The position numbers and the translations under genes are program-made. This document shows positions 1 to 64,000 of a stretch of 64,000 nucleotides of DNA, piece by piece (the first letter of the stretch is position 1; each line of letters begins with the position of its first letter). Source of the DNA: Mesorhizobium sp. L-2-11 (GTDB lineage: Bacteria > Pseudomonadota > Alphaproteobacteria > Rhizobiales > Rhizobiaceae); the NCBI RefSeq assembly GCF_016756595.1, contig NZ_AP023257.1, positions 558,001 to 622,000 on the forward strand. Direction: 5' to 3'. The notes beneath the pieces were generated by a model that worked only from the letters and a program-made list of their open reading frames with translations, did not search any database and was not told the DNA's origin.

Positions 1-388
1 CTTTGGATTTTGAGCCGCCCTTGCCCATGACGGAAGCGGCAAGGGATGCAGCGCTCTTGGCGGTGGCGACAACCGCGCCGGCCGCGACATTGGCCGTCGT
101 TTTGACGGTGCGCATTGCGCTGCCTGCCATCGAGCCGCCGCTTGTCGACTTCCTCGACCTGGCCGGTTTTGCTGTGGCCTTGGCTGCCGTCGGCGTCACT
201 TTCTTCGGTGCTGCCTTGCCAAAACTGGGTTTTGCATCCTTGGAACGGGCGGCGACGGCCGGGCCAGCGCCGGTCTTCGATTCGGTTGCCTTGGATTCAG
301 TTGCCTTTGATCCAGCTGCCCTGGATCGCGTTGCCCTGCCCTTGCCGGACGCAGGCTTTCTTGCCTTGGTTGCCATCGGAGTAGCCAT
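1..388 (-). CDS. Lys/Ala-rich basic protein, C-terminus off the left edge
   Basis: An open frame on the - strand begins with ATG at 388 and runs off the window after about 129 codons. A GAGGA Shine-Dalgarno lies about 10 nt upstream of the ATG. The product begins MATPMATKARKPASGKG and is dominated by Lys, Ala, Ser and Thr with a few Arg, including AAPKK- and KPARSRKS-type stretches reminiscent of histone H1-like or AlgP-like tails. Near the visible end it becomes AAGAVVATAKSAAS-like. The overlapping + strand frame (3-428) encodes a biased hydrophobic product and is best explained as its antisense shadow. Role unknown; a DNA-binding or phasin-like tail is only a guess from composition. Confidence 0.6.
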   Translation of the reverse strand, partial: MATPMATKARKPASGKGRATRSRAAGSKATESKATESKTGAGPAVAARSKDAKPSFGKAAPKKVTPTAAKATAKPARSRKSTSGGSMAGSAMRTVKTTANVAAGAVVATAKSAASLAASVMGKGGSKSK

Positions 389-478
389 GGGACAGTTTTC
401 CTCATGTCAGCATCATTGCCGTATCTGACATAACGGCCGGAAACTCCTAAGGTTCCCGGCGCGGGCCGTGCCTGCGAA

Positions 479-1099
479 TCAGGCCTGAGCGCCGAGCACC
501 AGGTCGGCGGGGCGGCGGCGGGCAAGCACGCGGTCGATGTTGGGCATGTCGTTGGAGGCGATCCAGGCGCGGGCGTCGTCGTCGGAGCGGCCATGCTCAT
601 GCCATCGCTCGAGCAGCCGGCGCTCGAGCTCGGCGCGCGGCACATCGACGAAGATCGAGAAATCGAACAGCGGCGCCAGTCGCGACCAGGGTTCCTCGTC
701 AAGCAAGAGATAATTGCCTTCGACCAGGATGAATTTGGTGTCGGCAGCGATGATCGAAGCAGCGGCGCGAGACAGCTCCATGCTGCGGTCGAACACCGGA
801 ATGGCGATGTCGGGCTCGACGGCGCGGATGCGCTTCAGCAAGGTTTCGAAGCCGGCAAAGTCAAAGGTTTCCGGAGCGCCTTTTCGCGCGCGCAGGCCGC
901 GCCGCTCGAGCACGGTATCGTCGTAATGGAAGCCATCCATAGGCACGATTTCGGCCGTGCCTTCCGGCAGCAGCTCATGCAGGCGGGCAGACAGCGTCGA
1001 CTTGCCGGCGCCCGGAGGACCGGCGATGGCAACGACAAAGCGCCGCGCCTTGCCGGCGCGCTTGAAGATGGTGGCGGCGAGGTGGGCAATCTCGGACAT
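479..1099 (-). CDS. P-loop kinase of the uridine kinase/pantothenate kinase-like family (FrcK-like)
   Basis: 206 aa. A Walker A motif, AGPPGAGKST, lies at about residues 25-34, followed by MDGFHYDD, the substrate-region signature of uridine kinase/PanK-like small-molecule kinases. VEGNYLLLDE at about 124-133 acts as the Walker B-like strand, and a lid region rich in Arg (ERRLLERW) follows. Proteins of this family sit beside fructose ABC transporters in rhizobia as FrcK, so a sugar or nucleoside substrate is plausible but unproven. No transporter is adjacent here. The gene stands alone, with a palindromic repeat and an unknown gene upstream. The family call is confident, the substrate is not. 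Confidence 0.85.
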   Translation of the reverse strand: MSEIAHLAATIFKRAGKARRFVVAIAGPPGAGKSTLSARLHELLPEGTAEIVPMDGFHYDDTVLERRGLRARKGAPETFDFAGFETLLKRIRAVEPDIAIPVFDRSMELSRAAASIIAADTKFILVEGNYLLLDEEPWSRLAPLFDFSIFVDVPRAELERRLLERWHEHGRSDDDARAWIASNDMPNIDRVLARRRPADLVLGAQA

Positions 1100-1206
1100 C
1101 GGAGCTTTTCTGGCCTAAGTGTTTTGGATCGCATCTTGGCGATAGTTCGCGGGAATTTCAAACGCGGGATTGAAGATCGCCCATTGTCGAGGTCGCCGCC
1201 GCCTTT

Positions 1207-1355
1207 CCCTTCTCCCCTTGTGGGAGAAGGTGGATTGGCGCGCAGCGCCAAGACGGTTGAGGGGTGTTGGAAGGATCGCCGTCGGTGGCAAGCTGGAGCA
1301 CCCCTCATCCGACCGAGCTTCGCTCGGCCACCTTCTCCCACAAGGGGAGAAGGGG
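1207..1355. repeat. Palindromic intergenic repeat, family A copy 1
   Basis: The left arm reads CTTCTCCCCTTGTGGGAGAA and the right arm is its reverse complement. Between them lie GGCGCGCAGCGCC and a CGACCGAGCTTCGCTCGG minor hairpin. The same organisation recurs at 36955-37095 and 43842-44028. It resembles the rhizobial intergenic mosaic elements (RIME-type), a resemblance recalled rather than searched. Confidence 0.85.
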
Positions 1356-1381
1356 AAGCAGCACGTGGCCGCTCGCCCCAG

Positions 1382-2488
1382 TTAACCAGAAACCGATCGA
1401 CCAATCCGCAGAAAATCGCCGTCGAAAGCAACATCCCGCGTCGAACCGTCAGCCGCCGCAATCCGCATATGCCGCTGCTCGGTTGTGATGTCGCGCGGCG
1501 GCTCGCCGGCTTCTTGACTGAGGGGCAGGGCGCCGATGACGTGGCGGAACGAGACGGTGCCGCCAAGGGCAAAAGCGGTCGCCACCCCTTCTCGCTTCAG
1601 CCAGTTGTCGCCCAGCGACGCGGCATGGCCGAGCGCGGTGCGGCCGTCCTCGATGCCGAGCACGCCGCGATGGCGGCCGCTCCACGGCGCGTAGTCGCGC
1701 CCGCCATTGCTGACCCAAAACATGGTGACCGGCAGCTCGGCCGGGTTTTTTAGCACCAGAACGAGATCGGCTTCCGCCTTTCGCGCCAGCGCGGTCCAGC
1801 CCGGCCCGCCATGGTCGGCCTCGACCAGCGTGACAAAGTCCTCGCGCTCGAGGTCGATGCGATAGTCGGTCAGGTCGAGCGTGCCGCCATCGGCGGCGGG
1901 AAAACGCGTCAGGTCGGTGGAACGCCCGGGATAGGCGAAGCGAAACCGCCCGCGGGCCGGATCGGGCTCGAGCGGGTCGTCCGGCGTCGCCGCAAATCGC
2001 TTCGGCGAAAAAGCCAGCCTGCCGCCGTCCGTCATCACCGTCATCGGATGATGGGCGACGGAAATGCCGCCGGAACCGCCGGAAAAGACATGCTCCTGGT
2101 AGAGAAAGGCATGGTCGTCGCGCAGGATCAGGATCTTGTCGACCGTCGCGCCCAAAACCTTGTGCTGCAGCCTGAAAACGGCCCGCCAGCCCTCGGCAGT
2201 CGCCGCGGAGGCGACGACATCCCAGCGGCTGTTGGCCGGCCAGCCGTGCAAGGGCGCTTCCTCGACATCGCTGCGCGAAAACGGCGCGCATAAAAAATCG
2301 CCGGACAGGCGAACGGTGCCCTCGGGCAGGTCTGGCGGCAGCGTCTCGCGCGGCGCGTCGATCCACGGCGCGCGATGCAGCGGTTTTAGCCGGCGCCCGT
2401 CGATATCGACCGTCATGTCGGCGAGATGGCCGACGGTGAGATCGACCGTTACCGAAATGCCCTTTGCCCTGATCGTGAGCGTATCCAT
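1382..2488 (-). CDS. Unknown protein, possibly galactose-mutarotase-like sugar-binding fold
   Basis: I place the start at ATG 2488 (product beginning MDTLTIRAKGISVTVDL), with an AGGTG ribosome site just upstream. A further 32 in-frame codons extend upstream but lack family-like sequence. About 368 aa, no signal peptide, no membrane segments. The alternating beta-strand composition (for example WRAVFRLQHKVLGATVDKI and HAFLYQEHVF) and a closing region of paired strands resemble aldose-1-epimerase/mutarotase-like beta sandwiches that bind carbohydrate, but I see no clear catalytic His/Glu signature. The neighbouring P-loop kinase could fit a sugar role. Function not assigned. Confidence 0.6.
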   Translation of the reverse strand: MDTLTIRAKGISVTVDLTVGHLADMTVDIDGRRLKPLHRAPWIDAPRETLPPDLPEGTVRLSGDFLCAPFSRSDVEEAPLHGWPANSRWDVVASAATAEGWRAVFRLQHKVLGATVDKILILRDDHAFLYQEHVFSGGSGGISVAHHPMTVMTDGGRLAFSPKRFAATPDDPLEPDPARGRFRFAYPGRSTDLTRFPAADGGTLDLTDYRIDLEREDFVTLVEADHGGPGWTALARKAEADLVLVLKNPAELPVTMFWVSNGGRDYAPWSGRHRGVLGIEDGRTALGHAASLGDNWLKREGVATAFALGGTVSFRHVIGALPLSQEAGEPPRDITTEQRHMRIAAADGSTRDVAFDGDFLRIGRSVSG

Positions 2489-2613
2489 GGCGCACCTGCT
2501 GATTCTGCCGGCGCCAGCAAACCCGCTCGACGCCGGCTGCGCAAGCTGGGTGATGGGCATTTCACATCGGAGACGCCGGAGCACGCTGTGGGAGCGATCA
2601 TTGCCGGCTGGCG

Positions 2614-2732
2614 GCGCTGCCCCTCATCGCCCTGCGGATGCCGGTTGCAGGACTTGGGTTCCTCGCCCCACGAAGTGGGGAGAGGAACCTAGGTCTTGCG
2701 AGGATGCCGGCAGGCAGGTGAGGGGCGGCCCC
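2614..2732. repeat. Palindromic intergenic repeat in the 360 bp gap 2489-2847
   Basis: The element opens with GCTGCCCCTCATCGCCCTG and closes with the near-complementary CAGGTGAGGGGCGGCCCC. Inside it sits the hairpin TCGCCCCACGAAGTGGGGAG and the matched arms GGATGCCGG and CCGGCA. It is related in its outer arm (GCCCCTCATTGCCCTGCCGG type) to family C at 31962-32032. The rest of the gap shows no gene. The promoter of the carboxypeptidase gene presumably lies between 2735 and 2847. Confidence 0.6.
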
Positions 2733-2847
2733 AACGCCCGGTGAATTCAAACTTGTGGCGATCGCATGCGACATCGGTTAACCAAATGGACGGCACCATT
2801 GGGTTAGGCTAGTTTCCCACTCGTTTCAGCAACAGCTTACCTTCAGA

Positions 2848-3732
2848 ATGTCCAGACCGCGCCTCTTTCCGCTCATCCAGAAATTTGTCGCGGCGTTTGC
2901 GCTGCTGGTGCTCGTCGCCGGCTGCACGACGACGCCGACGGAGACCATGCTGGCGGTGCCAGCGCCGGCGCAGAAATATGCGGCTATGGTCATCGATGGC
3001 AGCGGCAGGACGCTGTTCGAGGCCAACTCGACGGCGCCGCGCTATCCGGCGTCGCTGACCAAGATGATGACGCTCTACCTGCTGTTCGAGGCGCTGGAGC
3101 AGGGCCGCATCAGCAAGACGACGCCGATCCCGGTTTCCGCCAACGCTGCCAGGCAGCCGCCGACCAAGCTGCGCTTCATGCGCGGCGAGACGATCGACGT
3201 CGATTCGGCGATCCGGGCGATTACCGTCAAATCGGCCAATGACGTGGCGGTCGCCGTCGCCGAATATCTCGGCGGCAGCGAACAGACGTTTGCCGCAATG
3301 ATGACCGCCAAAGCGCGCCAGATCGGCATGCGCAGCACTGTCTTCCGCAACGCTTCGGGCCTGCCGGACGCCGGCCAGCTGACGACGGCGCGTGACATGG
3401 CGGTGCTCGGCACGGCGCTGCGCGCCCGCTTCCCGCAGCATTTCCACTATTTCTCGGAAAGCGATTTTATGTTCCGCGGCAGGCTGGTGCGCGGCCACAA
3501 CGACATGCTCGGCCGCGTCCGCGGCGTCAACGGCATCAAGACAGGCTATATCAGAGCCTCAGGCTTCAACATCGTCACCTCCTACGACGCCGACGGCCGC
3601 CGGCTCATCCTGGTGGTGATGGGCGCCGACAGCGCGCGGCAGCGCAACGACCACGTCGAAGCACTGATCCAGCGCAACCTGTCGCCGGCGTCGAACACGA
3701 CGACGAGGTTGCTGTACGCCGGTGAGCAGTGA
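2848..3732 (+). CDS. D-alanyl-D-alanine carboxypeptidase (penicillin-binding S11 family), lipoprotein
   Basis: 294 aa. The N-terminus is a lipoprotein signal with a hydrophobic stretch ending in LVLVAGC, the Cys being the likely lipidation site. All three serine-type penicillin-binding motifs are present: SLTK at about residues 69-72 (SxxK, nucleophile Ser), SAN at about 130 (SxN), and KTG within IKTGY at about 231. It should trim the terminal D-Ala of peptidoglycan pentapeptides at the periplasmic face. The length is at the short end for the family, without the long C-terminal amphipathic anchor of DacA/DacC, which fits anchoring by the lipid instead. A monocistronic arrangement is likely. 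Confidence 0.92.
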   Translation: MSRPRLFPLIQKFVAAFALLVLVAGCTTTPTETMLAVPAPAQKYAAMVIDGSGRTLFEANSTAPRYPASLTKMMTLYLLFEALEQGRISKTTPIPVSANAARQPPTKLRFMRGETIDVDSAIRAITVKSANDVAVAVAEYLGGSEQTFAAMMTAKARQIGMRSTVFRNASGLPDAGQLTTARDMAVLGTALRARFPQHFHYFSESDFMFRGRLVRGHNDMLGRVRGVNGIKTGYIRASGFNIVTSYDADGRRLILVVMGADSARQRNDHVEALIQRNLSPASNTTTRLLYAGEQ

Positions 3733-3780
3733 CGGGGGCGGCGGGGGGCGGGGGGCGAGCTCTTGATCGGTGGTTTCAAC

Positions 3781-3809
3781 TTGACAGATGACGGCTATTA
3801 TGCTAGGAA
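3781..3809 (+). promoter_or_regulatory. Sigma70-like promoter
   Basis: TTGACA at 3781-3786 is followed after 17 nt by TAGGAA at 3804-3809. It lies only about 25 nt upstream of an intrinsic terminator at 3833-3854, so the predicted transcript would be around 40 nt. It may drive a very short RNA, or be a decayed or coincidental element. Confidence 0.4.
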
Positions 3810-3832
3810 TTTATTCATGGTGCTAATTTGCG

Positions 3833-3854
3833 CCCGCCGCCGAGGCGGGTTTTT
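3833..3854 (+). terminator. Intrinsic terminator
   Basis: CCCGCC at 3833-3838, a 5 nt loop (GCCGA) and GGCGGG at 3844-3849 form a perfect 6 bp GC stem, followed directly by TTTTTC. It is oriented for + strand transcription and could end either the carboxypeptidase transcript or a tiny RNA started at 3781. The rest of 3733-4112 shows no gene, apart from a G-rich run at 3733-3756. Confidence 0.75.
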
Positions 3855-4112
3855 CATTTCAGGCTTCGGCGCCATTCTTCATAGGTCCGATAAACCGAAG
3901 GTTTGCCGGCCTGCGGGCGTGCTTCTCGCACCTTCGAGGGTCAAGGCAGGCTCCAGATCGTGTACCTCCGTGGAATCCGGAAAATGCGTTATTCCGAGTT
4001 CGCAGCCCTGCCACCGGCCACTTGCCCGTTGAAGCCCGACCCGGCATCAGATAAGAAGCCGTGGCTGGCCGGTTTACCGGCTGGTTCGTTTTCCGGATTG
4101 TCGATCCTGAAA

Positions 4113-4189
<77 letters not shown>

Positions 4190-4577
4190 AATTTAATGAA
4201 CACGGATCGACCGCGCCTCATCGCCCGTTTTGTTCGGAAGCACCGCGGGAAGCATGACAGGTGGTAAGATTTTCGGTTTGGCGATCTGGGAGAGCCCCAT
4301 TGGCTGTTAGGCCACTCTTCAAAGGGCAACCAGGCCGATATGGCTTGTCCCGCGGTATGCAGTGTCGACTTGCCATGGTGCCAGCCGCACATGGCGTTCG
4401 CCATTGTCGCGTTTCGTGCCATTCAGCCGTCGAAAGTGATCCAATCCTCATCGGCTAGCGGTGCTCTCTCGTACAAACCTCCTTTGGACGCCGCAAGGAG
4501 CCTAATTTCGTTGCACGCTTCGCTCTTGTTAATGTAACTGGAGATGAGGGCCCTCTCACCATCGATTCATTGCGGTA

Positions 4578-6617
4578 ATGGGTTCTTTGTGGGTATGGGT
4601 GAGGGGGAATCCACTGCACATCCGTCAAAACCTCCGCGCTTTGGTAGAAGCGCTGCTGCGTCAGAAGGGCGAAAGCTTTTCTACTGAAAACCGCATAGGG
4701 CGGCGGCGCCAAACAGCGCCCTCTGCCGCACTGCAACTGCCGCGTCAGGCCGAGGATATCGAAGCCTTCGCCGTGCGAGCTGACAGCTTGCTACGCGCTA
4801 CCAAGACCCGGGTCTATGTCGATACTTCACTCTTGATGTGGATGATCCGCATCGGAAGCACAGCAAGGAGGGAGTTCGTCACCTGGCTCGATGATGCCTG
4901 CGGGCAGCGAGTTCGGGTTCCGGCGTGGGCATCGCACGAACTGTATCGCCACCATATCAAACGGAAGATTTGCATCGATTTGCAAAAACAGCTTACCGAG
5001 CTGGAGAACGTCGCCAAGGCCAGTTTTGATGTACTGTGGCCGTTCTTGGATGAGCCGCTTGCAGGATCACCGAGCGCGCATGCGCAACGCGTTGAAGCGC
5101 GAGATACCTTGAGGGCTGTTCGTACCCTTACGGCCCGAGCCGCTGACTGGGAGCAAAACTACGACCGCCATGCTGGCGAGGTCATTTCATTCGTCAATGA
5201 GCACGCGCTCGAAGGAAGCGCCATCTTTGAATATTTCAATGATATCGACGTGATGGCTGCCGCGCGGTTTACCGGACGGATGCCCCCTGGCTTTCAAGAC
5301 CGAAACAAGAAGGAGAGCACCGGGGAATCGGAAGAGAATGACGCCGACGAGAGTGTCGGAAGCAACCGATGGGGCGACCTGATGTTGTGGCGCGAGATTG
5401 TAGAGGACGCGCGCCTCTACCGCGCCGACGCAGTGGTGCTACTCACGAAGGACATTAAGAATGACTGGCGCATGGGAGGAACTCTTCCGCTCTCGGTTGC
5501 GACGGAGGAAAATCCAAAGCAGCATCGAATCGGTGCTCAGCCTGCCCACCCAATGCTAAGTTTCGAAGCGGCTCGACGGGCGGGTGTTCGAGAGGTTCTG
5601 TTGCTCGATCAACGACGGCTGGCCGGCGTAATGTCCGCGTCCGCGCCCTCGACTACTACTGCCTTCGTGACGGTTGCGCGCCCACCAGCATTGCCGCCCC
5701 CAAAGTCTCGCGATGAGCATCGTGCAGAGGAGATTGAACGTCAAACCGCGTTGCGTGACACTCTGCGAACGTCGCAGGCACATGCCGCGGGTGTCCGATT
5801 CCTGGATCCGCCCGGCGTCACCTTAACACCAGCGAAGCTCAAACGGGCGCTATTTGAAACACGCGATGCCGGCGCGATGCTAGATCCCGCCTTGCTATCT
5901 TTGGAAGCAGCTCTCGCGCAGTCGCTTCAGCATGATCAAGGGATCGAGGTTGTGATCTCGGAGGACCATCTCCGTCCCCTTACCGACGTTGGCCTCGTAG
6001 CTTTTGCGCGTCGATTGGGTCAGGCCGCGCGCCGGGATTCCTCCCGAAGCACAGCCACGATGGATCTAGCGACTATGCTAGAAAGCCTCCCGCCGGCGGT
6101 CGGTGGCTATATATATTTCGGGCTACTCGCTGCGATGTACTTCGGGGAAACCGACAATAATCTCCGTACCATCCCGGGGTCGCCGGCCGCCCAGCGACTG
6201 CTGTCGCTTCAGACCGCACCGTTCGCCAGACTTCCCCTCGAGGAGCTCCGTATTCGCGCAATGAAAGGCGAGCGCCTCCCTCTGTACCTACCCACCGCCA
6301 ACCCCGTTTCAGTTGCGGTGCGCCTGCGAACCGATACTGATCTTGAGCAACCTAACGTCCTGCGGGCCATTTGGATCGGTGACCAACAGATCCTAACAGG
6401 GGCGCAAGGGGATCACGATCTTCAACTCCAGCATCGCTTCGCAGGACACTCGGCGACACTCGATCTTATCTTAGACCACCTGGCTGACTTGTATGTCCTG
6501 CCGCGAGGTCAGCTCATGGCGGAGACGGATGTGGAAGGGCCTTTCAACCTCGACCCGCTATTGGGCTTCAAGCCTCCCCAGGACGTGTGGGTAGATCCGA
6601 CGCAGGAGAAAAACTGA
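4578..6617 (+). CDS. PIN_8-like (PIN-like domain) putative nuclease, 679 aa
   Basis: A PIN-like domain spans about residues 75-340. VYVDTSLLM carries the first acidic residue (Asp82), followed by SHELYRH (Glu121), then RWGDLMLWREI (Asp267) and TKDIKNDW (Asp292, Asp296). This D-E-GD-D order is that of PIN_8-type metal-dependent ribonucleases, often found in anti-phage loci. Residues 240-263 are an acidic insert rich in Glu and Asp. The C-terminal half (from about 380) has no motif I recognise and may bind a partner. The start at 4578 is uncertain: the first 70 residues look poorly conserved and no strong ribosome site is seen. The stop overlaps the next ATG (TGATG), so it is translationally coupled to the GHKL ATPase. 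Confidence 0.75.
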   Translation: MGSLWVWVRGNPLHIRQNLRALVEALLRQKGESFSTENRIGRRRQTAPSAALQLPRQAEDIEAFAVRADSLLRATKTRVYVDTSLLMWMIRIGSTARREFVTWLDDACGQRVRVPAWASHELYRHHIKRKICIDLQKQLTELENVAKASFDVLWPFLDEPLAGSPSAHAQRVEARDTLRAVRTLTARAADWEQNYDRHAGEVISFVNEHALEGSAIFEYFNDIDVMAAARFTGRMPPGFQDRNKKESTGESEENDADESVGSNRWGDLMLWREIVEDARLYRADAVVLLTKDIKNDWRMGGTLPLSVATEENPKQHRIGAQPAHPMLSFEAARRAGVREVLLLDQRRLAGVMSASAPSTTTAFVTVARPPALPPPKSRDEHRAEEIERQTALRDTLRTSQAHAAGVRFLDPPGVTLTPAKLKRALFETRDAGAMLDPALLSLEAALAQSLQHDQGIEVVISEDHLRPLTDVGLVAFARRLGQAARRDSSRSTATMDLATMLESLPPAVGGYIYFGLLAAMYFGETDNNLRTIPGSPAAQRLLSLQTAPFARLPLEELRIRAMKGERLPLYLPTANPVSVAVRLRTDTDLEQPNVLRAIWIGDQQILTGAQGDHDLQLQHRFAGHSATLDLILDHLADLYVLPRGQLMAETDVEGPFNLDPLLGFKPPQDVWVDPTQEKN

Positions 6618-8176
6618 TGGCAGAACCTCGACGTGTATCAGTTCAGCCGTATTTCGGCGGGTTCATTCTCGAGACGCTCACTGTCGGTATGTACGGTGAA
6701 TCCAAGAACGCCATCCGTGAATATGTGCAGATTGGATTCGACTCTATCCAACGGGCTATCGAGGAGCTCAAAATATTGCAGCCGGGCGAGGGGCTGATCC
6801 AGATTATCTTTGACGCTGACGCCGACGGGCTAAGGATACGCGACAACGGAGCCGGGCTTTCCACTAAGCAGGCAGTGCGCACGCTGGCCTCGATCGGGGC
6901 ATCCAACAAGGACTATACGACGGACGCAGGATTTCGGGGCATTGGTCGTTTAGCGGGTATCGTCTTCAGTGATATAGTCGCCTTCACCACAAAGGCCGCC
7001 GGTGAATCCGAAGCGACAAAAGTAGTATTTGATGCAAAGGAAATGCGGCACTTGATGTCGCCGGCCCGAGGAAGCGAATTAAGCGCTCAGGCGCTTTTGG
7101 AGCGATGCGTTAGTGCAACAATCATTGAAGCAAAAGCTGAGGAAGCTCCATATTTCGAAGTTTCCCTGCGCGGGTTCACCGAGCAGCCTGAAGAGGTGAA
7201 ATTGCCTTCGGCGATGGTCAGATTCATCTCTCAGGTTGCACCAGTGCCCTACAATACCGCGTTCCCATATCGACAGGCAATCCAAGATTTCGCCGCGCAA
7301 TCCAACATACGCATCGATTCAGTTCGCGTATTGGTCGAGGAGTATGGAAAAGATCCAGTCGAGGTTAGCAAGCCTTACACGGCGCGATATGAGGTTCAAG
7401 ACGCAGAGCGTTTGGTAGAGCTCACTGGTGTCGAGCCCTTCGTCTCGGCAACGAAGCGCTGGTGGGGATGGGTCGGGCGGAAAGATGTGCCCGGCTCCTA
7501 TGTTGATGCGGATGTGCGCGGAATCCGAGTTCGCGCGAAGAACATTCAGATCGACGGCACCGACGTCGTTAGAGAAATATTTCAGCGACAGGCAAAATCC
7601 AATGCGCGATATCAAGACTGGACCATAGGCGAGATCTTTGTAGATCTTAAGGCAGTCGTTCCGAATGCCAGGCGTGACGGTTTTGAAGATACTAAAGCGT
7701 GGAAGGAAGTGCGCAAAGAAATCGCCGACACGGTATGCAAGGACGTCGGTAGCTGGGCACAAGAAGTCTCCAACAAGGGACAATTGACGCTTCAGACATT
7801 GACCGAAAAGAAAGAGAAATTCGCAGTCGGCCTGGAGGCCCTCCGCCGAACCGATTTCCGAAATAAGGATCGCACCCTCACCCTCTCCGCGGATGTTACC
7901 AAGCTTCAAGGCGAGGTCGCGCGTGCTTCAAAAAATGCGGAGCCGACGACGCTCGCTGCCCTTCAGCACCTCAATTCTCAACTAATCGATATCAAGACAG
8001 AAGCGGTTTCCCAAATTGCTGGGTCGCCCGCCGTCGACGCTGAAGCCGTTGAAGCCCAAGCGCGCGATACTCTTCTGACCGAGTTGCTGGTTCTGTTCGA
8101 AAGCCACCTTGAAGCGCCATGTCTCTCGGCGGTCCGCAATGTAATAAGGGACGAATACGATTGGCCCCGAGACTAA
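6617..8176 (+). CDS. GHKL (HSP90-like) ATPase paralogue with a degenerate N-box
   Basis: 519 aa from ATG 6617, with AGGAG 8 nt upstream. The Bergerat-fold motifs are REYVQIGFDSI (N-box, about 34-44), RDNGAG (G1, 75-80) and GFRGIGRLAG (G2, 105-114). In the N-box the Asn that normally follows Glu by four residues and holds Mg2+ is Ile39, while the other motifs are intact. ATP hydrolysis may therefore be impaired. Later blocks (QVAPVPYNTAF at about 211, KNIQIDGTDVV at about 315, VVPNARRDGFED at about 350) match equivalent blocks in the facing ATPase at 8264-9856, showing common ancestry. The last 100 residues look coiled-coil. It is coupled to the PIN-like gene upstream. Confidence 0.85.
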   Translation: MAEPRRVSVQPYFGGFILETLTVGMYGESKNAIREYVQIGFDSIQRAIEELKILQPGEGLIQIIFDADADGLRIRDNGAGLSTKQAVRTLASIGASNKDYTTDAGFRGIGRLAGIVFSDIVAFTTKAAGESEATKVVFDAKEMRHLMSPARGSELSAQALLERCVSATIIEAKAEEAPYFEVSLRGFTEQPEEVKLPSAMVRFISQVAPVPYNTAFPYRQAIQDFAAQSNIRIDSVRVLVEEYGKDPVEVSKPYTARYEVQDAERLVELTGVEPFVSATKRWWGWVGRKDVPGSYVDADVRGIRVRAKNIQIDGTDVVREIFQRQAKSNARYQDWTIGEIFVDLKAVVPNARRDGFEDTKAWKEVRKEIADTVCKDVGSWAQEVSNKGQLTLQTLTEKKEKFAVGLEALRRTDFRNKDRTLTLSADVTKLQGEVARASKNAEPTTLAALQHLNSQLIDIKTEAVSQIAGSPAVDAEAVEAQARDTLLTELLVLFESHLEAPCLSAVRNVIRDEYDWPRD

Positions 8177-8263
8177 GTGCAAGGGCCTAGACGCATCAGC
8201 CCGACGCCGCAGCGCCGTATCTGAGTTGGCAGGCGCGGATGTGCTTGAGTATCGACTGACGCA

Positions 8264-9856
8264 CTAGCCAGTTTCACCGTCTGCTCGAAGTCTATCCAAT
8301 ATCCTGTCAACGAGGGCTTTCGCAGCGATGCGATTGGACGAGCATTCATAAACGAGCTTGAACATATGTTCGTACATCGATCGCTGATGAGGAGGCAGGC
8401 GCGCGAGCGGAGATGCATCAGGCACACCGTCGCTCATCAGCGCGGCGATCTCGGCACGCAAATCCGTCACCCGAAGTAGGAGCTCCTCCGGTTTTTCGTC
8501 AGCCAGCAATTTCATTCCTGCGATTCTCTCCATTTGGAGAAGCGTGGATTCTGCGGAAACGACGAGTGCTTCGCAATCGGCTGGTGACAAGCTGCCCTGA
8601 GCTATAATGCCAATCTTTTGGGCAATACTCTCGCAATGCATCTCGAACTCGCGGAGCCATTTGCGTTTTATCGAACTCGTCCGGCACCGTCGTGCTATGT
8701 CGCGCGCTGTCGGCGTCAGATGATTTGTCAAATTGTGGAAATGCGCATTTTGCTCGAAGTGGTCGCGGCGACCATTCGGTACGATCCTTCTGTCGATGAC
8801 GTGAACTTCACCCACTGACCAGACGTTGAATCGCGGCTCCGGATAAAGATCTTCCAGAAGTGAGTGGTCGCCCACTTGCACGTTGCCAGACCGAAGCCTG
8901 AGACCTTTGATCAACGCCCCGGTTGGAATGGCTCCCTCATATTCATGGTGCAGTATCCAAGCGACTGCAGCAATTTCGTTGTCGATGCCTGGAATCTTGA
9001 TGATCTCCACGCTTTCGAAAGCGATAGCGTGCTTTTCATCGATGAAATGATCGCGGTGAGGTCTGTAGACAGGGGTCACAAGTCCTTCGACTCGAATATC
9101 GAGCTCGCCAAGTTCGACTAAAGGCCGAAGCGCGGATGTGATCTCTGCGCCGAACTTGAACTCGGGTGCAAAGGGGACTGGGGCCACCTGACCCAGATAC
9201 TCCGCGACGGCGACTGGATTCATCAGGCGGTCGCTGCGCAAACGCAGGATTCCCTTAAGCTCAACTTCGAAGAAGCGCTCTGGGTACTCGCCGGCATCGA
9301 TACGCTCGATACTGACAATACTGTGGATGAGGCCGGCCACACCACTATCCAAGGGCGTTGCGCGCAACGCCGCCTTCAGACGGAGACAATCCCAGCGAAG
9401 TTCCGAGACGAAGTTTTCGTCGGCAGTTCGAGACCGAAAAATCAATTCCTGCGTATATCCTAGGCCAGCGAGGCGCCCCACCCCGCGAAACCCCCTGGCG
9501 GACGTTCCGCGCTTAGCACTTCCACCAAGCGCTGTCAGCTTGCGTCCAAATTCTGGCCAAGGGACGCCGCTGCCATTGTCGCGAATGCGTACGCTGCGGG
9601 CCGCAGAGTCGATGGCGATTTCGACCCGTCCGGCTTCGTCAGGGGAGAGAACGCCTTGACGTCGAGCTTCATCGATCGCGTCGGCGGAATTCTGCACATA
9701 CTCACGATAGACAGTCATCGGGTCGACATACATTGCGCTCGACACGAGTTCGAGGACATCGTTGCCGATCACGATGTCGTCTATCGCAACGCTGCCTGCC
9801 GTTGACAGGAGTTGCGCACCACGTTGCTCTGCGTTCGCTGTCCGATTGACCGTCAC
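8264..9856 (-). CDS. GHKL (HSP90-like) ATPase, intact motifs
   Basis: 530 aa with a GTG start at 9856, overlapping the stop of the radical SAM gene by 4 nt (GTGA). The N-box REYVQNSADAI has both catalytic Glu52 and Mg2+-binding Asn56. G1 is RDNGSG (92-97) and G2 is GFRGVGRLAG (122-131). QVAPVPFAPEF, GNVQVGDHSLL and VPNGRRDHFEQ correspond one-for-one to blocks in the converging paralogue at 6617-8176. The two may act as a hetero-oligomer with one active and one degenerate ATP site; this is inference. It is the last gene of the - strand operon. The 87 bp between the two ATPase genes shows no strong bidirectional terminator. Confidence 0.88.
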   Translation of the reverse strand: MTVNRTANAEQRGAQLLSTAGSVAIDDIVIGNDVLELVSSAMYVDPMTVYREYVQNSADAIDEARRQGVLSPDEAGRVEIAIDSAARSVRIRDNGSGVPWPEFGRKLTALGGSAKRGTSARGFRGVGRLAGLGYTQELIFRSRTADENFVSELRWDCLRLKAALRATPLDSGVAGLIHSIVSIERIDAGEYPERFFEVELKGILRLRSDRLMNPVAVAEYLGQVAPVPFAPEFKFGAEITSALRPLVELGELDIRVEGLVTPVYRPHRDHFIDEKHAIAFESVEIIKIPGIDNEIAAVAWILHHEYEGAIPTGALIKGLRLRSGNVQVGDHSLLEDLYPEPRFNVWSVGEVHVIDRRIVPNGRRDHFEQNAHFHNLTNHLTPTARDIARRCRTSSIKRKWLREFEMHCESIAQKIGIIAQGSLSPADCEALVVSAESTLLQMERIAGMKLLADEKPEELLLRVTDLRAEIAALMSDGVPDASPLARLPPHQRSMYEHMFKLVYECSSNRIAAKALVDRILDRLRADGETG

Positions 9857-11484
9857 GCCGCGGCCCTTTCACGCGCCTTCGATTTCGCCGCGGACGGCGA
9901 CCACATTTCCTCGTGATCAAGACCCGCATCTTCGACGCGCTCATCCTCGGGAAGACCCATGTGTGCAGTAACCTTTCCGCGCGTGAGCTGCTTCTGCGCT
10001 GCCCAGATGGCAAGGAGCTCATCCTTAGGCAGGGGCACGTAGAAATGGAGGGCCCGTTTTAGGCTTGTAGTTGTGGCATGATCAGGAAGCATCGCAAACT
10101 GGCGCGGATCACACGAGGAAAGCAACTCGACCAGTTCGGCCCGCTCCAAGGCGTCCAACTTGGCCACCTCGGCCTGATAATCTCCCAATCGCCCCTTCGG
10201 ATCGGATCGCTCATACCAGTCACGGTTGAAAATAAAATCGTGCGGCATGAGAAGAATGCGCTCATAGTCCGCGAACGTGTCGCCAAAGGCGCGCTTGAAG
10301 AAGCTTGGCTCGCCGCTGACGATCCCGTGTGTCGCCTGAAGGATTATTTGCATCGACCGGAGTTGGTAGCGCGACCACTTGTCCCCGACATGCCCTCGAT
10401 CCGGCCTATCTGTCGGCTGATAGCGCATTGGAAATGACCAAATTCGAACGCCCAGTTCTTCGTTGAGCGCTACGTTCAAGCGCATGCGCTCAAACAAGTC
10501 GGCAGGTCCGTCATGGAAATTGTAGAGCATATAATTTGACAATTCGGTCAAGCCGAACTCTGCCGCATACCGAACAGCCTGCTCGTACGGTTTCCGGACA
10601 CCCAAATGGTCGAAAGCGATGCGAAGCGGCTTAAGGCAAATCGTTGCCAGCTCCCGCAAATACATCCGATCCTTGCAGAGAATGCGGGCGTCAACTCCTT
10701 GGTTGAAGTCGACTCGGCGCTGCACAGGGGTTCGCATACCGGCGCGCTGTAATTTTGCTCCTGGTGTGAAGCCAAGGTCGCGGATTTCAGCGATGATCTC
10801 CTTGAAGCGCGGTGAGGCAACTACGTTGTTGTCCATGAGCATAAGATCCTTCTTCGGACCGTAGTGCTCGTCAATCGCGCGGATGAGATCCGTCAATGAT
10901 TCAGTATCGCGTTGCGCGCCTTCTAGCTTCGGAACGCCGCAGAAGTGACATTTCCGAATGCACCCGCGTGATGTGTAGGCGAAATAGGCGTCCCGAACGG
11001 GATACTGGTATTCGATCTGTGAAAGGATGTCGTAGTCCGGCACTAGATCCTCAATTGGCCTTCCGTCAACATCGTCGGCATAGATCTCCTCTGAAAACTC
11101 GTCGAGTTGGAGCGCCGCGGCTGGCGGAGCAGACAGCAGTCCCTTGATGAAGCGCACGCCGTGCCAACGACGCTCGGTCAGAAAGCGGTCGTGCATGAGC
11201 GATGCAGCAATTCCTCCAACAAAAACCTTGTCGGCTTGCCCGTTCGCCACTTCCAGAGCGAAGTCGATTGTTTGCGCAATTTTCGGGTATTCGAAAGAAA
11301 ACAGCGTCGTGACGTAGATACGATCCCAAGCCTGCGAAAGAGCCGATCTGTCCTCGCCTTTTATGAATCGCACACGGTCACGCTTCCCGCGAGGACCGTG
11401 GTATTGGGCGATTTTCATTAGGCCGAGGGGCGGATATTTGTTCTTGTATCCTGGCTCTATGAGCAAAATGTTCTTGTTAGCCAT
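9853..11484 (-). CDS. Radical SAM enzyme with N-terminal cobalamin-binding-like domain
   Basis: 543 aa from ATG 11484, supported by AAGGTGG upstream; it overlaps the preceding gene by 8 nt. The cluster motif is CIRKCHFC, giving Cys175, Cys179 and Cys182 (CxxxCxxC) for the 4Fe-4S/SAM site. Residues 1-150 (starting KNILLIEPGY and including VFVGGIAASLM) resemble the Rossmann-like domain preceding many B12-type radical SAM proteins, though a clear DxHxxG cobalamin motif is not seen. LMDNNVVASPRF and NQGVDARIL fit the radical SAM barrel. The substrate is unknown. Its position next to a DGQHR protein makes nucleic-acid base or backbone modification an attractive but unproven role. Confidence 0.88.
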   Translation of the reverse strand: MANKNILLIEPGYKNKYPPLGLMKIAQYHGPRGKRDRVRFIKGEDRSALSQAWDRIYVTTLFSFEYPKIAQTIDFALEVANGQADKVFVGGIAASLMHDRFLTERRWHGVRFIKGLLSAPPAAALQLDEFSEEIYADDVDGRPIEDLVPDYDILSQIEYQYPVRDAYFAYTSRGCIRKCHFCGVPKLEGAQRDTESLTDLIRAIDEHYGPKKDLMLMDNNVVASPRFKEIIAEIRDLGFTPGAKLQRAGMRTPVQRRVDFNQGVDARILCKDRMYLRELATICLKPLRIAFDHLGVRKPYEQAVRYAAEFGLTELSNYMLYNFHDGPADLFERMRLNVALNEELGVRIWSFPMRYQPTDRPDRGHVGDKWSRYQLRSMQIILQATHGIVSGEPSFFKRAFGDTFADYERILLMPHDFIFNRDWYERSDPKGRLGDYQAEVAKLDALERAELVELLSSCDPRQFAMLPDHATTTSLKRALHFYVPLPKDELLAIWAAQKQLTRGKVTAHMGLPEDERVEDAGLDHEEMWSPSAAKSKARERAAA

Positions 11485-12517
11485 TGACCACCTTGTACCG
11501 AGTACGCTTGCGGGCATCGCGGATGAAATCGACCGCGGCTTTCACGCCGCCCTGTCCGCCGAACCCCTTCAGCGGACCGGTCGTCGACCAGTCGATGGCC
11601 CTGGCGAAGTCGGCTAGGGCAGAGGTAAACGCTCGCCTGTCGCAAACACGACCGGCGTCGCGACATTCGATGAAAATGTCGGCGGCAATCCGCATCAGCG
11701 CGTACACGCCGATACCTTTTGTCAGCATGTGACGACGCGTGTCGGCCCACTCCTGCGGCAGGGTGGCGACCACAGCATTCCAAAAATCTAGGATGACCCG
11801 CACCGTCTCATCGGGCGAATGCGAGGAAAGGATCTCGGTCGCCTTCAAGAACTCATGGATAGCCTGCTGCATCATCCGCAGGGACACAATCCGCTTCAGG
11901 CCAGACGTCGTTTTGCCGCCCAGGTTGAGACGACGCTGCCAAGGGGAGTCTCCGGTGCTGTTCAGCTGGAGCGCGATGTATAATTCAGGGCGCTCTTCCG
12001 CCAACGCCTCGGAGAGTTGCGCTTCATGATAGTCCAGCAGGCTAGTGCTTAAGCCCTTTGCTTTGCTGTTAATGACGCTGAAAACGTCCATCTCCTCCCG
12101 CTCAGAAAGACCGATGAAGCACATGAATGGCAGCAGAATAGGCAGATCCCCCAGGTGACCGAGGCGGTGCTGGCAGTCCACCTGCGCCATGATCTTGCCA
12201 GCGGCAGCGGAGATTTCGAGCCTCACTGCACCGCCGGCCACTTCGACTACCTTCCAATCATTCTTCGCTGACGGGCGAAGGTTGAGGGTCAGTGGAATCG
12301 TCGAACTGTCGGGCTCCTTGATGTAGCGCCGGAAATCCTGGCTGTGGCGTTCATTGAAGGGCCGCTGATAGCCGCGCCCGCTGTCCTCATCGAGGATATC
12401 CGGGAAGCTCAACCGGTAAAGGAGATCAGCCGGGGCAAAGCCCAGCAACACAGGTCTATGCGCTGAACGCCCATGCAGGCATTCGATGACGATGGGTTCC
12501 AAAGCGAATCGCTCCAA
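11477..12517 (-). CDS. DGQHR-domain (DndB-type) protein
   Basis: 346 aa. The hallmark is AQVDCQHRLGHL at about residues 111-122, a DGQHR motif with Gly replaced by Cys. Upstream lies SGRGYQRPFNERHSQDFRRYI (residues 47-67), typical of the family's N-terminal block, and FSVINSKAKGLSTSLLD follows, as in DndB-like proteins. Family members regulate or guide DNA phosphorothioation (DndB) or act with 7-deazaguanine DNA modification. The only workable start is TTG 12517: the frame is open further upstream but has no ATG or GTG, and no Shine-Dalgarno is visible. An 11 bp perfect hairpin ends 2 nt before this TTG. It overlaps the radical SAM gene, so the two are co-translated. Confidence 0.82.
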   Translation of the reverse strand: MERFALEPIVIECLHGRSAHRPVLLGFAPADLLYRLSFPDILDEDSGRGYQRPFNERHSQDFRRYIKEPDSSTIPLTLNLRPSAKNDWKVVEVAGGAVRLEISAAAGKIMAQVDCQHRLGHLGDLPILLPFMCFIGLSEREEMDVFSVINSKAKGLSTSLLDYHEAQLSEALAEERPELYIALQLNSTGDSPWQRRLNLGGKTTSGLKRIVSLRMMQQAIHEFLKATEILSSHSPDETVRVILDFWNAVVATLPQEWADTRRHMLTKGIGVYALMRIAADIFIECRDAGRVCDRRAFTSALADFARAIDWSTTGPLKGFGGQGGVKAAVDFIRDARKRTRYKVVNG

Positions 12518-12518
12518 G

Positions 12519-12547
12519 CCAAAGTGCAGCTTCAGACTGCACTTTGG
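12519..12547 (-). promoter_or_regulatory. Perfect inverted repeat abutting the DGQHR gene start
   Basis: CCAAAGTGCAG and CTGCACTTTGG form an 11 bp perfect stem with a 7 nt loop. It lies in the only sizeable gap (94 bp) inside the operon, ending 2 nt before the TTG start. There is no U-tract, so it is not a typical terminator. It could be an operator for an autoregulatory protein, or an RNA hairpin that hides the initiation region. Confidence 0.7.
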
Positions 12548-12611
12548 CGAGCATATGAGTGCAGGTCAACGCGCTTCAGCGCAAGCCAGTCACAATCTTC
12601 TGCAGTCGCTG

Positions 12612-13631
12612 TCAGTTCTTGGGTTTGAGTTTGGAGCGGATGACGTCAACCCGACCTGCCAGCTTGTCGAACTCGAACACAATTTTCTTGCGCGTTTCGC
12701 CCTGCGCGCGACCGAGCGCCGCCTCCACGTCGGGCTTTGCGAGCCACTGTCTGAACTTCGCGAGCTTCTTATAGGGAGTGCTGTCGGCGCCGGCTTCGAC
12801 TGCCTGCTCGTGTGCGTCGTCGAAATCATACGATCCGCTGCCAAATTTCTGGAGCGCTTTAGGCGCGCCGCAGATGACCGGCAGACGATCACGCACATCA
12901 ACGGCACGCGCAATCTCACCAGATTTGATTTTCTCAACGACGAGAGCATCAAAGCCGCTCACCTTCAGCCTTGCCTTCCGGATCGTCGAAGATTTTAGAT
13001 ATTCATCGTAATAGCTCCACCGCGCCGTATCCACTTCGCCATGGTCGAGCATGAATTGATAGGTCGCGATGAAGTGCTCGACCTTGCGCCTCGAAAGACC
13101 TATCTCAAGCGCCAATTCGGCCGGATCGACGTCGTGCGCCTTATGTCTCCGGTACAGGAAGCCTGCCTGCTCAAACGGCGCCCAATCCTTCTTGCCCTTG
13201 ATGTGGTACTGGCCAAGCAGCGCGAAGATCAGACCTTCCTCAAGGTCACCTGGAAGCAGACGACATTTCATCCGACCCCATTTGACTGGATCGATGCGCG
13301 CAAGTGCACGATAGGCCGCAAGCCGGCTGTTGCCCTCAAGGACTTCGAGTTTGCCGGCGCGGACCACCACGGGGTCAGTTAGCCCGCCGTCGCGCTTGAT
13401 GTCTTGGATCAAAGCCTTGACGTGATCCATTTCCAAAAGCTTTCGCTCGATGTCGGCTTGGCTGGGCTCGCCACCATCCATTCGCAGGATCGAGTAAACG
13501 CGCGGATTGTCAGCGAAGAACCGCAGCTGCGATTGCTCGATTACGGTGGTGGTGGCGGGCACCTCCACGCCACGGATCAGAAGTGTCTCCACGTTGTCTG
13601 AAGCGGCGTTGGTTGCTTTCGTGGCTGTCAT
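12612..13631 (-). CDS. ParB/sulfiredoxin-like nuclease-domain protein
   Basis: 339 aa. The N-terminal ParB-like fold shows TDPVVVRAGKLEVLEGNSRLAAYRAL, with the box GNSRLAA at residues 100-106 (equivalent to the GxxRxxA nucleotide-binding box of ParB and DndB-like proteins). A helical region follows with a helix-turn-helix-like ELALEIGLSRRKVEHFIATY at about 171-190. The C-terminus is basic. ATG 13631 overlaps the helicase stop by 4 nt (ATGA). It is one of two ParB-like genes in the operon. No ParA is nearby, so plasmid partition is unlikely; DNA binding or sensing in the modification/defence operon is more plausible. Confidence 0.8.
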   Translation of the reverse strand: MTATKATNAASDNVETLLIRGVEVPATTTVIEQSQLRFFADNPRVYSILRMDGGEPSQADIERKLLEMDHVKALIQDIKRDGGLTDPVVVRAGKLEVLEGNSRLAAYRALARIDPVKWGRMKCRLLPGDLEEGLIFALLGQYHIKGKKDWAPFEQAGFLYRRHKAHDVDPAELALEIGLSRRKVEHFIATYQFMLDHGEVDTARWSYYDEYLKSSTIRKARLKVSGFDALVVEKIKSGEIARAVDVRDRLPVICGAPKALQKFGSGSYDFDDAHEQAVEAGADSTPYKKLAKFRQWLAKPDVEAALGRAQGETRKKIVFEFDKLAGRVDVIRSKLKPKN

Positions 13632-15109
13632 TGCCCTCCATCCCCATCGAGGCGCAGCACATCACGAACCATCTCGCCAAAGCGGTAGTCAGCACGTGCG
13701 TCATATTCAGTCCGGTTTATATCACCTTGACCCAGTTGAGCGGCAAGATGCTTGGCAGTTAGCAGCGCGTCCACCCAAACGTCGACGGTGTTCGTCGCAA
13801 TGAGATTGCGGACGTGGCATACGCGTTCCTGGGAGATGCGATGGATGCGATCCTGTGCCTGAAGGTAATCGTCGAGGCTGAAGGTCCGATCGTAGAAGAT
13901 GGCATGATTGGCGACTGTCAGCGTCAGCCCCTCTTTTGCGGCGCCCGGCGTCGCCACCAGCACCCGACATTCAGGGTCAGTCTTAAAGGCGGTCAGCGCC
14001 GCTTCGCGTTTCGCCATCGACAGGCCGCCGTGAACCACGGCCACACCCAAATTTTCAAAGTGAAAGGCGAGCATATCCGCGTTGTCTGTGAACGACGTCC
14101 ACACGATCGCCTTCTCACCAGAATCTACGATCTCATGAAGAAGCGACTCCAGAGCCGGCAACTTTCCAGGCATAGCCCGATAGGCTTGATCAACCATTGC
14201 CGGATTCGATGCGACTTGCACGAGACGGAGAAGCCGCTTCAGAAGCCCTTCAGCGTCATCGAGTATGGCTTGGCCGCCTCGGACGACTACGGCCGCCAGT
14301 TCGTCGCGGAACTGGGCATAGATCTCGGCTTGGCGTGGCTCAAGCGCGACTTCGATGTTGCTTATCGTCTTGTCGGGCAATTTGAGTCCCGAAGACTTCT
14401 TCGTCTCACGAACCGAAAAGGTTCGGATACGCTCGAATAGTTCTTCCAACGCATCAGCGAAGTGGGATGCCCGCTCCTCGTCCCGGCCAAGGTCGTTCGC
14501 CAGATCGAGCTGTCTGCGGAAGCTCGGGAAGTCATCACCGAGCGACTTGCCGCCATCGAGAAAGTGGACTTGCGACCACAAATCAAAGGGCCGGTTGGCG
14601 ACTGGGGTGCCCGTCATGATAACTCGCCGAACGAAGCCATCGGCGAGCCCGAGGAGCGCCTGCGCGATTTCAGCTTCGGGATTCTTGATCTTGTGCGCCT
14701 CGTCGAGAACTACAGCAACCCGACGGGTCTTCAGAAACAGGTCAAGTCGACTTCGTTCGGACACTACCGCTTCGTAGTGGGTCAGATAAAGCCGTGCAGG
14801 GCTATTGAAGGCGTAGAAATTGGCGATTCGGTCTTGCCCGATGATGCGCGGTGTTAGGTGGCTGTGGGAGGCAATCTCGCCACGCCAGTTTTCAATCAAC
14901 CCCTTCTTTGTGACAATCATGGCCGAGTCGGCGACATCTCTCGCCAACCACGAGAGTGCTAAATCTAGTCCGATCTTGGTCTTGCCCAGCCCTTGCTCAT
15001 GGAACACGGCAGCGTATGTGAGATCTTTGATGGCCTCGAGAGCCTCGAGTTGATGCGGGAACGCATCCCGCTTCGCGCTCAAGTTGGCAGCCCGCTGAAC
15101 TTTCAGCAT
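13628..15109 (-). CDS. SNF2-family helicase/translocase
   Basis: 493 aa. Motif I is EQGLGKTKIGLDLA (GLGKT at 40-44) and motif II is LDEAH (DEAH at 136-139) followed by KIKNP, typical of SNF2 proteins. Motif III is MTGTPVANRPFDLWSQ, motif V is TPGAAKEGLTLTVAN, and motif VI is QAQDRIHRISQ. A complete two-lobe ATPase with little extra sequence. Such enzymes move along duplex DNA in several restriction and modification systems (DISARM, Dpd, BREX relatives). It follows the PD-(D/E)XK gene by 25 nt and is coupled to the ParB-like gene downstream. Confidence 0.95.
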   Translation of the reverse strand: MLKVQRAANLSAKRDAFPHQLEALEAIKDLTYAAVFHEQGLGKTKIGLDLALSWLARDVADSAMIVTKKGLIENWRGEIASHSHLTPRIIGQDRIANFYAFNSPARLYLTHYEAVVSERSRLDLFLKTRRVAVVLDEAHKIKNPEAEIAQALLGLADGFVRRVIMTGTPVANRPFDLWSQVHFLDGGKSLGDDFPSFRRQLDLANDLGRDEERASHFADALEELFERIRTFSVRETKKSSGLKLPDKTISNIEVALEPRQAEIYAQFRDELAAVVVRGGQAILDDAEGLLKRLLRLVQVASNPAMVDQAYRAMPGKLPALESLLHEIVDSGEKAIVWTSFTDNADMLAFHFENLGVAVVHGGLSMAKREAALTAFKTDPECRVLVATPGAAKEGLTLTVANHAIFYDRTFSLDDYLQAQDRIHRISQERVCHVRNLIATNTVDVWVDALLTAKHLAAQLGQGDINRTEYDARADYRFGEMVRDVLRLDGDGGQ

Positions 15110-15134
15110 GGAAATTCACTGCAAGCTGCCATCA

Positions 15135-15542
15135 TCATCCCAGCCCATCCAGAACAACCAGCCGCGTTGGTGCTCCGCCGAGCCGTTGGGTGGTCTCCGT
15201 TACGATCCGCCGAGCCGTTGCACCCGCAGTCAACGGAACACTCAGAATAAAAACTCCGCCTGCCGTGACCTTCAAATATTCAAGAAACGCAGTGATCTGT
15301 TCCTGTGAGTGGATTGCTTCCAGGTCACGCTTCGTTTTGGCCTCACCGATCAGAGTCACTGTGGTTGGCACGTCTGTCGCATACACGTCGGGCACAAACC
15401 CGCCAACAGCCGGCGGCCGCTCGTCGCGGACAGGCGCATTCGAGTCATCGCGAATTGCAATATCGGTCAATGCGCGGAAATCACTATCAATAAAGTCCAG
15501 GATCGCGCGTACCAGACGCGCGTGCGTCACCGATTCCGGCAT
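15135..15542 (-). CDS. Small PD-(D/E)XK nuclease-like protein
   Basis: 135 aa from ATG 15542, two bases after the stop of the IS66-split ParB-like gene (TGACGATG). The core reads GGFVPDVYA (Pro51-Asp52), then LIGEAKTKRDL (Glu67-Ala68-Lys69), then SQEQITAFLEYL. This is the beta-beta-alpha order of a PD-(D/E)XK nuclease with an ExK motif and trailing Gln-containing helix. The short length resembles Holliday-junction resolvase-like or VRR-type domains. The longer upstream frame (to 15623) lies inside the preceding gene and is not needed. A nuclease role with the SNF2 motor is inferred. Confidence 0.7.
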   Translation of the reverse strand: MPESVTHARLVRAILDFIDSDFRALTDIAIRDDSNAPVRDERPPAVGGFVPDVYATDVPTTVTLIGEAKTKRDLEAIHSQEQITAFLEYLKVTAGGVFILSVPLTAGATARRIVTETTQRLGGAPTRLVVLDGLG

Positions 15543-15742
15543 CGTCAACTCACCAAACCGAGCGACTTGTTCAGGCGGGCAAGTTCGCCCTGCGCTTCGA
15601 TCAGTGCTTGCGCTGTATCGCAACCTGGGTCGGCACTCAGCCGCTGACTTTCCGACCAGGTCAGTGCAGCAATGCGCGTAATCAATGCCCGTGCGATCTG
15701 GCCGATCTCAGCTTCCTGAAGCGTCTTATTGAGAGTAAGCGG

Positions 15743-17392
15743 TCAGCCGATAACGTCAGGCCTAAAGTTCCAAGGCATGAGCATTTCGATTTCGGATGCC
15801 GGCCAGCCTTGAGCGATGCGGGTCAAGGTCTGCGAGAGCCAGTCGAGCGGATCGACGCTGTTCATTTTGCAGGTTTGCAGCAAGGTGGCTACCGTCGCCC
15901 AGGTTCGTCCACCGCCGTGGCTGCCGGCGAATAGACTATTCTTTCGCGTGATCGTCTGGGGCCTGATTGCACGCTCGACGATATTGGAGTCGATTTCGAT
16001 GCGACCGTCCATCAGAAAGCGTTCCAGCGCCTCCCGCCGGGTGAGCGCGTAGCGGATCGCCTCGGCGGTCTTGGATTTTCCGGAGACCTTGCCCAGTTCC
16101 GCTTCCCATAGATCGAAGAGGCTCGCGACAATGGCCACGGACTTTTCCTGACGTAGCGCGGCGCGGCTTCCGGCATCCTTGCCGCGGACCTCGTCCTCGA
16201 CCTTCCACAATTCGGTCATGGCGATGATCGAATCCGTCGCGGCCTGCGAGACCCCGCTGATGTGCAGGTCGTAGAATTTGCGCCGCAGGTGAGCCCAGCA
16301 CCCGGCGAGCCGGATTGTTTCATTGCTGCCGGCTTTGGCCCGTGCCTTGACCAGGTTGGTATAGGCCGAGTAGCCATCCACTTGCAGGATACCGCTGAAT
16401 CCGGCGAGGTGGCGCGCCACGCAATCCGCACCTCTGCTGTCTTCAAAACGATAGGCAACCATTGGCGGACTGGTTCCGCCATAGGGTCGGTCATCCCGTG
16501 CGTAGGCCCACAACCAGGCTTTCGTGGTTTTCCCGGAACCAGGGGCAAGGGTGGGCAAGGTCGTCTCGTCGGCGAAGACCCTTTCGCCCTCCTTGATGCG
16601 CTCCAGTATGTAATCAGCAAGCATCTGCAGCTCGAAGCCCAGATGCCCCATCCACTGCGCCATCAACGACCGGCTGATCTCGACGCCGTCGCGCAGATAG
16701 ATCGCCTCCTGCCGATAAAGCGGGAGGCCGTCGGCGTATTTGGAGACGGCGATATAGGCGAGCAGCCGCTCCGTCGGCAGCCCGCTTTCGATGATGTGCG
16801 CCGGCGCCAGAGCCTGGACCACGCCGTCACGGCCCCGGAAGGCGTATTTGGGACGGCGCGTGACGATGACCTGGAACTTCGGCGGCACGACGTCCAGCCG
16901 CTCGGATCGATCCTCGCCGATCAGAACCTTTTCAAGCCCCTCGCAGTCGGCCGGGATTTCCGGCTCGACGACCTCCTCGATGCGTTCGAGGTGGGCAGCA
17001 AAGCCCTTGCGCGGACGCGGGGCGCGCTTCGGCTTGTTCCCGACCGCGCGGTCGAGTTCGCTCCGGATTTCCGAAAGGCCGGTCTCGACCTCTTCGAAGG
17101 CAAAGGAGGCCTGCTCGTCGTCGATGGCCAGGCGTAGCCGCTCGGAACGCGTGCCATGTTGCGTGCGCTGTAAAACTTTCAGGATTGACGTGAGATTGGC
17201 GATCCGCTCGCTGGCGCTTTTCTCGACAGCTTTCAGCCGGGCGACCTCCGCCTCAGATGCTGCGATCCGAGCGTCGGCGACTGCGATCCGGGCCTCGCTT
17301 GCAGCCTGCTCGCGAGCCATGGAAAGGATCATCGCCTTCAGCGCATCAACGTCGTCGGGAAGGGCAAGACCCGGTAGAACCATGGCAAGCAA
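15743..17392 (-). CDS. tnpC: IS66 transposase TnpC
   Basis: 549 aa. It has an N-terminal coiled coil (residues 20-70, rich in Ala/Glu/Arg), a zinc-finger-like and linker region, then the DDE catalytic core. The core includes FADETTLP (first Asp), LQVDGYSAYTN (second Asp) and IDSNIVERAIRP (catalytic Glu), with GCWAHLRRKF between. Full length for the family. The stop lies 8 nt inside the left end of the element. It is separated from tnpB by 67 bp. Confidence 0.96.
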   Translation of the reverse strand: MLAMVLPGLALPDDVDALKAMILSMAREQAASEARIAVADARIAASEAEVARLKAVEKSASERIANLTSILKVLQRTQHGTRSERLRLAIDDEQASFAFEEVETGLSEIRSELDRAVGNKPKRAPRPRKGFAAHLERIEEVVEPEIPADCEGLEKVLIGEDRSERLDVVPPKFQVIVTRRPKYAFRGRDGVVQALAPAHIIESGLPTERLLAYIAVSKYADGLPLYRQEAIYLRDGVEISRSLMAQWMGHLGFELQMLADYILERIKEGERVFADETTLPTLAPGSGKTTKAWLWAYARDDRPYGGTSPPMVAYRFEDSRGADCVARHLAGFSGILQVDGYSAYTNLVKARAKAGSNETIRLAGCWAHLRRKFYDLHISGVSQAATDSIIAMTELWKVEDEVRGKDAGSRAALRQEKSVAIVASLFDLWEAELGKVSGKSKTAEAIRYALTRREALERFLMDGRIEIDSNIVERAIRPQTITRKNSLFAGSHGGGRTWATVATLLQTCKMNSVDPLDWLSQTLTRIAQGWPASEIEMLMPWNFRPDVIG

Positions 17393-17459
17393 CAGAGCAC
17401 AAAAACAGCCGCTTTCCCAACCGTTCCAGCCGCATGATTCATCTTGCCGCAGGCCGGTT

Positions 17460-17804
17460 TCAGCCCGTCGATAACGGCCGCCTGACCCTGGCCGGACGAA
17501 TCTTTTTCCAGTCCAGTCCGGCCAGAAGCGCCATCAACTGGGCGTGGTCGAGACGCATGCGCGCGGCCGATATCCCCGGCCAGCAGAAGCTGTGATCTTC
17601 CAGAGTCTTCGAATAAAGACAAACCCCGCTGCCGTCCCACCACACGATGCGAACCCGGTCCGCACGCTTCGAACGGAATACGTGAAGTGCCCCCGAGAAT
17701 GGGTCCAGGCCGCCATCCCTGACCAGCGCCATCAAAGATGCCGCGCCCTTGCGGAAGTCGACCGGCTGGCACGACACGTAAACCACCACACCGGAAGCGA
17801 TCAT
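17460..17804 (-). CDS. tnpB: IS66 accessory protein TnpB
   Basis: 114 aa. It matches the IS66 Orf2 pattern: YVSCQPVDFRKGAASLMALV near the start, then FRSKRADRVRIVWWDGSGVCLY and FCWPGI. Required with TnpA for IS66 transposition, biochemical role poorly known. It overlaps tnpA by 4 nt, implying coupled translation. Confidence 0.95.
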   Translation of the reverse strand: MIASGVVVYVSCQPVDFRKGAASLMALVRDGGLDPFSGALHVFRSKRADRVRIVWWDGSGVCLYSKTLEDHSFCWPGISAARMRLDHAQLMALLAGLDWKKIRPARVRRPLSTG

Positions 17805-18208
17805 GCCTTACGAACCGCGCGGATGATCCTCGCCAGGCGATCGGGATCGACATCGCCGCCGGCGCGCACCACTGCGTCGCCAATGACGATTTCCACCGTG
17901 TCGCTGCCCACCGCTTCAAAGCGCGTGAACTTCGCCGGCTTGCTCGCTCCCTCCGTCAGTGGCGCAACCATGCCCGACGAAAGCGCCTTGCGGCGCCACG
18001 CATAGAGCTGCGAGGGGTCCAGCCCCTCGGAACGCGCAACCGCCGAGACATTGCCCCCTGGCGAGAACGCTTCGGCGACAAGCCGTGCCTTCTCTTCGTC
18101 CGACCGATGGCGCGGCTTGCGTCGGGACGGCACAGGCTCCGCCGTCAAAATCTCGAATGTTCGATGATGGCTCATACTGTCGCTCATAGGATTCTCCGCA
18201 TGATTCAT
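17801..18208 (-). CDS. tnpA: IS66 accessory protein TnpA
   Basis: 135 aa. It carries a helix-turn-helix of the transposase_8 type: KARLVAEAFSPGGNVSAVAR followed by LDPSQLYAWRRKA, about residues 46-80. It is the first gene of the IS66 operon, 57 bp inside the right end. Several Met codons lie at its start, so initiation could be up to 7 codons downstream. Confidence 0.93.
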   Translation of the reverse strand: MNHAENPMSDSMSHHRTFEILTAEPVPSRRKPRHRSDEEKARLVAEAFSPGGNVSAVARSEGLDPSQLYAWRRKALSSGMVAPLTEGASKPAKFTRFEAVGSDTVEIVIGDAVVRAGGDVDPDRLARIIRAVRKA

Positions 18209-19379
18209 GCTGAAAATGAGCGATCAACCGCCTGCACGCTACGTGGGGACGCCTACGCGCTTACTATTGAGATCGGGTTTCTCCAGCAGCGCCTCAGCTT
18301 TGCGGGCACCCTGCTTTAGAAACACGTCGCGGGCCTTTTCGTGACGCAGGATTCTTGGCAGCACCCGAACCTTCTGCAACGGGTACAGCTTTCCATCGTG
18401 AATCCAGCGAGCGAAATCGCTCAGCGTAAAGCCGGCTGCGGTGACCGCTTGCTTGATTCCCGGCTTCTGCAACTCGATGAAGCCGCTAAAGCGTGTTGTA
18501 TCGAACGACCCATCGTCGCCGACGACTGGTCGGTAGTGCTCCTCCATGTCGGCATAAGCATTGATGTGTTCGACGACCTCGGTTTGTCGACCGCCACAGT
18601 AGTCAACGATCGTAGCGAATGGCAGATGCTCCTGGGTGCGAAGTTCGTACAGGTACTTTGCTTTCGAATATGGATCCCAGGGTCGAGTGCCGACCAAATG
18701 AATTTGCAGTCGGATCGCGTGCACGGAAGCATCATCGATCTCGTTGTGAACCAGAGCCGGAATGTCAGTCCAGGTCCCTTTCACGCCAGTCTTGAGAAAA
18801 TGCTTATATAGCGCGACCCGGGTATTGCCCTCGACACATATGAGCGAGCCATCCGCTCGCCGGTTTAGGATGATCGGCTGTATGATGCCGCCGTTGGTGA
18901 TAATCGACTGCTTCAGCTTTTCAAAGGTCGTACTAGTCGAGCTGCCAACATCGTCGTCATTGCCTGCGCCCAGCGCCAAGAAGATTTGCTCCGGCGTTGG
19001 TTGATCACCGTACATCTCGAGGAACTTGCGAATTCTAGGGTTGGACCTGTCGAGCTCGATATCCTCGACAGCAATTAATGAATGGATTCCTGAACTAACC
19101 ACGACAGCCCCCTGCGAATCGCCTACCCATTTCACTATTAGCTGCGAGCAGGCGAACCTCAACAGCCATCATCAAGGGTTCTAGGGCAAATGGCGAGTCT
19201 ACTATTTCAGAGCGCCTGACTGCCAAGGAGCATCGAGACGTCGCAACGCCCGTTACTCGCCTTCACAGTTTCGCGGACGTACGCCTTCACTCCGGGGTTC
19301 TTCGTTCGTTCCGTTTCTGTTATGAACGGCTCGGTCATGAGCGAGGCACCCGTGCGCAAGATCATCCACACCCGAGCCC

Positions 19380-19405
19380 GCAGAGGTTCGAATCATGTGC
19401 GCCAA
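19380..19405 (+). other. Degenerate copy of the tRNA-Arg 3' end (possible old attachment site)
   Basis: GCAGAGGT, TTCGAATC, TG and TGCGCCAA occur in the same order and strand as in the tRNA 3' half at 4153-4190, with short internal deletions. A full tRNA cannot be folded. It could be the decayed second attachment site of the island. The surrounding 19103-19554 shows no gene. Confidence 0.4.
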
Positions 19406-19554
19406 CCCCGCGATCCGGCACTCCTCCCATTTCAGCCATATCTCGTAAAGTCGGATCCAGTTCCGCCCGTCACAGTCACCTTCACCTCAGCTCTGCCGGG
19501 AACCCATCCGCCTCAAATGACTTGTTTGGGGATAGATCTCGAAGGGAGAGACCG

Positions 19555-19788
19555 TTGCCCGCACCGGAGGAAATGGATGTCGTCCTCGAAAAGCTGCCCT
19601 TGAGGATCGGCGCCTACATACCGGACGACTTGCTGGAAGACTGGTTCGCGCCCGGAACGGGCATGAACCCGGTCAGCAAGGAGGCGCTGGCAGCCGCCAA
19701 GGCTTACGGTTGGCGCTTCGAATGCGAGTTCAAGCATTATCCCGAACGGATGGAGGGCGTGTTCTGGAAATGGGTGCCGGCGATCTGA
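19555..19788 (+). CDS. Small hypothetical protein
   Basis: 77 aa from a TTG start at 19555, preceded by GAAGGGAGAG 7 nt upstream; an ATG at 19573 is the alternative. The sequence has a defined core (KLPLRIGAYIPDDLLEDWFA, then WRFECEFKHYPERMEGVFWKW). It is acidic and aromatic-rich, with no signal peptide or metal motif. I do not recognise the family. The codon pattern fits the GC-rich host, in contrast to the plainer island genes, so it probably belongs to the core chromosome. Confidence 0.5.
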   Translation: MPAPEEMDVVLEKLPLRIGAYIPDDLLEDWFAPGTGMNPVSKEALAAAKAYGWRFECEFKHYPERMEGVFWKWVPAI

Positions 19789-19865
19789 TCCGCACGATTG
19801 CCATCGGCCCATTGGCGCTTCGGTGATCGAGGTTTTCGCGAAGCGTGATCGCTGTCCTGACCGCC

Positions 19866-20153
19866 TCAGCCTATCGGCGTCTTTCCGGTTCCGCCGCATT
19901 CGGGGCAGGTGCGGCCGTCGATCATGCCTGTCCCGGCGCAGCGGTGGCAGATAATCACGCCGGCGCCGGGAATGCCTGCCGCGTCGGGATTGGCTTCGCC
20001 AAATTGCTCGGGTTTGCCTTGCAGCTGCCTTTTCACCCGGGCGGCGGCCTCGTCGACTTCAAGCGGCGTGCTGCTATCATCAGGTTCGCCGGAATGGCCT
20101 ATGATTTCGTTACGCGGCCAGTCGTTCGTGCCTGTGGTTATCTTCTGAGCCAT
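19866..20153 (-). CDS. Small zinc-ribbon protein with DnaJ-like CxxCxG repeats
   Basis: 95 aa. Residues 1-60 are polar and probably flexible. The C-terminus holds two knuckles, CHRCAGTG and CPECGGTG, the CxxCxGxG arrangement of the DnaJ zinc domain, enough to bind one zinc. There is no J-domain. Such short proteins are known as hypothetical zinc-finger-like proteins in rhizobia. It stands alone between convergent neighbours. Confidence 0.7.
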   Translation of the reverse strand: MAQKITTGTNDWPRNEIIGHSGEPDDSSTPLEVDEAAARVKRQLQGKPEQFGEANPDAAGIPGAGVIICHRCAGTGMIDGRTCPECGGTGKTPIG

Positions 20154-20329
20154 TGCAGTACTCTTTTGCGGTGGCGCAGCTCAACTCCAGCGGTTCGAAC
20201 GCCTCAGCTCCGCAGAGGTTCCGGTTGGCAATCGTTCGCCGGCGGGGCGGTCGGAAGTGGCAAAACGGCCGGCGAGCTCATCGCTCAAGCATCGGGGATT
20301 GCTTCAATGGCGCCCTCGCAGCCTTTGCG

Positions 20330-20860
20330 TCAGCCCAGCCGCTCCGAGCGCACTTTCACATCGTCGCTCAGCTGCCGTACGATCCCGGCGGTCTTGCGGA
20401 TGTCGGCTTCGTCGAGAGCGACGCCCATGGTCGAGGCGATCGCCAAGAGCCGGGCGTTCAACTCACTGTGGCGCGCGGCGCCTTTGCGCGTCAGCTGCAC
20501 AAGCTTCGAGCGCCGGTGCTTTGGATTGTCGATGAATTCGACCAGCCCCTCGGCCGCAAGCTCATCCGCCAGCCGCTGCATCCGCTGACGGCTGGTGGGC
20601 CGCATCTGGGCGATCTGCGGCACGGTGAGCGGACCAAGCAGCGCCAGGCTGCGCATGAAGCCGAACGCACCGCCGCCCCAACTGGTGATGAGCCCGGTCT
20701 TCTGGCCGAGAGCCCGTATCCGGAAGAAGCACTGGGCCACTTCGAGCATCAGCTCGGTGATCGCCTCGGCCTTGCCGTCAGCGATGGGGTCCGTCCCCGT
20801 CGTTCGGTCAGTTCGGTGTCGTGCCGACGCCATCGCCTTCTTTCCCCTTTTTCGTGCCAA
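20330..20860 (-). CDS. MarR-family transcription regulator
   Basis: 176 aa. The winged helix reads LTVPQIAQMRPTSRQRMQRLADELAAEGLV at about residues 78-107, followed by the wing IDNPKHRRSKLVQLTRKG, the diagnostic MarR segment. Flanking helices would form the dimer interface. The gene is divergent from the methyltransferase-like gene at 20965; two 17 bp palindromes in the 105 bp between them are likely its binding sites, so autorepression and control of the neighbour are expected. An internal Met (residue 10) is an alternative start. Confidence 0.92.
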   Translation of the reverse strand: MARKRGKKAMASARHRTDRTTGTDPIADGKAEAITELMLEVAQCFFRIRALGQKTGLITSWGGGAFGFMRSLALLGPLTVPQIAQMRPTSRQRMQRLADELAAEGLVEFIDNPKHRRSKLVQLTRKGAARHSELNARLLAIASTMGVALDEADIRKTAGIVRQLSDDVKVRSERLG

Positions 20861-20870
20861 TTTCTGCGAT

Positions 20871-20914
20871 TGACACCACGGTTGTCAACTTCTAGAATGA
20901 CACCCTTGTTGTCA
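20871..20914. promoter_or_regulatory. Two palindromic operators, probably for MarR
   Basis: TGACACCACGGTTGTCA at 20871-20887 and TGACACCCTTGTTGTCA at 20898-20914 share the arms TGACA and TTGTCA around a 6 bp centre. Their starts are 27 bp apart. They sit between divergent genes, one encoding a MarR protein, which is the usual arrangement for its operators. Confidence 0.8.
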
Positions 20915-20964
20915 TCTTTAGGCGGCATGGGGCTTCGGGCCCCTAGGCATCTGCGGGAGCAGAC

Positions 20965-21453
20965 ATGGCAATGGACCAGGCTGGGCAAACCGACAGCGGA
21001 ACGGCAGGTGTCGTCGCGAGACCGCCGCTGCTCTTTCTCGCTGCTTTCCTGATCGGCTTCGTGCTGGATCGCCTGCTGCATTTGCCGTTCCCCGGTCCGG
21101 GGCTGGTTAGCTGGATCATCGGCGGCTCGCTGATGCTGATCGGTTTTGCGCTTTTCGCGGCGGGCATTCGCAACTTCATGCGCGCGGAGACGCCGGTGCC
21201 GACGAATGAGCCGACGCGCGTGCTGGTGACGACCGGCATCCACGGCTGGACGCGCAATCCGATCTACCTCGGCATGTTCCTCATCTATGGCGGCATCGGC
21301 GTGGCCGCGCAGAATATCTGGATCCTTGTCCTCACGCTGCCGCTTGCAATCCTGATCCGCTACGGCGTCGTCGCCCGCGAGGAGGCCTACCTCGAGCGGC
21401 GTTTCGGCGATAGGTATCGCGACTACAGGCAACGGGTGCGGCGGTGGCTCTGA
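20965..21453 (+). CDS. Isoprenylcysteine carboxyl methyltransferase-family membrane protein
   Basis: 162 aa with about four hydrophobic segments (LLFLAAFLIGFVL, SWIIGGSLMLIGFALF, YLGMFLIYGGIGVA, IWILVLTLPLAILI). The C-terminal block TTGIHGWTRNPIYLGM, then REEAYLERRFGDRYRDYRQRV, is the ICMT/PEMT-like SAM- and substrate-binding region. Bacterial members methylate small or lipid substrates, mostly unknown. It is likely repressed by the divergent MarR regulator. Confidence 0.88.
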   Translation: MAMDQAGQTDSGTAGVVARPPLLFLAAFLIGFVLDRLLHLPFPGPGLVSWIIGGSLMLIGFALFAAGIRNFMRAETPVPTNEPTRVLVTTGIHGWTRNPIYLGMFLIYGGIGVAAQNIWILVLTLPLAILIRYGVVAREEAYLERRFGDRYRDYRQRVRRWL

Positions 21454-21479
21454 GCGTCGCAAGAATGCCGACAGCGGCG

Positions 21480-23264
<1,785 letters not shown>

Positions 23265-23301
23265 TGCAGGCGCAGCCCTGCGAGGGATTTATTCCGTCGC
23301 G

Positions 23302-23470
23302 CCCCCCTCTGTCCTGCCGGACATCTCCCCCTCAAGGGGGGAGATTGGCCGTTACCAAGGTCGGCTCTCCCCATTGCAAAGCTGATTGCAAAGCTGGGGG
23401 TTGGCGAAATCCTGCGCGCAGTCCGATCTCCCCCCTTGAGGGGGAGATGTCCGGCAGGACAGAGGGGGGT
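23302..23470. repeat. Palindromic intergenic repeat, family B copy 1
   Basis: It opens CCCCCCTCTGTCCTGCCGGA with CATCTCCCCCTCAAGGGGGG and closes with the reverse complement of both. Related copies: 45076-46551 (split by IS4), 48533-48688, 49804-49850 (half) and 58609-58759. It lies inside the amide operon between amidase and ABC ATPase genes. Confidence 0.85.
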
Positions 23471-23487
23471 GCGGCGTCGACCCGACG

Positions 23488-24432
23488 TCATTCGAAGACG
23501 CAGAGCGGGAAGTAGAACGACACCACCCAGTTCGGCATGTCGACGATCTCGCTGATCCGGAGATCGCCGCAGACCGAAACCAGCATGTAGGCGTCCACCG
23601 GGTCCATTCCGTAGCGGCCGGCAAGCAGGTCGATCATCTGCGAGACCGCTTCCCTGGCGCCGGTCATCAGGTCCGGTCCGATGCCGGTCGTCACCTCATA
23701 GCCCTTGGCGTCGAGATGGCGCGTCACCGGACCCGGCGTGGTGAAGCGCGGCATCTTCAGCCTGATATCCTTGACCAGGTCGAGCTTGAGCACGACATCC
23801 ATCGGGCTTTCGATTGCCGTGCCGCACACTTCGCCGTCGCCCTGCGCGGCATGCGTGTCGCCGACCGAAAACAGCGCACCCGCCACCTCCACCGGCAGAT
23901 AGAGCGTGGTGCCGGCCGCGAGATCGCGGATGTCGAGATTGCCGCCGACGCGCCTTGGCGGCACCACCGAGTGGAGGCCCATTTCGGCTGGCGCGTTGCC
24001 GATGGTGCCGGCAAACGGTTTCAGCGGCACGCGAGCTTGTCTGCCAAACAGCGCCGGCTCGAGCGAGGCGGCGTCGTATTTCCAGATGTTCAGCGCTGGT
24101 TCCGGGAAGTCGTCGGCGAGCAGGCCGAACCCCGGAATGTTCGCCGTCCAACCGAAGCCCGACGGCTTGAACGCCTCAACTGTGATCTTCAGCGCGTCGC
24201 CCGGCTCAGCCCCGTCGACATAGATGGGCCCGGTGACGGGGTTCACCTTGGCGAAGTCGAGCAAAGCGACGTCGTCCACAGTGCTGTCCAGCGTCAACTG
24301 GCCTCCGGACGAGTCTAGGCACTGGAACTTGATCGTCGAACCGGGCGCCACCCGCTCAGTCGGGACAAAGGAATTGTCCCAGCCGAAATGATGATGGCGC
24401 CCGTGGATGGTGTAGTCGCAGTTATTGCACAT
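23488..24432 (-). CDS. Acetamidase/formamidase family protein
   Basis: 314 aa. It follows the FmdA/AmdA family layout: HHHFGWDNSFVPTERVAPG at the start, then the strand GPIYVDGAEPGDAL, the conserved GDTHAAQGDGEVCGTAIE (residues about 200-217; metal-binding and acid residues) and YMLVSVCGDLRISEIVD near the end. The enzymes hydrolyse formamide or short aliphatic amides to ammonia and acid in the cytoplasm. The start overlaps the end of the binding-protein gene by 11 nt, and control by the AmiC/AmiR pair upstream supports an amide substrate. Confidence 0.93.
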   Translation of the reverse strand: MCNNCDYTIHGRHHHFGWDNSFVPTERVAPGSTIKFQCLDSSGGQLTLDSTVDDVALLDFAKVNPVTGPIYVDGAEPGDALKITVEAFKPSGFGWTANIPGFGLLADDFPEPALNIWKYDAASLEPALFGRQARVPLKPFAGTIGNAPAEMGLHSVVPPRRVGGNLDIRDLAAGTTLYLPVEVAGALFSVGDTHAAQGDGEVCGTAIESPMDVVLKLDLVKDIRLKMPRFTTPGPVTRHLDAKGYEVTTGIGPDLMTGAREAVSQMIDLLAGRYGMDPVDAYMLVSVCGDLRISEIVDMPNWVVSFYFPLCVFE

Positions 24433-26065
24433 CGGTCACATACACATAGTCGTAGTTGATCGGGATATGGACGGGGTCGACATAGAGATTGTCGGCGCCG
24501 CCCATCCGGGGGGATTTCATGGTGAAGCGCTGCTCGTTGAAGACCGGCACCCAGGGCGCGTCTTCCATGATCTTGCGGTAGATCGCGCTCCACATCTTGG
24601 CACGTTCGCCTGATTTGGCCGGATCGACGATCGAGTCGGCCTCCGCCGCCTTGGCGTCGAGATCCTTGTTGCAGTACCACGACCAGTTCCAGCCGCCAGG
24701 AACCGCGCCGGCGCAGCCGAGGATCGGTCCGTAGAAGTTTGACGGATCGGGGAAATCGGCGATCCAGGCCATGCCGCCGGACCAGATCATCGGCGCGCCG
24801 GCCTTGTCGCCGCCGGCGGCGATGACGTTGGCCTGCGCGAGCGACTGGATGCCGGCCTTGATGCCGACCGCCGCCAAATCCTGCTGGATCGCCTGGGCGA
24901 TGCGCGGGTTGGGATCGGTGTTCATGGCGAACAGCTGCGTTTCGAAACCATCGGGATGACCGGCCTCGGCAAGCAAAGCCTTGGCCTTGGCCACGTCATA
25001 GGGATAGCCCTTGAATTCCTTGTCGTAACCGGGCATCGACGGCGGCAGCGGCTGGTTGGCCGGCACCGCACGGTTGTTGATCAACTGAACGATACGGTCC
25101 TTGTTGATCGCCATGTTGACCGCTTGCCGCACCTTCACATTGTCGAAGGGAGCCATGGTGGTGTTCATGGTGATGTAGCCGGTGTGCAACTGGCCGCCCT
25201 CGACGACACGGGCCTTCTGTTCGGGATCGGACATCACCTCCTGGAACTTGGCCGGCGGAATGCCGTCGCCGGGAATGTCGATCTCGCCTTTCTGCAGCCG
25301 TAGCAGGGCGACGATCGGCTCCTGGCCGATCTCGAAGCTGATCCTGTCGAGATACGGCAGGCCCTTATGCCAGTAATCCGGGTTGCGTTCAAAGACGACG
25401 CGCTGACCGAGCGTCCATTCGGCGAACTTGAAAGCCCCGGTGCCGACCGGATGCTTGCCGAAGTCCGCGCCGTATTTCTCGACCTCCTCCTTCGGCACGA
25501 CATGCGAGAAGTTGATGGCCATGACATGCAGGAAGGTGGCGTCGGGCCGGGTCAGTTCGAACTTGATCGTGTAGGGATCGACGACGGTGACGCCCGACAA
25601 ACTTTCCGTCTTGCCGGCAGCGACATCGTCATGGCCCTTGATGGAGCCGAAGAAGCCGGCGCCCGGGCTCTGTGTCTTCGGATTGGTGACGCGGTCGAGC
25701 GAATATTTTACATCATCGGCGGTCATCTCACGGCCATTGTGGAACTTCACCCCTTGGCGCAGCTTGAAGGTGAAGGTCTTGCCGTCGGGCGCGATCTCGT
25801 AGCGCTCGGCAAGGTCGGGCCGCAGATTGGTGGTGCCCGGCTCGTAATCCATCAGCCCGTCGAACAGGCTCTTGATCATAGACCAGTTCTGCCAGTCATA
25901 GCCGATGGCCGGATCGAGCGTGGCGACGTCGTCCTTGTAGGTGATGGTGATCGCGCCGCCCTGCTTGGCGTTCGGATCGACGGCGTCTTCGGCGCGTACG
26001 CTTGTCATGCCGAGCATCAGCGCGAGCGCCGATACCGCTACGGTGGAGGTCAAGATTTTTTTCAT
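24422..26065 (-). CDS. ABC transporter substrate-binding protein (peptide/nickel SBP_bac_5 family)
   Basis: 547 aa. The N-terminal signal peptide (MKKILTSTVAVSALALMLG, cleavage near VRA-ED) targets the periplasm. Family signatures include TLDPAIGYDWQNW, LAERYEIAPDGKTFTFKLRQ, KFHNGREMTADDVKYSLDRV and the late VRQAVNMAINKDRIV. It should deliver an amide- or peptide-like ligand to the DppBC-type permeases encoded upstream. The gene lies 43 bp downstream of the first permease gene and overlaps the amidase gene. Confidence 0.95.
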   Translation of the reverse strand: MKKILTSTVAVSALALMLGMTSVRAEDAVDPNAKQGGAITITYKDDVATLDPAIGYDWQNWSMIKSLFDGLMDYEPGTTNLRPDLAERYEIAPDGKTFTFKLRQGVKFHNGREMTADDVKYSLDRVTNPKTQSPGAGFFGSIKGHDDVAAGKTESLSGVTVVDPYTIKFELTRPDATFLHVMAINFSHVVPKEEVEKYGADFGKHPVGTGAFKFAEWTLGQRVVFERNPDYWHKGLPYLDRISFEIGQEPIVALLRLQKGEIDIPGDGIPPAKFQEVMSDPEQKARVVEGGQLHTGYITMNTTMAPFDNVKVRQAVNMAINKDRIVQLINNRAVPANQPLPPSMPGYDKEFKGYPYDVAKAKALLAEAGHPDGFETQLFAMNTDPNPRIAQAIQQDLAAVGIKAGIQSLAQANVIAAGGDKAGAPMIWSGGMAWIADFPDPSNFYGPILGCAGAVPGGWNWSWYCNKDLDAKAAEADSIVDPAKSGERAKMWSAIYRKIMEDAPWVPVFNEQRFTMKSPRMGGADNLYVDPVHIPINYDYVYVTDVQ

Positions 26066-26108
26066 CTCATGTTCCCTTTCTCTGGTTGTTATCGGTCTTT
26101 TTTTGCTT

Positions 26109-27029
26109 TCATCTGAGCTTGATGCGCGGGTCGATGAACGGTGCGACGGTGTCGGCCAGGAGATTGCCGAGCACGATGGCGATGGCCGAAACCAGGGTCA
26201 CACCCATGATGATCGGAATGTCGACGCGCTGGATGGCCTGCCACGCAAGCTGGCCGATGCCGGGCCAGCCGAACACACTCTCGACCACCACGATTCCGCC
26301 CATGAAGATGCCGATGTCGATGCCGATCATGGCGATGACCGGCAGGATGGCGTTGGGCAGCGCGTGGCGGAAGATGATGGCGCCGCGCGCAAGGCCCTTG
26401 GCGCGCGCGGTCCGCATATAGTCCTGACGCAGCACGTCGATCATCGACGAGCGCATCATGCGGGCGTACCAGCCGGCGCCGAGGATCCCCATCGTCAGCG
26501 AGGGCAGCACCAAATGGCGCCAGGTGCCGTAGCCGCCGATCGGAAACCAGCCGAGCCGCACGGCGAATACATAGAGGAGCAGCAGGCCGACGACGAACTG
26601 CGGCGCCGAGACGCCGACAAAGGACGCGACCATCAGCGTCTGGTCGGTGGCGGTGCCGCGCCTGACGGCGGCAAGCAGGCCCATCGTCAGGCCAATCGCC
26701 AGCTCGCAAAGGATGGCGCCGACCATCAGCAGCAGGCTTGCCGGCAGCCGCGAGACGATAAGCTCCGTGACCTCGGAACGCTGGATGTAGGAGCGCCCGA
26801 GATCGCCGCTGAGCAGGCTCGTCAGATAATGCCAGTACTGGATGAAGAAGGGCTGATCGAGGCCGAGTTGCCGGCGGATGCTTTCGACTGTCTCGGGTGT
26901 GGCGCTGCGGCCCGCGATCTGGCGGACGGGGTCGGCGGGCAGCAGGTAGAGCAGCGCAAAGGTGATCAGCGAGACGCCGAGCAGGATGAGCACGGACTGA
27001 ATGACGCGGCGGCCGAGATAGGCGATCAT
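26109..27029 (-). CDS. ABC permease, DppB type
   Basis: 306 aa with about six membrane segments. The N-terminus MIAYLGRRVIQSVLILLGVS and the DPVRQIAGRSATPE loop are typical of DppB/OppB. The EAA-type loop RTARAKGLARGAIIFRHALPN (about 213-233) couples to the ATPase. It overlaps the dppC-like gene by 4 nt. Confidence 0.94.
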   Translation of the reverse strand: MIAYLGRRVIQSVLILLGVSLITFALLYLLPADPVRQIAGRSATPETVESIRRQLGLDQPFFIQYWHYLTSLLSGDLGRSYIQRSEVTELIVSRLPASLLLMVGAILCELAIGLTMGLLAAVRRGTATDQTLMVASFVGVSAPQFVVGLLLLYVFAVRLGWFPIGGYGTWRHLVLPSLTMGILGAGWYARMMRSSMIDVLRQDYMRTARAKGLARGAIIFRHALPNAILPVIAMIGIDIGIFMGGIVVVESVFGWPGIGQLAWQAIQRVDIPIIMGVTLVSAIAIVLGNLLADTVAPFIDPRIKLR

Positions 27030-27934
27030 GCCCCACCCCTTTGCGTCGGGTCGAGGATGTCGCGCAGCGCATCGCCGATGAGGTTGAAGGCCAGCGCCAG
27101 CGCCAGGATCGCCGCGCCCGGAAAGAAGACCAGCCAGGGCGCTGCCTGGAAATAGGTCTGGTTTTCGAAAATGATGTTGCCCCAGGATGCGGTCGGCGGC
27201 TGCACGCCGATGCCGAGATAGCTGAGCGTCGCTTCCAGGAGCACTGTGGTCGAGATGCCGAGCGTCCCCCAGACGATGATCGTCGGCAGCAGATGCGGCA
27301 GGATATGGCGAAACAGGATACGTGGCGCGCTAGCCCCGATGGTGCGCTCGGCGTCGATGAACTCGCGCTCGGACAAAGAGCTGGTCTCGGTGTAGATGAC
27401 CCGCGCGGTCTGAACCCAGTTCACCAGTGCGATCACCATGGCGACGATCCAAAGGCTCGGCTGGAGCACCGCCGCCAGGCAGATGGCGAGCAGCAGCGCC
27501 GGAAAAGCCATCATCAGGTCGGTGAATCGCATCAGCGCGCTGCCGATCCAGCCGCGGAAATAGCCCGCGGTGACGCCAACCAGCGTACCGATCAAAAGCG
27601 CCACGCCGTTGGCGACGATGCCGATGATCAGCGAGGTGCGCGCGCCGAAAAGGATGCGGGTCAGCAGATCGCGACCGAGCAGATCCGTGCCCAGCCAGAA
27701 GGTGGCGTTCGGCGGCAAGGGCGCGCCCTCAAGCGTCAGCCCGTCGAACATCTGCTCGTTCGGATCGTAGCCCGTCAGCCACGGCGCCAGGATGGCGCCG
27801 GCCACGACCACGGCAACGATCCCCAGGCCTATCAATGCCAGGGGACGCTTGACCAGACGCCGCCAGACGCCGGCGCGCGGCCTGGCCGGCACGCGCCCGG
27901 TTGCGGGGAGATCAGGCGCGATGGGATTGATCAT
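27026..27934 (-). CDS. ABC permease, DppC type
   Basis: 302 aa. It has the usual DppC N-terminal helix, then HWLGTDxLGRD-like WLGTDLLGRDLLTRILFGAR at about 81-100. The EAA loop DAERTIGASAPRILFRHILP is present, and the C-terminus is PWLVFFPGAAILALALAFNLIGDALRD in family form. The start lies 23 nt inside the antiterminator gene, so regulator and transporter are co-transcribed. Confidence 0.94.
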   Translation of the reverse strand: MINPIAPDLPATGRVPARPRAGVWRRLVKRPLALIGLGIVAVVVAGAILAPWLTGYDPNEQMFDGLTLEGAPLPPNATFWLGTDLLGRDLLTRILFGARTSLIIGIVANGVALLIGTLVGVTAGYFRGWIGSALMRFTDLMMAFPALLLAICLAAVLQPSLWIVAMVIALVNWVQTARVIYTETSSLSEREFIDAERTIGASAPRILFRHILPHLLPTIIVWGTLGISTTVLLEATLSYLGIGVQPPTASWGNIIFENQTYFQAAPWLVFFPGAAILALALAFNLIGDALRDILDPTQRGGA

Positions 27935-28511
27935 CGCCGCCTTCTTCCGTCATCGCCACGATCCTGCGCGCGGCCTCCTCGACGCTGATCTGCCAGCTCA
28001 TCGCCAGCGACCGCAGTTGCGCATAGGCGCGGCCGTCCTCAGCACCTTTCGACAAGGCCTCCACCGCGCGCACGATCGTCTGGCGCTCCGCGACGCGCAG
28101 GCGAAGCGACGATATCTCGCTTGCCAAATGCTTTCGCGCGTCGAAACTCTGCCGCGCGATCAAAAGAGCGCTGTAGACGCCGGCATTGCCGACCGGCTTC
28201 AGCAACTGGGCGTCGGCCTTGTGCGACAGCGCCCACTCGATGCGGCCTGGCGCTTCGGAGCCGATCAGCGCGACCAGCGGCATCGGCGCCTCACCCGGCG
28301 CCCAGGGGAATTGTTCGTCGAAGCCGAGATCGGCATCGAAGAAGACGAAATCCGCCGCGAGCGCCTCGGCCGGCAGTTCCGGCCAGCAGCCGACTGTCTC
28401 GAGCCCGATTGCCGACAGTTGCCGCGTGATCGCCTGCACCGTCGGATGCGGACGATGCAGGACAAAGGCCCTGGCGCCGCCGAGATTCGGGATGCGCGGG
28501 ACCTTGCTCAC
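27912..28511 (-). CDS. AmiR-like ANTAR antiterminator
   Basis: 199 aa. Residues 1-120 resemble a degenerate receiver domain without the phospho-acceptor site (FVFFDADLGFDE, LVALIGSEAPGR). A short coiled-coil linker follows, then an ANTAR domain from about 142 to the end (RQTIVRAVEALSKG, then AYAQLRSLAMSWQISVEEAARRIV). This is the layout of AmiR from the Pseudomonas amidase operon, which binds leader RNA hairpins and stops termination when freed from AmiC. The ATG overlaps the AmiC-like stop by 4 nt. Its target is presumably the leader of this operon. Confidence 0.87.
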   Translation of the reverse strand: MSKVPRIPNLGGARAFVLHRPHPTVQAITRQLSAIGLETVGCWPELPAEALAADFVFFDADLGFDEQFPWAPGEAPMPLVALIGSEAPGRIEWALSHKADAQLLKPVGNAGVYSALLIARQSFDARKHLASEISSLRLRVAERQTIVRAVEALSKGAEDGRAYAQLRSLAMSWQISVEEAARRIVAMTEEGGDDQSHRA

Positions 28512-29635
28512 GATACCACCCTCAAGCGTGGGCGGCCGAACGTCTCGGTCCGGTCATAGCGGGACAGATAAGGATCGGGCGCGACACCCTCGGTCACCGT
28601 GACGGTCTTGAATGCGGTCCCCTCGATGCGCCCGATCTGCACCGGCAAGGTGGCGTGCTGGGTTTGTGGATCGATGGAGATGTCGCCGAGCGGGGTTCGA
28701 AACGAGGTTCCGGCAAAAGCCCGGGGAAGGTCCGGCCATTGTGCGCCGGGATTGCGAGCGAGGATTTCGGCAAGCGTCCGCACCGAGGCATAGGCCGCCG
28801 CCTCGAAGGACGAGGCAGGCATGATGGAGGGCGCCGAATTGCCCTGGCGATCCGCAGCCGAGATGTCGTGAAAATACGGTCCGACGGAAAGGTGGCCATT
28901 GCCCGCCTCGTTGAGCGCCGGCAACTCGCATTCGGTGAGATTGCAGGACAGGATCGGGCAGCGCTCCGGGCTGAAGTGCGGGTCGCGTGCGGCAAGTTCG
29001 GCATAGGCAGCGATGAAGGCGTAGGACGAGGAGCCGATCAGGTTGTTCAGGACGAAATCCGGCCGGGTCGCCTGGATCTCGGCGATCAGCCTGGAGACAT
29101 CGGCCTCGCCGAGCGGCAGATAGCGCTCGCCCAAAACCTTGCCGCCGGCGTCGGCAATCAGGTCGCGGGCGACACGGTTGGTCTCCCAGCCCCAGATATA
29201 GTTGGAGCCGAGCAGGAAGCCATTAGCGCCGAAGCGCGGCACGACATGAGCCAGCAGCGGGACGAGATGCTGGTTCGGGCAAGCGTGCATGTAGACGACA
29301 TGCTCGTTCGCTTCGAAGCCCTCATAGGGGCAGGCGTACCAGAGCGTGCCGCCGGCGCGCTCGAGGATCGGAATGACCTCCTTGCGGCTCCATGACGTGA
29401 TGCAGCCAATGATGTGGCGCGCGCCGCTGTTGGCGAGAATGTCGGCGCAGCCCGTCGCGTAGCCGTCGATGTTGCCTTGAGGATCGCGCTCCACCGGAAC
29501 GAATTCGATCGGGATGGCGGGATCGGCGTTGACATCGGCGATGGCCGTCATCGCACCCGAACGGCAGGATTCGGACAGCAGTTGGTAGTTGCCCGACCGC
29601 GAGTAAAGGATGCCGATTTCGATACGCCGTCCCAA
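28508..29635 (-). CDS. AmiC-like amide sensor (periplasmic-binding-protein fold)
   Basis: About 375 aa from a TTG start at 29635, chosen because GGGGAT lies upstream and the product then begins GRRIEIGILYSRSGNYQ as in AmiC and FmdD/UrtA-like proteins. The 21 residues of the longer frame are Arg-rich and unlike a signal peptide, so the protein is probably cytoplasmic. Signature stretches include IGCITSWSRKEVIP, NYIWGWETNRVARDL and NNLIGSSSYAFI. It should sense the amide and hold or release the AmiR-like protein encoded next. First gene of the operon. Confidence 0.85.
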   Translation of the reverse strand: MGRRIEIGILYSRSGNYQLLSESCRSGAMTAIADVNADPAIPIEFVPVERDPQGNIDGYATGCADILANSGARHIIGCITSWSRKEVIPILERAGGTLWYACPYEGFEANEHVVYMHACPNQHLVPLLAHVVPRFGANGFLLGSNYIWGWETNRVARDLIADAGGKVLGERYLPLGEADVSRLIAEIQATRPDFVLNNLIGSSSYAFIAAYAELAARDPHFSPERCPILSCNLTECELPALNEAGNGHLSVGPYFHDISAADRQGNSAPSIMPASSFEAAAYASVRTLAEILARNPGAQWPDLPRAFAGTSFRTPLGDISIDPQTQHATLPVQIGRIEGTAFKTVTVTEGVAPDPYLSRYDRTETFGRPRLRVVS

Positions 29636-29737
29636 GCAGATCCCCAAAATAACAATGCCCCGCAGCCGCCGCCGCGGAAGGCGAGGCATACGAGGCATTT
29701 TTACCGCCCGGCGGTCGGAGCCGGTATTTTCCCCATC

Positions 29738-29765
29738 AGCGTATTCCGTACGGCGGGTCAGTCAA
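29738..29765 (-). promoter_or_regulatory. Candidate promoter of the amide operon
   Basis: On the - strand TTGACT (29765-29760) is followed after 16 nt by TACGCT (29743-29738). Transcription would start about 95 nt before the AmiC-like gene, leaving a leader that contains ACCGCCGGGCGGT and other GC-rich stem-forming sequence, as expected for an ANTAR-controlled leader. Confidence 0.45.
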
Positions 29766-29847
29766 GCGGGAAAGTGAGGGCCGGGAAAGTGACCCGGTTT
29801 GCATCTGCTGGCGCGAAGGGGTCTCGTGCTGGTGCCGGAAGCCCGGC

Positions 29848-30012
29848 CCGGTTATCGGCGCCGGCGGGCTTGGCGACCTCATCATCCGCTACGGCTCCCA
29901 ACGCTTCGAGACCAGTGTCATGGTCGCCTTGGTCATCGTCATGATCATCCTGGTCTGCGGCATCCAATGCGCCGGCGACCGGCTGGTCGCGAGGCTGGAC
30001 CGCCGAGTGTAA
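29848..30012 (+). pseudogene. Remnant of a MetI-type methionine ABC permease (C-terminal 54 codons)
   Basis: The + frame from CCG 29848 to TAA 30010-30012 reads PVIGAGGLGDLIIRYG, then QRFETSVMVALVIVMIILV and GDRLVARLDRRV. This matches the C-terminal end of MetI, with its GGGGLGDLAIRYGYQRF-like segment. No start or upstream portion is present, and no metN or metQ flank it. The remnant lies just before the repeat and IS110 gene, so the locus was probably lost by IS- or repeat-mediated deletion. Confidence 0.8.
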
Positions 30013-30104
30013 TGAGTGAGCGGGCTATTCCTCGGCGCAGAAGTTTTGACGGGTCGCTTGCGTTGAGGGACGCATGCCTTGGCGATTGGCGGAACCGCCC
30101 ATCG

Positions 30105-30168
30105 CTTCGTCATCCTGGGGCGGAGCAAGGAGCGAAGCGACGCGGCGCAGACCCCGGGATCCATGCCA
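30105..30168. repeat. Interspersed repeat, family D copy 1 (inverted)
   Basis: CTTCGTCATCCTGGGGCGGA, then GCAAGGAGCGAAGCGACGCG and CAGACCCCGGGATCCAT. It is the reverse complement of the copy at 31676-31737, with a few differences; the two flank the IS110 transposase. Confidence 0.75.
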
Positions 30169-30305
30169 TGACTTCAGAGCATTGTTGCGGTGCAGAATTC
30201 TGCTCCGCTGCCGGCTAAGGTTACGGCATGATGGGGTGGACGGCGCCCGACGGCATCGGATGTGCCAGAATGAGTTCGTTGAGATCTCAAACAAGGGAGC
30301 CGTCC

Positions 30306-31430
30306 GTGGAACAGCTTATCCGTATTGGCATGGATACGTCCAAGAGTGTTTTTCAGCTGCATGGTGTCGACGCTGCGGAGCGTCCGGTGCTGGTGCGTAA
30401 ATTGCGACGGCGGGCGGTAGTCCCGTTCTTCGCCAAGCTTGCGCCAGTGAGGATCGGGTTGGAGGCGTGCGGCGGCTCGCATTACTGGGCGCGCACGCTG
30501 TCGGGGCTGGGTCATGAGGTGGTGCTGATCGCGGCGCAGCACGTGAAGCCGTATGTGCGGCGCGGCAAGCATGACGCGGCTGACGCCGAGGCGACCTGCG
30601 AGGCGATGAGCCGGCCCAGGACACGCTTTGTTGGGGTCAAGAGCGGCGAGCAGCAAGCGGCGCAGATGCTGTTTGGGGTGCGCGAGCAGCTGGTGCGGCG
30701 GCGCACGCAGCTTTCCAACACGATCCGCGGCTACGCAGCCGAATTCGGCCTGGTGGCCGCACAAGGCCTTGCCCGCATCGAGCCACTGCTGGCCCGCATT
30801 GCCGGCGACGCGACGGTGCCGGCGCTGGCAAAGGAACTGTTTGAGACGCTCGGCGAGGAATACCGCGCGGTGTGCGCGCGATACGCGGCAATCGACAAGA
30901 AGCTGTTGGCCCATCACCGCAAGGACGAGACTGGACAGCGACTGGCTGCGATGCCCGGCGTCGGGCCGGTCGTGGCGAGCCTGCTCGGCGTCAAGGTCAC
31001 TGATGCGACAGCGTTCGGCTCGGGACGCGACTTCGCGGCGTGGCTGGGGCTGACGCCGAAGAACCATTCGACCGCCGGCAAGAACCGGCTGGGGGTGATC
31101 ACGCGGGCCGGCGACGAGATGCTGCGGCAGGCGCTGGTGGTGGGCGCGACGGCCCACATCCAGCAGGTGCGTCGCGGCCGCGCCAAGGCCTCGCCGTGGC
31201 TGGCGGCGTTGATTGCGCGCAAGCCGCCGAAGCTGGCGGCTGTGGCGCTCGCCAACAAGACCGCCCGCATGGCCTGGAAGATGATGATCACCGGCGAGCC
31301 GTACCGTTGCGGCCCATCCGGGCAGCCTGACGCCTCCTCGCCGCCCTCAAGGCCGCTTCGCGCCGCCTACGGCGGTGGCCTGCGGCCAGCCCTGACCGCG
31401 GCTCAGCACGGCGCTGACATGCCCGGATAG
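30306..31430 (+). CDS. IS110-family transposase
   Basis: 374 aa from GTG 30306, with AAGGGAG upstream; the product then begins VEQLIRIGMDTSKSVFQLHG as is usual. The N-terminal DEDD-type RuvC-like domain shows IGMDTSK (first Asp), LEACGGSHYW (Glu) and KHDAADAEA (Asp pair). The C-terminal transposase_20 domain has MPGVGPVVASLL and the catalytic-Ser region GRDFAAWLGLTPKNHSTAGK. Full length and open. IS110 members lack clear inverted ends, and I could not fix the element borders. Inverted family D repeats lie about 140 bp upstream and 250 bp downstream. Confidence 0.93.
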   Translation: MEQLIRIGMDTSKSVFQLHGVDAAERPVLVRKLRRRAVVPFFAKLAPVRIGLEACGGSHYWARTLSGLGHEVVLIAAQHVKPYVRRGKHDAADAEATCEAMSRPRTRFVGVKSGEQQAAQMLFGVREQLVRRRTQLSNTIRGYAAEFGLVAAQGLARIEPLLARIAGDATVPALAKELFETLGEEYRAVCARYAAIDKKLLAHHRKDETGQRLAAMPGVGPVVASLLGVKVTDATAFGSGRDFAAWLGLTPKNHSTAGKNRLGVITRAGDEMLRQALVVGATAHIQQVRRGRAKASPWLAALIARKPPKLAAVALANKTARMAWKMMITGEPYRCGPSGQPDASSPPSRPLRAAYGGGLRPALTAAQHGADMPG

Positions 31431-31675
31431 GCCGCAACGGAGGAACACCGAACACAAGCTCTTGCAACGGAAGGAAGATGGACGTGATCGATCGATCCGT
31501 GACGCGCGAAACGCCGAGGGATCCATTGGCCAACGAAACCGCTGGCATGATTGGAACGGGCGTCGCGAACCCCACCTTGGCCAGCGGCCGCACGGACCGC
31601 GCTCAAAGGCCGGACATATGGACGCAAGCGATCGAAAACGACGCAAGACAACCGTTGCAGGCAGGGCGCCGTCCA

Positions 31676-31737
31676 CATATGGATCCCAGGGTCTGCGCGC
31701 GTCGCTTCGCTCCTTGCTTGCCCTGGGATGACGAAGT
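31676..31737. repeat. Interspersed repeat, family D copy 2
   Basis: ATGGATCCCAGGGTCTGCGC, GCGTCGCTTCGCTCCTTGC and CCCTGGGATGACGAAG; inverted partner of 30105-30168. Confidence 0.75.
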
Positions 31738-31925
31738 GGAGGAAGGCTTCGGTCAATCGTGAATGTCTGTGGCCGAAACGAGACACCGACATTCTTGTGG
31801 GTGTTCAGATGCTCGTCGGCGATGCCGGAGTAATATCTGGCCGAAATGAAATCGCCGCCGACCCGACCCATCGTCGCGCCGAGCCCGACGATGCTATTGT
31901 AGAAAGGGTATTGCCCTTCGGGCAT
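31738..31925 (-). pseudogene. Unassigned ORF fragment
   Basis: From ATG 31925 the - strand reads MPEGQYPFYNSIVGLGATMG and on through YYSGIADEHLNTHKN for about 62 codons before running into the family D repeat. The composition looks protein-like rather than antisense, and a weak GAAGAAG precedes the ATG. It appears to be the 5' part of a gene cut by repeat insertion or deletion. I do not recognise the family. The interval 31431-31675 holds nothing identifiable. Confidence 0.35.
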
Positions 31926-31961
31926 GATGCTTCTTCACCAATTGTCGATGTCGGTGCCGCC

Positions 31962-32032
31962 AATTGTCGAAGTCGGCGCTGCCCCTCATTGCCCTGCCGG
32001 GCATTTCTCCCCGTATAGTGACGGGGAGAAAG
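31962..32032. repeat. Interspersed repeat, family C copy 1 (intact)
   Basis: CAATTGTCGAAGTCGGCGCT, GCCCCTCATTGCCCTGCCGG and GCATTTCTCCCCGTATAGTG followed by ACGGGGAGAAAG, giving a hairpin CTCCCCGT/ACGGGGAG at its end. It is the intact reference for the IS481-split copy at 40684-42100. Confidence 0.8.
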
Positions 32033-32046
32033 ACGCTCTTCGGCGG

Positions 32047-33792
32047 TCAGCCGGCTGCTCGTGCCCGCTCGGTTGCGGCTCGGTCGATTGCCGACCCGTC
32101 GGCGGAAAAAACGACGCCAAATTTCTCGCTGGCCTGCTCGGGCGTATAGTACCCCAGCCTGACATCCCGCAGCACCAGTTCCGGGTCGCGCTGCAGGGGG
32201 TCGCCATAGCCGCCGCCGCCCGGCGTGCCGACGCGCACGCAGTCGCCGGCCTTCAGCGCGATGTCCTGCTCCTTGGAGAGGTGCGGCGGCACATGTTCAC
32301 TGCCGTCGCGAAAAACGGTCACCGTGTTGACCGCGCCGTCGCTGCCGCCGAGCGCGCCCTGCGGGCCGAAACGGCCGTGGTCCATGACGAAGGAGGCGCG
32401 GGCGTCGCCGCGCAGGATCTCGACCTCATAGGCGAGGCCAAAACCGCCGCGATGCCTGCCGGCGCCGCCCGAGCCTTCGCGCAAGGCGTAATGACGGTAG
32501 AGCACCGGAAACGCCTGCTCCATGATCTCGACCGGCGGCGATTTGGAAATGCCGATGGTCGAGCAGCCATTGCTCAGGCCGTCATGATCGGCGTTGCCGC
32601 CATAGCCGCCGCCGGAGATCTGGTACATGACGTAATCGCGGCCGCGGGCCGGATCGTTGCCGCCGAGGGCGAAATTGCCGCTGGAGCCGGCCGGCGCCGC
32701 CGTCACCTTGTCCGGCAGCGCCTGCACCATCGCCGCGAACACCGCCTCGGCGATGCGCTGCGAAACCTCGGCCGCGCAGCCCGATACCGGGCGCGGATAT
32801 TTGGCGTCGAGGAAAGTGCCTTCCGGCCGCTTGACGATCAGCGGCTCGAAGGCGCCGGCACTGATCGGCACGTCAGGGAAAATATGGCGCATGGCGAGGT
32901 AGACCGAGGACAAGGTCGTCGCCAGAACGCTGTTCATCGGCCCGGCGCAGGGTTTTGACGAGCCGGAAAAATCGAAAGTGAGCGTGTCGCCCTGTTTCTC
33001 CACCGCAAGCGCGATGGTCAGCGGCTCGTTGACCACCCCGTCGGAATCGACGAAGGCCCTGGAGCGATAGATGCCGTCGGGAATGGCCGATATGTTGGCG
33101 CGCATCTGCTCGGCGGCGCGGCGACGCAGTTCGGCGATCGCCTCGACGACTGTTTCATCTCCGTAACGATCCAGGATTCCGTTGAGCCGGTCCTGGCCGA
33201 TCAGCAGTGCCGCCGCCTGCGCGCGGATATCGCCGATGCGCTGGTCGGCAACCCTGATGTTCGAACAGATGATGGCGTAGATCTCGCGATCGAGTACGCC
33301 CTGCTTGAACAGTTTTACCGGCGGCAACCGCAGGCCCTCCTGCTCGACCGCCGTCGCCGAGGCGGAAAAGCCACCCGGCACCGAACCGCCGATATCCGGC
33401 CAGTGGCCGGTGTTCGACAGCCAGCAGAAGATTTTTTCTTCCCTGTAGACCGGCATGGCGAAGCGTACGTCCATCAGGTGAGTGCCGCCGAGATAGGGGT
33501 CGTTGACGATGTAGATATCGCCTGGCTCGGGCGGCAAGCAGCGACCGTCGGCGATCATCTCGATCACCGTTCTGGTCGAATACTGCATGACGCCGACGAA
33601 TACCGGCAGGCCTTGGCTGCCCTGCGCGATCAGCGATCCATCGACGGCCGAATAGATGCCGTCGGAGCGGTCATTGGCCTCGGCAATGACCGGCGAGAAG
33701 GCAGCGCGCGAAAACGTCAGGTCCATCTCGTCGCAGACCTGCTGCAGCGCCGCCTGGATGACCGAAAGCGTAATGGCGTCGAGCTTTTGCAT
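32047..33792 (-). CDS. Hydantoinase B/oxoprolinase-family subunit
   Basis: 581 aa from ATG 33792, one base after the stop of the A subunit (TGAGATG), with GAGG upstream. It starts QKLDAITLSVIQAALQQVCD and contains YSTRTVIEMI, GDIYIVNDPYLGGTHLMDV (about 95-113), LSNTGHWPDIGG and the late GGGGYGDPLQRDP, all standard for HyuB. With HyuA it forms an ATP-dependent hydrolase of hydantoins, 5-oxoproline or related cyclic amides. The longer frame to 34002 overlaps the A subunit and is spurious. The exact substrate is unknown. Confidence 0.93.
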   Translation of the reverse strand: MQKLDAITLSVIQAALQQVCDEMDLTFSRAAFSPVIAEANDRSDGIYSAVDGSLIAQGSQGLPVFVGVMQYSTRTVIEMIADGRCLPPEPGDIYIVNDPYLGGTHLMDVRFAMPVYREEKIFCWLSNTGHWPDIGGSVPGGFSASATAVEQEGLRLPPVKLFKQGVLDREIYAIICSNIRVADQRIGDIRAQAAALLIGQDRLNGILDRYGDETVVEAIAELRRRAAEQMRANISAIPDGIYRSRAFVDSDGVVNEPLTIALAVEKQGDTLTFDFSGSSKPCAGPMNSVLATTLSSVYLAMRHIFPDVPISAGAFEPLIVKRPEGTFLDAKYPRPVSGCAAEVSQRIAEAVFAAMVQALPDKVTAAPAGSSGNFALGGNDPARGRDYVMYQISGGGYGGNADHDGLSNGCSTIGISKSPPVEIMEQAFPVLYRHYALREGSGGAGRHRGGFGLAYEVEILRGDARASFVMDHGRFGPQGALGGSDGAVNTVTVFRDGSEHVPPHLSKEQDIALKAGDCVRVGTPGGGGYGDPLQRDPELVLRDVRLGYYTPEQASEKFGVVFSADGSAIDRAATERARAAG

Positions 33793-33793
33793 C

Positions 33794-35878
33794 TCAGGCC
33801 TCACCGATGTCGATGATGATGTTGCCGTCGGCGTCCGAGCGCGCCCGGTCGCCGGGCTCGAGCACTGTGGTGGCGTCCATCTGTTCGAAGATCGCCGGCC
33901 CTTCAACGATGGCGTCGAGCGGCAGCTTTTCCCTGCTATAGACCGGCGTGTCGTGCCAGCGTCCGCCGTACCAGACCGGCCGGATTTCGCGGCGGGCGTC
34001 ATCGAGCGTTTTGGCGCGGCCAGCCGGGTCGATCAGCCGCGAAAGATCGATTGCCGGCCGCACGCCGGTGATCGAGGTGTTGAGGTTGACCAGATTGGCG
34101 CGGATTTCCGGCAGCTCGACCTTGAAGCGGGCGAAATAGGCCTTTTCGAACAGCTGCTGCAGGATCTCGCGCGTCACCGCGGACGACGGCAGCGGCACGT
34201 TGATGATATGGGTCTGGCCGACGAACTGCATGTCGGCGGAATGGGTGACGCGGATCGTCTGCGGTTTCACCGCTTCCTTGCCGATCAGCTCCTCGCCTTC
34301 GTTTCGGTGCCGTTCCAATATCGCGTGAAGCCGGGTTTCATCGAGTCCCGCCACCGGCTGGTTGACGGTGTTGACGAAATCGTGCCTGAGATCGGCGACG
34401 ACGCAGCCGAGCGCATTGGTGATGCCAGGCCGCGCCGGCACCAGCACTTTTGGCAGGCCAAGTTCGCGCGCCAGTGCGGTGGCATGCAGCGGCCCGGCGC
34501 CGCCGAAGGCGAACAGGGCGAAATCGCGCGGGTCGTGGCCACGCGACACCGAGACCATGCGGATGGCGCCGGCCATCTTGATGTTGCCGAGCCGCAGCAC
34601 CGCGCCCGCCGCCTCGACGCCGGACAGGCCGGTGGGGCGGCCGATCCTGTCCTCAAAAATGCCGGTGACGTGTTCGACGGTGACCGGGTTTTCGACGGCG
34701 AGCAGCTTTTTCGGCGCCAGCCGGCCGAGCACTAGATTGGCATCGGTGATGGTTGGTTCAACGCCGCCGCGTCCATAGCAGATCGGGCCGGGATTGGCGC
34801 CGGCGCTTTCCGGGCCGATCTGGATCAGACCGGCCGCGTCGACGCGAGCGATCGAGCCGCCACCGGCGCCGACGGTGTGCACCGCCACCATCGGCACATG
34901 GATCGGCATCGCATATTCGATCTCGATCTCGTTCGACACAGCCGGTTCGGCATTGCGGATCAGCGCCACGTCGGTCGAGGTGCCGCCCATGTCGTAGGTG
35001 ACCAGGTTTTCGAAGCCGGCGCGTTTTCCGGTATAGGCGGCGGCGATGACGCCGGAGGCCGGGCCGGACATGACGGTCTTGGCCGATTCTCGGGTGACAA
35101 ACCGGGCCGAGATCATGCCGCCATTGCCGTTCATGATCAGGAAGTCGCGGGCGTAGCCTTTGGACCCCAATTCCTTGCGCAGCCGCTCGACATAGCGCTC
35201 GAGGATCGGCTGCACCGAGGCGTTGACCGAAGCGGTGACTCCGCGCTCGAATTCGCGCGCTTCCGACAGCAGCGCATGGCCCGTGGTGATATAGCCGTTC
35301 GGCCAAAGCGCGGCGGCGATGTCGGCGGCGCGCCGCTCATGCGCCGGATTGGCGTAGGAATGCAAAAAATGGATGACGAGGGATTCGCAGCCGGCCGCGA
35401 TCAGCTGCGAGATCGCCGCGCGCATTTCGGCTTCATCGAGCGGGGTGCGCACCGCGCCCGAGGCTTCGACGCGCTCCGATACTTCAAGCCGCAGATTGCG
35501 CGGAATGATCGGAACGAAGCTGCCGGTCATGCCATAGGCCTGCGGCCGCGTCCGCCGGCCCAGCTCGATGACGTCGCGAAAGCCGCGCGTGGTGATCATG
35601 CCGGTCTTGGCCAGCCGGCGCTCGAGCACTGCGTTGGTGGTGGTGGTGGTGCCGTGCACGATGAGGTCGATGCCGCGGATGGGAAAACCGGTGGCGTCGA
35701 GCGCCGAAACGACCCCAAAAGCCTGGTTGTCGATGGTGGTCGGGGTCTTGGCGATATGAACCTTGCCACTGTCACGCCCGTCGATCAGGAGCAGGTCGGT
35801 AAAGGTTCCGCCGACATCGATGCCGGCGACGACGCTGCCCGAGGAATCCAGCGTCTGCGCCGAAAAATTCTCTTCCAT
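33794..35878 (-). CDS. Hydantoinase A/oxoprolinase-family subunit
   Basis: 694 aa. It opens with the ASKHA ATP-binding motif VAGIDVGGTFTDLLLID (about 17-33), followed by VHGTTTTTNAVLER, SGPASGVIAAAY and YDMGGTSTDVALI (second phosphate loop). Later come AGGGSIARVDAAG and FAFGGAGPLHATALA. All are diagnostic of HyuA. It forms an operon with the B subunit directly downstream, and is divergent from fpr with 220 bp between them. Confidence 0.94.
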   Translation of the reverse strand: MEENFSAQTLDSSGSVVAGIDVGGTFTDLLLIDGRDSGKVHIAKTPTTIDNQAFGVVSALDATGFPIRGIDLIVHGTTTTTNAVLERRLAKTGMITTRGFRDVIELGRRTRPQAYGMTGSFVPIIPRNLRLEVSERVEASGAVRTPLDEAEMRAAISQLIAAGCESLVIHFLHSYANPAHERRAADIAAALWPNGYITTGHALLSEAREFERGVTASVNASVQPILERYVERLRKELGSKGYARDFLIMNGNGGMISARFVTRESAKTVMSGPASGVIAAAYTGKRAGFENLVTYDMGGTSTDVALIRNAEPAVSNEIEIEYAMPIHVPMVAVHTVGAGGGSIARVDAAGLIQIGPESAGANPGPICYGRGGVEPTITDANLVLGRLAPKKLLAVENPVTVEHVTGIFEDRIGRPTGLSGVEAAGAVLRLGNIKMAGAIRMVSVSRGHDPRDFALFAFGGAGPLHATALARELGLPKVLVPARPGITNALGCVVADLRHDFVNTVNQPVAGLDETRLHAILERHRNEGEELIGKEAVKPQTIRVTHSADMQFVGQTHIINVPLPSSAVTREILQQLFEKAYFARFKVELPEIRANLVNLNTSITGVRPAIDLSRLIDPAGRAKTLDDARREIRPVWYGGRWHDTPVYSREKLPLDAIVEGPAIFEQMDATTVLEPGDRARSDADGNIIIDIGEA

Positions 35879-36098
35879 TGTCGAAACCCGAAATGTCAGG
35901 ACTACAGATATGTCTCAGTTTGGAAAGGTGTTTCAGCCTAGCATCTTGACGCAAATATCATTTGTATACTAATAAATTCCGGAGACAAGAGCTTACCGCT
36001 TCGTCGTGGGCGAACGGCACGCTGGAACCTGATCGGTTCGGGCGCGCAGCAGAGAATTTGGTGCCAGCGCCCTCGGGTTGGCCAGAAGGTTAGATTTG

Positions 36099-36926
36099 AT
36101 GAACACCACATCCGCGCTCAACACCGCCGGCGCCCGGCCGCTGCAGTTCCCGATTCCGGCCAATGTCTATGCCGAAACCGTCGTCTCGGTGAAGCACTAT
36201 ACCGACCGGCTGTTTTCGTTCCGCATCACCCGGCCGCAGTCGCTGCGCTTCCGCTCCGGCGAGTTCGTCATGATCGGCCTGCCCAATGCCGAGAAGCCGG
36301 TGTTCCGCGCCTATTCGATCGCCAGCCCGGCCTGGGACGACGAGCTGGAATTTTTTTCGATCAAGGTGCCGGACGGCCCGCTGACCTCGCAGCTGCAAAA
36401 AATCGAGATTGGCGACACCGTCATCATGCGGCAGAAATCGACCGGCACGCTGGTGGTCGACGCGCTGACTCCGGCCAAGCGCCTGTTCATGATCTCGACC
36501 GGCACCGGCATCGCGCCCTTCGCCAGCCTGCTGCGCGACCCCGACACTTTTGAGAAATTCGAGCAGGTCGTGCTGACCCACACCTGCCGCGACAATGCCG
36601 AACTGACCTACGGCCAGGAGCTGGTTGCAGAGCTGGAGAACGACCCGCTGATCGGCGAGCTGACCAGTGGCCGCGTCACGCTCTACAATTCGACGACGCG
36701 CGAAATTTCGCAGCGCATGGGCCGCATCACCGCGCTGATCGGCTCGGGAAAATTCTATGCCGACCTCGGCATCGACAAGCTCAATCCCGAGACCGACCGC
36801 ATCATGATCTGCGGCTCGATGCACATGCTCAGGGATGTCAAGGAACTGGCCGAAAGCCTCGGCTTCGAGGAAGGCTCGCTGCATCATCCAGCCAGCTTCG
36901 TCGTCGAGCGGGCGTTTGTCGGGTAG
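36099..36926 (+). CDS. fpr: Ferredoxin/flavodoxin-NADP+ reductase
   Basis: 275 aa from ATG 36099 with AGAAGG upstream. FAD-binding RAYSIAS lies at about 70-76, the NADP pocket STGTGIAPFASLLRDP at about 129-144, and ICGSMHMLRDVKELAES is the C-terminal NADP-binding strand and helix. It ends FVVERAFVG, the C-terminal form of bacterial FPR. It exchanges electrons between NADPH and ferredoxin or flavodoxin in the cytoplasm, often in oxidative stress. Divergent from the hydantoinase operon; a family A repeat follows. Confidence 0.95.
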   Translation: MNTTSALNTAGARPLQFPIPANVYAETVVSVKHYTDRLFSFRITRPQSLRFRSGEFVMIGLPNAEKPVFRAYSIASPAWDDELEFFSIKVPDGPLTSQLQKIEIGDTVIMRQKSTGTLVVDALTPAKRLFMISTGTGIAPFASLLRDPDTFEKFEQVVLTHTCRDNAELTYGQELVAELENDPLIGELTSGRVTLYNSTTREISQRMGRITALIGSGKFYADLGIDKLNPETDRIMICGSMHMLRDVKELAESLGFEEGSLHHPASFVVERAFVG

Positions 36927-36954
36927 TTTTCTCGATTGGTGATCGCGCGTCTTT

Positions 36955-37095
36955 CCTTCTCCCCTTGTGGGAGAAGGTGGATTGGCGCGCAGCGCCAAGA
37001 CGGTTGAGGGGTGCTGGACGGAGCGCGGCGGCGCCAAGCTGGAACACCCCTCATCCGGCCGCTTCGCGGCCACCTTCTCCCACAAGGGGAGAAGG
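36955..37095. repeat. Palindromic intergenic repeat, family A copy 2
   Basis: Arms CCTTCTCCCCTTGTGGGAGA and its reverse complement, with GGCGCGCAGCGCC inside. It lies 28 bp after fpr. Confidence 0.85.
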
Positions 37096-37217
37096 AAGAA
37101 CCGCGCTGTTCGGCTGATGGCACGGCAGGCTTTTTCCGTTATGACCGCCTGAAGGACTCGTGAAGCGCTGCTTCACGGGCTATCTTCGTCGCAAATCGTC
37201 GAACGAAAGGGCAGGAG

Positions 37218-38282
37218 ATGAGCAGCACATTTCGCGAAGCCGATCCTGGTGTCGACAGGTTGGGACCTTCCAAGATCACGCCGCTGCCGGCGCGCAGCGC
37301 CGCCAATGCGCCGGCGCCGCAAGCGCACGGCATTGCCCGCAACCCCGGCATGAGGCTCGATCTCGGCTTCATGGGATCGATGCGCAGCGTCAACCGCTCG
37401 GCGCTGGAACGGCGTGTCGCCAGCCTGACCAAGCGGCGCTCGATCAAGGCCGACAACCAGGCCGCCTGGCTGCTGCGGGCCGTCGCCTGCATGGACCTGA
37501 CGACGCTGAACTCGAACGACACCGACGAGCGCGTGCGCCGGCTGTGCGCCAAGGCGGTCAATCCGTTGCGCCGCGACATCGTCGAAGGCCTTGGCATATC
37601 AGGTGAAAAGATCCGCCCGGCGGCGGTCTGCGTCTATCATCCCTTCGTCGCTACCGCCGTCGATGCGCTACGCGGCAGCGGCATCCATGTCGCCGCCGTT
37701 TCCACAGCGTTCCCGCACGGCCTGACGCCACTGTCGACGCGGCTGCAGGAGATCGAAGCCTCGGTGAGCGACGGCGCCGACGAGATCGACGTCGTCATTC
37801 CGCGCGGCCTGGTTTTTGCCGCGAAATGGCAGGAGCTCTATAACGAAATCGTTGCGATGCGCGCCGCCTGCGGCGAGGCGCATCTGAAAGTCATCCTCGG
37901 CACCGGCGATCTCGCCACGCTGCGAAACGTCATGCTGGCGTCGATGGTGGCGATGATGGCGGGCGCCGATTTCATCAAGACGTCGACCGGCAAGGAAAGC
38001 GTCAACGCGACGCTGCCGGTCGGCCTTGCCATGGTGCGCGCCATCCGCGCCTATTTCGAGGAGACCGGCACCCTCATCGGCTTCAAGCCGGCCGGCGGCA
38101 TTTCGACGGCAAAGGCATCGCTCGACTGGCTGGTGCTGATGAAGGAGGAGTTGGGACGGCGGTGGCTGGAGCCGGACCTGTTCCGCTTCGGTGCGTCGAG
38201 CCTTCTGACCGACATCGAGCGCCAGCTGGAGCATCATTTGACCGGTCGTTATTCGGCCAATCATCGCCACGCGATGGCGTGA
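37218..38282 (+). CDS. deoC: Deoxyribose-phosphate aldolase
   Basis: 354 aa, ATG with GCAGGAG just upstream. It has a class I DeoC barrel: CVYHPFVATAV (about 137), DEIDVVIPRGLVFA (about 191), HLKVILGTGDL (about 220; Schiff-base region VILGTG) and DFIKTSTGKESVNATLP (about 252; catalytic Lys in KTSTGK). GFKPAGGIS is the phosphate site. About 70 to 90 extra N-terminal residues versus the E. coli enzyme, as in the longer alphaproteobacterial form. It cleaves deoxyribose 5-phosphate to acetaldehyde and glyceraldehyde 3-phosphate. The ALDH gene begins 16 nt later, fitting acetaldehyde oxidation. Confidence 0.95.
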   Translation: MSSTFREADPGVDRLGPSKITPLPARSAANAPAPQAHGIARNPGMRLDLGFMGSMRSVNRSALERRVASLTKRRSIKADNQAAWLLRAVACMDLTTLNSNDTDERVRRLCAKAVNPLRRDIVEGLGISGEKIRPAAVCVYHPFVATAVDALRGSGIHVAAVSTAFPHGLTPLSTRLQEIEASVSDGADEIDVVIPRGLVFAAKWQELYNEIVAMRAACGEAHLKVILGTGDLATLRNVMLASMVAMMAGADFIKTSTGKESVNATLPVGLAMVRAIRAYFEETGTLIGFKPAGGISTAKASLDWLVLMKEELGRRWLEPDLFRFGASSLLTDIERQLEHHLTGRYSANHRHAMA

Positions 38283-38298
38283 TTTTTGGGAGCGCCCC

Positions 38299-40671
38299 AT
38301 GAACATTCTCGAACGCTATCATGCCATGGATTACGGCCCGGCGCCGGAGGCCCGCAACGAGGCGGATGCCTGGCTTGCCGCGCGTGATTTTTCCAAAGCG
38401 CTGTTCATCGGCGGCGACTGGAAGGCAGCCGCCGGCGGCAAGACTTTTGATACCAGCGATCCGTCTTCGGGAAAATTGCTGGCCAAAATCTCGGATGCCG
38501 GAGCTGCCGATATCGACGCGGCGGTTTCGGCCGCGACAAAAGCGCTGCCGAAATGGGCCGAATCCACCGGCTACCAACGCGCGAAAGTGCTCTATGCCAT
38601 CGGCCGCGCCATGCAGCGCCACCAGCGGCTGTTTGCGGTGCTGGAATCGATCGACAACGGCAAGCCGATCCGCGAAAGCCGCGACATCGACGTGCCGCTG
38701 GCCATCCGCCATTTCATCCACCATGCCGGCTGGGCGCAGGCGCTGGATAAGGATTTCCCCGGCCATAAGGGCGTCGGTGTCGTCGGCCAGATCATCCCGT
38801 GGAATTTTCCGCTGTTGATGCTGGCCTGGAAGATCGCGCCGGCGCTTGCCGCCGGCTGCACGGTGGTGCTGAAGCCGGCCGAATTCACACCGCTCACTGC
38901 CATCCTGTTCGCCGAGATTTGTCAGCGCGCCGGCGTACCGAAAGGTGTCGTCAACATCGTCCAGGGCGGGCCGGAGGCGGGTGGGGCAATCGTCAATCAT
39001 CCCGGCGTCCAAAAAATCGCCTTCACCGGCTCGTCCGAGGTCGGCAAGATCATCAGGAAGGCGACTGCCGGGTCGGGGAAAAAAATCTCGCTGGAGCTTG
39101 GCGGCAAGTCGGCTTTCGTCGTCTTCGAGGACGCCGACCTCGACAGCGCCGTCGAGGGTCTGGTCGACGGCATCTGGTTCAACCAGGGCCAGGTCTGCTG
39201 TGCCGGCTCACGCCTCTTGGTGCAGGAAGGCATCACTGATGCCTTCATCGCCAAGGTCAAGACGCGGATGAGCCGGCTGCGCGTCGGCAGCCCGCTTGAC
39301 AAGAACACCGATATCGGCCCGCTGGTCGACCCGACCCAGCTCGATCGCGTCAAGGGGCTGGTCGCCGCAGGCGCCAAACAGGGCGCCGTCTGCTGGCAGC
39401 CGGACGTGGCGCTGCCGTCCTCCGGCTATTACCATTTGCCGACGCTGGCGACAGGCGTTTCGCCGGCCAACATCCTGGCGCAGGAGGAGGTGTTCGGGCC
39501 GGTGCTGGCGACCATGACCTTCCGCAACACCGAGGAAGCGATCGAACTCGCCAACAACACGCGCTACGGCCTGGCCGCCTCGGTGTGGAGCGAGAACGTC
39601 AACCTTGCGCTGCACGTCGCGCCGCAATTGAAGGCCGGCGTCGTCTGGGTCAACGGCACCAACATGTTCGACGCCGCCTGCGGCTTCGGCGGTTATCGCG
39701 AGAGCGGTTTTGGCAGGGAAGGCGGGCGCGAGGGCATGCTCGAATATTTTTCGGCAGAACTGCCGCTCGGCCCGGCCATCAAGCCGGCACCGGCACCGGC
39801 CCGGTCGATCGAGCGGGCGGAAGGCGATGCCATCGATCGCACGGCAAAGCTGTTCATCGGCGGCAAGCAGGTCAGGCCGGACGGCAATTATTCGCTGGCG
39901 ATAGCCACTGCCAAGGGCAAGCTTGCCGGCGAGGTCGGCCTCGGCAGCCGCAAGGATGTTCGCGATGCCGTTGCGGTTGCGCGTGCCTGCAAGGCCTGGC
40001 CGGAGGCGACCGCCTATAACCGCAGCCAGGTGCTGTATTATCTGGCCGAAAACCTGTCCGGCCGTGCCGATGAATTTGCCGCGCGCCTCACGGAGCTTAC
40101 CGGCGCCACTGGCAAGACGGCGCGTGACGAGGTCGAGATGTCGATCGAGCGGCTGTTCCTCTATGCCGGCCTGGCCGACAAGTTCGAAGGCCGTGTCCAC
40201 CAGCCACCGGCCCGCGCCGTCACGCTGGCGCTGCACGAGCCGGTCGGCGTCGTCGGCATCATAGCGCCCGACAATGCGCCGCTGCTCGGCCTGATCTCGC
40301 TGGTGGCGCCGGCGCTGGCCATGGGCAACACGGTGGTCGCGGTGCCGTCGGAAAAATATCCGCTGCTTGCCACCGATCTCTACCAAATCATCGAATATTC
40401 CGACGTCCCGGCCGGCGCCATCAACATCGTCACCGGCCGCAGCGCCGAGCTCGCCGGCGTGCTGGCCAAGCATGACGATGTCGACGGGCTCTGGCTGTTC
40501 GCCGATGCCGAGACCTGCGCCAGGGCCGAAGCCGACTCCGTCGGCAATCTCAAGCGTGTCTGGACCGGCAACGGCCGCAGCCTCGACTGGACGTCGGCCG
40601 AGGCGGCCGGCGATGCGTTGCTGCGCCGTGCCGTCGAGGTCAAGAACGTCTGGGTGCCCTACGGCGACTGA
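38299..40671 (+). CDS. Tandem aldehyde dehydrogenase fusion (DeoC-associated)
   Basis: 790 aa. Domain 1 (about 30-490) is a complete ALDH: IIPWNFPLLMLAWKIAPALA, AFTGSSEVGKII, LELGGKSAF with the catalytic Glu, and NQGQVCCAGSRL with the catalytic Cys near 297. EEVFGPVLATM and GGYRESGFGREGG follow. Domain 2 (about 510-790) repeats the ALDH N-terminal half (AKLFIGGKQVRPDG, LHEPVGVVGIIAPDNAPLLG) but lacks the Glu and Cys motifs, so it is probably structural. With DeoC it would oxidise the acetaldehyde from deoxyribose breakdown to acetate. The pair forms an operon. Confidence 0.92.
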   Translation: MNILERYHAMDYGPAPEARNEADAWLAARDFSKALFIGGDWKAAAGGKTFDTSDPSSGKLLAKISDAGAADIDAAVSAATKALPKWAESTGYQRAKVLYAIGRAMQRHQRLFAVLESIDNGKPIRESRDIDVPLAIRHFIHHAGWAQALDKDFPGHKGVGVVGQIIPWNFPLLMLAWKIAPALAAGCTVVLKPAEFTPLTAILFAEICQRAGVPKGVVNIVQGGPEAGGAIVNHPGVQKIAFTGSSEVGKIIRKATAGSGKKISLELGGKSAFVVFEDADLDSAVEGLVDGIWFNQGQVCCAGSRLLVQEGITDAFIAKVKTRMSRLRVGSPLDKNTDIGPLVDPTQLDRVKGLVAAGAKQGAVCWQPDVALPSSGYYHLPTLATGVSPANILAQEEVFGPVLATMTFRNTEEAIELANNTRYGLAASVWSENVNLALHVAPQLKAGVVWVNGTNMFDAACGFGGYRESGFGREGGREGMLEYFSAELPLGPAIKPAPAPARSIERAEGDAIDRTAKLFIGGKQVRPDGNYSLAIATAKGKLAGEVGLGSRKDVRDAVAVARACKAWPEATAYNRSQVLYYLAENLSGRADEFAARLTELTGATGKTARDEVEMSIERLFLYAGLADKFEGRVHQPPARAVTLALHEPVGVVGIIAPDNAPLLGLISLVAPALAMGNTVVAVPSEKYPLLATDLYQIIEYSDVPAGAINIVTGRSAELAGVLAKHDDVDGLWLFADAETCARAEADSVGNLKRVWTGNGRSLDWTSAEAAGDALLRRAVEVKNVWVPYGD

Positions 40672-40724
40672 GCGTGTCGATTGCAATTGTCGACGTCGGC
40701 GCCGCCCCTCATTGCCCTGCCGGG

Positions 40725-42063
40725 TGTCCAGCCGATAGATAGGTAACAGTTTGAACCGGATACATAGGTTACAGTTTTCCCCCCTTCTCCTGCGCAGTGG
40801 TGTCCGCCGCAGCGCCGGCTGGTCGGGGTTGCAAGGCGCTGCGGCGGACCAGGCGCATTCGCTTGAGATCGATGTGGCCGAGCGGGTGGGCGTAGAAGCG
40901 TAAGGCCCATTCGCCGGTTTCGGTTTCTTCGACGGCGACCGGCTCGCCGGCAAGCGAGGCCGAGACATAGATCTCGCCGCCCTGCCACTTGATCGCGCCA
41001 TTGTTGCGCACGCGCCTGACTGCGGCCTCGGCCGGATAGTCGGGCTCGGGCACGTTGGCCGGCATTTGCCGCTCGCTACCGCGGTAGTATTCGGCCGGCG
41101 TGTCCATGCCGAGCGCCTCATGCGGACGCTCCTCATTGTACTCGCGACGGAAGGCGTCGAAAGCCTGGCTCTGCGCCTGTCTGTCGATCTCAGGCGCCTT
41201 GGCCAGCGGCAACATGGTCAGGTGAAAGCGCTCGTGGCAGCCGTTCTGCTGAGGCTTGCCGGGCGCGATCCGCTCCAGCGCGATGCCGAGCTTGATGAAG
41301 CGCACCGCAAGCGGCGTCAGCCCGGTGACGCCGGCCGACGCGAAGGGTGAACCATTGTCGCTTCTGAACCGATCCGGCAGACCATGCTCCTCAAACAGCC
41401 GTTCGAACACCGGCCAGGCCTCCTCATCTGCCGTCGAACCCGTCGCTTCGAGCGCCAACAGGTAGCGGCTCCACGCATCCAGCACTGTCAACGGTTCGCA
41501 GCGCCACCCGTCACGGGTCCGGAACCAGCCCTTGTGGTCGCCCGTCCACACCGCATTCGGCCTTTGCGCATCTGGCCAGGGGCCGTTGCCCACAGCTCTC
41601 CAGCGCCCCCGCCGCCGGCCGACAAGGCCGTGGCGCTTCAGAATCTCGCCGGCCGTCGAGATCGCCGGCCACGGGTGCGACGGCGCCTCACGCTTGAGCC
41701 GCCCGATGATCTTCTTGGGCCCCCATGCCGGATGCGCCTCCTTCAGCGCAACGATCCGCTCAACCAGATCGGCAGCGGTCGCGCGGCCGTGATTGAGCGG
41801 CGCTCGCGGCAGATCATGCAAACCTTCCGGGCCGAACTCCCGGTAACGACCAAGCCACTTGTAGCCGATCTTGCGCGATATCCCGTACCGCTCGCAAACA
41901 GCCGTCATCGTCTCCTCTCCCGAAAGGCAATCCACTATAAACCTCAACCGCTCGTCCATGATGTCAGTCTCTCGCCAAACCATCGCCGGTACCTCCCGGC
42001 GGACAAGAAAACTGTCACCTATGCAATCGGTCTACTCTGTTACCTATCTATCCGGTTCGGACA
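40725..42063 (-). mobile_element. IS481-family element, 1339 bp, with 6 bp target duplication
   Basis: The left end is TGTCCAGCCGATAGATAGG and the right end (complement) TGTCCGAACCGGATAGATAGG without a break in order. Each continues into GTAACAG, with further GGTTACAGTTTT-type subterminal repeats. GCCGGG is duplicated at 40719-40724 and 42064-42069. It carries one transposase gene on the - strand. Confidence 0.96.
40769..41983 (-). CDS. IS481-family transposase
   Basis: 404 aa. An N-terminal helix-turn-helix (TAVCERYGISRKIGYKWLGRY) is followed by an integrase-core DDE domain: AVWTGDHKGWF (first Asp), FRSDNGSPFAS (second Asp, about 234) and FRREYNEERPHEALGMDTPAE with the catalytic Glu. A C-terminal Mu-type extension completes it. 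It covers most of the element and appears intact. Confidence 0.95.
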   Translation of the reverse strand: MVWRETDIMDERLRFIVDCLSGEETMTAVCERYGISRKIGYKWLGRYREFGPEGLHDLPRAPLNHGRATAADLVERIVALKEAHPAWGPKKIIGRLKREAPSHPWPAISTAGEILKRHGLVGRRRGRWRAVGNGPWPDAQRPNAVWTGDHKGWFRTRDGWRCEPLTVLDAWSRYLLALEATGSTADEEAWPVFERLFEEHGLPDRFRSDNGSPFASAGVTGLTPLAVRFIKLGIALERIAPGKPQQNGCHERFHLTMLPLAKAPEIDRQAQSQAFDAFRREYNEERPHEALGMDTPAEYYRGSERQMPANVPEPDYPAEAAVRRVRNNGAIKWQGGEIYVSASLAGEPVAVEETETGEWALRFYAHPLGHIDLKRMRLVRRSALQPRPAGAAADTTAQEKGGKL

Positions 42064-42200
42064 GCCGGGCATTTCTCCCCGTATAGTGACGGGGAGAAAG
42101 AAGCCGACTTGACGGGCCAAAAGATGTTCTTTACCGAGAAAAAACATTTGCCGGCCCCTAGGAGAATAGCGCCCGGGCGGCGACAGAGGGAGAAAAAATC

Positions 42201-42932
42201 ATGGCGGATCTGGCGGGCAAGATCGTTGTCGTCACGGCGGCGGCGCAAGGCATCGGCCGGGCGAGCGCGCTGGCTTTCGCCAGGGCGGGCGCCGTCGTCC
42301 ATGCCACCGACATCAACGAGGTGCTGCTCGCCGAACTCGGCAAGACGGCCGGCATCAAAACCCGCAAGCTCGACGTGCTGAACGACGAGGCGGTCGAAAA
42401 AGCCTTTGCCGAGATCGGCGCCGTCGACGTGCTGTTCAACTGCGCCGGCTTCGTCCATTCGGGCTCGATCCTCGAGATGAAGGACGCCGATCTCGATTTC
42501 GCTTTGGATCTCAACGTCCGCTCGATGATCCGCACCATCCGCGCCGTGCTGCCCGGCATGCTGGAGCGCGGCGACGGCTCGATCATCAACATGGCGTCGC
42601 TGGCCGGCTCGACCAAGGGCGTGCCCAACCGCTTCGTCTATGGGCTGACCAAGGCGGCGGTCATCGGCCTGACCAAATCGGTCGCCGCCGACTATGTCGG
42701 CAAGGGCATACTCTGCAACGCCATCTGCCCGGGCACGGTCGAAAGCCCGTCGCTGGAGGACCGCATGCATGCGCAGGGCGACTACGAGGCGGCGCGCGCC
42801 GCCTTCATCGCCCGCCAGCCGATGGGCCGTCTCGGCACACCAGAGGAAATCGCCGATCTCGCCGTCTATCTGGCTGGAGCCACCTATACGTCGGGACAGG
42901 CTTATAATATCGACGGTGGCTGGTCGATCTAA
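42201..42932 (+). CDS. SDR-family oxidoreductase, likely 2-keto-3-deoxy-L-fuconate dehydrogenase type
   Basis: 243 aa, ATG with GAGGGAG upstream. Rossmann motif TAAAQGIGRASAL (about 12-24), LFNCAGFVHSG (NAG-like), INMASLAGS with the catalytic Ser, and YGLTKAAV with Tyr and Lys of YxxxK. The C-terminus TSGQAYNIDGGWSI is classic SDR. The gene lies 55 bp before an FAH-family hydrolase, the pairing found in the diketo-deoxy-sugar-acid branch of L-fucose and related sugar catabolism, which suggests the substrate. Confidence 0.88.
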   Translation: MADLAGKIVVVTAAAQGIGRASALAFARAGAVVHATDINEVLLAELGKTAGIKTRKLDVLNDEAVEKAFAEIGAVDVLFNCAGFVHSGSILEMKDADLDFALDLNVRSMIRTIRAVLPGMLERGDGSIINMASLAGSTKGVPNRFVYGLTKAAVIGLTKSVAADYVGKGILCNAICPGTVESPSLEDRMHAQGDYEAARAAFIARQPMGRLGTPEEIADLAVYLAGATYTSGQAYNIDGGWSI

Positions 42933-42987
42933 GAGGCCATTTGAAAACTCTGCAAACGGCCCCTGGGCCGCAATCAGGAGAAAAAGA

Positions 42988-43833
42988 ATGAAACTGCTGC
43001 GCTATGGCGAAGCGGGGAGCGAACGCCCCGGACTGCTCGATGCGGATGGAACGATCCGCGACCTCTCCGCCCATGTCACCGACATTGCCGGCGAGGCGCT
43101 CGACCCGGCATCGCTCGAAAAACTGTCGAAGCTCGATCCGCAATCGCTGCCGGCGGTTTCCGGCAATCCGCGCATCGGCGCCTGCGTTGCCGGCACCGGC
43201 AAATTCATCTGCATCGGTCTCAACTATTCCGACCACGCCGCCGAGACCGGCGCCACCGTGCCGCCGGAGCCGATCATCTTCATGAAGGCAAGCTCGGCCA
43301 TCGTCGGGCCAAACGACGACGTGCTGATCCCGCGCGGCTCGGTCAAGACCGACTGGGAAGTCGAGCTTGGCGTGGTCATCGGCAGAAAAGCCAAATACGT
43401 CACCGAGGCCGAGGCGCTGGATTATGTCGCCGGCTACTGCGTCGCACACGACGTGTCCGAGCGCGCCTTCCAGGCCGAGCGCCAGGGCCAGTGGACCAAG
43501 GGCAAGTCCTGCGACACGTTCGGGCCGATCGGCCCGTGGCTGGTGACCAAGGACGAGGTCCAGGACCCGCAGAACATCCCGATGTGGCTGAAGGTCAACG
43601 GCAAGACGATGCAGAACGGCTCGACCAGGACCATGGTCTATGGCGTCGCCTATCTCGTCGCCTATCTCAGCCAGTTCATGTCGCTGCATCCGGGCGACAT
43701 CATCTCGACCGGCACGCCGCCCGGCGTTGGGCTCGGCATGAAGCCGCCGGTGTTCCTAAAACCCGGCGACGTCGTCGAGCTCGGCATCGAAGGGCTGGGC
43801 ATGCAGAAGCAGACGTTCAAGGCGGACGCGTAG
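42988..43833 (+). CDS. Fumarylacetoacetate hydrolase-family protein (diketo-sugar-acid hydrolase type)
   Basis: 281 aa from ATG 42988 with AGGAG upstream. FAH core: FICIGLNYSDHAAETG (about 73), EPIIFMKASSAIVGPND, DWEVELGVVIGRKAKYV with the metal-binding Glu residues, and GYCVAHDVSERAFQ. STGTPPGVGLGM near the C-terminus is the active-site loop. It probably cleaves 2,4-diketo-3-deoxy-L-fuconate or a related compound formed by the upstream SDR. The longer frame from 42694 lies inside the SDR gene and is spurious. Confidence 0.9.
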   Translation: MKLLRYGEAGSERPGLLDADGTIRDLSAHVTDIAGEALDPASLEKLSKLDPQSLPAVSGNPRIGACVAGTGKFICIGLNYSDHAAETGATVPPEPIIFMKASSAIVGPNDDVLIPRGSVKTDWEVELGVVIGRKAKYVTEAEALDYVAGYCVAHDVSERAFQAERQGQWTKGKSCDTFGPIGPWLVTKDEVQDPQNIPMWLKVNGKTMQNGSTRTMVYGVAYLVAYLSQFMSLHPGDIISTGTPPGVGLGMKPPVFLKPGDVVELGIEGLGMQKQTFKADA

Positions 43834-43841
43834 GCGCTCTT

Positions 43842-44028
43842 CCTTCTCCCCTTGTGGGAGAAGGTGGATCGGCGCGCAGCGCCGAGACGGATGAGGGGTG
43901 CTGGAAGAAACGCGGCGGGAAAACATCGAAGGATTTTAGTCGCTTATGCCTTCAGCGTAGCAATCCTTCCAACACCCCTCATCCGACCGAGCTTCGCTCG
44001 GCCACCTTCTCCCACAAGGGGAGAAGGG
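43842..44028. repeat. Palindromic intergenic repeat, family A copy 3
   Basis: CCTTCTCCCCTTGTGGGAGA, GGCGCGCAGCGCCGAGACGG, and right arm CACCTTCTCCCACAAGGGG. It separates two convergent genes and may end both transcripts. Confidence 0.85.
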
Positions 44029-44041
44029 GAGTCGGCACCAG

Positions 44042-45040
44042 CTACTTCAGCACCTTGCCATCAGTCCCAAACCGATAGGTCCTTGCCGGATCCGGCGTCG
44101 CGTAGAGCGTGGCGCCAGGTTCGGCGTTGTAGACACCGAAAATGCGCACGGTGATCAGCCCGGCCTTCTCGCAGTCGAGATAGAGGTTGGTGTCGGCGCC
44201 GAGGTGCTCGGCATGGACGACCGTGCCTTTCCAGGCGCCGGATTTCGCGTCGACGGTCAGGTGCTCGGGCCGGACGCCGATGGTCTTGGCCGTTTCGCCA
44301 AGCCTGGCGCCGTCGACGAAATTCATTTTCGGCGAGCCGATGAAGCCGGCGACGAACTCATTCGCCGGCGCATTGTAGAGTTCCATCGGTCCGCCGATCT
44401 GCTCGATCCTGCCGGCATTGAGCACGACGATCTTGTCGGCCAGCGTCATCGCCTCGACCTGGTCGTGGGTGACATAGATCATCGTCGCCTTCAGCCGGCG
44501 ATGCAGTTGCGCGATCTCGAGCCTGGTGTTGACGCGCAGTGCGGCATCGAGGTTGGACAAAGGCTCGTCGAACAGGAAAAGCTTGGGCTCGCGCACCACG
44601 GCGCGGCCGATGGCGACGCGCTGGCGCTGGCCGCCGGACAGCTCGGCCGGCCGCCTGGCGAGATAGGGCTCCAGCGACAGCATCGAGGAGGCGATGCCGA
44701 TGCGGCGGTCGATCTCGGCCGCCGGCGTGCCCGCCTGCTTGAGGCCGAGGCCCATATTGTTCTTCACCGTCAGATGCGGGTAGAGCGCGTAGGTCTGGAA
44801 CACCATGGCGATGCCGCGCTTGGCCGGCGGGGTGGCGGAGACGTCCGCGCCGTCGATGACCACGCGGCCCGAGGTCGAATCCTCCAGCCCGGCGATGACC
44901 CTGAGCAGCGTCGATTTTCCGCAGCCGGAGGGGCCGACGAAGACGACGAACTCGCCATCGGTCACTTCGAGGTCGATGCCCTTCAGCACCTCGACCGGCC
45001 CAAAGGCTTTTTTCACGTTCTCGATGTTCAGTGCGCCCAC
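44042..45040 (-). CDS. Sugar ABC transporter ATPase (UgpC/MsmK type)
   Basis: 332 aa, GTG start at 45040 with GGAGG upstream. Walker [10 protein letters not shown] (about 37-45), Q-loop region [13 protein letters not shown], signature [16 protein letters not shown], Walker [16 protein letters not shown], and a C-terminal TOBE-type regulatory domain ([11 protein letters not shown]). It is the ATPase partner for the two permeases and binding protein at 47646-51121. Its distance from them now includes an IS4-family element and a split repeat, so its expression may be uncoupled from the rest of the operon. Confidence 0.94.
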
Positions 45041-45129
45041 TTTGTTCCTCCGGATTGGGATGTGGGCGCCAAGGCACCCCCCTCTGTCCTGCCCTCTTTG
45101 CCAAAACTTGGCATCTCCCCCTCAAGGGG

Positions 45130-46426
45130 CAGGGCTGTCCGGGGAAAGTTTTGAGTGAATCGAAATGCCACATGTGCATGCCCCGTAAAACGGGGTTTGT
45201 CCGTCTTTTCTCTGGTTGTCGAGACTCAGAAAAGGAACGGGGCATGCGCTTTGCACCTAGCATCTTCGGGCAGCTTCTTGAACCCATCGATCGGCGTCAA
45301 TTCCAAGCAATTGTGGATCGCCACGACGGGGATGCGTACGACAAATCGTTCAGAAGCTGGGATCATCTGGTGGCGCTGATCTATGCCCAGTTCTGCGGCA
45401 GCAGCAGCTTGCGTGGCCTGGAAGCCGGCTGGAACGCCAACAGCCAGCATCATTATCACCTGGGCAGCGGTCCGTTGATGCGTTCGACCTTGTCGGATGC
45501 CAACAGACGGCGTCCGGTCGCCATCTTTGCCGAGGCGTTCGGTCTGGTGGCGAACCTGCTCGACAGGCAAATGCGGCGCGAGGGCGAAGCGATGCTGCGG
45601 CTGATCGACTCGACCCCCATTCCGCTCGGCAAACTGTGCGATTGGGCCAAGTCGAACGGGCGCATCCGCGGCATGAAGGTGCATGTCGTCTATGACCCGA
45701 AGACCGACTGTCCGCGCATCCTCGACATCACCGACGCCAACGTCAACGACGCCCAGGTCGGTCGCCAGATCACGATCGAAGCTGGAGCGACCTACGTGTT
45801 CGACAAGGGCTACTGCCATTATGGCTGGTGGACGGCGATCGCCGAAGCCGGATCGATCTTCGTGACGCGGCCCAAATCCAACATGAGGCTGGCGCTGCTG
45901 CGTGATCGCCCTATAGCCGAGCCGCAGGGCGACGGCTTCCTGGTTGTGGAAGACAGTGAGGTAAGCTTGGTCAGCAAGGCTGCTTGCAAGCTGCCGATGC
46001 GGCTGCGTCGCCTGCGCGTTCAGCGCGAAACGGGCGACACCATCACGCTTTTGACCAACGATCTGGAGCGCTCTGCCGTCGAGATTGGACGGCTTTACAA
46101 AGGCCGCTGGCACATCGAGCTTCTGTTCCGATGGATCAAGCAGCACCTCAAGATCCGCAAGTTCCTCGGCAACAACGGCAATGCAATCCGCCTGCAACTC
46201 TTTGCCGCAATGATCGCCTTTGCGCTGCTGCGCATTGTCGCGCGCACCCGCCGCGTCACTATTCCTATCTTGAGGTTCACAGAACTGGTCGCTCAATACT
46301 TGTTCGGGCGGCGGAAACTGCACACCATCGATAAGCCGCCACCGGTCAATCCAAGCCGACCAAGGGACCGAGCCTCTCCCAATCAGATGGCCTTCATTTA
46401 TGAATAACTTTCCCCGGACAGCCCTG
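45130..46426 (+). mobile_element. IS4-family element, 1297 bp, with 9 bp target duplication
   Basis: The ends are perfect inverted repeats beginning CAGGGCTGTCCGGGGAAAGT. CTCAAGGGG is duplicated at 45121-45129 and 46427-46435; the border is ambiguous by one base because a C or G at the junction can be assigned to either side. It carries one transposase on +. It sits between the dehydrogenase and ATPase genes of the amino-sugar transporter operon, opposite in direction. Confidence 0.95.
45244..46407 (+). CDS. IS4-family transposase
   Basis: 387 aa from ATG 45244, with AAAGGAAC upstream. N-terminal block LEPIDRRQFQAIVDRHDGD (the DUF4372-like lead domain of this IS4 subgroup). The DDE core includes LRLIDSTPIPL (first Asp), DITDANVNDAQ (second Asp) and the Y-(2)-R-(3)-E-(6)-K signature as YKGRWHIELLFRWIK with the catalytic Glu. 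The frame is open further upstream to 45031 but that region includes the IS end. The ATG is part of an 11 bp inverted repeat with 45176-45186, which could shield it from read-in translation. Confidence 0.94.
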   Translation: MRFAPSIFGQLLEPIDRRQFQAIVDRHDGDAYDKSFRSWDHLVALIYAQFCGSSSLRGLEAGWNANSQHHYHLGSGPLMRSTLSDANRRRPVAIFAEAFGLVANLLDRQMRREGEAMLRLIDSTPIPLGKLCDWAKSNGRIRGMKVHVVYDPKTDCPRILDITDANVNDAQVGRQITIEAGATYVFDKGYCHYGWWTAIAEAGSIFVTRPKSNMRLALLRDRPIAEPQGDGFLVVEDSEVSLVSKAACKLPMRLRRLRVQRETGDTITLLTNDLERSAVEIGRLYKGRWHIELLFRWIKQHLKIRKFLGNNGNAIRLQLFAAMIAFALLRIVARTRRVTIPILRFTELVAQYLFGRRKLHTIDKPPPVNPSRPRDRASPNQMAFIYE

Positions 46427-46587
46427 CTCAAGGGGGGAGATTGGCAGCTTCGAGGCCGCGCGCCACTTTGCGGCGTTGATAGCTAGCGAAGGCAGTACCA
46501 ACATCTGATCTCCCCCCTGGAGGGGGAGATGGCCGGCAGGCCAGAGGGGGGCGCCGTAGAGCGCCACTACTTGCAAAAATTCCCCTA

Positions 46588-47649
46588 TCACAATTGCACC
46601 GCCTTCCCGCTGCGCACGCTTTCGTCGGCGGCAAGGCAGACGGCGAGCGACTTCACCGCGTCGTCCATATGGCGGGTGAGATCAATATCCTCGCGGATCG
46701 CCTTGAGCAGAAAAGCCTGTTCGCGGTCGCAGAGATCCTGATGGCCGGGCTCGCCCTCCATCGACAGCATCTCATCCGGCTTGGCGAATTTTCCGTCAGC
46801 GCCGGTCGCCGCGCTGTGCAGGCACAGCGTCGAGGTCTTGGTGTGGGTGTCGATGTCGTCGGATTTGACGCCCTCCTTCATGACGATCGACACACAGCCA
46901 TTCGGCGATATCACGTCCTTCACGAAGAACGCCGTCTCCGAGATCATCGGCCCCCAGCCGGCCTCGTACCAGCCGACCGAGCCATCGTCGAACAGCACCT
47001 GCAGGTGGCCGTAATTGTACATCGTGGGCGCAATCTCGTCGCTCAGTCTCAGCCCCATGCCGCGCACCTCGACCGGCCTGGCGTCGGTGATCTGCAGCAT
47101 GACGTCGAGATAGTGCACGCCGCAATCGACGATCGGCGACGTCGTGCGCATCAACTGCTTGTGCGTCTCCCAGCTATGGCCTGAGGATTGCTGGTTGAGG
47201 TTCATGCGGAACACGTAGGGGCCGCCGAGCTTGCGCGCCTCGGCGATCAGCCTGATCCAGGACGGATGATGGCGCAGGATGTAGCCGATCACCAGTTTTC
47301 TGCCGTTGGCCCTGGCTGCCGCGACGGCGCGTTTGGCATCCGCCACCGTCGTCGCCAGCGGCTTTTCGACAAAGACATGGCAGCCGGCCTCGAACGCCTT
47401 GACCGCATAGTCGGCATGGCTGTCGGAATAGGTGGCAATGCAGGCGATATCTGGTTTTTCGTCGCGCAGCGCCTCGTCGAAGGAGCGCCTGATGCCATAG
47501 CTGGAAAGCCCGGCCGGCAGCGGCACGTCCGAACGGTTGACCAGTGCGGCGATCTCGAAGCCCGGATTAATATGATAGGCCAGCGCATGGCTGCGGCCCA
47601 TATTGCCGAGCCCGGCGACGACGACGCGAAGAGGTTTTTGCGAGCTCAC
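46588..47649 (-). CDS. Gfo/Idh/MocA-family oxidoreductase
   Basis: 353 aa from GTG 47649, overlapping the permease stop by 4 nt (GTGA), with GGAG upstream. The N-terminal Rossmann fold starts LRVVVAGLGNMGRSHALAY. VFVEKPLATTVADAKRAV carries the EKP motif near residue 100, and the C-terminal part has HSWETHKQLMRTTSPIVDCG with the catalytic His/Asp region. An NAD(P)-dependent sugar or sugar-derivative dehydrogenase is expected; the setting suggests an amino-sugar or MurNAc-derived substrate. The frame upstream of 47649 is antisense-like and spurious. Confidence 0.92.
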   Translation of the reverse strand: MSSQKPLRVVVAGLGNMGRSHALAYHINPGFEIAALVNRSDVPLPAGLSSYGIRRSFDEALRDEKPDIACIATYSDSHADYAVKAFEAGCHVFVEKPLATTVADAKRAVAAARANGRKLVIGYILRHHPSWIRLIAEARKLGGPYVFRMNLNQQSSGHSWETHKQLMRTTSPIVDCGVHYLDVMLQITDARPVEVRGMGLRLSDEIAPTMYNYGHLQVLFDDGSVGWYEAGWGPMISETAFFVKDVISPNGCVSIVMKEGVKSDDIDTHTKTSTLCLHSAATGADGKFAKPDEMLSMEGEPGHQDLCDREQAFLLKAIREDIDLTRHMDDAVKSLAVCLAADESVRSGKAVQL

Positions 47650-48485
47650 TTGACCGCTCCCGAAGTAATGCCGCGGATCAGCTGCCGCGAGAAGATGACG
47701 TAGAGGATCAGCACCGGCATGATCGCCAGCGACAGCGCCGCCAGGATGGCGTTCCAGTTGGTGACGAACTGGCCGAGGAACAGCTGGGCGCCGAGCGTCA
47801 CCGTCTTGGTCTCTTCCGACGGCGCCAGGATCAGCGGAAACCACAGATCGTTCCAGATCGGGATCATAGTGAAGACGGCGACCGTCGCCATCGACGGCCG
47901 CACCAGCGGCAGCACCAGCCGGAAGAAAATGGTGTATTCGGACAGGCCGTCGATGCGGCCGGCGTTCTTCAGATCGTCGGAGACCTGCTTCATGAATTCC
48001 GACAGGATGAAGACGGCGAGCGGCAGGCCTTGCGCGGTATAAACCAGGATCAGCGCCGTCAGCGTGTTGACCAGCCCGCTCGCCACCATCAATTGCAGGA
48101 TGGCGACGGTGCCGAGGCGGATCGGGATCATGATGCCGAGGGCGAGATAAAGCCCCATCAGCGAATTGCCGCGAAAGCGGTATTCCGACAGCGCAAAGGC
48201 GGCCATCGCGCCGAACAACAGCACGAAGAACAGCGAGGCGACGGTGACGACAAGGCTGTTCTGGAAATAGTGAATGAAATCGCCCTGGCCGATGACGGTG
48301 GTGTAGCCGATCAGGTCGAAGGTTTTCGGGGTCGGCGGCGTCAGCGGCGCGCCGAAGATGCCGGCGCGGGATTTAAACGAATTCATGATGACGATGATCA
48401 CCGGAAACAGCGCGATCACCGTGTAGGTCAACAGCACCGCATGGGCGCCGATGGTGCGGGGCAGGGAATGGGTGGCCGTGCTCAT
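47646..48485 (-). CDS. Sugar ABC permease, MalG/UgpE type
   Basis: 279 aa with six predicted membrane spans. FPVIIVIMNSFKSRAGIF in the first span/loop and the EAA loop KNAGRIDGLSEYTIFFRLVLPL (about 190-211; DGLSE core) are typical of CUT1 MalG-type subunits. It ends with LIRGITSGAVK, family-like. Coupled to the dehydrogenase gene. Confidence 0.94.
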   Translation of the reverse strand: MSTATHSLPRTIGAHAVLLTYTVIALFPVIIVIMNSFKSRAGIFGAPLTPPTPKTFDLIGYTTVIGQGDFIHYFQNSLVVTVASLFFVLLFGAMAAFALSEYRFRGNSLMGLYLALGIMIPIRLGTVAILQLMVASGLVNTLTALILVYTAQGLPLAVFILSEFMKQVSDDLKNAGRIDGLSEYTIFFRLVLPLVRPSMATVAVFTMIPIWNDLWFPLILAPSEETKTVTLGAQLFLGQFVTNWNAILAALSLAIMPVLILYVIFSRQLIRGITSGAVK

Positions 48486-48532
48486 TGGAAAGTCTCCTGA
48501 CGAGCTGCATTTCCAATGGATGGCGCCAAGGC

Positions 48533-48688
48533 ACCCCCCTCTGTCCTGCCGGACATCTCCCCCTCAAGGGGGGAGATCGGCAGCTTCAGCCTGGCGACTT
48601 CTCTTGCAACGTTGAAAAGTAGCGAAAGCGATGCGGCAGTCCAATCTCCCCCCTTGAGGGGGAGATGGCCGGCAGGCCAGAGGGGGGT
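48533..48688. repeat. Palindromic intergenic repeat, family B copy 3
   Basis: CCCCCCTCTGTCCTGCCGGA and CATCTCCCCCTCAAGGGGGG with complementary right arm, between the two permease genes. Confidence 0.85.
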
Positions 48689-48711
48689 GTTCAAGCTCGA
48701 CATCGCGCCCC

Positions 48712-49635
48712 CTAGAACTGGTAGCGACGCAGGCGCGTCTGGACGAGGAAGAGGTAGACGCAGACGCCGCCAAGGATGATCAGGAACATCATCGTGGCGA
48801 TCGCCGCGCCCATGTTGGGATCGCCGATTTGCAGCTGGAAACCGAAGAAGGCGCGGTAGAGGAAGGTGCCGAGAATGTCGGTCGAATAATTCGGCCCGGC
48901 CAGCGCGCCCTGCGCGGTGTAGATCAGGTCGAAGGCGTTGAAATTGCCGACGAAGGTGAGGATCGAGATGATGCCGATCGACGGCAGGATCAGCGGCAGC
49001 TTGATCTTCCAGAATTGCGACATGCCGGTGATGCCGTCGCATTCGGCGGCTTCGATCACCTCGTCGGGGATCGACAGCAGCGCGGCATAGATCAGCATCA
49101 TCGGGATGCCGACGAACTGCCACACCGAGATCAGGCTGAGCGTGGTCAGCGCATATTGCTCCTTGCCGAGCCACGGCGTGAACAGGCTTTTGAGGCCGAC
49201 GAGATCCATCAGGTTCGGCGCCACGCCCCACAGCGGCGACAGGATCAGCTTCCAGGCGAAGCCGACGATGACGAAGGACAGGATCGTCGGCACGAAGATG
49301 GCTGTGCGGTAGAAGGCGGAGAATCTCAGCCGTGGGCTGGACAGAAGTGCGGCCAAAAGCACGCCGATCGGGTTCTGCACCAGCATGTGGATGATGAAGA
49401 ACCAGACATTGTTCCTCAGCGCGTTCCAGAAGCCCACGGACCAGTTCGGATCGCCGAACAGCGTGCGGAAGTTTGCCAGTCCCACGAAGACCTGGGACTG
49501 GTCGATGTTGCGGAACAGCGAGAGCTGCAGCGTGCCGGCCAGCGGCAGGATCATGATCGCCGTATAGACCAGCACCGCCGGCGCCAGGAAGACGCCGATA
49601 TGCCAGCGGAACGGTCGTTTCGGTGCTGCGGCCAT
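48712..49635 (-). CDS. Sugar ABC permease, MalF/UgpA type
   Basis: 307 aa, six predicted spans. N-terminal LAPAVLVYTAIMILPLAGTL and the EAA loop EAAECDGITGMSQFWKIKLPL (about 194-214) define the CUT1 MalF-type subunit. It lies 226 bp after the binding-protein gene, with repeats between. Confidence 0.94.
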   Translation of the reverse strand: MAAAPKRPFRWHIGVFLAPAVLVYTAIMILPLAGTLQLSLFRNIDQSQVFVGLANFRTLFGDPNWSVGFWNALRNNVWFFIIHMLVQNPIGVLLAALLSSPRLRFSAFYRTAIFVPTILSFVIVGFAWKLILSPLWGVAPNLMDLVGLKSLFTPWLGKEQYALTTLSLISVWQFVGIPMMLIYAALLSIPDEVIEAAECDGITGMSQFWKIKLPLILPSIGIISILTFVGNFNAFDLIYTAQGALAGPNYSTDILGTFLYRAFFGFQLQIGDPNMGAAIATMMFLIILGGVCVYLFLVQTRLRRYQF

Positions 49636-49675
49636 GCGTTCGGTCTCTGCTGATCAGGTCTTGCCGCCAAAGGGT

Positions 49676-49850
49676 GCGGCGCCTCCCTCCCCCTCGAGGG
49701 GAGGGTGCCTCGCGAAGCGAGGCGGGTGGGGTCGGTCAAGGCAGCGCGCCATCGTTTCGACCGCGCCTTCCGGCAACGATCAGGTTGCGGCCCGTCTCCA
49801 CCGACCCCCTCTGTCGCCTTCGGCGACATCTCCCCCTCGAGGGGGGAGAT
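49676..49850. repeat. Repeat-derived hairpins between binding-protein and permease genes
   Basis: CTCCCTCCCCCTCGAGGGGA plus TCGCGAAGCGA at 49683-49725, then a half copy of family B (CCCCCTCTGTCGCCTTCGGC with CTCCCCCTCGAGGGGGGAGA) at 49804-49850. The hairpin arms could weaken downstream expression relative to the binding protein, as is common in ABC operons. Confidence 0.65.
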
Positions 49851-49861
49851 AGCGCTCGTTC

Positions 49862-51121
49862 TTACTTCGCCGGCTTATACCAGCTGTCGAGGCCGTCCTG
49901 CAGCTTCTTGGCGGCAGCTTCCGGCGTGACGGTGCCGTTGATGACGTTGGCCGATTCAACCCAGGTCTCGTTCTCGAGGTTCGGCGTGCCGCGCCCCAGG
50001 ATCTGGTAGGTCGAGCGGATCGTCGACTTGCACTTGTCGCGCCAGGAGACGAATTCCTGGGCCAGCGGGTCTTCCATTTTCACCGGCGTGTTGTTCAGGC
50101 TGAAGAAGCCCGGCAGCGCGTTGGCGTAGATGGTGGCGAAATCCGGCGAGGCGACCCAGGTCAGGAAGGTCTTGGCCGCATCCGCATTCTTCGACGCCGC
50201 ATTGAGGCCCATGCCGATGTCGGTGTGGTCGGAGATGTAGCAGGTGTCGCCGGCCTTCTGCACCGGCGGCGGGAAGGCGCCCATCTTGAACTGGGCCTGG
50301 GTGTTGAACAGCGCGATCTCCCACGAGCCGGCAGGGTAGATGGCGGCGCGGCCAAGCGTGAACAGGTTCTGGCTGTCCGGATAGGTCTGTGCCTCAAAGC
50401 CGTCGCCGAGATAGGGCTTCCATTTGGCGAGTTCGGCAAAGGGCGCGACCCACTGCGGGTCGGTCAGTTTTTGCTCGCCCTTGATCAGCGCGGTGCGGCC
50501 TTCCTCGCCCTTCCAGTAGTTCGGGCCGATGTTCTGGTAGCCCATGGTCGCGGCTTCCCAGAGATCCTTGGTGCCCATCGCCATCGGGATGTAGGTGCCG
50601 TCGGCCTTGATCTTGTCGAGCGCGGCGTAGAACTCCTCATTGGTGGTCGGCACCTTGATGCCGAGCTGGTCGAAGGCGTCCTTGTTGTAGATGAAGCCGT
50701 GGATGACCGAAGCCATCGGCACGCAGAAGGTCGCCTTGCCGTCGTCGGTCTGCCAGGCGGCCTTGGCGACGTCGGAAAAATTCTCCATGCCGGGCAACGT
50801 CGAGATATCGGCAAGATTGCCCTTCTTGAACAGTTCCAGCGACTTGTCGAACGGGCGGCAGGTGATCAGGTCGCCGGCCGAACCGGCGGCGAGCTTGGCG
50901 CCGAGTGCCGCGTCATATTCGGTCGGCGCCGACGGCGCGAACACCACCTTGATGCCCGGGTTCTTGGCCTCAAAAGCCGGGATCAGCTTGTCCTTCCAGA
51001 TGGCAAGGTCGTCGCCGCGCCAGCTTTCGATGTTGAGCGTTACGTCCTGGGCATAGGCCATTCCGGCCGAGCCGAGAATGCTGGTGCCGAGAAGCAGTGC
51101 CGTCAGTAGTTTGGTTGTCAT
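49862..51121 (-). CDS. Sugar ABC transporter substrate-binding protein
   Basis: 419 aa with signal peptide (MTTKLLTALLLGTSILGSAG, cleavage AYA-QD). SBP_bac_1 fold: VTLNIESWRGDDLAIWKDKL, then YDAALGAKLAAGSAGDLITC, FIYNKDAFDQLGIKVPTTNEE and YPAGSWEIALFN. The genomic setting with murQ and nagA points to GlcNAc, MurNAc or an oligomer as ligand. The start is 2 nt after the murQ stop, with AGGGAG upstream. Confidence 0.94.
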   Translation of the reverse strand: MTTKLLTALLLGTSILGSAGMAYAQDVTLNIESWRGDDLAIWKDKLIPAFEAKNPGIKVVFAPSAPTEYDAALGAKLAAGSAGDLITCRPFDKSLELFKKGNLADISTLPGMENFSDVAKAAWQTDDGKATFCVPMASVIHGFIYNKDAFDQLGIKVPTTNEEFYAALDKIKADGTYIPMAMGTKDLWEAATMGYQNIGPNYWKGEEGRTALIKGEQKLTDPQWVAPFAELAKWKPYLGDGFEAQTYPDSQNLFTLGRAAIYPAGSWEIALFNTQAQFKMGAFPPPVQKAGDTCYISDHTDIGMGLNAASKNADAAKTFLTWVASPDFATIYANALPGFFSLNNTPVKMEDPLAQEFVSWRDKCKSTIRSTYQILGRGTPNLENETWVESANVINGTVTPEAAAKKLQDGLDSWYKPAK

Positions 51122-51123
51122 GC

Positions 51124-52081
51124 TCAGTCTCCCTGTTGACCTTTTTCAGGTTCGGTTTTGAGAACAGAGGTTTTGCGCCCCATGCTCCCCTCGATCGCGG
51201 AAAGCGCCGGGCGCAGCTTGTGGCCGGTGCCTTCCAGTATCTTCTGCGCCGCATCGGCGCTGGCGGCGCCGGCGGCGAGTAGAATGGCTGTCTTGACGGC
51301 GCCGCCGCTGTTCTCGAGCAGGCGTGCCGCATCGTCCCTGTCGCGTCCGCTGATGGCGGCAACGATGCGGGCGGCGCGCTCGCGCAGCTTGATGTTGTCG
51401 GCCATGAGATTGACCATATAGCCGTCATGGACATGGCCAAGATGGATGGCGGCCAGCGTCGACAGCATGTTTAGCGCGATCTTCTGGGCGGTGCCGGCGC
51501 CCATGCGCGTCGAGCCGGCGATCAGCTCCGGCGGTGTTTCGAGCAATATGGCGATGTCGGCCAGCCGAAGCAGCGGCGCATCCTTGTTGTTGGCGATGGC
51601 GATGGTCGCCGCACCGCAGCGCTTGGCGTCCTCGATCGCCCTGACCGCATAGGGCGTCGAGCCGCTGGCCGAGACCGCGATCAGGCAGTCGCCCTCCGCG
51701 ATGCCGGCAGCGGCAACCGCGGCAGAGGCTTCGTCGGTATCGTCCTCCGGCCCGCCGGACAGCGTCTTGAAGGCATCGTCGCCGCCGGCGATCAGGATGG
51801 CGATGCGGTCGCGCTTGATACCGAAAGTGCCCGGCAGTTCCAGCGCATCGGCCAGCGCCATCAGGCCCGAGCTGCCGGCTGCTGCGTAAGCGAGCTTGCC
51901 GCCGCTGTTCAACCGGCTGGCGATGATCTCGGCGGCTTGGGCGATGGCGGGAATGGCGCCGCGCACCGCCTTGGCGGCCTCGATCTGCGCGTTGGCCAAA
52001 GAGGAAAGGATGGCGTCCGGGGCCTGGATGTCCAGCCCCTCGGCATTCTGGTGAAGCGCTTCGGTGCGCGTTTCGCGCCAT
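51124..52081 (-). CDS. murQ: N-acetylmuramic acid 6-phosphate etherase, with apparent 1-nt frameshift at the start
   Basis: A SIS-domain etherase that splits MurNAc-6-phosphate into GlcNAc-6-phosphate and D-lactate. Body: TRTEALHQNAEGLDIQAPDA, KLAYAAAGSSGLMALADA, IAVSASGSTPYAVRAIEDA, and ELIAGSTRMGAGTAQKIALN (MurQ signature with its catalytic-region GSTRM). The body's frame has no start codon downstream of the operator. The well-placed ATG 52081 (GGAGGG upstream) is out of frame by one base. Deleting one A of the AAA at 52073-52071 would give MARTRTEALHQ, the expected MurQ start. Otherwise translation would need the remote ATG 52194, beyond the operator. First gene of the transporter operon. 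Confidence 0.8.
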
Positions 52082-52106
52082 CCGCTTTCCCTCCAATCCG
52101 CAAAAC

Positions 52107-52125
52107 AATACCAAAAAAATACCAC
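52107..52125 (-). promoter_or_regulatory. Tandem operator in front of murQ
   Basis: On the - strand GTGGTATT (52125-52118) and TTGGTATT (52114-52107), 11 bp apart, as in the mirror pair at 52241-52259. It lies 26 nt upstream of ATG 52081. Likely bound by the GntR regulator encoded at 53160. Confidence 0.7.
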
Positions 52126-52240
52126 TTGTCCACACGCATTCGCGACTTCTCTGCCCTGAAATCGCCGCTCCGACAAAATGCATAGGTTTTTCAATCAAAT
52201 ACGCCTTAATCTTTTTGAAACGGAAATTAATCCTTGGCTA

Positions 52241-52259
52241 TTGGTATTTTATTGGTATT
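52241..52259 (+). promoter_or_regulatory. Tandem operator and promoter in front of the kinase gene
   Basis: TTGGTATT at 52241-52248 and again at 52252-52259, 11 bp apart. A possible promoter TTGGCT (52234-52239), 16 nt spacer, TATTAT (52256-52261) overlaps the second half-site, so binding would block transcription. Confidence 0.7.
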
Positions 52260-52281
52260 ATCCGCCCGGAGGAGACATCGC

Positions 52282-53163
52282 GTGAAATTCGTGCTTGGAA
52301 TCGATGGCGGCGGCACCAGCTGCAGGGCGGCTCTTGCAACAGTTGACGGCACTGTCGTCGGCCGCGCCAAGAGCGGTGCGGCCAACATCCGCACCGATCT
52401 CACCGGCGCCAGACCCAACATCGTCGAGGCGGCAAGGCAGGCCTTTGTCGCCGCCGGACAAAACCCCGAACTGATCCCGCAGACGCCGGCCGTCCTCGGC
52501 CTCGCCGGCGCCAATGTCGGCACTTACAGGCAGCAGCTCGAAGCCATCCTGCCGTTCAGCATCAGCCGTGTCGAGACCGACGCCGAGATCGCGCTTGAGG
52601 GCGCAGTCGGCTCCGGTGACGGCGCCATGGCCATCCTCGGCACCGGCACCGCCTATATGGCGCGCAAGGCCGGCAAGTCGCGCGCCATCGGCGGCTGGGG
52701 ATTCCAGGTCGGCGACCAGGGCAGCGGCGCCCGCATCGGCCGCGACCTGCTCGAGCAGACGCTGCTCGCCTATGACGGCATCCGCCAGGGATCGCCGCTG
52801 ACGCAGGCCATGCTCGCCATCTTCCGCGACAATCCCGAGGATCTGGTCGAGTTCACCACCAACGCAAAACCCGGCGATTTCGGCGGCTTCGCGCCAAAGG
52901 TCTTCGAGCATGCCGAAAAGGGCGACACCGTCGCCAACTGGATCCTCGACAAGGCGGTCGCCGATGTCGAGGCAGCACTTGGCGTGCTCGATCTCGGCGA
53001 CGACGCTCCGCTCTGCCTGCTTGGCGGGCTGGCGCCGCTCTATGCGCCGCGGCTGTCGGCGCGTTACCGGGCGCTGCTGAAGCCGCCGCTCGACGATGCG
53101 CTTGGCGGCGCCGTGCAGATGGCGGTGCGTGTCTTCGCCAAAGCAGCGGAGGCAACGCGATGA
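52282..53163 (+). CDS. N-acetylglucosamine/MurNAc kinase (BadF/BcrAD ATPase family)
   Basis: 293 aa from GTG 52282 with GGAGGAG upstream; the 16 upstream codons overlap the promoter and are discarded. ASKHA motifs: LGIDGGGTSCRAAL (phosphate 1), LGLAGANVG, ETDAEIALEGA, ILGTGTAYMARK (phosphate 2) and GGWGFQVGDQGSGARIGRDLL typical of GlcNAc kinases. It phosphorylates imported amino sugar at C6 to feed MurQ and NagA. The stop overlaps the GntR gene start. Confidence 0.9.
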   Translation: MKFVLGIDGGGTSCRAALATVDGTVVGRAKSGAANIRTDLTGARPNIVEAARQAFVAAGQNPELIPQTPAVLGLAGANVGTYRQQLEAILPFSISRVETDAEIALEGAVGSGDGAMAILGTGTAYMARKAGKSRAIGGWGFQVGDQGSGARIGRDLLEQTLLAYDGIRQGSPLTQAMLAIFRDNPEDLVEFTTNAKPGDFGGFAPKVFEHAEKGDTVANWILDKAVADVEAALGVLDLGDDAPLCLLGGLAPLYAPRLSARYRALLKPPLDDALGGAVQMAVRVFAKAAEATR

Positions 53164-53942
53164 GCGAAGCCGCCGACCAGATCTTCGCCATGCTGAAACA
53201 GTCGGCGCAAAGCGGCGCACCGCTCTATCTGCAGCTCAGGAAGAGCATCGAGGATGCCGTCAATCGCGGCCTGATCGGGCCGGGCGATGCGCTGCCGTCC
53301 GAGCGCGACATCGCCAGCAAGGCCGACATTTCGCGGGTCACCGTGCGCAAGGCGGTGCAGGATCTGGTCAAGGGCGGCATCCTTGTCCAGCGCCACGGCT
53401 CCGGCACCTTCGTCGCGCCGCGGATGGAGCGCGTCGAGCAGTCGCTGTCGCGGCTGACGTCGTTCACCGAGGACATGGCGCGGCGCGGCATGGCGGTGCA
53501 TTCGGCGTGGCTCGACCGCGGCCTCTATGCGCCCTCGCCGGACGAGATGATGGTGCTCGGCCTGTCGTCGAACGAATTGGTGGCGCGGGTGGCGCGCCTG
53601 CGCATTGCCAACGACACGCCGCTGGCGATCGAGCGCGCGGCACTGTCTGCCAGCGTGCTGCCCGACCCGGCGGGAATAGGGTCGTCGCTCTACGCGGCGC
53701 TGGAAACCACCGGCCATCGGCCGGTGCGGGCGGTGCAGCGCATTTCCGCCGCCAATCTCGGCGACGACGACGCGCGCCTGCTCGAAGTGCCGCCAGGCAT
53801 TGCCGGCCTGCACATCGAGCGTATTTCCTATCTGGCGAGCGGCAAGGTGATCGAATTCACCCGCTCGATCTACAGGGGCGACGCCTATGATTTCGTCGCC
53901 GAGCTCCGGCTGAGCGGGCCGGGCGAAGAGGGCCGGCCATGA
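53160..53942 (+). CDS. GntR-family (HutC subfamily) transcription regulator
   Basis: 260 aa. The N-terminal winged helix has PLYLQLRKSIEDAV, LPSERDIASKADISRVTVRK and LVQRHGSGTFVAPR (residues about 20-95). The C-terminal UTRA domain (DEMMVLGLSSNELVARVARL, then PLAIERAAL and IEFTRSIYRGDAYDF) binds a phosphorylated sugar, as in NagR/DasR. It lies within the operon it probably controls and overlaps both neighbours by 4 nt. Confidence 0.94.
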   Translation: MSEAADQIFAMLKQSAQSGAPLYLQLRKSIEDAVNRGLIGPGDALPSERDIASKADISRVTVRKAVQDLVKGGILVQRHGSGTFVAPRMERVEQSLSRLTSFTEDMARRGMAVHSAWLDRGLYAPSPDEMMVLGLSSNELVARVARLRIANDTPLAIERAALSASVLPDPAGIGSSLYAALETTGHRPVRAVQRISAANLGDDDARLLEVPPGIAGLHIERISYLASGKVIEFTRSIYRGDAYDFVAELRLSGPGEEGRP

Positions 53943-54985
53943 GCGCAGTAAACAGCCAAATGGGGACCACCCATATGCGGCGTGAGATCGAGGAGATCCC
54001 GGAGGCCACCGCGCGCCTGCTCGACGGCTCGGCAGCGGTGCTGACAGAAGCAGGGCGCGGCATTCGCGAGCGCGATCCGCATTTCGTCGTCACCGTGGCG
54101 CGCGGCTCCTCCGACCATGCCGCCACCTTCATGAAGTATGCGGTGGAACTGACCGCCGGCCTTGCCGTCGCGTCGGTCGGCCCGTCGATCGTTTCGATCT
54201 ATGGCGCCAGGCTGAGGCTGGGCGGCTCGGCCTGCCTGGCGATCTCGCAGTCGGGCAAGAGCCCGGACATCGTCGCCATGGCGCAAGCCGCGAGAGCCGG
54301 CGGTTCGCTGACCGTCGCCATCATCAACACCGCCGATTCGCCGCTGGCGCGGGCCTGCGATTATGCGATCGACATCCTGGCCGGCCCGGAGCGCAGCGTC
54401 GCGGCGACGAAGACCTTCGTCAATTCGGCCGTCGCCGGCCTTGCCTTGATGGCGCATAGCACCGGCGACGACAATTTGCTGGCGGCACTCGCCCGTTTGC
54501 CGGAGCATTTCCGCAAGGCGATCGCCTGCGACTGGATGGCGCTGGCCGGTGCGCTGGAGACGCAGAACTCTCTGTTCATCCTCGGTCGTGGCCCGTCCGC
54601 GGCGATCGCCAATGAGGCGGCGCTGAAATTCAAGGAGACCTGCGCCATGCACGCCGAGGCCTATAGTGCAGCCGAAGTCATGCATGGCCCGCTGGCGCTG
54701 GTCGGGCCTGGTTTTCCGGTGCTGGCGCTCGCCGCCCGCGATGCTTCCGAGCCGTCGGTCGCAGAGGCCGCAGACAGCCTAGCGGGCAAGGGCGCGGCGG
54801 TCTTCGTGACTTCGGACAAGGCGACAAGCGCTCAGCACCTGCCGCATGTCGCCACCGGCCATCCGCTGACCGACCCGCTTGCGCTGATCGTGTCGTTCTA
54901 TGGCTTCGTCGAGGCCTTTGCCCGCCATCGCGGTCTCGATCCGGACACGCCGCCCAATCTGCGCAAGGTGACGGAAACCATATGA
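53939..54985 (+). CDS. SIS-domain glucosamine-6-phosphate deaminase-like protein
   Basis: 348 aa with two SIS domains resembling the isomerase half of GlmS. VTVARGSSDHAATFMKYAVE (about 49-68), CLAISQSGKSPDIVAMAQ (about 98-115), and in domain 2 FILGRGPSAAIANEAALKFKE. There is no glutaminase domain. The usual assignment is a NagB-II-type deaminase turning GlcN-6-P to fructose-6-P. It lies between the regulator and nagA, with 4 nt overlaps, completing the pathway. Confidence 0.9.
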   Translation: MSAVNSQMGTTHMRREIEEIPEATARLLDGSAAVLTEAGRGIRERDPHFVVTVARGSSDHAATFMKYAVELTAGLAVASVGPSIVSIYGARLRLGGSACLAISQSGKSPDIVAMAQAARAGGSLTVAIINTADSPLARACDYAIDILAGPERSVAATKTFVNSAVAGLALMAHSTGDDNLLAALARLPEHFRKAIACDWMALAGALETQNSLFILGRGPSAAIANEAALKFKETCAMHAEAYSAAEVMHGPLALVGPGFPVLALAARDASEPSVAEAADSLAGKGAAVFVTSDKATSAQHLPHVATGHPLTDPLALIVSFYGFVEAFARHRGLDPDTPPNLRKVTETI

Positions 54986-56160
54986 GCGACCGTTTTGCCC
55001 TGACTGGCGCCCGGATTTTTGACGGCGACGACTGGCACGACGACGCTGCCCTTGTCGTGCGAGACGGCCTTGTCGAGGCCATCGTCGCCGCCGGAGCCGT
55101 TCCGTCCGGCGTCGAGCGGATCGAAGCCGGCGGCGGCATGCTGGCACCGGGCTTCGTCGACCTGCAGGTCAATGGCGGCGGCGGCGTCATGCTCAACGAC
55201 CACCCCGATGTCGCCTCGATCGAGACCATCTGCCGGGCGCATGCGCCTTTCGGCACGACCGCACTGTTGCCGACGCTGATCACCGACACGCCTGAGATCA
55301 CCGCAGCGGCGGTTGCCGCCGGGGCCGAGGCCGCGCAGCAGAAGGTGCCGGGCTTTTTGGGTCTGCATCTCGAAGGCCCGCATCTGTCGATCGCCCGCAA
55401 GGGCGCGCACGATCCGGCGCTGATCCGGCCGATGCTGGATGCCGACCAGGCGATGTTGATTGCGGCGCGGAAAACCCTGCCGGTGCTGCTGACGACTGTA
55501 GCACCGGAATCGGTGGAGCCGGCGAGGGTTTCAGCGCTGGTCGGGGCCGGCATCGTCGTCAGCCTCGGCCATTCCGACACCGGCTATGCCAAGGCGCGCG
55601 CGTTTGCCGATGCCGGCGCAACAATGGTCACCCATCTGTTCAACGCCATGAGCCAGATCGGCAACCGCGAGCCGGGTCTGGCGGGTGCAGCCATCGATAC
55701 CGGCACATTGTTTGCCGGCATCATCGCCGACGGCATCCATGTCGATCCCGCCACCATGGCCATCGCGCTGCGCGCCAAGCAAGGCCCGGCAAAGATCTTC
55801 CTGGTCACCGACGCCATGGCGACGATCGGCACCGGCATGACCTCATTCACGCTGAACGGCCGCGCCATCTACCGCAGGGACGGCAGCCTGCGGCTTGCCG
55901 ATGGGACGCTGGCCGGTGCCGATCTCGACATGATCGCCGCCGTCCGCTTCGTCAACCGCGTCGTCGGACTGGACCTGTCGGAGGCGCTGCGCATGGCTTC
56001 GCTCTATCCGGCGCAGGCGATCGGCCAATCGCGCCGGCTCGGCCGCTTCGCCAACGGCACCGCCGCCGACATCGTTGCGCTGTCGGACGAATTGGACGTC
56101 AAGAGCGTCTGGATAGAAGGCGACAGGGTTTTCGAGGCCGGTGTCGCAAAGGGCGCCTAA
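54982..56160 (+). CDS. nagA: N-acetylglucosamine-6-phosphate deacetylase
   Basis: 392 aa amidohydrolase. GGGMLAPGFVDLQVNGGGGV (about 51-70; in place of the usual HxH), LHLEGPHLSIARKGAH with the metal-binding Glu (about 130), SLGHSDTGYAKA and VTHLFNAMSQIGNREPGL with metal-binding His residues. LVTDAMATIG holds the catalytic Asp. It removes acetate from GlcNAc-6-P. Last gene of the kinase-regulator-deaminase arm. Confidence 0.96.
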   Translation: MSDRFALTGARIFDGDDWHDDAALVVRDGLVEAIVAAGAVPSGVERIEAGGGMLAPGFVDLQVNGGGGVMLNDHPDVASIETICRAHAPFGTTALLPTLITDTPEITAAAVAAGAEAAQQKVPGFLGLHLEGPHLSIARKGAHDPALIRPMLDADQAMLIAARKTLPVLLTTVAPESVEPARVSALVGAGIVVSLGHSDTGYAKARAFADAGATMVTHLFNAMSQIGNREPGLAGAAIDTGTLFAGIIADGIHVDPATMAIALRAKQGPAKIFLVTDAMATIGTGMTSFTLNGRAIYRRDGSLRLADGTLAGADLDMIAAVRFVNRVVGLDLSEALRMASLYPAQAIGQSRRLGRFANGTAADIVALSDELDVKSVWIEGDRVFEAGVAKGA

Positions 56161-56202
56161 GATATCAGCCGCTCGGCCCGCAGCCTGAAGCGGGTGGTTG
56201 AC

Positions 56203-57582
56203 TCAACTGTCCCTCTTGTCCCCAATCACCTGGGCTGGCGCCGGAAGCCGTGGTGCAGACGGTCTCGCCATTTTCGGCAGCAGGCGGCGCACGGCGGGGG
56301 CGGCCGCCACATCGTTCCTGGCGGCGAACAGCTCGTGGTTTTTCTCGATGTCGTCGAGCTTGTAGCGATAATTGACCATCAGGCCATGCGCCTGACGCAA
56401 GGCGCGGGGCGACAGGTCGCCGAAAAGGTCGATGCGCTCCAGCCGCGCGCCATTGCCGAGATGGAACCGGGCGACCGGGTCGATCACTTTGCCGGAAGCG
56501 GTGCGGGATTCGAGGAAATACTGTGCCGCGAGCGGCAGCAGCGCCGGGCCGACGCGGTCGCGAGCGGCAGCGTCCGCATGCCAACCCTCGTCGGCAACGA
56601 GGTCCAACACATCGGCGGCGGAGGGGATGGTTTCGGCCTGCTCGGCCAACCAGCGAGCAAAGCCCGGGACCGGCGACAAGGTGACGAAATCGGTCAGGCC
56701 GGGAAGGTCGCGGCGCAGATCCTCGACCACCTGCTTGATCAGAAAATTGCCGAAGGAGATGCCGCGCAAGCCCTCCTGGCAATTGGAGATGGAATAGAAC
56801 ACCGCCGTCGTGGCCTGCCGCGGCGGCACCGGCGGCCGCTCGTCGGCGAGCAGCTCGGCGATCGTCGTCGGCATCGCCCGGGTCAGCGCGACTTCGACGA
56901 AGATCAGTGGCTCGTCGCCGAGCTGCGGATGAAAGAACGCATAGCAGAGCCGGTCGGCGGGCTCGATCCGGCGGCGCAGATCGTCCCAGGTGTGGATGGC
57001 ATGCACCGCCTCGTAGCGGATGATTTTTTCCAGGATGTTGGCCGGCGTCGACCAGTCGATCCGCCGCAGCACCAGGAAGCCGCGGTTGAACCACGACGAC
57101 AGGAGATGGGTGAAGTCGGCATCGACGATGGCGAGATCGGGCGATGTGGGCAGCCGGGCAAGCAGATCCTCGCGCATGCGCACCAGCGTCTCGATGCCGC
57201 CGGGCGCCAGGTTCAGGCGGCGCAGCAGCTCCTGCCTGGCCGGCTCGGAGGCGTCGTGCAGGGCAAGTGCCGAGCGATCGTCCGGCGTGGCGCGATAGGC
57301 ATCCACCGCAGCGGCAAGCCTGGCGTGATCGGTGCCGAAACGATCGCGCAGCACATGCAGGAAAGCCAGCCTGCCGTCGGCGCCGAGGCTGCGCCAGCGA
57401 TCGAGTATTTCTCTTGCATAGGCGACGCCCGATGCCTCGCCCTGGCTGGAAAGCAGACGGACGCACAGACGGGCCAGGCTGTCGGCCGAAACCGGCTCGT
57501 CACCGCGCACGAGGTTCAGCATCATCCGGCCGCGGTCGGCGATGGTGTTCAGCAGGTCAGCGAAGAAAGGGCTGCGGTTCAT
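56203..57582 (-). CDS. Malonyl-CoA decarboxylase
   Basis: 459 aa. It matches the malonyl-CoA decarboxylase family: an N-terminal helical domain and a C-terminal GNAT-like catalytic domain. Key stretches are SSWFNRGFLVLRRIDWSTPA, EKIIRYEAVHAIHTWDDLRR, CYAFFHPQLGDEPLIFVEVA, FYSISNCQEGLRGISFGNFL (about 262-281; Ser-His relay region) and FVTLSPVPGFARWL. The C-terminal NGARLERIDLFGDLSPRALR and GLMVNYRYKLDDIEKNHE also fit. It converts malonyl-CoA to acetyl-CoA. Unlike the usual rhizobial matABC set, neither malonyl-CoA synthetase nor carrier lies beside it. A TTGG-N5-CCAA operator lies 80 bp upstream. Confidence 0.94.
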   Translation of the reverse strand: MNRSPFFADLLNTIADRGRMMLNLVRGDEPVSADSLARLCVRLLSSQGEASGVAYAREILDRWRSLGADGRLAFLHVLRDRFGTDHARLAAAVDAYRATPDDRSALALHDASEPARQELLRRLNLAPGGIETLVRMREDLLARLPTSPDLAIVDADFTHLLSSWFNRGFLVLRRIDWSTPANILEKIIRYEAVHAIHTWDDLRRRIEPADRLCYAFFHPQLGDEPLIFVEVALTRAMPTTIAELLADERPPVPPRQATTAVFYSISNCQEGLRGISFGNFLIKQVVEDLRRDLPGLTDFVTLSPVPGFARWLAEQAETIPSAADVLDLVADEGWHADAAARDRVGPALLPLAAQYFLESRTASGKVIDPVARFHLGNGARLERIDLFGDLSPRALRQAHGLMVNYRYKLDDIEKNHELFAARNDVAAAPAVRRLLPKMARPSAPRLPAPAQVIGDKRDS

Positions 57583-57660
57583 CGATCCGACCGTCGAAGA
57601 GGAGCCTGCGGGAGGGTCCGGAGAGGCATGAGGGTGAGACAGAGAATATGGATGGTAGTT

Positions 57661-57673
57661 TTGGATATACCAA
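57661..57673 (-). promoter_or_regulatory. Candidate GntR-type operator upstream of malonyl-CoA decarboxylase
   Basis: TTGGATATACCAA is an inverted repeat TTGG-N5-CCAA. Adjacent bases give TTTTATTGGTAT on the - strand, a 12-mer also found at 52248-52258 in the amino-sugar operator. It could serve a MatR-like or the local GntR regulator. Confidence 0.5.
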
Positions 57674-57811
57674 TAAAATCGCCAAAAATGGACAGGGTCA
57701 TTTTTGGCTGGGGGGATCGCATGTCACGAGCACAAGCGCACCGGCTTCGGCCAACGAACTCCTGACCGGCTGGGGAGAACAGCGCGTGCCGGTGACGTCG
57801 CGCCGGCAGCG

Positions 57812-58489
57812 TCAGCCGGCCGCCCTGTCGGCCGCTGTCCTGATCGCCTCGATGTTCGCCCGATAGGCTTCGACGCTGCCGCCCTTGAAGATAGCCGCGC
57901 CGGCGACCAGCACGCTGGCGCCGGCGGCGGTGACCAAAGGTGCTGTTTGCGGCGAGATGCCGCCGTCTATCTCGATCCGGATCGGCCGACTGCCGATCAG
58001 CGCCTTCACCCGCTTCACCTTGTCGACGACCTCCGGGATGAAGGCTTGGCCGCCAAAACCCGGATTGACAGTCATGATCAGGATCAGATCGAGCCGGTCG
58101 AGCACGTATTCGATCGCCGTTTCCGGTGTCGCCGGGTTGAGCGACACGCCGGCCTGCTTGCCGAGATCCCTGATCGTCTGCAACGAACGGTCGAGATGCG
58201 GCCCGGCCTCGGCATGCACCGTCATGCCGTCGCAGCCGGCTTCGGCAAACGCCTGCAGATAGGGATCGGCCGGCGCGATCATCAGATGGCAGTCGAAGAA
58301 GGCCTTGGTGCGGTTGCGGATCGCCTTGATCACCGGCGGGCCGAAGGTGATGTTGGGCACGAAATGCCCGTCCATGACGTCGAGATGGATCCAGTCGGCG
58401 CCGGCCGCCACCACCGCCTCGACCTCGTCGCCCAGCTTCGAAAAATCCGACGCCAGCACAGATGGCGCGATCAGGGTCTTTTTGCTCAT
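57812..58489 (-). CDS. rpe: Ribulose-phosphate 3-epimerase
   Basis: 225 aa from ATG 58489 (GGAAAGGCCGCATC upstream); a further 12 codons to 58525 are not family-like. TIM-barrel motifs: [37 protein letters not shown] with metal-binding His and Asp, [28 protein letters not shown], and [14 protein letters not shown] with the catalytic Asp. It interconverts ribulose-5-P and xylulose-5-P. Full length. Confidence 0.97.
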
Positions 58490-58608
58490 GATGCGGCCTT
58501 TCCAGGCGCCCGTGGTTTCGAGCACGTCGTCTGGATCGACTGCTAGACCATGATCCCGATAAGGGGAAGCCGGTTTGTGTGGCCTTGCGAGACAGCGGCG
58601 GGACAGCG

Positions 58609-58759
58609 CCCCCCCTCTGTCCTGCCGGACATCTCCCCCTAGGGCCCTAGGGGGGAGATTGGCTCCGCTTTCGCCACTTCAATGTTGACAAACAGGCGCC
58701 GTCGGCGACGCTGCCGATCTCCCCCCGTGTGGGGGAGATGTCCGGCAGGACAGAGGGGG
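58609..58759. repeat. Palindromic intergenic repeat, family B copy 4
   Basis: CCCCCTCTGTCCTGCCGGAC and its complement at the right end. The left inner arm contains the 20 bp perfect palindrome CCCCCTAGGGCCCTAGGGGG at 58635-58654 in place of the usual CTCAAGGGG centre. Confidence 0.85.
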
Positions 58760-58782
58760 CGCGAAGGATCGTTGACGGGTCA

Positions 58783-61700
58783 CTACTGCAGAGCCCGCGG
58801 CCTGCGCCTCGGCTGCTGCAGGATGTTCGGGTTCAGCAGCAGGTTCGGATTGATCTGCAGCGTCGGTGCCCTGCGAATCGGAGTGCAGTCCGGATATTGT
58901 CCGACTGTCCCGACCGGGCAGCGCCGCTTGACGATCGGCAGGCACCGGCCGTTGATCAGCCGTGAGCCAGGCGCGCACTCCAGCTGCGCCCGGCGGCATG
59001 CGCCTCTGATCAGCTCGGTCCCGCGCGGGCAGACACAGGCGCCGTTCTTGGTGCGTATCTGACCGGGCAGCAGCCTGCACTGCTCCACGACCGGCGGCTT
59101 TTTTCGGATCGGTCGGCAGGCATTGCCCCTTAGTTCCGTCCCTCTCGGGCAGATGCAATCGCCATCCTGGGTACGGATCTGGCCCTTGAGCAGCACACAG
59201 CGCTCCTTCGGCTTCGCTATGATGACCTTGCCGCCATCCGACGAGCACTGGCCGTTGCGGAAAGTGGTGCCTTGCGGGCAGACGCAGCGGCCGGCGTCGT
59301 TCATGACGAGGCCCCGCGAGCACGCCTTCTTCGCCTCATTCTTGATCGTGAAGGGATGGCAGGCATAGGCCTTGCCGCGATCGCCCTGCACGCTGGTCGG
59401 GTCGCCGGAGAGCATTTTGCCCGCACCTCGCACCGGCGTGTCGGGGGACAGCACGCCGACGCAGTTCTGGCCGCCGACGGTGCCCTGCAGATCGGCCAGG
59501 CGGCCGGCGTCGGGTATGATCACGGTCACCCGGTGAACGTGGCTTTCCCCGGCGCCGAGCGTCAGGTTGGCGATGCAGGATAGAGGCAAGTTCGCCGGTT
59601 CCGGCGCACAGCCGAAGGGCGGGTTGATCGAGGTAATCGCAACGCCTTCCAGCCGGCCGGGACCTTCGACGCCGATCGCATCGCCAATGCGAACCGGACC
59701 GGAGAAGGCGTTTTTCCCATCGTTCGCGATGGTGATCTCGAACGAGCAGGGCTGGCCGATCCGGCAATCGGCATCGCCGGTCTTAACGACACGAATGGTC
59801 GAGGCGCCGCCGCCCTGGGCGCAGACCCTGCCGATGGGATGGACGACGTCGTCTCCTGGCGCCGGGCCGTAGGAGCCGCGTGCGCAGTTCTCGAACACGC
59901 CATTGCCGGCAACCGTCACGTCGAACTGGCGGCTGGTTCCAGGCGTCATGACGGCGCCGGGAATCTGGCACGATAACGCACTGGCCGGAACCGGTCCGCA
60001 CGTCCATTCCACGCCGTCGGGAGTGACGGTCTGGATCTGGACGGGCCTGCCGCCGGCCACCAGCGTGGCGGCATCGTTGACCCAAATCGGGCCGGTGGGG
60101 GCACTGGTGCCTATGCTGACGACCGTGATGCGGCAGGTGACGGCCGCAGCACCGGCCAGCGCTCCGCTGCACATCTTGGTGATGCGCATGGCCGGCTTGC
60201 CGCTGTCGAAATGACGGATGCGTTGCCTGGCGCAGGCCCTGTTGTTGGTGAGGTCGTTCTCGCCGGGGACGGCTTTCACCTCGGCGCAGTTCTCGACCGT
60301 GTTTGGCCGGTAACCGACCGGCATCACCGCCTTGACGAAGATCGGCGTCGAAGCGCCCGGCGAGAGCACGATGCCGGTATTGTCGCAGCGGAACTTGCCG
60401 GGGCCGTTCGGTCCGCATGTCCAGGGCGGGGTCGGGCCGAAGGTCGACGATGCCGGCGCGCCATACGGATAGGTATCGGTGACCGTCAGCGGCCCGTCGT
60501 AGAGGACGCTGCCGTTGTTGATGATGTCGAGCACGAAGGTGCAGACACCATCTGCCGTGCAGACCGGCGTGCGGGTACGCTTCTTCAGGATCAGATCGAC
60601 CTTCTTTTCGACCGGCGACCGGCAGTCGCGGTCCCGGTCGCCGCGCCGGCAGTTTGGGATCGAGGCGCAGCCGCGGTCGAGGCAAGGAGGCACGCCGCCG
60701 CCCGGCATCTGCTCGTCATAACCGGCACGGCTTTCGCAGGGATGCCACACTTCGACGTCGCCGACATGGCCGTCTGCCTCGGGGTCTCCGAAATAGCCGT
60801 CAAAGTCGACGAACCACGCGCCGAAAGGCGGCGCGTTGGCCGGCTTGACCAGCGCCGTCGGCGTGATCTGCACACCGTGCACGGCGAGCGGCCCGCCGCC
60901 GGCAAGCTGTTCGGCAAGCCCCGGGTTATCACGCAATTTGTCGCCGGACTTGACCAGCGTCTCGGTGCAAGCGCTCGCGTCGAGATTGCCATCGGCGTCA
61001 TAGCCATATTGCAGGTCGAGGCCGCCAGCCGACTGCCGGTTGTCTTGCGGGAAGCCGACCGCATAGTCCTGCGGCCTTTCCACCCAGATTGATTCCGTCG
61101 CCGGATCGTCAGGGCTTTCGCGCCTGTAGCGGAAGACCTCGCCCGTGCCGGTATCGGCGAACCGGCTGTCGTCGTAGCGGTTTTCCACCGGGCCGCGCTG
61201 GGCCAGGTACATGAAGCCGCTGATGTCGAAAGCGATGTCAGTGACCGCGTGGTCGTTGTCGGCCTTGACCGTCAGTTCCCAGCGCGCGTCGCCAGCAAAG
61301 CTGCCGTCGCGGGCAACCCCCACCGACCAGAGCTCGGCCTTTTCACCGACTGAATAATAGAGGCGGCCGCCGTGATAGGCGACGGACCAGACGCGACGCT
61401 CATCCTGCGTATAACCCCAGCTGTCGGAGTCCTCGCTGTCGAAGGCAGCGCCCTCGATGTCCATCGCCAAGCCATCGTCGGCAAGCGGGGCCACCCCGTG
61501 CGCCGGGCGCCCGACAACGCCGTGGTCGAATGTGTCGACCAGCGTACCATTGGCGTCAATGCGATGGATGAGACCGGTGTCGAGATCGCTGGCGAAGAAC
61601 TGGCGGCGGATATTGTCGAAGGTGAGGTCGCCGATGCCAGGGCCGCTGTTGGTGTCGAGGTCGGCGAATTTGCTGACCTGGCCGGTGGTGCCGTCAATCT

Positions 61701-62292
61701 TCCAGATCGTGCCCGGTCCGCCACCGTTTTCGGTGCCGAACTGGCCGTCCATGAAAGTGGCGCCGGCAGCACCGCGACGCTGCCGCTTGGGACGACCGTC
61801 CGCGTCTTGGTCTGATGTGACGATGCGGACGCCATGCAGCGAGGTGGCGCCGGCATAGAGGTTCGCGATGCCCGAGGGAGCCCCGTCGTCATAGGTGATG
61901 CCGAACACCTGGCCGATCTGCCCGGCCGTCACTTCGAAGGGCGGCGGCGTGAAGACGAGCTGGCCGGAGGCCCGCCCGCCCAGCCTTGAAACGTCAAACA
62001 CGCGCAAGGTTGCGCGCGTCGTGTCGATAAAGGTCTTATCGACCGGGTCGACGCCGGGCGGCAGGCCCTCCTCAAAATCACGAATGACGGTACCGGAAAA
62101 TCCGGTCACCGCCATCGAGCCTGGATAGATAATCTGCGTTTCCTGCGCCTGCACGGCACCGCCAAGCCACAGGATGATGGCGAGCGCCAACGTCGGAAAG
62201 CCGCCGGTTGCCAGGAATCTATTGGTTAACTGCATCGCACGGCGCAAACGGCCAGCACGAGAGCGCACGAACGCGCCGTGGTCGCATGACAT
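58783..62292 (-). CDS. Large secreted protein with DUF11-type repeats and Cys-rich C-terminus
   Basis: 1169 aa from ATG 62292, chosen for the strong GGGGGAG upstream; ATG 62235 is the alternative. The start gives an Arg-rich n-region of about 25 residues, then hydrophobic FPTLALAIILWLGGAVQA and cleavage near VQA-QE, so it is exported. About 20-500 looks like a beta-propeller-like domain (repeated IWKIDGTTGQVSKFADLD, VWSVAYHGGRLYYSVGEKA). About 550-950 holds three DUF11/CARDB-like modules (VCTFVLDIINNGSVLYDGPL, PCSFEITIANDGKNAFSGPV). The last 190 residues carry four Cys-rich units of the form GQIRTxxGxCxCPRGTEL. Surface or matrix role likely; unassigned. Confidence 0.8.
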   Translation of the reverse strand: MSCDHGAFVRSRAGRLRRAMQLTNRFLATGGFPTLALAIILWLGGAVQAQETQIIYPGSMAVTGFSGTVIRDFEEGLPPGVDPVDKTFIDTTRATLRVFDVSRLGGRASGQLVFTPPPFEVTAGQIGQVFGITYDDGAPSGIANLYAGATSLHGVRIVTSDQDADGRPKRQRRGAAGATFMDGQFGTENGGGPGTIWKIDGTTGQVSKFADLDTNSGPGIGDLTFDNIRRQFFASDLDTGLIHRIDANGTLVDTFDHGVVGRPAHGVAPLADDGLAMDIEGAAFDSEDSDSWGYTQDERRVWSVAYHGGRLYYSVGEKAELWSVGVARDGSFAGDARWELTVKADNDHAVTDIAFDISGFMYLAQRGPVENRYDDSRFADTGTGEVFRYRRESPDDPATESIWVERPQDYAVGFPQDNRQSAGGLDLQYGYDADGNLDASACTETLVKSGDKLRDNPGLAEQLAGGGPLAVHGVQITPTALVKPANAPPFGAWFVDFDGYFGDPEADGHVGDVEVWHPCESRAGYDEQMPGGGVPPCLDRGCASIPNCRRGDRDRDCRSPVEKKVDLILKKRTRTPVCTADGVCTFVLDIINNGSVLYDGPLTVTDTYPYGAPASSTFGPTPPWTCGPNGPGKFRCDNTGIVLSPGASTPIFVKAVMPVGYRPNTVENCAEVKAVPGENDLTNNRACARQRIRHFDSGKPAMRITKMCSGALAGAAAVTCRITVVSIGTSAPTGPIWVNDAATLVAGGRPVQIQTVTPDGVEWTCGPVPASALSCQIPGAVMTPGTSRQFDVTVAGNGVFENCARGSYGPAPGDDVVHPIGRVCAQGGGASTIRVVKTGDADCRIGQPCSFEITIANDGKNAFSGPVRIGDAIGVEGPGRLEGVAITSINPPFGCAPEPANLPLSCIANLTLGAGESHVHRVTVIIPDAGRLADLQGTVGGQNCVGVLSPDTPVRGAGKMLSGDPTSVQGDRGKAYACHPFTIKNEAKKACSRGLVMNDAGRCVCPQGTTFRNGQCSSDGGKVIIAKPKERCVLLKGQIRTQDGDCICPRGTELRGNACRPIRKKPPVVEQCRLLPGQIRTKNGACVCPRGTELIRGACRRAQLECAPGSRLINGRCLPIVKRRCPVGTVGQYPDCTPIRRAPTLQINPNLLLNPNILQQPRRRPRALQ

Positions 62293-62644
62293 GGAGCTCC
62301 CCCAGCGGGCGACGGGAGAAACATCCGGCGTTTCCGCGCGAGTCAGGGCAAGGCGCGACGTTCCGGCACGTTTTTCCCTGATCGAATTGTCTGCTTTCCT
62401 CGTATTCACGATATGCCGGCTCTCAGGCAGGGTCAACGGAACCAGCGGAACGCCCGGCATGGCGAACCCACCCCGAAAGCGGTGGTCGAACTGAGTCTGG
62501 ATTTCCAGTCATGGCCTTTCCTTTCCAGGGCCGCACGACGCGGCGCATCTGGTGTCAGTCGCGAACCGACGCGGAAAGGTTCATGGGCCCGGAGGACCCT
62601 GGCCGGCCCGAGAAAAGGATGTGTTGGATGCCTTGCGCAGAATG

Positions 62645-62673
62645 CTTGCGCGCCGCGTAGCCTGTTCTTATAT
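62645..62673 (+). promoter_or_regulatory. RpoH (sigma32)-type promoter of dnaK
   Basis: CTTGCG at 62645-62650, then a 16 nt spacer and CTTATAT at 62667-62673, fitting the alphaproteobacterial heat-shock pattern (CTTG, 17-18 nt, CYTATnT). It lies about 120 nt before the dnaK ATG. The rest of 62293-62794 has no gene. Confidence 0.6.
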
Positions 62674-62794
62674 ACGCGCCAAGCCGTTCGGCGCCGAAAT
62701 GCCGGTTGCCGAAGCGGAATTTCTTGTGAACAGGGGCTTTCATCGGAACGCCTGTAGGGGTCCTGAGAGCCTGCTTAGCGGAGAGATTAGAAAA

Positions 62795-64000
<1,206 letters not shown>

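Follow-up and report, generated by a model that had tools for sequence, protein, structure and literature searches.

A stretch of 64,000 nucleotides of contig NZ_AP023257.1 from Mesorhizobium sp. L-2-11 (the window, whose positions are used throughout) contains an island of nine open frames, spanning 4578-19162 and arranged in two convergent units beside a tRNA-Arg gene. The plus-strand unit is composed of PIN and GHKL1, the minus-strand unit of GHKL2, rSAM, DGQHR, ParB1, SNF2, PD-(D/E)XK and ParB2, and the two units converge at 8176/8264. The features are as follows.

4113-4189, plus strand: tRNA-Arg (ccg), from ARAGORN and the GC profile; left edge of the low-GC island
4578-6617, plus strand: PIN, PIN_8-domain protein (Pfam PF18476, 1.5e-17)
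6617-8176, plus strand: GHKL1, Hsp90/MutL-like ATPase and paralogue of GHKL2 (profile-profile E 3e-82 to GHKL2)
8264-9856, minus strand: GHKL2, ATPase and constant partner of rSAM (Pfam HATPase_c_3, 1.1e-7)
9853-11484, minus strand: rSAM enzyme (Pfam Radical_SAM, 2.8e-5, below cut-off; CxxxCxxC; fold model)
11477-12517, minus strand: DGQHR/DndB-family protein overlapping the rSAM start (TIGR03187, 4e-38; Pfam DndB, 2.6e-7)
12612-13631, minus strand: ParB1, ParB/Srx domain and helix-turn-helix DNA-binding domain (predicted structure)
13628-15109, minus strand: SNF2-family motor without a fused nuclease (Pfam SNF2-rel_dom, 3e-25; phrog_62, 1.2e-96)
15135-15542, minus strand: small PD-(D/E)XK-type nuclease (conserved motif residues)
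15735-18264, no strand assigned: element presumably of the IS66 family, in the ParB2 gene (transposase-type ORFs; 8-base target duplications at 15727-15734 and 18265-18272)
18239-19162, minus strand: ParB2, IS66-interrupted paralogue of ParB1 (profile-profile 99.8% to ParB1; EGNTR motif; Pfam ParB_N, 0.0056, below cut-off)
19384-19405, plus strand: imperfect copy of the tRNA-Arg 3' end, possible attachment-site remnant (11-base exact match)

An earlier note on this DNA had described nine genes in two converging, internally overlapping units next to the tRNA gene, and all nine are indeed open frames at these positions, with overlaps at four junctions (PIN/GHKL1, 1 nt; GHKL2/rSAM, 4 nt; rSAM/DGQHR, 8 nt; ParB1/SNF2, 4 nt). 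The GC content of the island is ~0.57 compared with ~0.64 outside, the IS66 stretch being excepted from the drop. The copy of the tRNA-Arg 3' end has a local score of 15, and other segments of the window average 13.7 and reach 18 at best; the attachment-site remnant is therefore a weak candidate, no better than window background by this score. The window copy of the gene set is damaged in two places that the earlier note did not mention, namely the IS66 insertion, within which the ParB2 frame as read stops, and the replacement of the N-box Asn of GHKL1, which is present in the 20 other rows of a 21-row alignment.

Among Pfam assignments, PIN_8, HATPase_c_3, DndB and SNF2 scored above cut-off, Radical_SAM and ParB_N (ParB2) below it, and GHKL1, ParB1 and the small nuclease had no match; the latter three were identified by profile comparison, a structure model and conserved motifs. 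The start codon of PIN is uncertain, the part common to its relatives starting near 4800, and its acidic residues D82, E121, D267, D292 and D296 are identical in all 18 aligned sequences. GHKL2 retains intact N, G1 and G2 boxes and its profile matches the HtpG N-domain (2.3e-11). The D-x-Q-H-R motif is invariant in the DGQHR protein family (18/18 aligned), and this protein also matches the PADLOC DpdB model (5e-17). The motor and nuclease components claimed in the earlier note are both present: SNF2 is above cut-off, and the motif residues of the PD-(D/E)XK-type nuclease (E-x3-H, D, PD, E-A-K) are kept in at least 16 of 17 sequences. The small nuclease found no match in Pfam, PADLOC, NCBIfam or PHROGs. 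The predicted ParB1 fold, with its ParB/Srx and helix-turn-helix domains, places this protein among the ParB-clamp proteins and resembles KorB and Noc; its sequence matched no solved chain, and its profile did not align with that of DGQHR. Both ParB1 and ParB2 carry an EGN(S/T)R motif, unlike the canonical ParB motif GERR. They are putative clamp-like DNA binders, which may bind CTP and slide.

One search for relatives scored 8000 candidates and listed 120 of 7702 proteins, some of which may belong to such loci. In 92 of 93 related rSAM loci (L001, L002, L009 and L097-L099 excluded) a GHKL ATPase gene lies directly downstream of rSAM, as would be expected from the suggestion that the genes recur elsewhere in conserved order; this set includes the best 80 of 146 loci from one search, so close relatives dominate, and near-copies (L029-L031, L010/L011, L052/L093) mean that the counts are not independent. 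In 49 of 50 cases an SNF2 gene is clustered with those for the nuclease, ParB1 and ParB2, and PIN precedes a GHKL gene in 28 of 29. On plasmids, the 12 PIN-bearing records are the same 12 that bear a full-length rSAM, all seven ParB1 records and all seven ParB2 records carry rSAM, and no PIN, ParB1 or ParB2 was found without it. Intact loci occur, for example, on plasmid pNL1 of Novosphingobium aromaticivorans and on the Rhizobium plasmid pR132505. The rSAM-GHKL core is present on seven of eight viral contigs with ParB1; on the remaining one, an rSAM of another subfamily, which matches the same PHROG, lies directly upstream. Hence ParB1 and ParB2 were never found without some rSAM in the plasmid and viral-contig searches, and a chance neighbourhood is rejected on the raw counts of adjacency, flanking modules and this co-occurrence. 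On a Roseomonas plasmid PIN is present but unlinked, and modules scored as absent may thus sit elsewhere.

The gene set had been proposed as a single nine-part system; its genes do co-occur, but rather than one nine-part machine they form a core of two genes, rSAM and GHKL, to which interchangeable modules are attached. The PIN-GHKL1 and ParB-SNF2-nuclease modules come and go between loci: on a tree of 71 rSAMs, from the loci with sufficient flank, the minimum number of label changes is 18 for SNF2, 12 for PIN and 8 for an adjacent DGQHR. Only two of the 65 loci with full flanks lack, by the models used, any SNF2, PIN, long-DGQHR or GHKL1 module. In L086, a locus tallied as module-free, an ORF of 453 aa matches HEPN weakly, and weak HEPN_Swt1 matches occur in modules of other loci. 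In addition, HerA and a NurA-like protein adjoin rSAM in six distinct loci. Neither has a named Pfam family; HerA was identified against solved structures, among which NurA was not found, and the NurA-like call is a profile match (1.9e-22) to an annotated HerA-associated nuclease gene of a Marinitoga virus.

The distribution of relatives is sporadic, yet it covers eight named phyla, mostly as metagenome bins outside Proteobacteria. The set is rare in its own class, with one partial rSAM match in 384 other genomes (385 including its own). In the records the members are annotated separately, as 'radical SAM protein', 'ATP-binding protein', 'DGQHR domain-containing protein' and 'hypothetical protein'. 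Integrases and resolvases adjoin the loci, and seven of the 12 PIN-bearing plasmid records are typed as conjugative. The location of the loci, on large plasmids and next to integrase genes, together with the KorB/Noc-like ParB1 model, would suit a role in element maintenance or inter-element competition, in which ParB clamps, motors and nucleases serve partition, exclusion or interference rather than anti-phage functions. This role appears improbable, as the loci also sit on megabase chromosome contigs and on contigs classed as viral, and any further family of flanking ORFs is shared by 11 of 96 loci at most. For the flanks themselves, 143 ORFs were selected on their length and their distance from the locus; not all may be real genes, and 120 of them were run through PADLOC and Pfam. 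Models of 62 PADLOC families matched these 120 at 1e-10 (25 of the 62 among the matches listed), compared with three families for 33 window ORFs outside the island, a small control in a comparison that tallies families and not genes. Four members in this comparison match DndH; rather than independent neighbours, these are probably HerA-type ATPases belonging to some of the loci; mad8 was matched in the control as well.

The rSAM model (pLDDT 83.7) consists of a Rossmann N-domain of the cobalamin-binding-like type, a radical SAM barrel and a disordered tail that terminates in a conserved VED(A/S)GL motif. Its CxxxCxxC motif is invariant (23/23 aligned) and, with the barrel, places the enzyme in the radical SAM superfamily. 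By domain architecture it resembles the cobalamin-type enzymes, and it may bind cobalamin. AerR is a cobalamin protein, and AprD4 has the cobalamin-type architecture without cobalamin. The model is near OxsB, TsrM, MgmA and MiaB in fold; Foldseek ranks MiaB first (3.8e-9), MiaB and RimO are as close as OxsB, and in sequence searches only RimO (0.0009) and TM_1862 (0.002) matched among solved chains. MiaB modifies RNA and RimO a ribosomal protein, and these matches, as well as the PIN_8 and weak HEPN_Swt1 modules, would suit a system in which rSAM would modify tRNA or ribosomes while PIN, or HEPN in other loci, cleaves unmodified RNA. Such an RNA system seems quite improbable, however: the SNF2, HerA, ParB and PD-(D/E)XK modules indicate double-stranded DNA, and 64 of the 93 loci showed no PIN (some flanks being short, and one plasmid having an unlinked PIN).

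Viperins make altered nucleotides and cobalamin-type enzymes such as OxsB act on nucleotides, which would suit an rSAM whose product is an altered nucleotide or another small molecule, the remaining genes being separate layers; phage homologues of rSAM also exist without the other genes of the set. On the other hand, the tight overlap with GHKL2, often that with DGQHR, and the conserved C-terminal motif suggest a protein complex, and small-molecule synthesis is accordingly regarded as very unlikely. Radical SAM isomerases take part in phage thymidine hypermodification.

The nine proteins fit no system in PADLOC-DB 2023, NCBIfam and Pfam likewise point to no known system, and no description of the set was found in the literature, in which subscription papers were thinly covered, in agreement with the claim that this is not a named system. 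The combination did not appear in the portions consulted of DefensePredictor (PMC13092281), a BREX survey (PMC12839542), the HEF_HK paper (PMC8011034), a domain review (PMC10952713), or the GrwAB/Shedu (PMC12137116), EVE/DCD (PMC7641849) and PMC10853773 papers. The locus is similar to Dpd in that its DGQHR and SNF2 proteins match the PADLOC models of DpdB (DGQHR/ParB-like) and the SNF2 motor DpdE, but it has a radical SAM-GHKL core instead. Its DGQHR protein scores 60.6 bits against the DpdB equivalog model, far under the cut-off of 300, and thus belongs to the DpdB superfamily without being an equivalog. The absence of DndC, DndD, DpdA and methyltransferases noted earlier holds: a search of the entire genome with the DpdA model (NF041059) gave no match at E 0.001, although its sensitivity is not established, as none of 14 control genomes scored above cut-off; DndC and DndD (TIGR03183, TIGR03185) gave no genome match, nor any control genome above cut-off; and none of the nine proteins has a methyltransferase domain according to Pfam. 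A DndB-family protein and varied nucleases around a core are features shared with Dnd systems, as far as the sections seen of PMC10853773 describe them. Among PADLOC matches of the nine proteins there is no Ssp name, as far as Ssp models are part of that library. Only SNF2 cross-matches DISARM (DrmD, DrmA; no methylase domain), Zorya (ZorD; no ZorA/ZorB) and BREX (the BrxH helicase; no PglX, PglZ or BrxC).

Similarities also exist to the MORC/paraMORC systems, in which, according to the text available of Iyer 2008 (PMC2292703), GHKL ATPases have superfamily II motors and nucleases of the restriction fold as neighbours, and the proposed role is ATP-driven remodelling of DNA-protein complexes, as proposed here. 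DNA methylases are common in the systems described there, whereas here none is present and rSAM is constant; the text seen of PMC2292703 has no word starting with 'ParB' or 'radical'. The N-terminal GHKL domain with N, G1 and G2 boxes is found in GHKL2 and in GHKL1 as a family, though not in the N-box of the window copy. HerA-nuclease defence complexes, as far as covered by the consulted part of PMC11291478, are likewise similar to those loci that use HerA and a NurA-like protein, which here adjoin GHKL and rSAM genes.

From its parts and context, the locus may be a mobile, modular anti-invader system of restriction-modification type, a reading to which we would give an even chance. The adjacency and co-occurrence counts, the module swapping, the PADLOC families matched in the flanks, the mobile context and the rSAM fold speak for it, whereas the nearness of MiaB and RimO in fold, the damage to the window copy and the rarity of relatives speak against. 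The core pairs the radical SAM enzyme with a GHKL ATPase and frequently includes a DGQHR/DndB-family protein; it would most likely add or read a chemical DNA mark, the GHKL protein acting as an ATP-driven clamp. In one module, two ParB-fold clamp-like proteins may bind DNA and recruit the SNF2 motor and the small PD-(D/E)XK nuclease; others would comprise the PIN nuclease with a second GHKL, long DndB-type proteins, a number of which match HEPN weakly, and the HerA motor with a NurA-like protein. The motor-nuclease modules would destroy DNA of the wrong mark status, whichever target each nuclease may have, and PIN may constitute a second, RNA-directed layer. A more specific version is tentative and rather less probable: a cobalamin-type rSAM with an Hsp90/MORC-like GHKL clamp would write a non-methyl, non-phosphorothioate, non-deazaguanine DNA mark, which paired ParB clamps would read in order to direct swappable SNF2 plus PD-(D/E)XK, HerA plus NurA-like and PIN modules; the whole would represent a new class of restriction-modification-like immunity.

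In the scheme of the earlier note, rSAM may make the modification, the ParB and DGQHR proteins would place or sense it, and SNF2 with the nuclease would attack unmodified DNA. The polarity of the putative mark may be either, since a core that marks the invader fits as well. In classical restriction-modification the modification gene often persists alone as an orphan methylase, and the scarcity of module-free loci thus argues mildly against a self-protecting mark. It is conceivable, if unlikely, that the core modifies or damages invader DNA, or senses a phage modification, without protecting the host, and that the motor-nucleases act on the mark. In favour of this, the core is accompanied by a further module in 63 of 65 full-flank loci, ParB1 and ParB2 are tied to rSAM on plasmids and viral contigs, and, in the part seen of PMC12137116, the DUF262/ParB-fold domains of GmrSD-like systems are considered likely sensors of modified DNA. 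However, indiscriminate marking by the core would endanger the host. We know of no discrimination signal for such a core.

The gene set thus has the appearance of a defence system, so far undescribed, that would act on invading DNA by a putative chemistry. It is strongly conserved, mobile and sporadic, travelling between bacteria as a group, and it unites GHKL/MORC ATPases, ParB and DndB proteins, which may have immune roles, in one testable set. If rSAM acts on DNA, the locus would represent a new chemistry for self/non-self marking; if not, it would still constitute a defence-like core with plug-in motor-nuclease modules.

For the rSAM loci (those encoding relatives of the window's radical SAM enzyme, 9853-11484, minus strand), a near-constant feature is a GHKL ATPase gene next to rSAM. 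Among 93 compared loci (6 from plasmids, 80 from genomes, these being the best 80 of 146, and 7 from viral contigs), this gene lies on the same strand 3' of rSAM in 92, with a median gap of -3 nt; the only locus without it, L063, stops at a contig edge. In the same set, with its best 80 of 146, a DGQHR gene is found immediately 5' of rSAM in 45 loci, an SNF2 gene in 50 and PIN in 29. Genes for the nuclease, ParB2 and ParB1 accompany SNF2 in 49 of its 50 loci, sharing its strand and lying no more than 3.5 kb away, and PIN is followed by a GHKL gene in 28 of its 29. Sixty-three of the 65 loci with full flanks (again drawn from the set with the best 80 of 146) carry one or more modules of the SNF2, PIN, long-DGQHR or GHKL1 kind; of the other two, one has an adjacent DGQHR only and one is module-free by the models used. 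The minimum numbers of label changes on a tree of 71 rSAMs (SNF2, 18; PIN, 12; adjacent DGQHR, 8) indicate that modules were often gained, lost or moved.

An additional pair, made up of a HerA motor with a NurA-like partner, adjoins rSAM in six distinct loci, with GHKL in five of them:
L009, Marinitoga virus
L054, Azospirillum
L084, proteobacterial MAG
L098, gut scaffold
L120, viral contig
L121, viral contig
The motor matches a solved HerA structure at 1.5e-46, which supports that assignment, and the NurA identity of its partner is less sure. Two unrelated motor-nuclease pairs appear, therefore, to have been joined to one core.

Several other variants were observed. Weak C-terminal HEPN_Swt1 matches below the Pfam cut-off occur in a long DndB-type protein of pNL1 (L006, 17183-19492) and a 453-aa DGQHR-profile relative (L086, 13531-14892), which may represent an alternative module. 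In L035, L046, L065, L075 and L080 the GHKL gene is divergent and occurs together with a conserved family of ORFs; the L080 member of this family is a DUF87/HerA-type ATPase, and DUF5131 relatives are present in some of these loci. In L135 (6355-9608), the gene directly 5' of rSAM encodes a protein of 521 aa whose start looks ParB-like, and a recombinase-like ORF lies 3'; this locus is perhaps a minimal form of the system.

As to the window's own locus, the nine reading frames of the earlier note were all found at the positions given there; they form two units that converge, with overlaps at four junctions, next to tRNA-Arg(ccg). The domain assignments hold in profile searches, but Radical_SAM and ParB_N score below Pfam cut-offs, and these two readings rest instead on motif and fold evidence. 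In the ParB1 structure model (pLDDT 90.2), the ParB/sulfiredoxin domain fits nucleotide-bound ParB at 1.7 A across 94 residues, and the rest is a KorB/Noc-like helix-turn-helix part. Profile comparison identified ParB1 and ParB2 as paralogues, and GHKL1 and GHKL2 as paralogues over their full length. The small frame at 15135-15542 has PD-(D/E)XK motif residues, all of them kept in 16 or more of the 17 sequences aligned. A conserved VED(A/S)GL motif lies within the predicted disordered C-terminal tail of rSAM (9853-9975, minus strand), which is likely a docking peptide.

The island has a GC content of ~57% vs ~64% in the surrounding region. Its ParB2 gene is interrupted by an IS66-family insertion element (15735-18264) with an 8-base target duplication, and among 21 aligned GHKL1-type proteins the window's GHKL1 is the one that lacks the N-box asparagine; the remaining examined motif residues are present. 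This copy may be partly inactive, and intact relatives exist elsewhere.

The gene set whose recurrence in conserved order the earlier note had proposed to check does recur in that way. At no less than 80% length and 74-84% identity, rSAM was identified in 12 plasmid records, about nine plasmids by strain name. Profiles detected all nine genes in four of six plasmid records examined (Bradyrhizobium, two Rhizobium, Mesorhizobium); pNL1 carries a long form of the DGQHR gene and no SNF2 module, and in the Roseomonas plasmid PIN lies away from the other genes. When one genome per species was scanned, 146 rSAM relatives were obtained, of which the best 80, many of them metagenome bins, belong to Pseudomonadota (55), Acidobacteriota (15), Verrucomicrobiota (3), Gemmatimonadota (2) and Binatota, Nitrospirota, Chloroflexota and Latescibacterota (one each), with one unplaced. 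Viral contigs added seven loci. The system is rare, as nothing in 385 genomes sampled from the same class matched except the window's own genome and, in part, one other.

Among 120 ORFs on the flanks of the loci, 62 PADLOC families have model matches at 1e-10, the 25 listed families including DndH, PD-T7-1, PD-T7-5, PtuA, dCTPase and DRT; the control of 33 window ORFs outside the island matched three families, and mad8 gave matches in both sets. The DndH matches (4 members) may be HerA-type ATPases that are part of certain loci; Pfam DUF87 likewise has 4 members among these ORFs. Integrases and resolvases are also among the neighbours. These surroundings are suggestive of defence, not proof of it. 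In Mesorhizobium pMSNZP2077A (L005, 25312-29204), CBASS-type genes (DncV-like, patatin, ThiF) lie ~5-6 kb from the system.

Searches in the reverse direction recovered the same association. The 12 plasmid records with PIN are the 12 bearing full rSAM; ParB1 and ParB2 each occur in seven, all with rSAM; and of 14 records with GHKL2, the 12 in which its coverage reaches 80% or more all bear rSAM. On viral contigs, GHKL2 gave 15 loci on 14 contigs, rSAM adjoining in 13, and ParB1 and ParB2 each match the same eight contigs, seven of which carry the rSAM-GHKL core. In the eighth (L107, IMGVR_UViG_2878915049_000003, classed viral), GHKL was not found within 16.8 kb; a ParB2-nuclease-SNF2-ParB1 module (5666-10921) is followed by an S24 peptidase-domain gene, and directly upstream, overlapping ParB2, is an rSAM of another subfamily, which shares its PHROG with the window's rSAM. 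Short rSAM homologues in Bacteroides and methanogen phages (L097, L099) occur without other system genes, one having a PAPS reductase-like gene and methylases nearby.

ParB-fold proteins bind DNA sites, and DNA can be destroyed by a nuclease paired with an SNF2 or HerA motor. Taken together, the parts are most simply read as a mark-dependent system, in which the conserved rSAM-GHKL pair would be the core. The mark may protect the host or may label the invader; both polarities fit, as ParB-SNF2-nuclease was not found without some rSAM in plasmids and viral contigs, and invader labelling is better suited by a core that is almost never alone. For GHKL ATPases of this type, remodelling of DNA-protein complexes has been proposed (PMC2292703), and DndB/DpdB proteins are found in DNA-modification systems (PMC10853773, PMC12839542).

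The locus is similar in its parts list to Dpd and to paraMORC restriction-modification. The features tested with profile models did not place it in Dnd, Dpd, DISARM, Zorya or BREX, in agreement with the earlier view that it is not a Dnd, Dpd, BREX or DISARM locus. For Ssp, the PADLOC hits of the nine proteins included no family of that name. No radical SAM core was found in the published descriptions of the modification, motor and nuclease systems compared, and this core would set the locus apart among systems of that kind. If rSAM writes DNA, the system would be categorically new.
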